Of a stretch of DNA of 34,580 nt, positions 1 through 34,580 are shown piece by piece. This DNA is from Sulfurimonadaceae bacterium. GTDB taxonomy: Bacteria; Campylobacterota; Campylobacteria; Campylobacterales; Sulfurimonadaceae. Position 1 is the stretch's first letter. The number at the start of each line of letters is the position of its first letter. The stretch spans positions 1-34,580 of the forward strand of contig JAQUHB010000028.1 in the NCBI GenBank assembly GCA_028683835.1. Reading direction: 5' to 3'. A model generated the notes under the pieces. That model had not been told where the DNA came from. It made no database searches and was given only the letters and a program-made list of their open reading frames with translations. Made by a program: the position numbers and the translations under genes.

Positions 1-99
1 ACTCAGTGTTCCTCTTGTCATTCCCTTTAACCATAGTGAGAATACTCCAAGTGTCGCAAAAAACACTCCACCCGCTATAAGCTGCATCGTTTCATTCAT
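1..99 (-). CDS. Small membrane protein, cut by window edge
   Basis: Seen: an open frame starting at ATG 99-97 and running off the left edge, at least 33 residues, beginning MNETMQLIAGG with a hydrophobic stretch (about residues 7-24) followed by a Lys. Its ATG overlaps the TGA of the next gene upstream as ATGA (96-99), so it is probably translationally coupled and the last visible member of the minus-strand small-gene operon. No family recognised; the C-terminus lies outside the window. Confidence 0.55.
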   Translation of the reverse strand, partial: MNETMQLIAGGVFFATLGVFSLWLKGMTRGTLS

Positions 100-407
100 A
101 ATTTAATCTCCCTTTTTATTTTTATCAAACTCATTTTGGAGTTTGTAAGATATATTTTTCCCTGTTCCAGATACTCTTCAAATGCCTCTTTGAATATTTC
201 ATCTATTGAGACTCCGCTCTCGTTCTTATAATGCTCCAATCTCTCTTTGAGCTCACGCGGAATACAAACTTCGAGGGTTGTGAATTTTGAGTTTTGCATT
301 TGCTCTCTCTTTTTCTTAGCTTCTTTTTCATTCTCTCTTCGCACGCCAGAGAGAATTGCTATTGCAAAGATGCCCATGGCTACTAACCAACCAAGACTTC
401 CATCCAT
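96..407 (-). CDS. Small membrane protein with RHH-like C-terminal half
   Basis: 103 residues. Residues 5-22 form one hydrophobic segment, followed by a Lys/Glu-rich linker (25-40) and then a segment TTLEVCIPRELKERLEHYKN with a strand-helix-helix pattern like ribbon-helix-helix DNA-binding proteins (CopG/Arc type). An AAGGA precedes the ATG by about 9 nt. It overlaps the next small gene by ATGA. Inference: a membrane-anchored RHH protein would be unusual; equally, the domain may only mediate dimerisation. Function unknown. Confidence 0.6.
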   Translation of the reverse strand: MDGSLGWLVAMGIFAIAILSGVRRENEKEAKKKREQMQNSKFTTLEVCIPRELKERLEHYKNESGVSIDEIFKEAFEEYLEQGKIYLTNSKMSLIKIKREIKL

Positions 408-452
408 TTGATTTATCCTTTATGTTTTAAATAATATGTTTCTTCATCTTTC

Positions 453-530
453 TTATTTGACTTCGCATTTATCTGCACGGATCATTCAAGAGTCTTTCAT
501 AAAGATGGTTGTGTACTTGAAGGATCGCAT
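453..530 (-). pseudogene. Vestige of a duplicated two-cysteine membrane gene
   Basis: The frame starts at ATG 530, coupled by TAATG to the stop of the gene above, and reads MRSFKYTTIFMKDS, then TGA, then MIRADKCEVK and TAA. The tail FxKDS-MIRADKCEVK matches residue for residue the C-terminus of the intact gene at 3906-4232 (FIKDSLMIRADKCEVK), and the DNA from 453 to about 499 is closely similar to 3906-3952. The remnant therefore kept the start junction and the 3' end, lost nearly all of the middle, and has a TTA-to-TGA change. Not expected to be functional. Confidence 0.7.
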
Positions 531-1018
531 TAAATCTCTTCCACCCTTAGATTCTCTTTGTCTCTTGTATCAAAGAGTCTTCTGCATCTCACATCTCTTT
601 GTGTTTTAAAATCAATACCCAAAAGCTCAACGATCTCTTTGAGTTTTTGATGATGTTCTTTGGTATGAGCCTCTATAACTGCAAGATCACATATATCCTC
701 TTGGCTTGCATCAAGGCTGAAGATGTCGCGTTCTTCATGCTTACCGCTCAGTGCTTCATGGATAAGATCATAGGTATAGATCTTGTACTCTTTTGCAAAG
801 AGAACTCCTTTTAAGCCCTGCAAGAAGATCTCTATTTTAATATCTGGATATTGGTTAAAAAAATGCTCACAGACAATCTCAAAGAGTAGAAGAGATGTTG
901 TCTCAATAAAAAGATCCTCGCCCTGATACAACACAGGAGAATAAAAGTTCATCATCTCATTGTTTATAAACAGACTCTTTGAAGTCCATCTTGCCTCTCT
1001 TATTTGTGTTAAATGCAT
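530..1018 (-). CDS. Unknown soluble protein of the small-gene operon
   Basis: 162 residues from the second of two tandem ATGs (1018), which lies 5 nt after AGGAG; the first ATG (1021) is too close to that RBS. The product is acidic, without signal peptide or membrane segment. It has a hydrophobic middle part (LLLFEIVCEHFF) and a helical C-terminal part containing HTKEHHQKLKEIVELLGIDF. It overlaps the gene above by TAATG and the vestige below by TAATG. I recognise no family. It is one of the few clearly cytosolic members of the cluster. Confidence 0.6.
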   Translation of the reverse strand: MHLTQIREARWTSKSLFINNEMMNFYSPVLYQGEDLFIETTSLLLFEIVCEHFFNQYPDIKIEIFLQGLKGVLFAKEYKIYTYDLIHEALSGKHEERDIFSLDASQEDICDLAVIEAHTKEHHQKLKEIVELLGIDFKTQRDVRCRRLFDTRDKENLRVEEI

Positions 1019-1020
1019 CA

Positions 1021-1200
1021 TTACTCCTTTGTTATGTGTTTGGAGGGTTTTACATGTAAAAAGTTGTTATGGAACTCTTCTTTTTTAGCTGCCTCTTTTT
1101 TCTCATGGATCTCTTGGCCGTTTCTTAAGATTATGGCTAAAAGAAGTAAAGCTCCTGTAATGGAACCTAATATCTCAAAGCCTAAAGTCGGATCATCCAT
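1021..1200 (-). CDS. 59-residue single-pass membrane protein
   Basis: MDDPTLGFEILG start, hydrophobic segment about residues 8-25, then a charged Lys/Glu/His tail (EIHEKKEAAKKEEF). The ATG directly follows the TAG of the preceding gene (TAGATG), and AAGGAG lies just upstream inside that gene's last codons. Its stop overlaps the next start. Short but supported by the tight junctions on both sides and by the RBS. No family recognised. Confidence 0.6.
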   Translation of the reverse strand: MDDPTLGFEILGSITGALLLLAIILRNGQEIHEKKEAAKKEEFHNNFLHVKPSKHITKE

Positions 1201-1344
1201 CTATGTCTCCTTTTTATTTGCTGTATCACTGTGTGATCTTTCCTCATTTTTACTCTCATGCAATCGTCTGCCATAATGGGCAAACAGTGCAATGAGTATT
1301 AAACTAGTTGTAAAAATAAGACCTGTAATCGTTAAACTGCTCAT
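1201..1344 (-). CDS. 47-residue single-pass membrane protein
   Basis: Reads MSSLTITGLIFTTSLILIAL followed by FAHYGRRLHESKNEERSHSD and a polar end. There is one hydrophobic segment (residues 4-22), an Arg/Lys-rich stop-transfer sequence and a polar tail. GGAGAGG sits a few bases before the ATG. It is immediately followed by the 59-residue membrane gene, and the two are similar in layout (short N-terminus, one membrane helix, charged tail). Unrecognised family. Confidence 0.6.
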   Translation of the reverse strand: MSSLTITGLIFTTSLILIALFAHYGRRLHESKNEERSHSDTANKKET

Positions 1345-1386
1345 CTACCTCTCCTCCAATGAAATATAGTACAAAGAAATATTTTC

Positions 1387-1671
1387 CTACTTACTCTTGT
1401 CATCCTCTTCCTTTATCTCTTTAAAACAGCTATTCATTTGCTTATATGCCCGAAAAAGCCCCAGATAAGAAGCCATTAAAAACATCACGATACTGTCAAG
1501 CAGTAGCATCTTGTAAAAGGGTGGATAGAAATAGGACTCTATGATAAAAAACAAAGTCACACCTCCCATAAAGAGAAGTGTTTCTTTTGTGGTGAAATAG
1601 ATACGCATACCACCAAATGTCAAAATACTAAAAAACAGTGTTAGTCCATAAGCTGTATAGATATCACTCAT
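1387..1671 (-). CDS. Small polytopic membrane protein
   Basis: 94 residues starting MSDIYTAYGLTLFF. The start at 1671 is chosen because the AGGAGG upstream is correctly spaced for it and because its ATG overlaps the TGA of the gene above (ATGA); a longer version from 1686 would include the RBS in its coding part. About three hydrophobic segments (7-22, 32-46, 55-73) are followed by a charged tail ending EEDDKSK. No family recognised. Confidence 0.6.
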   Translation of the reverse strand: MSDIYTAYGLTLFFSILTFGGMRIYFTTKETLLFMGGVTLFFIIESYFYPPFYKMLLLDSIVMFLMASYLGLFRAYKQMNSCFKEIKEEDDKSK

Positions 1672-1955
1672 CTTCCCTCCTCGCATATCTTAATATCTTT
1701 CATGTAGTCCCCTTTTATAAAATGCTCCTGTTTTAAATCAAGACTCCAGCCTCTCTCTTTGGAAACGAGATAACTTCCTGCATAGCCACCGCCGCACACC
1801 ACTGTCTTTCCTGATCCAAACAGTTTAATAAGCTCTTTTTCTCTATATTCTTGTTCAGATTTTATATGACGAGGATAAGCTACCAGCAGGACAATCCCAC
1901 CTATCAGTCCAATAAGAGCCAATACAAACTTCAGCTCTTCATCTTCATTTTTCAT
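1668..1955 (-). CDS. Membrane-anchored two-cysteine domain protein (paralogue B)
   Basis: 95 residues: an acidic N-terminus, a membrane segment at about 9-27, then an extracytoplasmic part. The part after residue 42 has a pattern F-x2-G-K-x-V-V-C, then SYLVSKERGWSLDL, FIKGDYM and a final I-x-I-C. The same order of residues occurs in the proteins at 3906-4232 and, more loosely, 3226-3726. Inference: the two Cys may form a disulfide in the periplasm. It overlaps the gene above by 11 nt and the gene below by 4 nt (ATGA). Function unknown. Confidence 0.65.
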   Translation of the reverse strand: MKNEDEELKFVLALIGLIGGIVLLVAYPRHIKSEQEYREKELIKLFGSGKTVVCGGGYAGSYLVSKERGWSLDLKQEHFIKGDYMKDIKICEEGR

Positions 1956-2361
1956 CTTCTACTACTCCTTGAGAGATCATCTGTGTTCTCTCTTCAATCA
2001 CATACTGCTGATGCTTACATGCATAGATGGCATGAAACTCTCTTTTATATCTGCCATCGACGCTGTAGTACTGCCACAAGAACCCTAGGAACCTTTTTTT
2101 GACTATCAGCTCCTCTGGGTGCTGGCACAGCAGTGTGTGGTAGTTAAAACTTGAACCCTTGTGTTTGGTGGTGAATCTTTTAATTCCCTCTATGCTGTAC
2201 TTTTGAGTCTCTGTGTCATAGGTCAAAGTTGCTTCATGATATATATATGCCTCATCCTCACAATCTAAGAAGTAAAATCTCTCACCTATTGGGTTTACAC
2301 TCATCGTTTTAGCGTGTTCGTTGACATAGATATCAACATCTTTATAGATAATCTCTTTCAT
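1945..2361 (-). CDS. Unknown soluble protein of the small-gene operon
   Basis: 138 residues beginning MKEIIYKDVDIYVNEHAK. No signal peptide or membrane helix. The composition is rich in aromatic residues and alternating strand-like segments (DIYVNEHAKTMSVNPIGERF, EAYIYHEATLTYD), suggesting a beta-rich fold, followed by a helix-forming C-terminus. It contains several Cys and His (LDCEDE, LLCQHPEE, YACKHQQY) that could bind a metal, but the spacing matches no motif I know. An AGGAGAG-type RBS precedes the ATG. Confidence 0.6.
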   Translation of the reverse strand: MKEIIYKDVDIYVNEHAKTMSVNPIGERFYFLDCEDEAYIYHEATLTYDTETQKYSIEGIKRFTTKHKGSSFNYHTLLCQHPEELIVKKRFLGFLWQYYSVDGRYKREFHAIYACKHQQYVIEERTQMISQGVVEDEK

Positions 2362-2389
2362 CTTTTATCTCTCCTCTTTCTTATTAGAT

Positions 2390-2662
2390 CTATTCAATTG
2401 CGCATTCATCTTCAAATACAGCTATATGTTTTTGAATCTGTGCATAGCCTCTTCTTTGCTTTTCAAGGCTGCAGCGAAGTGTGCAAGCCTTTGCATCATC
2501 AAGTGTCGCATGAGTGGTTTTAAGCACACCGGTAGCTCGTTTGTTTTTAAGTGAGCCATATCTTCTCTCTAATAAAAACTCGCCAAAGAGGTTTGGGTGT
2601 ATTGCAAAGCTGTAATACCTGATACGTTCTTTGACAGATCTGTATAAGGTAAATTCCAACAT
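2390..2662 (-). CDS. WGR-domain protein
   Basis: 90 residues, essentially one WGR domain. Seen: an N-terminal strand MLEFTLYR, YYSFAIHPNLFGEFLLERRYGSLKN in place of the usual fY-x-dLfG-w-l-x-r-xWGR core (Trp replaced by Tyr, and Arg by Ser), a TLDDAKA helix, and a final EKQRRGY as in family members (EKxxKGY). WGR domains occur in PARPs and in small bacterial proteins and bind nucleic acids; the bacterial stand-alone role is unknown. It is the only recognisable domain in an operon of membrane proteins. Confidence 0.75.
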   Translation of the reverse strand: MLEFTLYRSVKERIRYYSFAIHPNLFGEFLLERRYGSLKNKRATGVLKTTHATLDDAKACTLRCSLEKQRRGYAQIQKHIAVFEDECAIE

Positions 2663-2664
2663 AT

Positions 2665-3081
2665 CTAATCCTTCCCATTGATGTTATACACAGGTTTGGT
2701 CTGTGCAAAGAAGGCAAACACCGCAAAGAGAATAAATGCAGCTGCGACACTTATGGGGATAAAAAGAACCACCTGCGCTAGTGAACCTTTGAGCGCTAAG
2801 CTAAAGGTGGTCTTTTTAAAGTTATTGAGCAGTGTAAAAAACAGCACTGCTGCTCCGATAATCAGTATCACCCATCCATTGAGGGGATCTTCAAATGTTT
2901 TTTTCACTAAACCGCTCACTGAGAACAGCAACATCGCATAGGAGATGAAATAGGCTCCTAGATGCTCGATGGTAAAGAACTGGTAGTGTCCTACTCTCAT
3001 AGAGTATGTATTGAACCACTCAATAAATCCGTAGATCAGCATTCCTGTGATTATGATCCCTATTATCCATAACATCAACAT
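2665..3081 (-). CDS. Four-helix membrane protein
   Basis: 138 residues from ATG 3081, which follows AAGGAG by 7-8 nt; a longer reading from 3141 would run through the upstream gene. Membrane segments at about residues 3-20, 37-58, 69-88 and 104-127 are seen, with a short polar end (QTKPVYNINGKD). It overlaps the end of the 54-residue gene above. No recognised family; a component of the same membrane-protein operon. Confidence 0.6.
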   Translation of the reverse strand: MLMLWIIGIIITGMLIYGFIEWFNTYSMRVGHYQFFTIEHLGAYFISYAMLLFSVSGLVKKTFEDPLNGWVILIIGAAVLFFTLLNNFKKTTFSLALKGSLAQVVLFIPISVAAAFILFAVFAFFAQTKPVYNINGKD

Positions 3082-3239
3082 CTTTTCTCTCCTTTCTCCT
3101 CTTGCAACTGTTTCTCTAACTCTTGGATACGCTTTTGACATGCGTCATCCTCTTTCTCTTCTCTCAACAACTGGAAGAGCATCAGTACTGAGAATCCCAT
3201 AAGGATTATTGATATGATCTCCAGGTTATCCGTTATCAT
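3075..3239 (-). CDS. 54-residue membrane anchor with coiled coil
   Basis: Starts MITDNLEIISIILMGFSVLM, with AAGGAG 6-7 nt upstream. One membrane segment (residues 7-23) is followed by a strongly charged heptad-like region (EEKEDDACQKRIQELEKQLQ) and a C-terminal Cys. The layout (helix plus short cytoplasmic coiled coil) is the same as in the 53-residue protein at 3727-3888 and resembles PspB-like anchors in shape only. It overlaps the gene above by 14 nt. Confidence 0.6.
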   Translation of the reverse strand: MITDNLEIISIILMGFSVLMLFQLLREEKEDDACQKRIQELEKQLQEEKGEKRC

Positions 3240-3726
3240 GGTTGTCTCCTTTTTGAAGTAACTGTTTTTGAATCTTCTGTGATCTCTCAACTCTCCAAAT
3301 CACATAAAACCCGATACACATAGAAAGGACACCCAAAGATATAAAGAGGATCTCCGCTCTATTAAATGGCTTCGCACGGGTGAGCTGTGACTCACAGTTC
3401 TCATCGATCATATTAAACCCTCTGTCACCTACAAAGAGGAGTTTGTTCTCTTTAATCACTGAGGTTTTATTACTAAAGAGCCCTGCTGTATCGTTGTAGC
3501 AGATGAGCTCATGGCCTGCATTAAAATCGTTTTGCAGGAGTCTTAGAGTCTCTAGATTGCCCCAGATATCTATAGCAAGTGCTGTAAAGAAAAAAAATGC
3601 TATAAGCTTGATGATCCACAGCCCCTTTTTATAGGTCATATACATCAATGCATAAAAGAGCATGACCATCATACTTATCATTACAAACCCCATCAACTGA
3701 TCTCTGGCTATTAAAAACAGATCCAT
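3226..3726 (-). CDS. Membrane protein with extracytoplasmic two-cysteine loop (paralogue A)
   Basis: 166 residues. Two N-terminal membrane segments (about 10-30 and 37-55), a loop of about 65 residues, a third segment (128-145) and a charged tail (KIQKQLLQKGDNHDNG). The loop carries FNAGHELICYND, LFSNKTSVIKENKLLFVGD and NMIDENCES, i.e. the same order F-x2-G-x3-I-C, S-N/K, F-[VI]-[GK]-D and a final I-x2-x-C seen in the proteins at 1668 and 3906. Its ATG directly follows the TAA of the gene above. Function unknown. Confidence 0.65.
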   Translation of the reverse strand: MDLFLIARDQLMGFVMISMMVMLFYALMYMTYKKGLWIIKLIAFFFFTALAIDIWGNLETLRLLQNDFNAGHELICYNDTAGLFSNKTSVIKENKLLFVGDRGFNMIDENCESQLTRAKPFNRAEILFISLGVLSMCIGFYVIWRVERSQKIQKQLLQKGDNHDNG

Positions 3727-3888
3727 TTAAAACCTCTGTGCTTCTATCTTGTTTTGTAGTTCATCTAATTTCTTCTCTAGGGCATCTATTCTGGCTCTGC
3801 TCTTTTCATCCCTATTACATCTTCTAAAATATGATTCACTTACTCCAGCAATAGTAAGAGCTATCATCACAATGGCAAACGTACTCAT
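3727..3888 (-). CDS. 53-residue membrane anchor with coiled coil
   Basis: Reads MSTFAIVMIALTIAGVSESY then a basic junction FRRCNRDEKSR and a heptad-like ARIDALEKKLDELQNKIEAQ. CAAGGAG precedes the ATG, and the TAA is followed at once by the ATG of the next gene. Size and layout resemble PspB-type or other coiled-coil anchors, but no PspA/PspC partner is visible. It is similar in design to the 54-residue gene at 3075, possibly an old duplication. Confidence 0.6.
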   Translation of the reverse strand: MSTFAIVMIALTIAGVSESYFRRCNRDEKSRARIDALEKKLDELQNKIEAQRF

Positions 3889-3905
3889 TTAATTCTCCTT
3901 GTTTA

Positions 3906-4232
3906 TTATTTGACTTCGCATTTATCAGCTCGTATCATTAAAGAGTCTTTGATGAAAGTATCATCCTCAAGCTGCCACTCTTTATTTGAGACTCTGTATC
4001 TGTTACTGTCAACACCTCTGCATATAAAGATTGTTCCCTTTTTAAATTGTGCGATATTACTCTCTATAGTGGATTTGATATCACTTGAGACATATAGATT
4101 TAAACCAATCCAGAAAAATACCGATCCAAAGATATATCTCAATGCGTGTTTGCAGTAAACAAGAGCAAGGCTGATTGTAATGAAACCAAAGATACTTGCC
4201 ACTACGATTTCACGATCAAGATACTCAAACAT
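3906..4232 (-). CDS. Membrane-anchored two-cysteine domain protein (paralogue C)
   Basis: 108 residues, start MFEYLDREIVVASIFGFI at ATG 4232 because AGAGGAG is correctly placed; a longer start at 4259 lacks an RBS. Two membrane segments (about 9-25 and 30-49), then the outer domain: QFKKGTIFICRG, a RYRVSNKEWQLEDDTFIKD stretch and final MIRADKCEVK. This is the best-preserved copy of the two-Cys pattern shared with 1668-1955 and 3226-3726; its 3' end is duplicated in the vestige at 453-530. Overlaps the preceding gene by 8 nt. Confidence 0.65.
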   Translation of the reverse strand: MFEYLDREIVVASIFGFITISLALVYCKHALRYIFGSVFFWIGLNLYVSSDIKSTIESNIAQFKKGTIFICRGVDSNRYRVSNKEWQLEDDTFIKDSLMIRADKCEVK

Positions 4233-4701
4233 GTGCCAACTCCTCTTTGATCGCTTCACTTGCTTTTTTGACTATTTGTTTCTTGCCTCTTTTTTTAAGA
4301 GGAGATTTTTTATGAGAATAGATCTCTTCACTCTCTAGCACCGTTACAACCATGTTGTCCACTACACGAATACGAAACCCCTCGCTGGTGTAGGTACCGT
4401 TTCCCAAAGAGCTGATCTGCTTTTTTAAAGATGCCGGCACTATCTCGCGATGCAGCTTCTCTAAATCCAACTTGTAGACTCTCTCCAGATATCGTAGAGT
4501 TGCGTGTTCACTGACGATAAGTTCTTTTGAAGAGGTTTGCAGTTTCATAAGCTGCTCTTTATAGCTTTGGAGCTGTTTGTTTTTTACGGAGATGTTCTCT
4601 TGCACAAGATGCATCTGTGAAGCTAAATATTGCAGCTCTGTTTCTATTTTAGAGATCAGCACCTGTGTGTTTTTAATGTTGGCACTACTCGTCATACTCA
4701 T
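4225..4701 (-). CDS. Coiled-coil protein with HA-x2-RY-x-ER domain
   Basis: 158 residues from ATG 4701 (AGGAG 7 nt upstream). Residues 10-60 form a coiled coil; residues 65-125 contain SEHATLRYLERVYKLDLEKL and a beta-rich GNGTYTSEGFRIRVVDNMVV. The HAxxRYLER signature is common in phage and plasmid proteins of unknown role and recalls the BrnT/DUF4258 toxin-like fold (HA-x2-R-x2-ER), although I cannot show that the family is the same. The C-terminus is Lys-rich. It is the first gene of the minus-strand operon, next to an operator-like region. Confidence 0.65.
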   Translation of the reverse strand: MSMTSSANIKNTQVLISKIETELQYLASQMHLVQENISVKNKQLQSYKEQLMKLQTSSKELIVSEHATLRYLERVYKLDLEKLHREIVPASLKKQISSLGNGTYTSEGFRIRVVDNMVVTVLESEEIYSHKKSPLKKRGKKQIVKKASEAIKEELAHV

Positions 4702-4770
4702 CTGTTTTCTCCTATATTGATTTGTAGAAATTGTAAGATTGTAGAGCGAAGCTCTCATTTCTCAGGGGAC

Positions 4771-4843
4771 AGTATAATATAACTACTAAATCAAAACAAG
4801 TGTAGTTACTTAAAATAATGAGTAAATTTTTAAATATAACTAC
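4771..4843. promoter_or_regulatory. Operator-like repeats between divergent units
   Basis: TAACTAC occurs at 4780-4786 and 4837-4843, with its reverse complement GTAGTTA at 4802-4808. The first two form an inverted repeat spaced by 15 nt, overlapping the probable -10 region (AT-rich, 4773-4781) of the minus-strand operon. This suggests a repressor site; the regulator is not identified. Confidence 0.4.
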
Positions 4844-4922
4844 ATTTTACATATTTTTATAGTCATAGAACAGATTTTATGACGTTTTGCAAGTGGGTAT
4901 TTACGTTTCTTTAGAGTACCGC

Positions 4923-4931
4923 TGTTATAAT
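4923..4931 (+). promoter_or_regulatory. Extended -10 promoter
   Basis: TGTTATAAT is a perfect extended -10 (TGnTATAAT) 32 nt before the TTG start of the HsdS-like gene; no convincing -35, as is common in Campylobacterota. Confidence 0.55.
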
Positions 4932-4962
4932 TGCTTTAGTTATACGAGGACAAGGTGATATA

Positions 4963-5781
4963 TTGCAGAAGTTAAATGAAAAGTTTTGTAAAAAGCTCTA
5001 TGAAGTGTTTGGTGATATTAAATTAGTAACCCTTGGCGATCTTGTTAAAAAGATCGCTATTGTCTCCAAGGTGCGTATCGGCAGTGAAGAAAGAATGACA
5101 GATCAGTTTTACCAAGAGATCTCACTGAGTGATATAGACAGCTATGGAATCATCCACCCTCCTCGTAATCAAAAAGAGTTAGGAAAAGCCAATGCGACAG
5201 CGCTTGCTAATCAAACTCTAAATCCTGGAGATATTGTGCTCTCTCATAGAGCGAGGACCCTTACTCTTGGATTGTTTGATGGAAGATATGATCAATATCC
5301 CCTCATCGCTCAAAACAGTATGATGCGTATACAGTTTGCACAGGATAGAAAAGTTAATACTCCTTTATTTATACAGGCATATCTAAGACTGCATCTTGTC
5401 CGTTCTCATCTTAACTCCATCACTGAAGAATCAGAGAAAAAACAGCCTCTAAGTGCTTCTCATCTTTTAGATCTTCCAATTCCCTACTTTGAGGAGCATC
5501 AAAACCCTTATAGTCTCAAAGATCTTTATTATGGACGCATAGACACCTACAATGAGATAAGCCGTATGGCATCACATATGCGCTCTTTAGAGCAAAAAGG
5601 TCGTTTGATGTATGAAGAGATGCTTCGGATCTATCTGCAAAACGATGATATCCCCCAAACAATGGAAGATGATAAGATGTTCATAAAACACCTTCATGAG
5701 ATAAGGGAGAGTTTAGATACCTATCTGAGTGACTATAAAAAGAGAATGGATGATCATATCATGGTAGAGGAGAATCAATAA
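4963..5781 (+). CDS. Orphan HsdS-like protein with one target-recognition domain
   Basis: 272 residues, TTG start 5 nt after AAGGTG. Residues 15-190 follow the type I restriction specificity (HsdS) half-subunit plan: LGDLVKKIAIVSK at the start, LNPGDIVLSHRAR (the usual 'G-D-hydrophobic-s-x-r'), PLIAQNSMMRIQF, TPLFIQAYLRLHL, and LSASHLLDLPIPYF before a helix. A C-terminal coiled coil (195-265) stands where the conserved spacer of HsdS lies. Normal HsdS has two such halves and about 400 residues, and works with HsdM. No methylase or nuclease is in the window. It may bind DNA as a dimer. Confidence 0.6.
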   Translation: MQKLNEKFCKKLYEVFGDIKLVTLGDLVKKIAIVSKVRIGSEERMTDQFYQEISLSDIDSYGIIHPPRNQKELGKANATALANQTLNPGDIVLSHRARTLTLGLFDGRYDQYPLIAQNSMMRIQFAQDRKVNTPLFIQAYLRLHLVRSHLNSITEESEKKQPLSASHLLDLPIPYFEEHQNPYSLKDLYYGRIDTYNEISRMASHMRSLEQKGRLMYEEMLRIYLQNDDIPQTMEDDKMFIKHLHEIRESLDTYLSDYKKRMDDHIMVEENQ

Positions 5782-5957
5782 TGGATATGGAGCACAGAAT
5801 GCTTGTTGCACTTGCAATACTGCTTGTTTTAGTATCGATCTATCTCAATGATTTTACTGGTGTTTTATTTTTTATACTCTTTTTTGGATTCTTTAAAATC
5901 GTGTTGATGAATCCAAAGTATGAATCCCTTAGGGAGAGATTTGAGAGTTTGTTTTAG
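5781..5957 (+). CDS. 58-residue two-helix membrane protein
   Basis: Starts at ATG 5781, overlapping the TAA of the HsdS-like gene (TAATG), so it is probably co-translated. Two hydrophobic segments (residues 7-20 and 25-43) are followed by MNPKYESLRERFESLF, a basic cytoplasmic tail. No family recognised. Its coupling to an HsdS-like gene suggests a shared role, perhaps anchoring. Confidence 0.6.
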   Translation: MDMEHRMLVALAILLVLVSIYLNDFTGVLFFILFFGFFKIVLMNPKYESLRERFESLF

Positions 5958-6082
5958 CGTGCTGCTGATGTAATAACTAAAGATTTGATACTACCCTACC
6001 CTTGATATTAGTGCATACAGACAATGAGGTACTCTATTGTAGTGTCATTAACTAGTAAGAAAAATATCAATCATTTTTTTTA

Positions 6083-6317
6083 TTTTCCCATCATGAGGAC
6101 ATTGTATTTCCTATGATGAGGACTTATTATAAAGATAATCAAAAAAATTTGTTTATCCAGTTTTTTTCTTATCTTGAGGACTAATTATTTCCCATCATGA
6201 GGACTTTTCTAATAGAGGTGTCTTTTTTATTATTTACAAAATAGATTTTTTCCTATCTTGAGGACAAATCAACAAAAGTTGTTATACTTGTCAATTTTTT
6301 TTTCCCATATTGAGGAT
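6083..6317 (+). repeat. Left iteron block of the origin (6 copies)
   Basis: Direct 17-bp iterons with consensus TTTCCCATCATGAGGAC at 6084-6100, 6107-6123, 6165-6181, 6188-6204, 6249-6265 and 6301-6317; the last ones vary (CTATCTTGAGGAC, CATATTGAGGAT). Spacing is uneven and loosely paired. Such arrays bind Rep_3 initiators at iteron plasmid origins. Confidence 0.85.
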
Positions 6318-6437
6318 ATTTAAACTAAATTTTTATCTTCAAATTAAAAAAATTGTTTTCATTTCACTATTTTTTGTATTATAGGAGTTTTTTGTATTGA
6401 TTAGTTATAAAAAAGGTACAGCAATTACTCTAATAAT
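6318..6437. other. AT-rich centre of the origin
   Basis: About 120 bp without iterons, almost all A/T, between the two opposed iteron blocks. Probable DNA unwinding element of the replication origin (inference from position and composition). I found no convincing DnaA box inside it; TTTATCCAG at 6152-6160 is only a weak match. Confidence 0.5.
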
Positions 6438-6588
6438 GTCCTCATGATGAGAAATTTTGTAGATTATTTTCTCTAAAGATTTACAAGTCCTCATGATGGG
6501 AAAATTTACCTCAGTATGGGAAATTTTGTCCTCATGATGGGAAATTAATAGTCCTCATGATGGGAAATTTTGTCCTCATGATAAGAAA
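6438..6588 (-). repeat. Right iteron block of the origin (6 copies)
   Basis: The same iteron in opposite orientation, GTCCTCATGATGGGAAA, at 6438-6454, 6487-6503, 6507-6523 (variant ACCTCAGTATGGGAAA), 6528-6544, 6551-6567 and 6572-6588. Three copies are exact. The last four are spaced about 20-23 bp apart, i.e. roughly two helical turns, so bound Rep would line one face of the DNA. Confidence 0.85.
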
Positions 6589-6661
6589 AAAAACCTCTGA
6601 AAGCACCTTACTGCGCTACTTTCTAGCATATTTAACTATCTAGTATAGTAATTTTAAATAA

Positions 6662-7684
6662 TCAAAAGAGAGAGCTTTGTTCTTTTGTTTTATAAAAATC
6701 TTTATACTTACCCATTACAGTTTTAAAATCATCAATTTCATTCGAACTATAACCATATTTGTATATTAACATTCCTCGGTAACTTTCTTCCCATTCTTCT
6801 AATTCATTATTAATAATCAAATTTTTTAATTTTCTTTTATAAAGCTCAGAATCATTAATTTTATTCTTTGAATGTAATATCAGCCAATCTATAAACTCAT
6901 CTATTCTTGCACTAGGTATCATACATTTTGATTCTACTTTTTCTAAATCTTTTGCCCATGAAAAAATAAATTGTCTATGTGCTTTGTCAAATATACAATA
7001 AATTTCTTCTGCAGTAATAATATTTATTTCTTTTAAGCCTCTATGAATACCTTCCAATAATTTTGAAGCATGTTTATGATTTGTACCAAATTTAGCATTT
7101 AATTCATTCATGTCTTTTTTTATTGTCCCTAATCTTCTATCAATTTTATTTGGCATTGAGTAATAGCGTAAATACATTTCATATATTTTGTAACCATATT
7201 TAGTTTTAAATTTTTTCGATAAAGTTAAATCAATTTTTGTATACCCTGCTTTTTCAATCATGTATTCCACAAAATTTTCTGAAATATTGATTTCTACAAG
7301 GTGCTGAGAATCCTTAAAAGATTTAACATCATTCAAAAAAGAGGTTAAAGCCCATAAGACCTTTTTTCCAGTTTTTAAATCATTAAAATCCCTTAGCTCG
7401 AAAGGTAATTTTAATTCTAATAAATAATTTTTAATCCTATCAACATAGTCATTATTATTAACTAATCCGAGTTTTTTCCTTAAATAAGAAAGTTCTAATT
7501 GCATTTTTGTTTCTTGTGTATCTTCATAAACTTGTAATATGACATCTAATGCTTTCATCGCACCAAGAGACAGTTCTCCATTTTTTGCATCAGTTATAGC
7601 ATTATTTTTTTTTAAAAAATCGAAATGCTGTTTTTTTGCTTTATCTAACAACGCAATCTTTTTATTGGTTTCTATATTGCTCAC
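6662..7684 (-). CDS. repB: Rep_3-family replication initiator
   Basis: 340 residues, GTG start with AGAGG 8 nt upstream. Two winged-helix parts typical of Rep_3 initiators: residues 30-150 (NGELSLGAMKALDVILQVYE, LSYLRKKLGL) and 160-260 (LTLSKKFKTKYGYKIYEMYL matching the family's 's-k-y-s-x-r-lYe-l' helix, then IKKDMNELNAKFGT as a DNA-reading helix). It should bind the iterons as a monomer and open the origin. It lies between the main array and two further iterons in its own promoter, the usual arrangement for autorepression by dimers. The DNA is very AT-rich compared with the small-gene operon. Confidence 0.92.
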   Translation of the reverse strand: MSNIETNKKIALLDKAKKQHFDFLKKNNAITDAKNGELSLGAMKALDVILQVYEDTQETKMQLELSYLRKKLGLVNNNDYVDRIKNYLLELKLPFELRDFNDLKTGKKVLWALTSFLNDVKSFKDSQHLVEINISENFVEYMIEKAGYTKIDLTLSKKFKTKYGYKIYEMYLRYYSMPNKIDRRLGTIKKDMNELNAKFGTNHKHASKLLEGIHRGLKEINIITAEEIYCIFDKAHRQFIFSWAKDLEKVESKCMIPSARIDEFIDWLILHSKNKINDSELYKRKLKNLIINNELEEWEESYRGMLIYKYGYSSNEIDDFKTVMGKYKDFYKTKEQSSLF

Positions 7685-7717
7685 AATAAGACCTCTTTTT
7701 ATGATTAAAAAATTATT

Positions 7718-7754
7718 GTCCTCATTATAGGAAAAAAATCCTCAATATGGGAAA
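7718..7754 (-). promoter_or_regulatory. Two iterons in the rep promoter
   Basis: GTCCTCATTATAGGAAA at 7718-7734 and ATCCTCAATATGGGAAA at 7738-7754, 34 bp before the rep GTG and the same orientation as the right origin block. Likely operator for Rep autoregulation. Confidence 0.7.
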
Positions 7755-7809
7755 TTTAATTAACAATATTACAAGTTAAGTTGTCAATTTTTATGAAATT
7801 CTAATAAAA

Positions 7810-7823
7810 TTGCTCATGAGCAA
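7810..7823. promoter_or_regulatory. parS: Palindrome upstream of parA (candidate parS/operator)
   Basis: TTGCTCATGAGCAA is a perfect 14-bp palindrome, lying at the -35 position relative to the extended -10 TGATATAAT (7837-7845) of parA. The same palindrome occurs inside parB (8850-8865). It could be the ParB binding site, the partition operator, or both. Confidence 0.6.
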
Positions 7824-7876
7824 CTTTTATAAAAAATGATATAATAAAAAATCTTAAAAATTTAAAAAGGCACAAT

Positions 7877-8527
7877 ATGCCAATTATTAGTGTGAGTCAC
7901 CAAAAAGGCGGTGTTGGTAAAAGTACTTTAGCTTATAACTTAGCAGTTGAATTATCTAAAAAGTTTGATGTTGAAGTAATTGATTTGGATGTTCAAGAAA
8001 CTGTTTCTTCTTATAATAGAATAAGAAAAATAATGGGACAAGAACCATTAAAAGTTAAAATATTCACAGATCATGATGAGTTAGTACATTATTTTAATAT
8101 AGTTGATGAAAATAAAATTGTTATTGTAGATAGTGGAGGATTTGATTCTGCTCTAAATAGATTATCTATCTTAGCAGCAGATTTTATATTAACTCCTGTG
8201 TCTTCAGAATTTACGGAACTACTAGGATTAGAAAAATATAATCAAATTCTTCAACAGATTTCTGAACAAACTGGAAACACAATTATTGCTAATGTTGTAT
8301 TGAATAAAATTAACCCCACTCAAAAACATTTTGATGAATTAATAGACTTTATTAATAATACAGACCATTTTATGAAATTAGACTCTGTCCTAAGGAGAAG
8401 AGTAGACTTTGCAAATAGTGTTGGACACGGCTTTAGTGTCAATGAACTTGATGCAAGTTCTGAATCATCAAAAGAAATGAACCAATTAGTACAAGAAATT
8501 ATTTCTAAAGGGATATTAAATGGCTAA
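7877..8527 (+). CDS. parA: ParA partition ATPase (small, type Ib-like)
   Basis: 216 residues, AAGG 6 nt before the ATG. Deviant Walker A KGGVGKST at residues 10-17 with the signature first Lys, Walker A' VIDLDVQ (34-40) and Walker B IVIVDSGGFD (81-90). No N-terminal HTH, so it resembles short ParA proteins that do not themselves repress the operon. It would form ATP-dependent assemblies on the nucleoid and move plasmid copies via ParB. The end overlaps parB by 8 nt, indicating one operon. Confidence 0.95.
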   Translation: MPIISVSHQKGGVGKSTLAYNLAVELSKKFDVEVIDLDVQETVSSYNRIRKIMGQEPLKVKIFTDHDELVHYFNIVDENKIVIVDSGGFDSALNRLSILAADFILTPVSSEFTELLGLEKYNQILQQISEQTGNTIIANVVLNKINPTQKHFDELIDFINNTDHFMKLDSVLRRRVDFANSVGHGFSVNELDASSESSKEMNQLVQEIISKGILNG

Positions 8528-9341
8528 AAAAAAATTAGATTTAAATTTAGCAAAACTAGTATCAAGTTCTGCACATTTTAATGAAAATAATACAGATGAG
8601 TTCAAAGGAAATGTCATTTCTAAAATTAATATCGATTTTTTACAAGAAAATCCATATCAACCAAGATTAGAAATAAATAGTGAATCTTTAACTGAACTTG
8701 CGGATTCAATTGAAAAAAATGGTTTATTACAACCAATTACAGTAGTAAAAATTAATGATCAAGAATATACAATCATTTATGGTCATAGAAGAACAGCTGC
8801 ATTAAAAAAACTTAACAAAAAATATATTGATGCAATCATTTTAGATGAAGTTGCTCATGAGCAACTTTCTTTATTACCTCTTATTGAAAACTTGCAAAGA
8901 GAGGATATGAATCCAATAGAAACTGCAATAGCAATTAAAAAAATATTAGATGAAAAAATTGTAAATTCTCAAGTAGACTTGGCTCATAAATTAGGTTATT
9001 CAACAAGTTGGCTTTCTAGAGTTCTCTCAATTTTAAAACTTCCAGAAGAGATTATCAAACAAATTAAAATTGATGGATACAATGATATTCATGTTTTATC
9101 TGCGCTTAATAAAATTCAATCAGATCATTTTGATGTATACAAAAAGATAACTAATTTAACAAGAACAGCGGCGATACACTATATTAAAAATCTTCAAGAC
9201 AATACAAAGATGGCATATATTGACAATAGAGTTAAACAGACTAAAAATAGTATAAATATCAATACAAAAGGTCTTTCTTTAACAAAACGCGATGAAGTTA
9301 ATAAAATACTTAATAAATTAAAAAGTATTCTTGATTCTTAA
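8520..9341 (+). CDS. parB: ParB partition DNA-binding protein
   Basis: 273 residues. ParB/Srx N-terminal domain with PYQPR (45-49), a GHRRTAALKKL motif (88-98; the CTP-binding GxRRxxA box), and ENLQREDMNPIETA (123-136). A helix-turn-helix (about 151-172, VDLAHKLGYSTSWLSRVLSI) and a short C-terminal dimerisation part follow. Family knowledge: ParB clamps load at parS and slide using CTP. A copy of the candidate parS palindrome lies within the gene and encodes residues 111-116. Confidence 0.95.
   Translation: MAKKKLDLNLAKLVSSSAHFNENNTDEFKGNVISKINIDFLQENPYQPRLEINSESLTELADSIEKNGLLQPITVVKINDQEYTIIYGHRRTAALKKLNKKYIDAIILDEVAHEQLSLLPLIENLQREDMNPIETAIAIKKILDEKIVNSQVDLAHKLGYSTSWLSRVLSILKLPEEIIKQIKIDGYNDIHVLSALNKIQSDHFDVYKKITNLTRTAAIHYIKNLQDNTKMAYIDNRVKQTKNSININTKGLSLTKRDEVNKILNKLKSILDS
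8850..8865. promoter_or_regulatory. parS: Palindrome inside parB (candidate parS)
   Basis: GTTGCTCATGAGCAAC, a perfect 16-bp palindrome containing the same 14 bp found upstream of parA. ParB-family parS sites are often palindromes of this length and can lie inside the par genes. Confidence 0.6.
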
Positions 9342-9350
9342 GCGTTGTAG

Positions 9351-9356
9351 TATAAT
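9351..9356 (+). promoter_or_regulatory. -10 box before the HU gene
   Basis: TATAAT lies 35 nt before the ATA start of the HU gene and 10 nt after the parB stop, so HU may have its own promoter. Confidence 0.45.
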
Positions 9357-9391
9357 TCTATTTAGTAAAACAACCAAAATTAGGAAAAGCA

Positions 9392-9679
9392 ATAAACAAA
9401 GCACAATTCGTAGAACTAGTACAAAAAGATGGTAACTATAAAACAAAGATAGAGGCAGAAGCAGCAATCAATTCTTTTACAGAATCTGTAACTGAAGCAC
9501 TCGCTGCAAAAGAAAGTGTTACACTAGTAGGCTTTGGAACATTTATGGCTGTAGATGTACCAGAAAAAAGCGGAATAGTTCCAGGAACTGATAAGACTTA
9601 CACGAAAGCAGCTCATGCTAGTCTAAAATTTAAAGCTGGACAAACGCTCAAAGATATAGTTGCAACAGCAAAAATCTAA
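9392..9679 (+). CDS. hup: HU-family DNA-binding protein with ATA start
   Basis: 95 residues. From the ATA codon at 9392 the frame reads I/M-NKAQFVELVQKDGNYKTK, exactly the HU N-terminus (MNKAxFVELV), then VTLVGFGTFMAVDV, the beta-arm SGIVPGTDKTYTK and FKAGQTLKDIV. AGGA (9382-9385) is 6 nt upstream of ATA. No ATG, GTG or TTG occurs in frame between the upstream stop (9353) and this point, so either ATA initiates or the start codon mutated from ATG. The protein body is intact. HU bends DNA and often assists iteron origins. Lies just after parB. Confidence 0.85.
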   Translation: MNKAQFVELVQKDGNYKTKIEAEAAINSFTESVTEALAAKESVTLVGFGTFMAVDVPEKSGIVPGTDKTYTKAAHASLKFKAGQTLKDIVATAKI

Positions 9680-9693
9680 TCTTTTTAAAGGGT

Positions 9694-9711
9694 AGGGTGG
9701 TTTACCATCCT
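9694..9711. terminator. Hairpin after the HU gene
   Basis: AGGGTGG-TTTA-CCATCCT forms a 7-bp stem (one G-U) with a 4-nt loop between the convergent HU and DUF1294 genes. No strong U tract follows on either strand, so terminator activity is uncertain. Confidence 0.4.
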
Positions 9712-9713
9712 GC

Positions 9714-9989
9714 TTAAGAATAAAGATAAACTCCAATAATTCCTGCTTGTAAAATCATCACTCCAACAAACTTCCAAACAAATGACTGCTTTTTGATCTT
9801 ATGACGAAACACAAGCATAGCTATCAGAGCTCCAATAGAGCTTCCTAGAAGGCTTAGAAGTAATAATGTGAACTCTCAGACTCTTGAGAGCTTTTTAGTC
9901 TCTACAAGCGTTATAGCTTTGTCATAGCCATAAAGTAAAATAGTAATCAGATTGATGGAGAAAAAATAGTAGAGGTAGATATGATTCAT
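9714..9989 (-). pseudogene. DUF1294-family membrane protein gene with internal TGA
   Basis: The frame from ATG 9989 reads MNHIYLYYFFSINLITILLY, GYDKAITLVETKKLSRV, then TGA (codon 38, 9876-9878), then EFTLLLLSLLGSSIGALIAM, FRHKIKKQSFVWK to TAA. The order YDK-A, R-x2-E, LLGSxIGA, RHK-x-K-x-F is that of DUF1294 (short polytopic membrane proteins of about 90 residues). A single CGA-to-TGA change would explain the interruption. The rest of the frame is preserved, so the loss looks recent. Role of the family unknown. Confidence 0.75.
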
Positions 9990-10151
9990 AAGCTCCTGCT
10001 GCATACTATTGGTATCTCCTCTTTGGTTTTTATAAAATACTCAAGTAATCTCTTACTCTCATACAAGGGAAGGGCACTTTATGGCATGAACTGTAAAAAT
10101 TATAGCGATGGTAGTTTAAAAAAAATTAACTACTTGAGTTATAATCATACT

Positions 10152-10292
10152 ATGAAAACCTTCTCAATTATAATAAAATCTTTTTTACTAATAGCACTGA
10201 GCGGATGTGTTTCTATGCAAGGAAACGCACATTATAATAGCGGTACAAATAATGGCGGGATTAATCTAAGAGGCAGTATATTCAGCTGGTAA
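10152..10292 (+). CDS. 46-residue lipoprotein
   Basis: Starts MKTFSIIIKSFLLIALSGC: basic N-terminus, hydrophobic core, lipobox LSGC with Cys at residue 19, and a 28-residue mature part rich in Asn, Gly and Ser (CVSMQGNAHYNSGTNNGG). The frame is open further upstream, but the signal peptide fixes this start. TATAAT at 10140-10145 is only 6 nt before the ATG, so a different promoter or leaderless translation must be assumed. Likely anchored to a membrane; role unknown. Confidence 0.6.
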   Translation: MKTFSIIIKSFLLIALSGCVSMQGNAHYNSGTNNGGINLRGSIFSW

Positions 10293-10322
10293 ACTAAAAA
10301 AACAGATAAAGGTGATCAAGAG

Positions 10323-10616
10323 ATGGTAGAGTTCTTAACATTTGACAGATTCATATCGATTGATATGCTCATACTCTTTTACTATCTTGGGGCTTTTGTT
10401 CTTCCGTTGCTGCTGTATTTTTCGAGAGCTTATTTTTTTCAAAGATATCCGTTTACAGAAAATCTGATGCAATCCCTAAACAACTCAGCGTCGGTACGCA
10501 TGAAAGTGATCTTTTTACTTTGTATCATTTTTTGCGAAATCATCTGGAGAATGATGTTTGAAGCTATGATCGGATATTTTCAGATGCATGAGTATTTACA
10601 GCATTTGCAAAGATAA
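10323..10616 (+). CDS. DUF4282-like membrane protein
   Basis: 97 residues, start MVEFLTFDRFISIDMLILFY. The FLTFDRFI start followed by a membrane helix (15-35), and a second helix (63-85) containing CEIIWRMMFEAMIGYFQM, match the outline of DUF4282 proteins (F-x-F-d-k-F-i-T start and R-x-x-x-E-x-x-I-x-x-F end). AAAGGTGA is upstream. It follows the lipoprotein gene by 30 nt and may be co-transcribed. Confidence 0.55.
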   Translation: MVEFLTFDRFISIDMLILFYYLGAFVLPLLLYFSRAYFFQRYPFTENLMQSLNNSASVRMKVIFLLCIIFCEIIWRMMFEAMIGYFQMHEYLQHLQR

Positions 10617-10642
10617 GCGATAAAGCAGAAGTTATAATAGAG

Positions 10643-11164
10643 CCCTCTGATTAATTATCAAGATTTCAGAACCAATTAGATAAAATAAAAGAACTACATA
10701 TCAAAGGTGAAAGTGATGCAAGCGAGTTTTTTTGATTACGCATTACAGTATCAAGGCGGTAAAAAAAGTACTCAGAGAATAAGGTATCTTCAACGGAATA
10801 ACAGAGCGGAGAGTACGAGGACAATCTAAACTAAGAGCTAAACAATCAAAAAACAATACAAGATTTTCAAAAGTAAGAGCACTGGTTGAACTGCCGTTTG
10901 CTTTTATTAAAAAACTTATGAAGCTTACAGAGACAAAATATCTCGGACTGCATAAAAATAGCCAACATGTATTTCTAATTGCAGCTGCCTATAATCTAAG
11001 ACGAATACCAAGTCTGATACAAAGGTGTGCCTAAAGCCTTAAATATGACGAAAAAAGAGGTTTCTTTGACAAAAAGTAGTTGAAAAACTATAAAAGTTGA
11101 AAGTAAAAGATTAGAAAAGATTAATCTTCAAAGCAGAGCCATGAACATGACTTTGTTCAGAGGG
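10643..11164 (+). mobile_element. Remnant of an IS5-type insertion sequence, ends preserved
   Basis: Candidate terminal repeats CCCTCTGA (10643-10650) and TCAGAGGG (11157-11164) enclose both ends of one transposase gene but too little DNA (about 520 bp against 1 kb or more for a full element). An internal deletion has removed most of the catalytic part. Confidence 0.6.
10716..11034 (+). pseudogene. Internally deleted IS5-family transposase
   Basis: The N-terminal frame from ATG 10716 reads MQASFFDYALQYQGGKKST, a typical IS5-group start. In another frame, from about 10783 to the TAA at 11032-11034, 83 residues read GIFNGITERRVRGQSK, RFSKVRALVELPFAFIKK, LGLHKNSQHVFLIAAAYNLR, the usual C-terminal part (R-x-x-VE-x-xF-x-x-K and AxYNLxR) containing the last acidic residue of the DDE triad. 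The first two catalytic Asp and the region between are missing. Not functional. Confidence 0.75.
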
Positions 11165-11196
11165 TTTAATTATAATTCTAAGAAAAGGAATTACCC

Positions 11197-12153
11197 ATAA
11201 AAAAGATATTTCTGATACTCGTTTTGGGTAGTATAGCAATAGCACAATTTCAGCAAGTAAGAATCGGTGAGATTAGCAGTAAATACAAAGATTCACTCTC
11301 TCAAAAACAGCTTCATGATCTGATTCAAGAGATAAAAGTACAGTTTGAGCGTCAGCTTGGATACAGTGTCTTTGAATATTCCCCAAGCGGCCTTCCTATC
11401 AATATTCTTTTTGCAAACGAATCACAAAGAAAAAAGCTGCTCAGACGCTATAAAGAGGACCTAACTTCTACTCAAAATCAGATAGAACAGCTCGATAAAC
11501 ACATAGCAGATGAGCGAGGGTTATTTGATAAAGATACACAAACTCTAAAAGAGGTCTCAGATCGATTAAATCGATCTATTGCAGATCTCAATAGCTATAT
11601 TGCAAAAACAAACTCCACTGTTTCCTCTCTCTCAAAAGAGCAGTATCAAACCCTGAAACAAAACATAGATGCTCAGCAGTCAAACTTAAAAAAAGAAAAA
11701 AAAGTTTTTGAGCAGATGAGGGCAGGGCACAACAGAGATATTAGGGAGTTTAATAGAATGATCAGTAGACATAACTCATTGACAAGACAATACAACTCTT
11801 TAGTAATTAGAATCGAATCACTTTCAGATAGTATCCTAGAGGTTAAAGGTAAAACCATCGGAAAAAATATCACTACTGTAAAGACTTACACTCAAGATGG
11901 CAAACAGATCGTACAAAAAGAGAACTACAGTGATATGGAAAAAATAGAGATATACGGGTTTGATGGAAACATGAATCAGCTCAAAGCTGTATTGGCTCAT
12001 GAGATAGGGCATCTTGTCGGTGTCAATCATATTAAGAACAAAGGTGCACTTATGAATCCTCTTTTGCAGTCAAACCAGATAGAGAAGATGACACTCACAC
12101 CTGATGATATGAAAGCTTTTAATCAGGTTTTTGGTGCAGTAAGACAAAAATAG
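11197..12153 (+). CDS. Secreted zinc metallopeptidase with coiled coil, ATA start
   Basis: From ATA 11197 the frame gives a classic signal peptide (I/M)KKIFLILVLGSIAIAQFQQ, with AAGGA 7-8 nt upstream; the first conventional start (TTG 11224) would cut the signal peptide in half. The full product is 318 residues: signal (1-17), a helical part, a long coiled coil (about 85-215), then a peptidase site HEIGHLVGVNH (268-278) with the three zinc His and catalytic Glu, and a Met-turn ALMNP. This is the matrixin-like metzincin pattern. Export to periplasm or outside is expected; the substrate is unknown. It follows the IS5 remnant. Confidence 0.75.
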   Translation: MKKIFLILVLGSIAIAQFQQVRIGEISSKYKDSLSQKQLHDLIQEIKVQFERQLGYSVFEYSPSGLPINILFANESQRKKLLRRYKEDLTSTQNQIEQLDKHIADERGLFDKDTQTLKEVSDRLNRSIADLNSYIAKTNSTVSSLSKEQYQTLKQNIDAQQSNLKKEKKVFEQMRAGHNRDIREFNRMISRHNSLTRQYNSLVIRIESLSDSILEVKGKTIGKNITTVKTYTQDGKQIVQKENYSDMEKIEIYGFDGNMNQLKAVLAHEIGHLVGVNHIKNKGALMNPLLQSNQIEKMTLTPDDMKAFNQVFGAVRQK

Positions 12154-12394
12154 TGGCACTTTAATCGTACAGAGTGTGAAAATCTCTTAATAGGGTAAAC
12201 TCACTAAGCGACTTAATATTTACTAAACGAAGCTTTTAATACTTTTTTGGAAACGTTACTGATAGAACTATTATTTGAGAGAATTTACGTTATGTTAACC
12301 AATTAAGATGCTCAAAAAAACGTAAAAATACAAAATGTGACTCTAGGTATTCACCTAACATAGAAAATCGCTTCTAGCATACTTAAAATGCTTT
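12154..12394. other. Non-coding stretch
   Basis: About 240 bp between the metallopeptidase and the convergent minus-strand gene. I see no convincing open frame, RNA or terminator with a U tract in it. Confidence 0.4.
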
Positions 12395-12413
12395 TAAATG
12401 CAATTTGCATTTA
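12395..12413. terminator. Palindrome over a stop codon
   Basis: TAAATGCAA-T-TTGCATTTA, 9-bp arms with a single-base centre, spanning the stop codon of the minus-strand gene. It could be a protein site or a terminator; the 1-nt centre does not favour a simple hairpin. Confidence 0.3.
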
Positions 12414-13832
12414 ATAGAATGTCTTTATCTTTTCGATTCGTTTAGACAATCTTTTGATCTCTTTTGGCACTTCCGCAGTTATCTGCACCTCAAAACCTCT
12501 CACTTGCTGTTCAATAAAGGTTTCTAACACTTCAATGTTTTTGAATTGAATCTTCACAAACCATCCTGTGTAAAATACATCTGCGACATCTACACTTTCA
12601 ATCAATACATTCCAAAGATATTTGTTGCCGTCTTTGGACGGATAGCTTTCAAAATATTTTTCGAAGTCTATGTTACCAATAAAATCATTCACGACATAGC
12701 CGTCAAAAATACTTATCGCGTCTTTTGCTAAAAAATCTGAGTCAAATCGCAAGTGTCCATCTTTATCCAAAAATGTTTTTATTGTTTGAACAAAATAGTT
12801 TTTTTCAATGAGCGCTGTTTTTTTTACAAAATCTAAAAAAACAAAACCAATTCCATTTTCTGAAAATATTTTATTGATGAGTAGGTCATTAAGATGACGA
12901 TTGTTTTTAAAAAATAAAACAAGTGATGTAATGTCATGATAATTTGTCTTCTCTAAAATTATTTCTTCATTATTAACTTCTATATCCTCAACTTTTTCTT
13001 CCTCAATAATTGGTTCTTCCTGCACACATTGTTCTGTCTGTAAAAAAGCTGGGATAGGATATTGTTCTTCTAGAATATCAGCATCACCTTTTACTCGCTC
13101 ATCGGCGGTTTTTGTTCTTTTACTTTTTTTAGTTTGTGTTGGAGCATTTTTAGCAAGGTCTTCTTTGTATCTTTCTTCTGCTCGGTTCTCGTTATATTTT
13201 TTGAGTTCTTTTTCAAGAGTGCCATTTGAAGATCTACTGCTTCTTTTATCTTCCACTTCAACCTTATCTGGATCCGGCATTGAACGACTGTATTTATCGT
13301 AGCAAGTCGATTCGAATTTACACCATTCCGCATGCTCTTTTGTAAATACCCATTTAACACCACCACATTCCAAATCTTCTACCCTTTCAACATACCCTGG
13401 AACTTTAAAAGATAATTGAGGATCTCTTCCTTCTCTTTCAAAACTCATAATTTTATTTTTCATCTCTTCAATTTCAGTATCCGTTTGAATTTTTTTGAAA
13501 TTTATTTTTCCATCTTCACTCACGATAAGATCATGATGTTTGCTGTTGCAAATCAGATAAAATGCTTGCATTGCATCGACTGCAATTTCTTCTCCAGATT
13601 CCATCTTTTTTTTCTCTTCAACAGCTTTTTTAAAAGCGGCTGGATCTTCTTTCATTTTGTTAACGCCATAAAAATCCAACTCTTTCATTTTGTTTCTTTT
13701 TTCAGCTGTAACTGGTCCGTTTTGCTCACGCTCCAAAATGCGCTTCTTTATTTTTTTTTCAGGCAGATACATGTAAAAATAATATGCCGCTATGAAAGCC
13801 AACAGAAATGCCAAATCGATAAAATGCTCCAT
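12411..13832 (-). CDS. Unknown membrane-anchored protein
   Basis: 473 residues from ATG 13832 (AAGGA 5 nt upstream); a longer frame to 13886 lacks an RBS. One N-terminal membrane segment (MEHFIDLAFLLAFIAAYYFY), then basic and Lys/Glu-rich helices. A central globular part (90-190) follows with AMQAFYLICNSKHHDLIVSE and WCKFESTCYDKYS. An acidic low-complexity linker (about 205-300) comes next, then a C-terminal domain (300-473) with NGIGFVFLDFVKKTALIE and KIQFKNIEVLETFIEQQVRG. No family recognised. It is downstream of the 13911-14029 repeats and of two small genes on the same strand. Confidence 0.6.
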   Translation of the reverse strand: MEHFIDLAFLLAFIAAYYFYMYLPEKKIKKRILEREQNGPVTAEKRNKMKELDFYGVNKMKEDPAAFKKAVEEKKKMESGEEIAVDAMQAFYLICNSKHHDLIVSEDGKINFKKIQTDTEIEEMKNKIMSFEREGRDPQLSFKVPGYVERVEDLECGGVKWVFTKEHAEWCKFESTCYDKYSRSMPDPDKVEVEDKRSSRSSNGTLEKELKKYNENRAEERYKEDLAKNAPTQTKKSKRTKTADERVKGDADILEEQYPIPAFLQTEQCVQEEPIIEEEKVEDIEVNNEEIILEKTNYHDITSLVLFFKNNRHLNDLLINKIFSENGIGFVFLDFVKKTALIEKNYFVQTIKTFLDKDGHLRFDSDFLAKDAISIFDGYVVNDFIGNIDFEKYFESYPSKDGNKYLWNVLIESVDVADVFYTGWFVKIQFKNIEVLETFIEQQVRGFEVQITAEVPKEIKRLSKRIEKIKTFY

Positions 13833-13910
13833 TTTGTTCCTTTTTTTTCTTGCCTCGCGTAATACGAAGTATTTTACTATATACAATATATTCTTTAAAG
13901 AAATAACTTA

Positions 13911-14029
13911 TAGATGTTATTTATATATAGATATTATCTATATATAAATATAAAGATCAATAGATACCATATACTTATAGATATTATCTATATATAAATA
14001 TAAAGATCAATAGATGTTATCTATATATA
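13911..14029. repeat. AT-rich repeat block with TAGAT-n3-ATCTA palindromes
   Basis: Four copies of TAGAT[A/G]TTAT[C/T]TATATATA start at 13911, 13928, 13978 and 14011. A 40-bp unit is repeated exactly (13926-13965 and 13976-14015; period 50 bp). Each core contains the palindrome TAGAT-ATT-ATCTA or a variant. It lies between the 204-residue gene and the 473-residue gene, near a gene for an RHH protein. Candidate operator, centromere or binding array. Confidence 0.75.
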
Positions 14030-14099
14030 AATGTCATCTATATATATGCCGATAGATAACACTCAAAAAGATATGTTATCCATAGCATCAATCTTTAAA

Positions 14100-14714
14100 T
14101 TACACACTTTCTGGAGTTGAATTTGCTTCAGAAACATAAGTATTATATTGCCCTATACCAAAAGCAATTTGCTTAAAATTATCATTCTTTGCAACTGTTT
14201 CCAACTGCAAAAAAAGATCAGTATTTATCGTTTTCTTTATAGCACTTTCGTTAAAAGGAACAGCGGAAAATCGTCTTACATTTTCATCATTTTGTATGAC
14301 AACAACATTGTAAAATCTGCGCTTCATATCAATACTCTTACTGCTCTTATACTTAGCTAAATTTACCCTGCTATTATTGATTCTCACCATCTCATAATAC
14401 TCTTCTAAAATGCCAGAAACTAAAAACATTCCGCTCTTAATATTCTCTGGATTACCAAGTTTTTTTAGCTCAAAATCACCAATTATATTTGGTTTTCCCA
14501 ACCATTCGCTGATACAATTTATCATAAAATTATAATCAATATTGAACGCTCTTCCTTGTACAGAATATACAACTGGCGGAATAAAATCATCTTCTTTTCC
14601 ATCGCTTAATATCACTAATTTCTCAATGATATATTCAATAAATTCTCCAACTTCTGACTGCGTTTTAAATGCGGAACCAATATCCATTGGCGTGTTATAT
14701 TCAAACTTTGCCAT
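14100..14714 (-). CDS. Unknown protein next to the repeat block
   Basis: 204 residues starting MAKFEYNTPMDIGSAFKTQS. No membrane segment or signal. Mixed alpha/beta composition with VVYSVQGRAFNIDYNFMINC and RFYNVVVIQNDENVRRFSAV. The start overlaps the stop of the RHH-like gene (TAATG). No family recognised. Position between a likely DNA-binding protein and the repeat array suggests a DNA-related role, which the sequence does not prove. Confidence 0.6.
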   Translation of the reverse strand: MAKFEYNTPMDIGSAFKTQSEVGEFIEYIIEKLVILSDGKEDDFIPPVVYSVQGRAFNIDYNFMINCISEWLGKPNIIGDFELKKLGNPENIKSGMFLVSGILEEYYEMVRINNSRVNLAKYKSSKSIDMKRRFYNVVVIQNDENVRRFSAVPFNESAIKKTINTDLFLQLETVAKNDNFKQIAFGIGQYNTYVSEANSTPESV

Positions 14715-14938
14715 TAGTTTTTATCCTCACCTTTTGCACTTTTTTTAACTTTCTTTTCCGCAAAAACAGATCCATCAAATGCACCAGTTTGACAAACATA
14801 ATCACGCAACAAATCACTTACATCTACACCTAAAATTTCAGCTTTTCTACTGAGTATTTCCAGCTCTTTTTCACCCACTTTAATAGTGATTTCATTAACA
14901 AGATCGCCTTGTGTCAAACGAACTATAAAATTGGGCAA
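14714..14938 (-). CDS. Small RHH-like DNA-binding protein
   Basis: 74 residues from a TTG start at 14938. Residues 17-48 read NEITIKVGEKELEILSRKAE then ILGVDVSDLLRDYV, the strand-helix-helix pattern of ribbon-helix-helix proteins (including MobC-like and CopG types). A basic tail (KKVKKSAKG) follows. The start is uncertain because no good RBS is near it. It is the first gene of a three-gene minus-strand unit and a reasonable candidate to bind the palindromic repeats about 700 bp downstream. Confidence 0.55.
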   Translation of the reverse strand: MPNFIVRLTQGDLVNEITIKVGEKELEILSRKAEILGVDVSDLLRDYVCQTGAFDGSVFAEKKVKKSAKGEDKN

Positions 14939-15061
14939 TTAAATTATAAAAAAGTTACCTTCTGAAACTTAACCCACCTTTGTTTTTTGAACCGTTTTAT
15001 TTTCCGTGTCTTCTATTGATTGTACAATTTCTTTCGGAATTCAATTATATATATTTAATAC

Positions 15062-15090
15062 TTGACTATAGGTATAAAAATATATATAAT
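15062..15090 (+). promoter_or_regulatory. Sigma-70 promoter of the ATPase gene
   Basis: TTGACT (15062-15067) and TATAAT (15085-15090) separated by exactly 17 nt, 23 nt before the ATG. Confidence 0.7.
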
Positions 15091-15113
15091 TAACTTTATA
15101 CAAAAGGATGAAT

Positions 15114-16400
15114 ATGAAAGATACTTTCCGTCGCATTATTATTGACTTTCAAGAACGCACTTTGCGTCAGACAATCAAACGTGATATTAAAGTACCACTA
15201 ACAAGTGATAAGATAGTAACCCTGATTGGAGTACGTCGCTGCGGTAAGACCTCTATCCTTTATAAAATGATCGAGGAACTAAGAGAAAGTGTTGACCCTC
15301 AAAACATTGTTTATATCAATTTTGAAGATGACAGATTATTTGGAACGACACTTCATGACTTAGATGATTTGATCGAAGGATATTTTGAGCTATATCCAGC
15401 TAAAAGAGATGAAAGAGTCTATCTTTTCTTTGATGAAGTTCAAAATATTTCAGGATGGGAACTCTTCATACGTCGTATATATGACACTTTAAATGTTCAA
15501 ATTACTCTTACTGGTTCCTCTTCCAAACTTCTTAGCAGTGAAATAGCTACCTCTCTTCGAGGAAGAACATTGAGCTATGAAGTATTTCCTTTTTCATTTA
15601 AAGAATATCTTCGTTTTAAAAATATAAAGGTCAATCTTGATTCTTCAAAATCGCTAAGTTTTATCAAACATAGTTTTGATGAATATCTTGTAAGTGGAGG
15701 ATTTCCTGAAACGATAGGTCAAGATAGCAGCATACAAAAAAGAATTCTCAGTGATTATGTCAATCTGATAGTATATAAAGATATTATTGAGCGCTATAAT
15801 ATTTCAAATACTGTTTTACTCAAGCACCTTATCAAATATACTTTTGTCAATATTGCAACTTCTGTAAGTATTACGAAGCTCTATAATGATTTCAAATCCA
15901 ATGGTTTTAAACTAGGTAAAGAAACGCTCTTTGATTATTTTGGATACCTTGAAGATGCGTATGCTTTATTTAGTATTCCGATTTTTCGAAGTTCTGTGCG
16001 TGAAGAGCAGCGTAATCCAAAAAAAATATATGCTATTGATAATGGACTTCGGGCAGTCTATGATGCATCTTTCTCACCTGATTATTCAAAACTGTATGAA
16101 AATCTCGTTTTTTTGGCACTTCGTTCACAAACATCTGAAGTCTATTACGTGAAAGAAAATCAAGAAACGGATTTTTACTGTGTAATTAACGGAAAAAAGA
16201 AGCTTATTAATGTCAGTTATGAGATTGATAATAGTAAAACATTTGATAGAGAAATCAACTCCTTATCTGAGGGAATGGACTATGTCGGGTGTGACTATAG
16301 TTTACTTATTACCAAAGACAAAGAAGGTACTATCAATGTCGGAACGAAGCTTATAGAATTTATTCCACTTTGGAAGTGGTTATTAAATGAAACGAATTGA
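15114..16400 (+). CDS. AAA_14 / DUF4143 ATPase
   Basis: 428 residues from ATG 15114 (AAGGA 5 nt upstream; an ATG at 15108 overlaps the RBS). N-terminal ATPase with Walker A GVRRCGKTS (about 39-47) and Walker B VYLFFDEVQ (about 102-110), sensor-like TLTGSSSKLL, and RGRTLSYEVFPFSFKEYL, all typical of AAA_14. The C-terminal half (about 200-428) contains the DUF4143 region, with YAIDNGLRAVY and the restriction-fold-like end TDFYCVINGKKKLINVSYEI. The family is frequent in mobile elements; role unknown. It overlaps the XRE gene by 14 nt. Confidence 0.9.
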   Translation: MKDTFRRIIIDFQERTLRQTIKRDIKVPLTSDKIVTLIGVRRCGKTSILYKMIEELRESVDPQNIVYINFEDDRLFGTTLHDLDDLIEGYFELYPAKRDERVYLFFDEVQNISGWELFIRRIYDTLNVQITLTGSSSKLLSSEIATSLRGRTLSYEVFPFSFKEYLRFKNIKVNLDSSKSLSFIKHSFDEYLVSGGFPETIGQDSSIQKRILSDYVNLIVYKDIIERYNISNTVLLKHLIKYTFVNIATSVSITKLYNDFKSNGFKLGKETLFDYFGYLEDAYALFSIPIFRSSVREEQRNPKKIYAIDNGLRAVYDASFSPDYSKLYENLVFLALRSQTSEVYYVKENQETDFYCVINGKKKLINVSYEIDNSKTFDREINSLSEGMDYVGCDYSLLITKDKEGTINVGTKLIEFIPLWKWLLNETN

Positions 16401-16767
16401 ACTTATAAATCAAATTATTGCTAGAAAAGAGCAACTTGGTATTACTATTGAAAACCTTGCTAAGCTCAGTGGTGTCGGTGTTAGAACTATCAATAGACTC
16501 CTAAAAAATCAAGATGTGAAATTAAGCACTATCGAAGAGGTAACAAACTTTTTAGGATTGGACTTTGCAGGTAATGAACAAGTACCATTAAAAGAACTAG
16601 AACGCAAAAGAGCACATGAAAAAGCGCTTTTTTTAGCTTCACTTGTTCAAAGCACATCTGCATTGGAGATGCAAGGCTTAGAAGATGAAAGTTTAAACAA
16701 CATCATCCGTATGTATGAAAAAGAGTTTCTAAACGGTTCATACAAAAACACTCTTTTGGTAGCTTGA
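16387..16767 (+). CDS. XRE-family transcriptional regulator
   Basis: 126 residues. Helix-turn-helix at about 17-58: LGITIENLAKLSGVGVRTIN then RLLKNQDVKLSTIEEVTNFL. A helical C-terminal part (70-120, LERKRAHEKALFLASLVQST) is likely for dimerisation. It overlaps the end of the ATPase gene, so the two form an operon; the layout resembles two-gene toxin-antitoxin or regulator pairs, but no toxin domain is evident in the ATPase. Confidence 0.8.
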   Translation: MKRIELINQIIARKEQLGITIENLAKLSGVGVRTINRLLKNQDVKLSTIEEVTNFLGLDFAGNEQVPLKELERKRAHEKALFLASLVQSTSALEMQGLEDESLNNIIRMYEKEFLNGSYKNTLLVA

Positions 16768-16789
16768 TGGGAGCCTCAACCAAACCTTT

Positions 16790-16811
16790 TGTCTATAAAA
16801 TTGGGATCATT
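16790..16811. repeat. IS3-type end remnant
   Basis: TGTCTATAAAATTG followed by GGATCATT matches the terminal repeat beside the IS3 transposase tail (20839-20863) at 20 of 22 positions. It is a solitary end between convergent genes. Confidence 0.4.
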
Positions 16812-16894
16812 TTAAAATATCTACCTTGTAGTAAAACTAATGTTTGAGGGAGTACAAATACAAAGTTGATCTAGAGGATGTAGATAAAAAGTGT

Positions 16895-18673
16895 TTAACC
16901 CTGCCAAAGAGTAATTCGTATATCATCATAGTCAACCTGAGCATCTAAGGCGTCAAAAATAGGTTTTAATCGAAGTTGACCATTTTCTGAGAAGTTCTCT
17001 TTGTTATTCTCTGCTTTGATTTTTAAGACAGCGTCTTGAATAAGTAAAATAGTTTTTTCATCTGGTAAAAATTTAGTCAAATCTAGATCAGGATCTTGTT
17101 CCTTTAAGATACTCAAATGTTTGATTATGGTTGCTTTACTCATGCCTCTATTATTCGCCAATTCCACAATGGAGTTGGACGTTTCAATCAACTCTTTTGT
17201 TTGAATATGAGTAGGAACAGTATTTACGGAAAGAGTTTTTTTCTCAGATTCTAGAAACTTTTCTTGTGCTTGAATTTGAGCTAGATCAGTTGTCCCACCT
17301 ACTCTTTTAATATAAGCGTCAAATATCTCTTCAAGGTTTTTGGGCAAGATGGCCGATATCTCATCACTAGCTTTTTTTGAAGCCGCTTTGATTCTATCAT
17401 CAATATGTAAAATGAGAGGATCAACAGTTAAAGCCGTGTCATTTAAGCCCATGAGACGCAGTCCGTCTATATTTTTAATACGAGAAAGTGCCACATAGCC
17501 CTGTCCTACTTCAAAAGTTTTCGATAAATCTATCTCAGCAGCATCAAGAGTCATACCTTGGGATTTATGAATAGTAATGGCCCATGCAAGTTTTAACGGT
17601 ATTTGAGAGACTTTAGCAACTATATTTCCATTCTCATTTTCAACTGTCCAATCTTCTAAACCAAGCTTGATAAGTTTTCGATAAGAGGTTTTTACTATGG
17701 GTAGTTGCGTTTCTTTGTCAAAATCTACAACAACACCTGTAGTGCCATTTATATAGCCCTGTTCATGGTTATTTTTAATAAACATCACTACAGCATTTTT
17801 CTTTAGGACTATTTCTTCTAACACAAGAGAAGCTTTAAAGATTTTTTCAATATTTGCAATACTTTCCTCAGATTTGTAAGCAAATGAGTGAGCGGTAGAA
17901 TTAATTTTCACTAGCTTATCATTATTGATTCTATCTACATCTATATTGTGCGTATAAAGTTTTGTTGGCTCAAAATCTATACTAAGATCTTTTTGATATC
18001 TTGAATTTAAAATATCATAGGAGTTATTTGAAACATTACCACTTCTAATTTCATCTAAAATGGTAATAAGAATATTGTCATCTTGTCTAAATTTTTCTTC
18101 TAGGTAGCATGTTTTTAAATCTAACTCTTTCCACGATTGGGACTGCCATGCAAAGCGCTTCTCTTTTGGCACTTTAGAAATAGGAGGTAGCTGAAAAAAG
18201 TCTCCAGATAAAACTACTTGAACATCACCAAATGGTCTATCATTCTCTTTAAAAGCTCTTAGTATTTTATCTATTGAAGAAAAGATTTCAGGAGATACCA
18301 TTGAAATCTCATCGATAATAAGCACTTTTAATTTAGAAAAACGTGTTTGTAAATATTTTTTTTCTAATAAAGATTCAATATAATAATCATCTACTGTCTC
18401 ACGAATACCTAGATTAAAGAAGGAGTGTATTGTTTGTCCCTGTAAATGTGATGCGGCGATACCGGTAGGAGCTACGATAGATGGTATGATTTTTCTTGAT
18501 TTTAAATAAAAGATAAATGTATTTAAAAGATGCGTTTTACCCGTTCCAGCAGAACCAGTAATAAAAACATTACTGCCAGATTTTAATATATTTAAGGCTG
18601 TGTTTTGCATATAAGATTCTTTAAAAATAAGGATAAGAGCATCAAGATTGTTTACTGTCTGTCTTTTTAGCAT
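16895..18673 (-). CDS. PIF1-like helicase
   Basis: 592 residues from ATG 18673, 9 nt after the preceding stop; the second Met (residue 22) fits the family start better, and neither has a clear RBS. Superfamily 1B helicase: Walker A GSAGTGKTH (40-48), IVAPTGIAA (67-75), Walker B LIIDEISM (118-125), GDFFQLPP and a C-terminal AITIHKSQGMTLD plus YVALSR. A small HTH-like domain ends the protein (about 500-540, SIVELANNRGMSKATIIKHL). Pif1/RecD2-type 5'-3' DNA helicases act in replication and repair; here probably an accessory factor of the mobile DNA. Confidence 0.93.
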   Translation of the reverse strand: MLKRQTVNNLDALILIFKESYMQNTALNILKSGSNVFITGSAGTGKTHLLNTFIFYLKSRKIIPSIVAPTGIAASHLQGQTIHSFFNLGIRETVDDYYIESLLEKKYLQTRFSKLKVLIIDEISMVSPEIFSSIDKILRAFKENDRPFGDVQVVLSGDFFQLPPISKVPKEKRFAWQSQSWKELDLKTCYLEEKFRQDDNILITILDEIRSGNVSNNSYDILNSRYQKDLSIDFEPTKLYTHNIDVDRINNDKLVKINSTAHSFAYKSEESIANIEKIFKASLVLEEIVLKKNAVVMFIKNNHEQGYINGTTGVVVDFDKETQLPIVKTSYRKLIKLGLEDWTVENENGNIVAKVSQIPLKLAWAITIHKSQGMTLDAAEIDLSKTFEVGQGYVALSRIKNIDGLRLMGLNDTALTVDPLILHIDDRIKAASKKASDEISAILPKNLEEIFDAYIKRVGGTTDLAQIQAQEKFLESEKKTLSVNTVPTHIQTKELIETSNSIVELANNRGMSKATIIKHLSILKEQDPDLDLTKFLPDEKTILLIQDAVLKIKAENNKENFSENGQLRLKPIFDALDAQVDYDDIRITLWQG

Positions 18674-18682
18674 TTCTACATG

Positions 18683-18910
18683 CTACAAAGCTCTTAAAAC
18701 CTCTAACGTGCTTTCAATATCTTCTAGTGAAACACCTATCTTTTGTGCAAACATCTCTTTGGATGTTGTATCAAGTTTGAAAAGGTACATAAGCCCATCA
18801 TATTTATTTTCATGGCTTTTTAGATCTTCAATAAGGTCGCCTAAATATGATTGATCATCTTTAAATCTCTCTTGCATAACTTCTAAAATAATGTTACTCA
18901 CATAATTCAT
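18683..18910 (-). CDS. Small unknown protein before the helicase
   Basis: 75 residues from ATG 18910, chosen because GGGAG lies 5 nt upstream (inside a longer frame from 18922). All helical and acidic: NIILEVMQERFKDDQSYLGD and SKEMFAQKIGVSLEDIESTL. The second half may be a degenerate HTH (MFAQKIGVSLEDIEST). It ends 9 nt before the helicase start, so the two are probably one operon. No family recognised. Confidence 0.55.
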   Translation of the reverse strand: MNYVSNIILEVMQERFKDDQSYLGDLIEDLKSHENKYDGLMYLFKLDTTSKEMFAQKIGVSLEDIESTLEVLRAL

Positions 18911-18947
18911 ATTTTCTCCCATCTTGTAAAATTGATTTACATAATTT

Positions 18948-19238
18948 TTAGGCAGGAATCTGTAGCTTTTCTACATTATCCAAATTAATCTCTTTAGCAG
19001 CAACCCATAGACTATAATTATCCTGCATAGCCAGCCAGCTTTCAGGGGTTCTACCCAAAGTGATTGATAGACGAAGTGCCATCTCTGGAGTAAGACTGCT
19101 TGTGCCTTTTATTAAGCGATTGAGTGTAGATGGTGATACTTTTAGTTTTAAAGCCACTTCTCGTTCGCTAACACCAAGCTCTTCTAAATAAACTTCTTTT
19201 ATAAATTCACCAGGATGTGGCGGGTTAAACATTTTCAT
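18948..19238 (-). CDS. higA: HigA antitoxin
   Basis: 96 residues: FNPPHPGEFIKEVYLEELGV start (the HigA/VapI signature PHPGE), XRE helix-turn-helix about 23-60 (SEREVALKLKVSPSTLNRLI), and LGRTPESWLAMQDNYSLW. It neutralises HigB and represses the operon. It is coupled to the toxin gene by TAATG, toxin first, as usual for higBA. Confidence 0.95.
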   Translation of the reverse strand: MKMFNPPHPGEFIKEVYLEELGVSEREVALKLKVSPSTLNRLIKGTSSLTPEMALRLSITLGRTPESWLAMQDNYSLWVAAKEINLDNVEKLQIPA

Positions 19239-19516
19239 TAGTGATAATCCTCATAATTTACAATATAAACTTCTCCATCTTCAAATCGAAATGTTATTCC
19301 CCAATTGCCATTGACTTTAATAGACCAGATATCAGCTCTATCACCTTTTAATTGATGTAGTTCAAAACCTGGAAGTTGTATATCTTCAATAATTTTTGCA
19401 GTATCAAGAGCTACTAAACGCATTCTAATTTTTTTAGAATGTTCAAAGATAATACCTTTTGTACTGCCCTCTTCATAGAACTTTTGAAGACCTTTATGTG
19501 TAAACGACTTAATCAT
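19238..19516 (-). CDS. higB: HigB toxin (RelE superfamily)
   Basis: 92 residues from ATG 19516 (MIKSFTHKGLQKFYEEGST); an upstream in-frame ATG would add 11 residues that include the promoter. Family marks: HSKKIRMRLVALDTA, LPGFELHQLKGDRADIWSIK and GNWGITFRFEDGEVYIVNYEDYH with the C-terminal catalytic His/Asp region. HigB is a ribosome-dependent mRNA interferase. The gene lies 45 nt from a broken Tn3 transposase tail. Confidence 0.95.
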   Translation of the reverse strand: MIKSFTHKGLQKFYEEGSTKGIIFEHSKKIRMRLVALDTAKIIEDIQLPGFELHQLKGDRADIWSIKVNGNWGITFRFEDGEVYIVNYEDYH

Positions 19517-19521
19517 AGTGT

Positions 19522-19549
19522 ATTGTATCACATGTTGCGCAATGTGCAA
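19522..19549 (-). promoter_or_regulatory. higBA promoter/operator
   Basis: On the minus strand a -10 TACAAT (19522-19527) lies 6 nt before the higB ATG. Just upstream, TTGCGCAA (19535-19542) is a perfect 8-bp palindrome, followed by a related half TTGCAC. Suited to HigA autorepression. Confidence 0.5.
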
Positions 19550-19560
19550 TAAATAACTCG

Positions 19561-19791
19561 ATAATCTGTTGGAATTGTCTTTATGTCTAAAATCTTATTG
19601 CCAAAGAGAAAGATCAAAAACAGCAAAATAAAATCATCAATGCTCTCAAAAACGGTTCTATCGTCCACTGGCAGCATATCAACTTCTATGGGGAATACGA
19701 CTTTACTGAGAAGCCGATTGAGGATGAATTCGATTTGGATGCAATAAAAGCGTTATCGGTGTCAATGACTTAGACAGAAATGGAAAAATGA
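19561..19791 (+). pseudogene. tnpA: 3' fragment of a Tn3 transposase gene
   Basis: In frame from 19561: IICWNCLYV, stop TAA, NLIAKEKDQKQQNKIINALK, NGSIVHWQHINFYGEYDFTE, and so on to TEMEK and TGA. It matches the C-terminus of the large transposase at 32587 residue for residue apart from a few changes, including two in-frame stops. The copy is inverted relative to 32587. It is cut at 19561, close to the higBA promoter. Confidence 0.85.
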
Positions 19792-19832
19792 TTTGTAGAG
19801 GCTCTGAATAGGAATTTAAGCAAAGTTTAAAA

Positions 19833-19890
19833 CGGATAGGGAAAAAAAATCCCTTTGTAGGTTTATACCCAAAGGAGATATAAACCTACA
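19833..19890. mobile_element. Tn3-type terminal repeats facing each other
   Basis: The sequence up to 19870 (reading leftward GGGTATAAACCTACAAAGGG) is a Tn3-type inverted repeat belonging to the tnpA tail on its left. A second end begins near 19872 and reads rightward with TATAAACCTACA (19879-19890), giving a perfect 12-bp inverted repeat with 19856-19867 and an 11-nt centre. So two transposon ends abut, with tnpA debris on one side and res-tnpR on the other. Confidence 0.6.
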
Positions 19891-19903
19891 GTCGGAAAAC
19901 AAA

Positions 19904-20024
19904 TGTTTTTCGTATACTCTACAATTCTCATTGAAATATCTGAAAAAAGATAGCATATTGTGTACGTAAAACTCTATCGGATTGTGATACAATACGAAAA
20001 TATAGATTAGGAAGTTTTTCGTAT
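19904..20024. promoter_or_regulatory. res: Candidate res site of tnpR
   Basis: ATACGAAAA (19992-20000) and its inverse TTTTCGTAT (20016-20024) bound a 33-bp inverted-repeat subsite that overlaps the tnpR start; a further TTTTCGTAT is at 19907-19915. Spacing and position suit a resolvase recombination and autoregulation site. Confidence 0.55.
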
Positions 20025-20595
20025 GTTAATTGGTTATATGCGAGTGTCAACTGAAGATCAAACTACTTCTTTACAAAAAGATGCACTTTTAAAATATGGT
20101 GTTGATAATAGAAATATCTATGAAGATAAAATATCCGGAGCGAATGATAATAGAGATGGATTAAACAAAGCGCTTGAGTATATTCAAAGTGGAGATACTT
20201 TAGTTGTATGGAAGCTTGACAGACTTGGCAGAAGTTTGGCTCATTTGATTTCTATAATTACGTCTTTAAAAGAAAAAAGTATATCGTTTGTTTCCATTAC
20301 CGAAGGGATGGATACAACAACCGCAAGTGGTGAACTCTTTTTTCATATATTTGGAGCATTGGCTCAATTTGAAAAAAGCTTAATTCAACAACGAGTAAAG
20401 GCTGGCCTTGAATCTGCAAAAGCTAGAGGTAGAATCGGTGGTCGACCAAAAGCTATAGATGAAGAAAAACTTGCAACAATAAAAAAAGCTCTTGCTGATG
20501 GTATGAGCAAGGCTGCTGTGTGTAGAACTTTTGGGGTAAAACGTAGCACGCTTATTGATGCTCTAAAAAGGAACAATTCTCAAGAACTATTTTAA
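20023..20595 (+). CDS. tnpR: Serine resolvase (TnpR-type)
   Basis: 190 residues, AGGAAG before the ATG. Catalytic domain with YMRVST (Ser9 nucleophile, Arg7), DRLGRS (66-71), and GALAQFEKSLIQQRVKAGLE. The E-helix leads to a C-terminal HTH (about 150-185, KALADGMSKAAVCRTFGVKR). It is of the size and order of Tn3-family resolvases or DNA invertases. It would resolve cointegrates at res; no complete tnpA follows it here. Confidence 0.93.
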   Translation: MLIGYMRVSTEDQTTSLQKDALLKYGVDNRNIYEDKISGANDNRDGLNKALEYIQSGDTLVVWKLDRLGRSLAHLISIITSLKEKSISFVSITEGMDTTTASGELFFHIFGALAQFEKSLIQQRVKAGLESAKARGRIGGRPKAIDEEKLATIKKALADGMSKAAVCRTFGVKRSTLIDALKRNNSQELF

Positions 20596-20665
20596 AAATG
20601 TCATACACTTAAATAGATTTTTTTTGACACATTAGTAGTATCCAAAAATCAGAACGATAATTATA

Positions 20666-20681
20666 GGGCTTCCACCTACAA
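20666..20681. mobile_element. Tn3 terminal-repeat fragment fused to IS3 debris
   Basis: GGGCTTCCACCTACAA matches the start of the transposon end at 32509 (GGGCCTCCACCTACAA) at 15 of 16 positions, then the sequence passes straight into an IS3 transposase frame. Confidence 0.5.
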
Positions 20682-20829
20682 GAGAGGTCGCAGCATCTAA
20701 AATATTTGAATATATATAGAGATGTTCTACAATCCAAAAAGACGACATAGTTATTTGGGCTATATATCACCAAATGAATTTGAAAAAAGGTATAATCAAA
20801 ATGTTGACAAATTAGTAGGTGTTAACTGA
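20678..20829 (+). pseudogene. C-terminal fragment of an IS3-family transposase, frameshifted
   Basis: Frame one gives TREVAASKIFEYI, then within a TATATATA run the frame shifts to EMFYNPKRRHSYLGYISPNE, FEKRYNQNVDKL and TGA. This is the canonical end of the IS3 orfB integrase (IFxYIExFYNxxRRHSxLGYxSPxEFE), including the final catalytic Glu. The 5' part is gone and the run has slipped. Confidence 0.8.
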
Positions 20830-20838
20830 ATGGATATG

Positions 20839-20863
20839 TGTCTATAAAATTGAGGTCATTCCA
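20839..20863. repeat. Terminal repeat of the IS3 element
   Basis: TGTCTATAAAATTGAGGTCA plus TTCCA, 9 nt after the transposase stop and ending in CA as IS3-family ends do. A near copy is at 16790-16811. Confidence 0.5.
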
Positions 20864-20914
20864 GGTGTTAAAATATCGATAATCGAGTCGCAAATAAGCA
20901 TATATTGTTGTCAT
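20864..20914 (-). pseudogene. Truncated start of a second serine recombinase
   Basis: From ATG 20914 (AGAGGA upstream) the frame reads MTTIYAYLRLDYRYFNT and then enters the IS3 end. MTTIYAYLR is the common N-terminus of resolvases and invertases (MTTIYAYLRVST), lost before the catalytic Ser. Probably a gene interrupted by the IS; only about 9 residues support this. Confidence 0.3.
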
Positions 20915-20964
20915 TATTTTTTTCCTCTTGATACCAGTGATTGACGTAGGTTATACTACTATTT

Positions 20965-21075
20965 TTATAATCTTTCAGGCTTTTTAATTTTGGCTTCACT
21001 ACTTGTTTCAAGCTGAAAAATTACGACTTTAGATCTTTTTGTACAATTTGAACACGATATTTCCAATAATTTCAA
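20965..21075 (-). CDS. Possible small CxxC protein coupled to the permease gene
   Basis: A 36-residue frame from TTG 21075, overlapping the TGA of the permease gene (TTGA), or from TTG 21066. It reads KLLEISCSNCTKRSKVVIFQ then LETSSEAKIKKPERL. The CSNC pair could be half of a zinc ribbon. Weak evidence; it may be the remnant of a longer gene. Confidence 0.25.
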   Translation of the reverse strand: MKLLEISCSNCTKRSKVVIFQLETSSEAKIKKPERL

Positions 21076-22433
21076 TCCTTTTTATGCTTTTTAAAATAAA
21101 AATATAAAGGCACTCCTATAAGAATCAAACAAAGCCCGAAGAGAGATTCAGCCGGTCTAGAATAGATAGCATTTGTTACGATTACGATACAGCTGACAAA
21201 AAATAAAACGGGTATATAAGGATATCCAAAACTAGATTCAATTTTTTTCTCTATTTTCAATTTTATTACTGCGACTGCACCCATTGCATAGAATATAAAT
21301 GCAGCAAATATTAGCATATCGGTCAATTGATCGAACGTACCGCTTAATATAAGTAAAGATGCCCATACCATCTGGCCGAGTAACGAGATATACGGAGTAT
21401 GATATTTAGGATGAACACGGGCAAAAGGTTTAAAAAAATATCCCTCTTTTGACATTTGATAATAGACTCTCGCAGCAGACATAGTGCTTGCTTGTGTAGC
21501 TCCAAAAGTCGAGATCATTATCAAAGCTGAAATAATTGTAACGCCTATAGTACCTAATGTGGCATTGGCAACTGCAACTGCTGCGATATTTCCGTTTTGG
21601 GAGTATAACAATGCAAACTCTGTAGGTGAGAAAACCCTCAAATATGCATAATTTACCAAGACATACAAAAGAGTAGTTAAAGCAGTCCCCATTATGATTG
21701 CTCTTGGAATATTCTTCGTAGGATTTTTAAATTCACTTGCCATATTCGTTATATTGACCCAACCGTCATAAGCCCAAAAAGCACCTAACATTGCCGTAAA
21801 GAAAGCACTTATTTGTAAAAGTTCATTGGTTGTCATAGAACTACTCGTCTTTATAGCAAGATGTGTATTTTGGGAATTAAAGGATAATCCTAGATAAATC
21901 AACAATAAAATACCGATAATTTTCGCACTTGTGACTATATTACTGAGCCATCCCCCACCTTGAACACCTAAAATATTAAAAAGTGTAAGTAATAGCAGTG
22001 TTATGATTGCAATAAATTTTACATCTCCATTATTAATTGCCAGAATTGTATTTGCATGAATGTGAAAGAGATTGACAAAAGATTCCGCAAATACATAGGC
22101 AATTGAAGCGATAGAAGCAGTACTTATTACGGTAAAGAAGCTCCAACCGTAGATAAATCCAAAAAAATCTCCAAAAATATTTTTAAAATATTGAAATTGT
22201 CCTCCGGCTTCTTTTGTGGTCGTTGCCAATGACGCAAAACTAAAAGCTCCGAGCATAGAGATAAGACCTGCTATAATCCATGCTAATAAAATAAGTTTTT
22301 CATCAGCGATAGAAGTAGACATTGAACTTATTTTTTTAAAAACTCCCGAACCGATCATATTTCCTGCAACTAACAAAATTGCCGTACCAAGTCCTAAGAT
22401 AGGTAGAAGATGCTGTTCTTTATCTTTCTTCAT
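21072..22433 (-). CDS. APC-family amino acid permease
   Basis: 453 residues with 12 hydrophobic segments. The first helix region has the APC signature LGLGTAILLVAGNMIGSGVF (unwound G-N-x-I-G-S-G), followed by AWIIAGLISMLGAFSFASLA and EAGGQFQYFKNIFG. The AFWAYDGWVNITNMASEFKN segment (helix 6) is typical of amino acid/cationic antiporters (L-type and related). It would take up or exchange an amino acid across the inner membrane; the substrate cannot be told. It lies downstream of the RNase P RNA-like gene on the same strand. Confidence 0.92.
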   Translation of the reverse strand: MKKDKEQHLLPILGLGTAILLVAGNMIGSGVFKKISSMSTSIADEKLILLAWIIAGLISMLGAFSFASLATTTKEAGGQFQYFKNIFGDFFGFIYGWSFFTVISTASIASIAYVFAESFVNLFHIHANTILAINNGDVKFIAIITLLLLTLFNILGVQGGGWLSNIVTSAKIIGILLLIYLGLSFNSQNTHLAIKTSSSMTTNELLQISAFFTAMLGAFWAYDGWVNITNMASEFKNPTKNIPRAIIMGTALTTLLYVLVNYAYLRVFSPTEFALLYSQNGNIAAVAVANATLGTIGVTIISALIMISTFGATQASTMSAARVYYQMSKEGYFFKPFARVHPKYHTPYISLLGQMVWASLLILSGTFDQLTDMLIFAAFIFYAMGAVAVIKLKIEKKIESSFGYPYIPVLFFVSCIVIVTNAIYSRPAESLFGLCLILIGVPLYFYFKKHKKD

Positions 22434-22554
22434 AATTTATCCATACTAATATATTTATTATTTTACTTTCTCTTGCTTAAGCTGACGAGTTTAAAAACAC
22501 TTTTTATACTTTACATGTAAAGTTGTTTGAAGTAAATCTGTAGTCACAATGGAA

Positions 22555-22870
22555 GGTATAACGGTAAGCTGTATTTTGTTGTAGTGATATTAATCTATTT
22601 TGCTTTTTACAAATCAACTCTAGCGAAACAGTAGCATTGTAAGATGCTAACCATCTGTTTCTTGCTACCAGGTTGGGTTTACAAGCTACTTATATTACTA
22701 TAAATACTGGTGATCTCTTACACCGCCGTTTCACCCTTACCATCTGAAAAAGGCAATTCATTCTCTGTCGTACTTTCCCTCAAATTACTGCGGCCTTTGT
22801 TAAATCGAACCCTCTCTTACAGTAGCCAAGACTTTCTTCTTGAAAGATATTAGGTGTCAACCTTATACCC
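22555..22870 (-). ncRNA. rnpB: RNase P RNA-like gene (class A, divergent)
   Basis: On the minus strand the conserved landmarks occur in order: AGAAAGTC (22830-22837; usual GGAAAGTC), ACAGAGAA then TTGCC (22754-22768), GGTAAGGGTGAAACGGCGGT with GTAAGAGATCACCAG just after (about 22708-22742), TTGTAAACCCAACCTGGTAG and CAAG, a P15-like loop with GATGGTTAG (22647-22655), then AGATTAATATCACTACAACA and AGCTTACCG at the end. The ends pair as P1 (GGTATAA with TTATACC). Departures: ACAGAA is ACAAAA, and the outer part of P4 is weakened, though AAG/CTT with the bulged U remain. RNase P RNA removes tRNA 5' leaders. Functional status open. Confidence 0.85.
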
Positions 22871-22875
22871 ACGGT

Positions 22876-22884
22876 ATGATAACA
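22876..22884 (-). promoter_or_regulatory. Extended -10 promoter of the RNase P RNA-like gene
   Basis: Minus-strand TGTTATCAT places a start about 6-7 nt downstream, i.e. at the first P1 base near 22870, the expected RNA 5' end. Confidence 0.5.
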
Positions 22885-22941
22885 AAACTAGCTTGAGTTT
22901 AAAATATGCTTTACATGCTGGAGTATTCGAGATAGTTATTT

Positions 22942-22970
22942 TTATAATAAAAGTTTCTTCTAAATGTCAA
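22942..22970 (-). promoter_or_regulatory. Second promoter upstream of the RNase P RNA-like gene
   Basis: TTGACA (22965-22970) and TTATAA (22942-22947) on the minus strand, spaced by 17 nt; a transcript from here would carry a leader of about 65 nt. Confidence 0.45.
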
Positions 22971-22982
22971 TATTATTAATAG

Positions 22983-24098
22983 TTAGTTATCCATGCTAGA
23001 TGTTGTGATAAAAAAAACTTTCGTAATTCCATTATTACGTACAGTTGTGATATAGACTACATCTAATTTATCAACATTAATTTTAAATCCTTGAAAAGAA
23101 TATGTTGGTTTGCAGGTATCTAGTAAGTCGCGCTTCCCAGTTTGTATATTGGTTACATAAATTTGTGTTGAATCATTCTCAAGAGTTACAACGATAGTTC
23201 CTACTTGTGAATCCATCCATTCTATGCTTGATGATATAGGACTAAAATGATTTTTTGATTGGACACATGTTCGATCATTCCATCTACCACTATATTTAGT
23301 ACATGTTCTTCCAAATGATCCATCACTGGAAATATTTACAAATTTTAAATTTTGTGTGTCTATATTAAATAAATAATAATTGTAATGAGTATCTATATCT
23401 AAAAAAGTTTTTACAACGGTTAATAGAGATAAAAGAACATTAGAATTTTTAATATTTTCTATAGATAAATGTCTGAGAAGAATAAGATTGGTGTCTGACA
23501 CATCACCATTTTGAAATTTTGAGATTTGATATTCTGATGGTAGATTGATGTAGTGGATACCAGTGGTATAATCAAAGAAAACTACTTTGTTATGATTATC
23601 TGCTAACAAAAATCCTTTAGAACCTAAGATTAATGTTTTTCCAGAAAATGATTCCTTAGATAAGGTAGTAACATGCCAAACATCTTTAGTAAAATTGACT
23701 TTTGCTGTAATAAAAGGTTCAATATTAGATCCAACTTTTAAAATTTTTATTAAATAATCTTCGTTTGCTTTGTGCACTAAATAATTGATAAAACCTGTTC
23801 GTTGGTTAAACATTACTTCCTCTATCTTGCCATCTTGATCAATATAATTTTCACCGTTGATACTAAATCCAAACTCTGTTTTTTCAAGAATAGTCGACGA
23901 AGAAGATTGTGAAAGAGATTGAATCTTCCTATGAAAATCTTCTGAAGAGATATTCCAAACTTTTTGGTTAGTAGATAAAATATTTAGCGATGGCATCATA
24001 CAGCCAGAAAATATTAATAAGACAAATATAATAAACAATTTGTTTAGATAATTTTTTTGTACTAAAAAAAATGCATATTTTGAAATTTTTATATTCAT
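22983..24098 (-). CDS. Lipoprotein of the metal efflux operon
   Basis: 371 residues; the start ATG overlaps the TGA of the pump gene (ATGA). A long basic N-terminus leads into a hydrophobic core and lipobox LLIFSGC (Cys 33), so it is probably a lipoprotein. The remainder is strand-rich with repeated short blocks (KTLILGSKGFLLADNHNKVV, VGTIVVTLENDSTQIYVTNI), suggesting a beta-propeller-like fold. No family recognised. It is not a standard part of CzcCBA/CznCBA; its position as the last gene suggests an auxiliary periplasmic role. Confidence 0.7.
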   Translation of the reverse strand: MNIKISKYAFFLVQKNYLNKLFIIFVLLIFSGCMMPSLNILSTNQKVWNISSEDFHRKIQSLSQSSSSTILEKTEFGFSINGENYIDQDGKIEEVMFNQRTGFINYLVHKANEDYLIKILKVGSNIEPFITAKVNFTKDVWHVTTLSKESFSGKTLILGSKGFLLADNHNKVVFFDYTTGIHYINLPSEYQISKFQNGDVSDTNLILLRHLSIENIKNSNVLLSLLTVVKTFLDIDTHYNYYLFNIDTQNLKFVNISSDGSFGRTCTKYSGRWNDRTCVQSKNHFSPISSSIEWMDSQVGTIVVTLENDSTQIYVTNIQTGKRDLLDTCKPTYSFQGFKINVDKLDVVYITTVRNNGITKVFFITTSSMDN

Positions 24099-27000
24099 AT
24101 TTTTTCCAACTTGATAAATTTCAATAATGCAGGCATAAGAATTAATAAAATAAACGTTCCAATTAACATTCCTCCAACTACAACTATAGCAAGAGGTTTT
24201 TGAACTTGTGAACCGACACCTGTAGATAACATAGCCGGTAAAAGACCAATAGACGCTGTTAATCCGGTCATTAAGATTGCTCTAAATTTATCTGATGCTG
24301 TTTGGGTAATAGCATCTTCCATTGGAATGGCCTGTTCAAATCGCAATTTAAGATAATGAATTACGAAAATAGATGCGTTTAGAATACTTACACCAAGTAT
24401 AGAAATAAATCCGACGGAAGCCGATACACTAAGGGATTCATGGAAGAGTGCTAAAAAGGATAATCCACCAAAAATAGAAAACAGAGCGGCAGTGAAAATA
24501 ATCATAGTTGTTCTGATCGATCCAAAATAGATAAAAAGAACCAATGTAATTAAGAAAATTGAAGCCGGTATCATGATAGCTAGTCTTCCAAATGCACTTT
24601 GCATCTGTTCAAAACGTCCTGAAAGATTTGTTGTATATCCTTCAGGCATTTTTATTGTATTAATTTGAGCTTGAACTTGTGAAACCGTTCCAGCCAAATC
24701 ATTTGAAGTAACTGAAAATTTAATTGGAATAAAACGTTTGAAATTTTCACGATAGACAAAAGATGCACCTGTGTCATAATAGATATTTGTTATTTTGGAC
24801 AATGGAATAATGCCGCCATGATCAAGTATGACAGGGATCATTTTAATGTTTTCAATGCTTTTTCGGTAACTGCTTGGAAAACGAACAACTAAATCAAAAC
24901 GTTTGTCTTGTTCAATAATTTTACTTATGGATTTTCCATCGAGGGACGAAGATACAACATCCATTAAATCCGCAACATTGACTCCATATTGTGCAGCTTT
25001 TTCACGATCCACTTCTATTATTAGATTTGGTTGTCCTACTTCTTTGAAAATACCTACATCTGAAACATCTTTTACATTTTTAATTTTATTTTCTACCTCT
25101 TTTGCCAGTTTGTCTAATACGAAAAGATCATCACCAAAAATTTTGACAGAGTTTTCTCCTTTGACACCAGACATTGCTTCTTCTAAATTATCTTCTATAT
25201 ATTGTGAGATACCAATATCAGCTCTTGGAAATCGGGCAATTAGTACGGTTCTTATCTCCTTTTCAAGATCATCTTTATTTATTCCACGCGGCCACTCTTT
25301 ATAATCCTTTAATTTCACAAAATATTCCGTATTAAACGGACCGGATGGGTCTGTGCCATCTTCAGGACGTCCAGCTTGAAACTGTACAGTTTTTACTTCT
25401 GGAAATTTTTTTAAAATATCTCGGATAATCATTGAATTCTCATAACTTTTATTCAAGCTAATAGAATATGGAAAAATTGCCCGTATATAGAGATTACCTT
25501 CATCCATTTTTGGTAAAAATTCAGAGCCCAATAAAGTAAATATCAATACAGTAGAGACAAAAATAACACTAGTAGCTATTAAAGCAATTCTGCTTGTTAC
25601 CAACGATATAGTTTTAAGATATTTCTCTTTTAGCCATACAAAGAATGAAAATACTTTTTCATGTGAATGGAGTAGAAATGTATATTTGCTTGCGAGAAGA
25701 AAACTAAATGTTAAAAGAGCTGCAAAAGTTATAGCATATACATATGTCTTAGCCATTGGTAAGAAAATTTGTGATTCAGCTCCCTTCATAGCAAACAGGG
25801 GAATAAACGCTAAAAATATAATAAAAATAGAAAATATAATTGGTTTTCCAACCTCCGAAGCTGTATTTTGTATTGCAGAAATATGTTCATGTCCTTGATG
25901 TTTTAGTCGGAAATAGTTCTCGATTACAATAAGAGGAATATCTACAATAATTCCAAAATCGATTGCACCTAAAGAAAGCAGATTGGCAGATTCCTGCTGA
26001 TAAGCCATTAAAGTCAGTGTATATAACAAAGACATAGGAATAATAGCCGCAACGATTATTGCAGCACGAAGATCGCCCAAGAATACAAGAATAATGGCAA
26101 AAACCAATATCATACCGATAGATGCAGTATCTTTTAATTTATCAACAACAGTATGAAGGAGGTCTTGACGATCATAAAAGGGTACAACTTTGATATCTTT
26201 CGGAAGAATACCATTGTTTAGTTCATCAATTTTTTTATGCAATTCATTCATCGTTGAAACACTCGGTGCATTTTTTCGAAGGACAACAACCCCCATAACG
26301 ATATCATTAGAGTTGTTTAATCCGGCAATTCCTGTACGCGGCATAGTAGAAATTGAAGCATCTGCAATATTTTTGATATATATTGGTTGATTATTTATTG
26401 TAGTTACGATAGTGTTTTCGATATCACCCACTGATTTAATCAAACCCTCTCCGCGGATCGTATAATATTGATCTCCAAATTCAAGAACTCTTCCTCCAAC
26501 ATTGGCATTGCTTCTAGATAATGCCTGTATAACATTGCTTAAAGAAATTTTGTATTTAATGAGATCATCTGGTCTTACTACAACAGAATATGCTTTAATC
26601 GTTCCGCCGTAACTTCCTATGTCATCAATATTTGGAACAGTTTTAAGATAGCGTGAAACCACCCAGTCTTGATAGGTACGTAATTCTGTCATGCTACGAT
26701 TTCCAACCACTCTATAACGCATGATCTCACCAATTGCACTTGGTGTAATCTGGGGATTTACGTCGGTAGGAATATCACCTTGTGCTTGACTAAGACGGTT
26801 TAAAACCTCTTGTCGTGCTTCTTTATAGTTACTGTTATATGAAAATTTACATTTTATATCTGACAAGCCATACAGGGAAACACTATTGATATTTTCTAAA
26901 CCCTGCATACCAGATAGCGCTATTTCCAAAGGTACTGTTATCTGTTTTTCAATCTCTTCAGCCGAATGTCCCTCATTCGTTGTGACAATTTCCAAAATTG

Positions 27001-27130
27001 GTGGTGCGGGATCGGGAAATGCTTCAATATTGAGATCACGAACAATTGTAATACTCACAATGATACTAATGGCTGTAAAAAGTAATACTGCTAAAAAGTT
27101 TTCTATGAAAAAATTGGCAAGTCTGCGCAT
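24095..27130 (-). CDS. cznA: Heavy-metal RND efflux pump (CznA/CzcA-like)
   Basis: 1011 residues from ATG 27130, with AGAAAG upstream and 1 nt after the adaptor stop; a start at 27151 would overlap the adaptor. Twelve membrane segments and two large periplasmic loops, with opening RRLANFFIENFLAVLLFTAI. The HME-RND helix-4 motif DFGIIVD is near residue 400, though it continues IPLIVIEN instead of the common GAVVIVEN. The porter region includes EEIEKQITVPLE and GTDPSGPFNTEYFV. The proton-driven pump exports divalent cations such as Cd, Zn, Ni or Co from periplasm or cytoplasm; the exact ion is not readable here. Confidence 0.93.
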   Translation of the reverse strand: MRRLANFFIENFLAVLLFTAISIIVSITIVRDLNIEAFPDPAPPILEIVTTNEGHSAEEIEKQITVPLEIALSGMQGLENINSVSLYGLSDIKCKFSYNSNYKEARQEVLNRLSQAQGDIPTDVNPQITPSAIGEIMRYRVVGNRSMTELRTYQDWVVSRYLKTVPNIDDIGSYGGTIKAYSVVVRPDDLIKYKISLSNVIQALSRSNANVGGRVLEFGDQYYTIRGEGLIKSVGDIENTIVTTINNQPIYIKNIADASISTMPRTGIAGLNNSNDIVMGVVVLRKNAPSVSTMNELHKKIDELNNGILPKDIKVVPFYDRQDLLHTVVDKLKDTASIGMILVFAIILVFLGDLRAAIIVAAIIPMSLLYTLTLMAYQQESANLLSLGAIDFGIIVDIPLIVIENYFRLKHQGHEHISAIQNTASEVGKPIIFSIFIIFLAFIPLFAMKGAESQIFLPMAKTYVYAITFAALLTFSFLLASKYTFLLHSHEKVFSFFVWLKEKYLKTISLVTSRIALIATSVIFVSTVLIFTLLGSEFLPKMDEGNLYIRAIFPYSISLNKSYENSMIIRDILKKFPEVKTVQFQAGRPEDGTDPSGPFNTEYFVKLKDYKEWPRGINKDDLEKEIRTVLIARFPRADIGISQYIEDNLEEAMSGVKGENSVKIFGDDLFVLDKLAKEVENKIKNVKDVSDVGIFKEVGQPNLIIEVDREKAAQYGVNVADLMDVVSSSLDGKSISKIIEQDKRFDLVVRFPSSYRKSIENIKMIPVILDHGGIIPLSKITNIYYDTGASFVYRENFKRFIPIKFSVTSNDLAGTVSQVQAQINTIKMPEGYTTNLSGRFEQMQSAFGRLAIMIPASIFLITLVLFIYFGSIRTTMIIFTAALFSIFGGLSFLALFHESLSVSASVGFISILGVSILNASIFVIHYLKLRFEQAIPMEDAITQTASDKFRAILMTGLTASIGLLPAMLSTGVGSQVQKPLAIVVVGGMLIGTFILLILMPALLKFIKLEKI

Positions 27131-27131
27131 A

Positions 27132-28190
27132 CTATTCTTTCTCCATAGCAATTGCTTCTTGTGCTATCGGGGTATTTTGCGGTATTCCTGTAACTAAGGA
27201 AAAATCATCTTTTGGGTCGTCGTTAACAAGTTGGATTGATAATGGAGAAAATTGTTTATTATTTTTAATGTACACAATAAATTTTCCATCTTTGAATACT
27301 AAAGATTTTTTTGGCACCTGAAATACATTTTTTAAGTCAACATTTGCAACAACACTTACAAACATATTAATTGGTAATGAGTCAATATTGTCCATTGGTT
27401 TGATATAAACTTTAATTGTTTTGTTATCAGAATCTAAAACATCGCTAATATAACTCACAACGCCATGTACTATTTTGTTATCGTTATCAGACTTAATTTC
27501 AACCTGTTTACCGATTTTAAAAGCTGATAAATTTTTTTCATATACTGTCGCAACAATTACTTTATTATGTATATTTGCAATCTTCATGAGAGGCTGTCCG
27601 GTATCGGTTGATATTTTTTCCCCTAAATGTGTTCCTATGTCATATACAACTCCATCGATTGGTGTCTTGATGTTAAAAGTTTGATCTGAAGATGCTCCGT
27701 AATAACTTAATTTTTGAGACAAACCCGCCTGTAATGCTTGAGCTTGTTGAAGATTACTCAAAGATATAGCAAGATCGTTGGCTGTAATTGCTCCAAGTCT
27801 AAATAATTCTTGATTCATAGTATATGTCTGTTTAGCTTGTGTATATGCTGCTTTTGCAGATACTTCATTACTGTGAATATCACTTACATCAGCTGAACGT
27901 ATTGTCAATAAGTTAGAATTTTTACGAACGTTATCACCAATAGCAACGTGTATTTTATTAATAGTTCCAGTTGCTGGAGCGGTGATAGAAACAATGCCGT
28001 CCGGTGATGGCTGAATAGAAGCCGTTGCCGTGATTTGTGTCGCATAATTACCAAAGTGAGGCATAACTGTCGCAACAGTAGTTTCTGCAACGGTTTCATT
28101 TTGATCAGCAGATTTAGAATCCGTTTGACATCCTGTTATTAAAAAAGTGCTCGTAGCCAACATAGATATAAATAGAGAAAGACGCATCAA
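27132..28190 (-). CDS. cznB: Periplasmic adaptor of the metal efflux pump
   Basis: 352 residues. Signal with lipobox FLITGC (Cys 21), a biotinyl-lipoyl half motif (DGIVSITAPATGTINKIHVA, about 64-83), a helical hairpin (about 110-160), the second lipoyl half FNIKTPIDGVVYDIGTHLGE and a beta-barrel with VSYISDVLDSDNKTIKVYIK. This is the HlyD/membrane-fusion family order. It overlaps the channel gene by ATGA. It joins the RND pump to the outer membrane channel. Confidence 0.92.
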   Translation of the reverse strand: MMRLSLFISMLATSTFLITGCQTDSKSADQNETVAETTVATVMPHFGNYATQITATASIQPSPDGIVSITAPATGTINKIHVAIGDNVRKNSNLLTIRSADVSDIHSNEVSAKAAYTQAKQTYTMNQELFRLGAITANDLAISLSNLQQAQALQAGLSQKLSYYGASSDQTFNIKTPIDGVVYDIGTHLGEKISTDTGQPLMKIANIHNKVIVATVYEKNLSAFKIGKQVEIKSDNDNKIVHGVVSYISDVLDSDNKTIKVYIKPMDNIDSLPINMFVSVVANVDLKNVFQVPKKSLVFKDGKFIVYIKNNKQFSPLSIQLVNDDPKDDFSLVTGIPQNTPIAQEAIAMEKE

Positions 28191-29437
28191 TTTCCTTTTG
28201 AATTAATAAGAGATAATCCTGAATAGAGTTTTAAATTAGCTAAAGAAATATGGAGATTAATGAGTGCTTTTATTTTATTTAACTCATATTCACGGTAACT
28301 TTTCTGTGCATCTAATAGATCAAGGATGGATATTGCTTTAAGTGCAAATATTTTTTCCTGTTTCTCTTTTAGAATCTTCGCAGTTTGCAAACCTTTTTCC
28401 ATAGCCGTATAAATGGTTTCCTGTGATTGATATTGAGTAAACGCCTGTCTAATTTCAGAAGATGCTTGATCATAAATTTTTATTTTTGCAGTATGTGCTT
28501 GCAACTCTGTGACTTTTGCTTTTTCAATAGCTCCCTCATTACGATCATACACAGGTAACGGTATCGAAGCACTGATACCTACAAGAGGGTTTGAATAAGA
28601 AGGAGCATAGTTTTCAACTTCAACGCCTACTGTGACATCTGGGATTCCGTTAGATTTTTCTAAAGATACATTTGCTTTTAAATATTTAATATTTTGATCT
28701 GCGGCTATACAATCGGCTCTGTGCGCTTGTGCAAACTGTATTAATTCCTCTATTGATTTATCAAAATGATTTTCCAATTCTATTGAAGAGACTTTTAGCT
28801 CCTTAGCATCCATTGAAAGTAAAAATGCCAAAACTTCTTTATCCGATAAAAAAGCAGCTTTATATGAATTAACAGCATTTTCATAATCAAGAGCTTGTAA
28901 TTGAAGTTTTTCAAGATCAATTTGGCTCAAAAAACCATGATCAAATTTTGCTTTTGCAATGATCAATAGCTTTTTATAATCCTGCATATCCGATACTGAA
29001 TCATTTAAATCCGCTTGATCCGCCTGCACTTGATAATATGCTTGAATTAGCGTGAAAAGGGCTTCTCGTTTTGTTTCTTCAAACATATCGTATGTATAAT
29101 TGATCCCCTGTTTAGCCGCTTCAATACGATTATTATGTTTGTTTCCCAATTCTATCGGATGATCTAAATGAACTGTTAAAAAAGCCGGTGTTGCTGATGA
29201 AACATCATTAAAGTGATGTTTTACATCTAAATAGTCATATGATACTGAAAGAGTTGGATTCGGCCGTTGTTTTGCAGTAATTAAATCTGCTTTAGATTTA
29301 TCAATCTCTTGTTTAGCTATCTGCAGATCGTAGTTATAGTTCAAAAATTGAACCACTGCATCGTCTACAGTAAGTGTATTTCCACTTAAATGTGAAACAA
29401 TAAGAAATATAAAAATATTCAAACGTAATATATTCAA
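28187..29437 (-). CDS. cznC: Outer membrane efflux channel (TolC/CzcC-like)
   Basis: 416 residues, TTG start with AAGGA 6 nt upstream. Signal peptide (1-19, cleavage near SHLSGN) followed by two OEP repeats rich in long helices: VQFLNYNYDLQIAKQEIDKS, TAKQRPNPTLSVSYDYLD (typical RPNPxL), and PLVGISASIPLPVYDRNEGA in the second repeat. It forms the trimeric exit duct of the tripartite pump. First gene of the operon; order C-B-A as in Helicobacter czn. Confidence 0.92.
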   Translation of the reverse strand: MNILRLNIFIFLIVSHLSGNTLTVDDAVVQFLNYNYDLQIAKQEIDKSKADLITAKQRPNPTLSVSYDYLDVKHHFNDVSSATPAFLTVHLDHPIELGNKHNNRIEAAKQGINYTYDMFEETKREALFTLIQAYYQVQADQADLNDSVSDMQDYKKLLIIAKAKFDHGFLSQIDLEKLQLQALDYENAVNSYKAAFLSDKEVLAFLLSMDAKELKVSSIELENHFDKSIEELIQFAQAHRADCIAADQNIKYLKANVSLEKSNGIPDVTVGVEVENYAPSYSNPLVGISASIPLPVYDRNEGAIEKAKVTELQAHTAKIKIYDQASSEIRQAFTQYQSQETIYTAMEKGLQTAKILKEKQEKIFALKAISILDLLDAQKSYREYELNKIKALINLHISLANLKLYSGLSLINSKGN

Positions 29438-29529
29438 TCTCTATCCTTCGGTTTAAATTTTAAAAAATGCTGTCGTTTTTCAGCCTTGGTTAGGTATATT
29501 GCAATGGGACGGCGAATACTAAAATATGA

Positions 29530-29593
29530 AAATGAAGTCAAACTTAATTCTTATATATTAAATAATGATTGTTTATTAAGTTTCACTTCATTT
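29530..29593. promoter_or_regulatory. 19-bp inverted repeat between efflux operon and two-component genes
   Basis: AAATGAAGTCAAACTTAAT (29530-29548) and its inverse ATTAAGTTTCACTTCATTT (29575-29593) match at 18 of 19 positions, with a 26-nt AT-rich centre. It sits in the 202-bp divergent promoter region. Probable binding site of the response regulator or of another metal sensor. Confidence 0.65.
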
Positions 29594-29639
29594 ATATTTT
29601 GTATTATTTGCTTATAAATTAGCTTGAGAAAGTCTAGAG

Positions 29640-30314
29640 ATGGGTTTGTTATTTGTAGAAGATGATACGATGATAGGAAATAGCCTAAAAGAAGCTTTAA
29701 ACAAAAATGGTTATGTTGTTGATTGGACTACAAGTGGTGAAGATGCTATATATTTAGCCGAAATAAATGATTATGAGTTGATTTTATTAGATTTGGGTCT
29801 TCCTAAAATATGTGGTGTCGAGGTGATTAAACTGTTACGCAATAAAGAGATAATGACGCCCATTCTGATTCTCACTGCAAGAGACTCAACAATAGATATT
29901 GTTACGGGCTTAGACAGTGGTGCCGATGATTATCTTGTAAAACCTTTTAAAACAGAGGAATTATTAGCCAGAATTCGTGCAATTCTAAGAAGAAAACATA
30001 ATAAAATTGGCGCTCTGTATGAATATCAAGGATTAATATTAGATCCATTACGATGTGAAGTTACAATTGATGATATAACTATTCAATTGACCTCTAAAGA
30101 GTCTACTCTTTTACGCATGTTTATCTTATCACCAGGTGTTCCTTTTTCAAAAATACAATTGGAAGAAAAACTATATAGCTATCAAGAATCTCTACAAAGT
30201 AATACGATTGAAGTATTTATCCACACGTTACGCAAAAAAATTGGCAATGAATGGATTAAAAACATCAGAGGTTTAGGCTATTATATTCCTTTAAATGTTC
30301 AAAAAAATGACTAA
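29640..30314 (+). CDS. OmpR/PhoB-type response regulator (metal)
   Basis: 224 residues. Receiver with acidic pair D8-D9, phosphorylation Asp51 (LILLDLGLPK), Thr79 and Lys101 (LVKPFKTEE). Winged-helix output domain about 125-220, with IQLTSKESTLLRMFILSPGV and VFIHTLRKKIG. It is most like CzcR/CusR/QseB. It overlaps the sensor kinase gene by 20 nt and is divergent from the efflux operon, which it most likely activates. Confidence 0.95.
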   Translation: MGLLFVEDDTMIGNSLKEALNKNGYVVDWTTSGEDAIYLAEINDYELILLDLGLPKICGVEVIKLLRNKEIMTPILILTARDSTIDIVTGLDSGADDYLVKPFKTEELLARIRAILRRKHNKIGALYEYQGLILDPLRCEVTIDDITIQLTSKESTLLRMFILSPGVPFSKIQLEEKLYSYQESLQSNTIEVFIHTLRKKIGNEWIKNIRGLGYYIPLNVQKND

Positions 30315-31611
30315 TTCGATTAATACAAAACTTCAGATTTATTTGCTATCGGCACTATTTGCTTTATTATTAGCCTCTGCATTGGCAATATACTATATAG
30401 ATAAAAAGCAAATTAATATTTTTTCCGATTTTGAGCTACAACAGGTTGCGGAACTTTTTATAAATATTGATTTATCTAATAAAGTTTTACCTCTTACAAA
30501 CGGGCCGTTGTTTAATTCTAAAGATGATTTTGCGATTGTACTTTGGAATCAAGATCATAATATTACACATATAAAAGGAATTGAAAAAAAATTTATTACG
30601 CAACCAAAACAAATTGGATTTTTCAACATATTTATCCATGATCAAGTTTGGAGAGCATATGTTATTCGTACAAACGATAGAACTATTGAAGCACTTCAGC
30701 CTAAATTTGTACAAGATAACTTTATTAAAGAAGTTGCATTCAAAATAACTTTTTTATTTTTTTTAATGTCGCCAATTCTAATTTATCTGATTCATAAGAC
30801 TGTTACGCAGGGACTAAAACCTATTTCAGAAATCAATAACCAGCTTGAAACTTCTGATCAAAATAATTTATCAACATTAAAGCTAAAATCAGTTCCTTTA
30901 GAATTGATTCCTTTAGTGTCTACATTAAATAAGTTATTTCATAAACTAAACTTAACATTAACTCAACAGAAAAATTTTATTGCCAATGCAGCGCATGAAT
31001 TAAGAACACCAATAATGGCTTTGAGTTTACAAATAGATCGTGTAAAAAATGCCAATAGTACTCAAGAATATGAAAATACTATCATGAATCTTGAGCTTGG
31101 TCTTGAACGAATTAATAGATTGGTTGGGCAACTACTTGTTTTAGCAAGATCTGAAAATCATTCCAATGATGTAAAAGATCAACCTGTGAGACTTGATAAA
31201 ATTTTAAGGCAAGTTATTATTCATTTTGCACCGCTAGCCGAAAAAATGCAAGTCGATTTGGGAGTAACACACATGGACGAATGTACTAGAACGATGGATC
31301 CAGTTGAAGTAGAAGCTATTTTTTCTAATCTCATTGATAATGCAATAAGATATACAAATAAAAATGGAATAGTTGATATTAGTTTTACTACTAATGAAAG
31401 GCATTGTGTGTTTAAAATCAAAGACACAGGGATTGGTTTAGAACTTGAAAATAGAGAAAAAATATTTGAACGTTTTTTTCGTGTCTCAAATACAACAACT
31501 GGGAGTGGATTGGGTTTATCAATTATAAATGAAATTTGTAAAAAATATAATATAAAAATTAAAATAGAAAGAAATAAACCTAGTGGCACAGTTTTTTTGA
31601 TTTATTTTTAA
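30295..31611 (+). CDS. Sensor histidine kinase (metal)
   Basis: 438 residues. Two membrane segments (about 14-33 and 148-167) enclose a periplasmic sensor of about 115 residues. Then come a HAMP-like linker, the H-box NAAHELRTPI with His234, N-box LIDNA (Asn349), DTGIG (377-381), FERFF and GSGLGLS (403-409). Complete kinase; partner of the regulator upstream. The start may be ATG 30295 or 30307. The sensor loop has few His and no Cys, so the ligand cannot be inferred. Confidence 0.94.
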   Translation: MFKKMTNSINTKLQIYLLSALFALLLASALAIYYIDKKQINIFSDFELQQVAELFINIDLSNKVLPLTNGPLFNSKDDFAIVLWNQDHNITHIKGIEKKFITQPKQIGFFNIFIHDQVWRAYVIRTNDRTIEALQPKFVQDNFIKEVAFKITFLFFLMSPILIYLIHKTVTQGLKPISEINNQLETSDQNNLSTLKLKSVPLELIPLVSTLNKLFHKLNLTLTQQKNFIANAAHELRTPIMALSLQIDRVKNANSTQEYENTIMNLELGLERINRLVGQLLVLARSENHSNDVKDQPVRLDKILRQVIIHFAPLAEKMQVDLGVTHMDECTRTMDPVEVEAIFSNLIDNAIRYTNKNGIVDISFTTNERHCVFKIKDTGIGLELENREKIFERFFRVSNTTTGSGLGLSIINEICKKYNIKIKIERNKPSGTVFLIYF

Positions 31612-31688
31612 TTTTATACTTAGAACATAATATAAATGATCTTAATGGAATAACTAATTTTATAGGCATATATCTAATTAGGTAACAT

Positions 31689-31902
31689 TTATTTGTTAAC
31701 AGTTTGATTATACTTTTTTTTATATTCATGTTTTTTTGTTGATGAAAGATGCTCATGAATCACATTTGACAGTTTGTTGGTTTGCATTTTTACATGTAAC
31801 TGATTGGCAGTCTCAATCTGTTTGGGTGACATTTTTTTTACGATAATTTCTCTTCTCACTAGGGCTTGTTTATATCCGTGTGATGCAGATGAATCATAAA
31901 GT
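31689..31902 (-). pseudogene. C-terminal fragment of a Sel1-repeat protein
   Basis: An open frame without a start runs from the Tn3 end at 31903 down to TAA 31691-31689: YDSSASHGYKQALVRREIIV, KKMSPKQIETANQLHVKM, then a polar tail to KKKYNQTVNK. The pattern (aAsxGyxxAxxrRxxxxkkMsPxQIexAxxLa) is the usual last Sel1 unit plus its C-cap. The gene was cut by the transposon end. The 77 bp between the kinase stop and this fragment hold no gene. Confidence 0.6.
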
Positions 31903-31985
31903 GGGGAGCCGACCTACAAAGAAACTTTTTTCCCTATACGTTTTAAAATTTGCTTAAACTACTCTATCAAACTTCTACAAGGTTC
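31903..31985. mobile_element. Tn3-type end, isolated
   Basis: GGGGAGCCGACCTACAAAG followed by a region with CCCTATACGTTTTAAAATTT parallels the end at 32509-32586 in the same orientation, but without tnpA. It separates the Sel1 fragment from the truncated cation diffusion gene. Confidence 0.6.
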
Positions 31986-31998
31986 TGTAAAATATTAC

Positions 31999-32508
31999 TC
32001 ATACCTTTGAAGTAATCTCCACAGTTATATGTACTAGCTCTTCATGTATAGAAAGAGCATCACGAAATTCTTGAGGTATCATGCCATTTTGACTCTCTAA
32101 TGCGAGAATCACGGAATATTTTCCTTTACCAACACGCCAAACATGCAAATCACTAATGCGTGCATCTGGGTCTACCTCGGCTATTACTTCGCGAACCTCT
32201 TCAACAACGAGATCATCCATATTTGCATCAAGAAGCACTCTTCCCGTATCACGTACTAAACCAAATGCCCATGCACTCACTAAAAAAGCACCAACAATTC
32301 CCATAACAGGATCAAGCCATGATGCACCCCATAATTTTCCTGCAAACAAAGCGATAATTGCTAACACCGAAGTTGCCGCATCTGTTAAAACGTGGATATA
32401 TGCCGAACGAAGGTTTAAATCATGATGATGATCATGCTCGTGATGGTGATCATGATGATGATCTCCTAGTAGCCATGCACAAACAAGATTAACGATAAGA
32501 CCAACCAT
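31999..32508 (-). pseudogene. 5'-truncated cation diffusion facilitator (DmeF/CzcD-like)
   Basis: The frame begins at ATG 32508, directly at the Tn3 end, with MVGLIVNLVCAWLLGDHHHD, a His-rich loop (HHHDHHHEHDHHHD), then SAYIHVLTDAATSVLAIIAL with the metal-site HxxxD of helix 5, and a cytoplasmic domain (SDLHVWRVGKGKYSVILALE). Helices 1-3 and most of 4, with the first metal-site pair, are missing, so about half of a CDF (normally about 300 residues) is left. Function is unlikely. Ends with TGA at 31999. Confidence 0.85.
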
Positions 32509-32586
32509 GGGCCTCCACCTACAAAGGGATTTTTATTCCCATGCGTTTTAAACTTAGCTTAAATTAACTCTCAGAGCCCTTACAAA
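32509..32586. mobile_element. Tn3-type terminal repeat beside tnpA
   Basis: GGGCCTCCACCTACAAAGGG and the following AT-rich part up to the tnpA stop. The same stretch recurs, inverted, at 19792-19870 and, in the same orientation, at 31903-31985. It marks one end of the transposon that continues past the window. Confidence 0.7.
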
Positions 32587-34580
32587 TCATTTTTCCATTT
32601 CAGTCTCTCTCATTGATACCGATAACGCTTTTATCGCTTCCATATCAAATTCATCTTCAATCGGCTTTTTTGTAAAGTCATATTCACCATAAAAGTTGAT
32701 ATGCTGCCAGTGGACGATAGAACCATTTTTGAGAGCATTGATGATTTTGTTTTGCTGCTCGGGATCTTTCTCTTTGGCAATAAGATTTGAAAAGTAAAGA
32801 TAGTTCCAGCAAATGATTGAGTTTTGAATCAGGCGAAGAGCATTGCTGGCAATATCTTGCTCTTCTTTGGTGGCATAGAAATATTCACCACTGTTTCCGA
32901 AAAAAACTGCTTTGGAAAATTTGTTTGCGCTTTCCACTTTATTGAGCTGTTTTTCAATCTGCTGCCGCAAGCTAACGTCGTCGATATAGTTGAGTAAAAA
33001 CTGTGTCTTGATAATACGCCCAAATTCTCTAAGCGCCTGATAGAGTTTATGTTTACGTGAATAGGACGTTAACCGTTTGAGAAGCTGTGATGCACTGACT
33101 CGGCGTTCTTTGATCGTAATCACCAGTCGGAGTATCTGCTCCCACTGCTCTTCGATTATCTGCGTGTTGATCTGTTTGATAGGCAAAAGTGTATAGCCGT
33201 TTTCTTTATAGAGTTTTTTAGGTTCAAATGCATAGAGCTGCTGATCTTTAAAGTTTTTAATACGAGGTGCAAACTCAAATCCTAAAAGATGCGTCAATGC
33301 AAATATCACTTCACTGTATCCAAATGTATCGGTAGAGTGGATATCACTTTGTATTACATCCTGATGCATCAATCCATCTATGACATATGCAGCTTCACGT
33401 TCACTCGCATTGATTACGGTCGTATAAAATAGGCGGTGAGATTCATCCACAAAGCTGTATCTGCTCACACCTCTTCCAAGTCCAAAGTATTTGAATGAAT
33501 AACCTGAATTGAGTGAATCGACACTAAGATTAAATTTTTGTCCATCGCTTGCAGTATGGTTCTTATTAGGATTAGATCGAAACAGTTTTGGTATATCAAG
33601 ATTTTCAGTAAATACCAGTACGGCATCATTAGCTTCTTGCAACATATCGGATGAGAGATACCATGTACGAATATGATCGATGTCATGAACTGATATTCCT
33701 TTGGAAATTTTTGCCATCTTTGGGATACTGATGTTACATCCATATCCTATGAGTGAAGCATAGAGTGCATTAGGCTTTGGAGCACGGTGATGCAAAGTCT
33801 TAGTGTGATGTAAAAACTTTGCACTATAGATTGATAGATTATCGATTTGTCGTAATACATCGATCAGAGGAATAAATCTTTCTTTGGGCAGATATACACC
33901 TATGGTATCATCGTTCTCATCTTTTTCAACCTTTGGAGTCTGTAATACAAATGACCCATCTCCTTTTGCATGAAAAAAAGAGTTGATCCCTTTTACAATG
34001 TTGCCATTGACGCTTCGGTAAATTCCATCTAGTTCACCTTTTAGATCACCGAGTGTGCTCGTAGGAGTATGCAACAGTTTCATATGATGCTGCTTGAGAT
34101 ATGAATCTTTATTTCGTTCATATTCTTCACTATCAATGAGATAATCGTTAAATGCTCGAAAGCGGTAAGAGTTTTTGAGATTCAGTGATCCAGATTTGAT
34201 TCCCTCTGCAATAGCGATAAAAAGAAACATCTTATAAAGAGAGATTCTAAACGGTTCATCTACACTGGTTTGAATTAGGGAGTTCTTTTCTTCCTCTGCC
34301 AAAAACTCCATAGGTAGTTTAGCAGTGACATTTGCTCCGGTTGTTTTAAAAAACTCAATCGCTTTTATTATCGATTTGTCAGATGATTTTTCATCGAACT
34401 CTAACGATTTGATGATATCTGAGACTCTGTTCTGAAGTTTGCGGGAGCGAGCTTCTAAAATAGAGTGATATCCGGTATGGTCTTCAAGCTCCTCGTGTGA
34501 GTCAAGGTATGGTTTCTTCTCCTCTTCATCAGCGATCATAGAATCGATATGTGCGCTAATGAGAGAAATTTTATCTCTAA
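32587..34580 (-). CDS. tnpA: Tn3-family transposase, N-terminus outside window
   Basis: About 663 C-terminal residues; the frame is open to the window end (upstream RDKISLISAHIDS), so the family's usual length of about 950-1000 is plausible. DDE region: SVHDIDHIRTWYLSSDMLQE, ASDGQKF (first Asp), HSTDTFGYSEVIFALTHLLG (second Asp), and ALREFGRIIKT/LNKVESANKFSKAVFFGNSG near the Glu. It performs replicative transposition between the terminal repeats. The tail is identical in outline to the broken copy at 19561. Confidence 0.93.
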   Translation of the reverse strand, partial: RDKISLISAHIDSMIADEEEKKPYLDSHEELEDHTGYHSILEARSRKLQNRVSDIIKSLEFDEKSSDKSIIKAIEFFKTTGANVTAKLPMEFLAEEEKNSLIQTSVDEPFRISLYKMFLFIAIAEGIKSGSLNLKNSYRFRAFNDYLIDSEEYERNKDSYLKQHHMKLLHTPTSTLGDLKGELDGIYRSVNGNIVKGINSFFHAKGDGSFVLQTPKVEKDENDDTIGVYLPKERFIPLIDVLRQIDNLSIYSAKFLHHTKTLHHRAPKPNALYASLIGYGCNISIPKMAKISKGISVHDIDHIRTWYLSSDMLQEANDAVLVFTENLDIPKLFRSNPNKNHTASDGQKFNLSVDSLNSGYSFKYFGLGRGVSRYSFVDESHRLFYTTVINASEREAAYVIDGLMHQDVIQSDIHSTDTFGYSEVIFALTHLLGFEFAPRIKNFKDQQLYAFEPKKLYKENGYTLLPIKQINTQIIEEQWEQILRLVITIKERRVSASQLLKRLTSYSRKHKLYQALREFGRIIKTQFLLNYIDDVSLRQQIEKQLNKVESANKFSKAVFFGNSGEYFYATKEEQDIASNALRLIQNSIICWNYLYFSNLIAKEKDPEQQNKIINALKNGSIVHWQHINFYGEYDFTKKPIEDEFDMEAIKALSVSMRETEMEK

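Follow-up and report, generated by a model that had tools for sequence, protein, structure and literature searches.

A preliminary description of this locus placed an RNase P RNA-like gene in plasmid-type, transposon-rich DNA and offered three options for it, namely a specialised RNA, a regulatory mimic or a decaying copy. The question is which of these the gene is. We considered the window (the whole stretch of 34,580 nt, which is the whole of contig C53 in a genome of 2.51 Mb and 88 contigs, here G000) together with the chromosomal rnpB of the same genome (G000chr) and seven other genomes of the genus. The evidence on the plasmid copy comes from one plasmid sequence in one draft genome, and the negative results given below apply to the collections searched.

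Identity and setting of the gene

Infernal gave a full-length match to the class A RNase P RNA family of Rfam (RF00010) at 22549-22871 on the minus strand, with 146.2 bits, an E value of 2.8e-45 and model positions 1-367. The bounds of 22555-22870 read earlier from the letters alone are nearly exact, and the covariance-model score is not low, the gathering cut-off of RF00010 being 100 bits. By this full-length score above the cut-off and by its homology to known rnpB genes the plasmid RNA belongs by descent to class A RNase P RNA. It may be noted that a score above the Rfam cut-off is no proof of a working ribozyme. All main helices are still recognisable. If the RNA is numbered so that nt k is window position 22872-k, its P1 is closed by 7 Watson-Crick pairs between the 5′ strand GGUAUAA (nt 3-9, 22863-22869) and the 3′ strand UUAUACC (nt 311-317, 22555-22561), which bears out the self-consistent helix proposed for it; a C-to-U change at nt 7 has its compensating change at nt 313. 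The P12 region (22742-22759) is short as in two other genomes (G005 and G006), lacking the insert of about 107 nt found in G000chr. Just upstream of the RNA lies an intact promoter-like site (22876-22903, minus strand) consisting of a weak -35 (TTTAAA), 16 nt and an extended -10 (TG-T-TATCAT, 22881-22876). The site is homologous to the region upstream of the chromosomal rnpB, and the extended -10, already recognised in the preliminary description, is also conserved ahead of the chromosomal rnpB genes of the genus. Homology to the chromosomal gene as a whole runs from about 33 nt upstream of the RNA, promoter included, to the end of the 3′ strand of P1.

The plasmid-type and transposon-rich character of the DNA is confirmed by Pfam matches. 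Plasmid functions occupy 6662-9341, with a Rep3 initiator (6662-7684, minus strand), ParA (7877-8527, plus strand) and ParB (8520-9341, plus strand), and genes for a Tn3 transposase and a resolvase are on the same contig. No exact overlap was found when the contig ends were compared. As had been said, the RNA lies between an amino-acid permease and a metal efflux operon, the latter of CzcCBA type and closed on the side of the RNA by a 371-aa protein. This protein (22983-24098), a probable lipoprotein, matched nothing in Pfam and had no relatives in PLSDB. In G006 a related protein is encoded after a two-component system (L119:2372-3391). Two Tn3-type ends in inverted orientation, with tips at 19871 and 32508, enclose 12.6 kb that include the RNA. 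On the left there is a remnant of a Tn3-type transposase end and terminal repeat (19555-19871, plus strand), and on the right a Tn3-family transposase (PF01526) with terminal repeat that runs off the contig end (32508-34578, minus strand). The remnant forms an inverted repeat with 32508-32823 over 301 nt (84%) and 33 nt (85%). The tip at 32508 removes the 5′ part of a cation-efflux gene (31999-32508).

A second rnpB and its descent

A normal rnpB was found elsewhere in the same genome, on contig C57 (231.2 bits with RF00010), where it adjoins a TetR gene, NuoE/NuoF and 2-oxoglutarate oxidoreductase genes. With this normal and better-scoring gene present, the plasmid RNA is a second copy, as the preliminary description had supposed. 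These operons, together with the make-up of the order, suggest a campylobacterotal host, probably of the Sulfurimonadaceae. No second rnpB was found among the seven other genomes of the genus, five of which have one full copy; the G006 gene is cut short by a contig end, and that of G005 is divided between two contigs.

The chromosomal rnpB of G005, a sister species, appears split by an insertion element. One part is on contig C25 (L065:1-193), which ends at ...CGGCGGTG, and the other on C96 (L066:174-345). The first 173 nt of C96 are insertion-element-like TGGCACA repeats, after which comes CGGTGTAAGAG, an arrangement that would result if an element had entered the gene and duplicated 4-5 bp of its target. 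No intact rnpB was found in the G005 assembly. The P12 insert of G000chr (L001:1695-1821) is related to an insert in G007 (L006), and portions of it are present at other places in G000, G001, G003, G005 and G007. Going by this recurrence, it looks like a small dispersed repeat residing inside the ribozyme.

On comparison with the chromosomal rnpB of its own genome, the plasmid RNA has 96% identity over nt 130-318 and 83% over nt 11-112. Over the 5′ part the identity is 83-86%, which resembles a species-level difference and could be taken to favour a functional rnpB of a different species that arrived with the plasmid or through assembly contamination (2.85%). We hold this to be very improbable, as the plasmid copy has derived states common only to G000 and G005, and most of its remaining differences are private, many of them at family-invariant sites. 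The lineage-specific state ACAGAGAAT is common to G000chr and G005, while ACAGAGAAU is otherwise confined to G000 and G005 and GGCCGCAGUAAU to G000, G005 and G006. At three P12 sites the plasmid copy agrees with G005 and G006, against G000 with its insert. From these shared states and the siding in P12 it follows that the RNA was copied from the rnpB of this lineage, or of a near relative, in insert-free form. The private substitutions on the plasmid copy number 36-37, as compared to only 9 differences between the chromosomal genes of G000 and G005.

Relatives of the copy were also sought outside the genus. With the plasmid RNA as query, a distant DNA search of PLSDB returned one match, a Fusobacterium record of chromosomal size, and no plasmid homologue. 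Two other rnpB queries matched rnpB in PLSDB records filed as plasmids; the four inspected have a chromosomal-type context (rluD, coaD, smpB, rsmI, ftsL, oor operon), look like chromosome pieces and were rejected as true plasmid copies. A genome-wide pattern search with the plasmid-specific 5′ sequence gave 4 scattered matches in unrelated taxa, which is about chance level. Two genomes with two RF00010 matches each were likewise set aside: the TetR/oor flanks of both G123 copies are of chromosomal type and suggest a mixed bin, and in G180 the flanks differ, both copies are near contig ends and the genome is 80% complete, so that contamination is likely.

The P4 core and the pattern of mutation

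P4 is the catalytic core of RNase P RNA. In the plasmid copy its 5′ strand (22826-22834) carries U for G at 22828 (nt 44), a column that does not vary among 28 members of the family, and its 3′ strand (22566-22573) has CC changed to UA at 22573-22572. As a result the outer three pairs are U-C, G-A and G-U in place of the three G-C pairs of the four chromosomal relatives compared, and 6 of the 8 pairs stand (two mismatches) as against all 8 in these relatives. The broken pairs are private to the plasmid copy, which thus does not have the intact P4 of a functional RNase P RNA. The helix is made by the conserved regions CR-I and CR-V in the Bcheck account of these regions (PMC2996960). Over the molecule as a whole, 14 of the 158 columns that are invariant in the 28 family members are altered, the P4 core helix included, whereas no other sequence exceeded 6 changed invariant columns in a leave-one-out check. 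The near-invariant nucleotides of functional RNase P RNAs are therefore not all retained. The divergence at such places noted earlier is real and private for outer P4, but its other instance, ACAGAA to ACAAAA, does not hold: ACAAAA is also found in G000chr and in the chromosomal rnpB genes of G001, G003 and G005, and is the usual state of the genus.

G000chr and G005 served to reconstruct the ancestor, on which substitutions equal in number and kind to those of the plasmid copy were placed randomly 20,000 times. The plasmid copy has lost 11 of the 90 ancestral base pairs, where random placement gives 11.5 ± 2.6 (P = 0.51), and has gained one compensatory pair (nt 7-313, in P1) against a random mean of 0.58. 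Chromosomal relatives with 31-35 substitutions have lost only 3-4 pairs and have 5-7 compensatory ones. Compensation was examined on the single plasmid sequence, no plasmid homologues having been found for the comparison. The compensatory change that marks purifying selection on structure is not seen here, and the mutations are spread as if neutral, as in a pseudogene. At invariant sites there are 12 of 36 substitutions where 17 are expected if random (P = 0.05); as this deficit is only marginal, any remaining constraint is weak at most, and weak constraint, present or past, may have acted on the copy. The minimum free energy of the plasmid RNA is -73.4 kcal/mol, against -90 to -101 kcal/mol for the comparison RNAs. 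At four-fold sites G000 and G005 are 26% divergent, a value that spans two branches, and the plasmid branch of about 11% is thus of the order of the neutral rate.

The changes are not evenly distributed along the RNA. There are 26 private changes in the 129 nt of the 5′ part and 10 in the 194 nt of the 3′ part (P = 4e-5), and the chromosomal rnpB copies likewise change faster in the 5′ part. In the 3′ part 3 of the 10 changes are at invariant sites, which is not significantly below random (P = 0.22), and for this reason the small number of changes looks like youth more than constraint. This suggests that the 3′ part may have been overwritten later by the chromosomal gene (partial gene conversion). 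Very divergent RNase P RNAs that presumably work are known from CPR bacteria (PMC8172020), and hence it is the mutation pattern, and not the covariance score, that carries the argument for decay.

Competing readings and known systems

Of the three options with which we began, the data favour decay, as pair loss is at the random level and there is a single compensatory pair against the 5-7 of the chromosomal relatives. We consider, with a probability of roughly 0.8, that the plasmid RNA is a duplicate of rnpB which is now a pseudogene or nearly so and has probably lost its activity, though perhaps it is still transcribed. This reading builds directly on the second copy, the shared descent, the inherited promoter, the near-neutral mutation pattern and the 5′/3′ asymmetry, and from these we infer the act of duplication itself. 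The chromosomal rnpB of the lineage, promoter included, would have been copied onto the plasmid or its transposon cargo region. With RNase P RNA still coming from the chromosomal gene, the copy would have been released from selection; near-random mutations would then have accumulated, breaking P4 and other helices such that a proper P4 core could no longer form, while transcription perhaps continued from the inherited promoter. The simplest account of why the 3′ 60% looks much younger than the 5′ 40% would be that the chromosomal gene later converted part of the copy, over a tract reaching from the P12 insert to the point where homology ends. The points against decay are the score of 146 bits, the recognisable main helices, the intact promoter, the closed P1 with its one compensatory change, the slight deficit of changes at invariant sites and the precedent of very divergent RNase P RNAs that can function.

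These same features, i.e. a full-length fold with promoter and P1 intact, would also suit a functional second RNase P RNA, serving to increase dosage or to secure tRNA processing for the host of the plasmid, and a spare copy could matter in a genus where the rnpB of a sister species appears interrupted. Such a role is nonetheless quite improbable given the outer P4 mismatches, the 14 changed invariant columns, pair loss at the neutral level and a normal chromosomal rnpB in the genome; moreover, no tRNA genes were found on the plasmid, and no RnpA was seen on inspection of the listed ORFs of the window. A specialised or regulatory RNA that has given up normal catalysis on purpose, as a decoy for RnpA or pre-tRNA or with altered substrate choice, would fit a core P4 that is altered while promoter, P1 and 3′ part are better kept. 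We judge it quite improbable, since pair loss is random-like across the molecule with no cluster of compensation, the RNA was found in one genome only, and in the better-kept 3′ part, too, changes at invariant sites are not significantly rarer than chance would give. There is a very slim chance that the plasmid RNA is transcribed and works as an RNase P RNA with altered catalysis; it might, for instance, compete dominantly for RnpA or pre-tRNA and so tune the tRNA supply of the host in favour of the plasmid. If the RNA were active after all, it would be, to our knowledge, the first plasmid-supplied RNase P RNA. As a decaying duplicate, the plasmid rnpB would be a natural record of the fate of this gene once selection is lifted.

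Other rnpB loci have viral or phage-like surroundings. Class A RNase P RNA is present in full length, at 173-308 bits, on very large IMG/VR viral contigs (190-497 kb for the contigs with coordinates given here), at L082:4030-4350, L103:6074-6431, L106:8153-8517, L077:12670-13008, L111:3911-4249 and L112:536-887, and further on L088, L090, L096, L098 and L109. These copies are mostly within long tRNA gene arrays, flush against tRNA genes in L112, and some of their neighbours match phage protein families of unknown function. They are possibly phage-encoded, the phage assignment of the contigs being putative, and no report of rnpB on such contigs was found in the literature searched. In Sulfurovum mangrovi (NZ_CP087125.1, L127:5960-7586) an intact rnpB is followed, about 200 nt further downstream, by a site-specific integrase gene and phage-like small genes, and may be an integration site; a quick look found no repeat of the rnpB 3′ end within the 12-kb stretch.

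No account of a bacterial plasmid with an additional, isolated rnpB came up in the literature searched. The PLSDB records resemble our case in that rnpB is on a record called a plasmid, but the four inspected are not isolated extra copies. For RNase P RNA, the passages of the Bcheck paper on extra copies give pseudogenes of vertebrates and duplications in 20 metazoans, and describe duplications for eukaryotes only (PMC2996960). The plasmid RNA is like the vertebrate pseudogenes, as portrayed there, in being an extra copy from a functional gene that is apparently losing constraint, and unlike them in being bacterial, on a plasmid and still with its promoter. With the chromosomal class A rnpB of its own genus (RF00010) it shares the order of conserved regions, the helices, the promoter and P1, and it differs from it in its plasmid location, the broken outer P4 pairs, the 11 lost pairs and the absence of the P12 insert of the host's gene.
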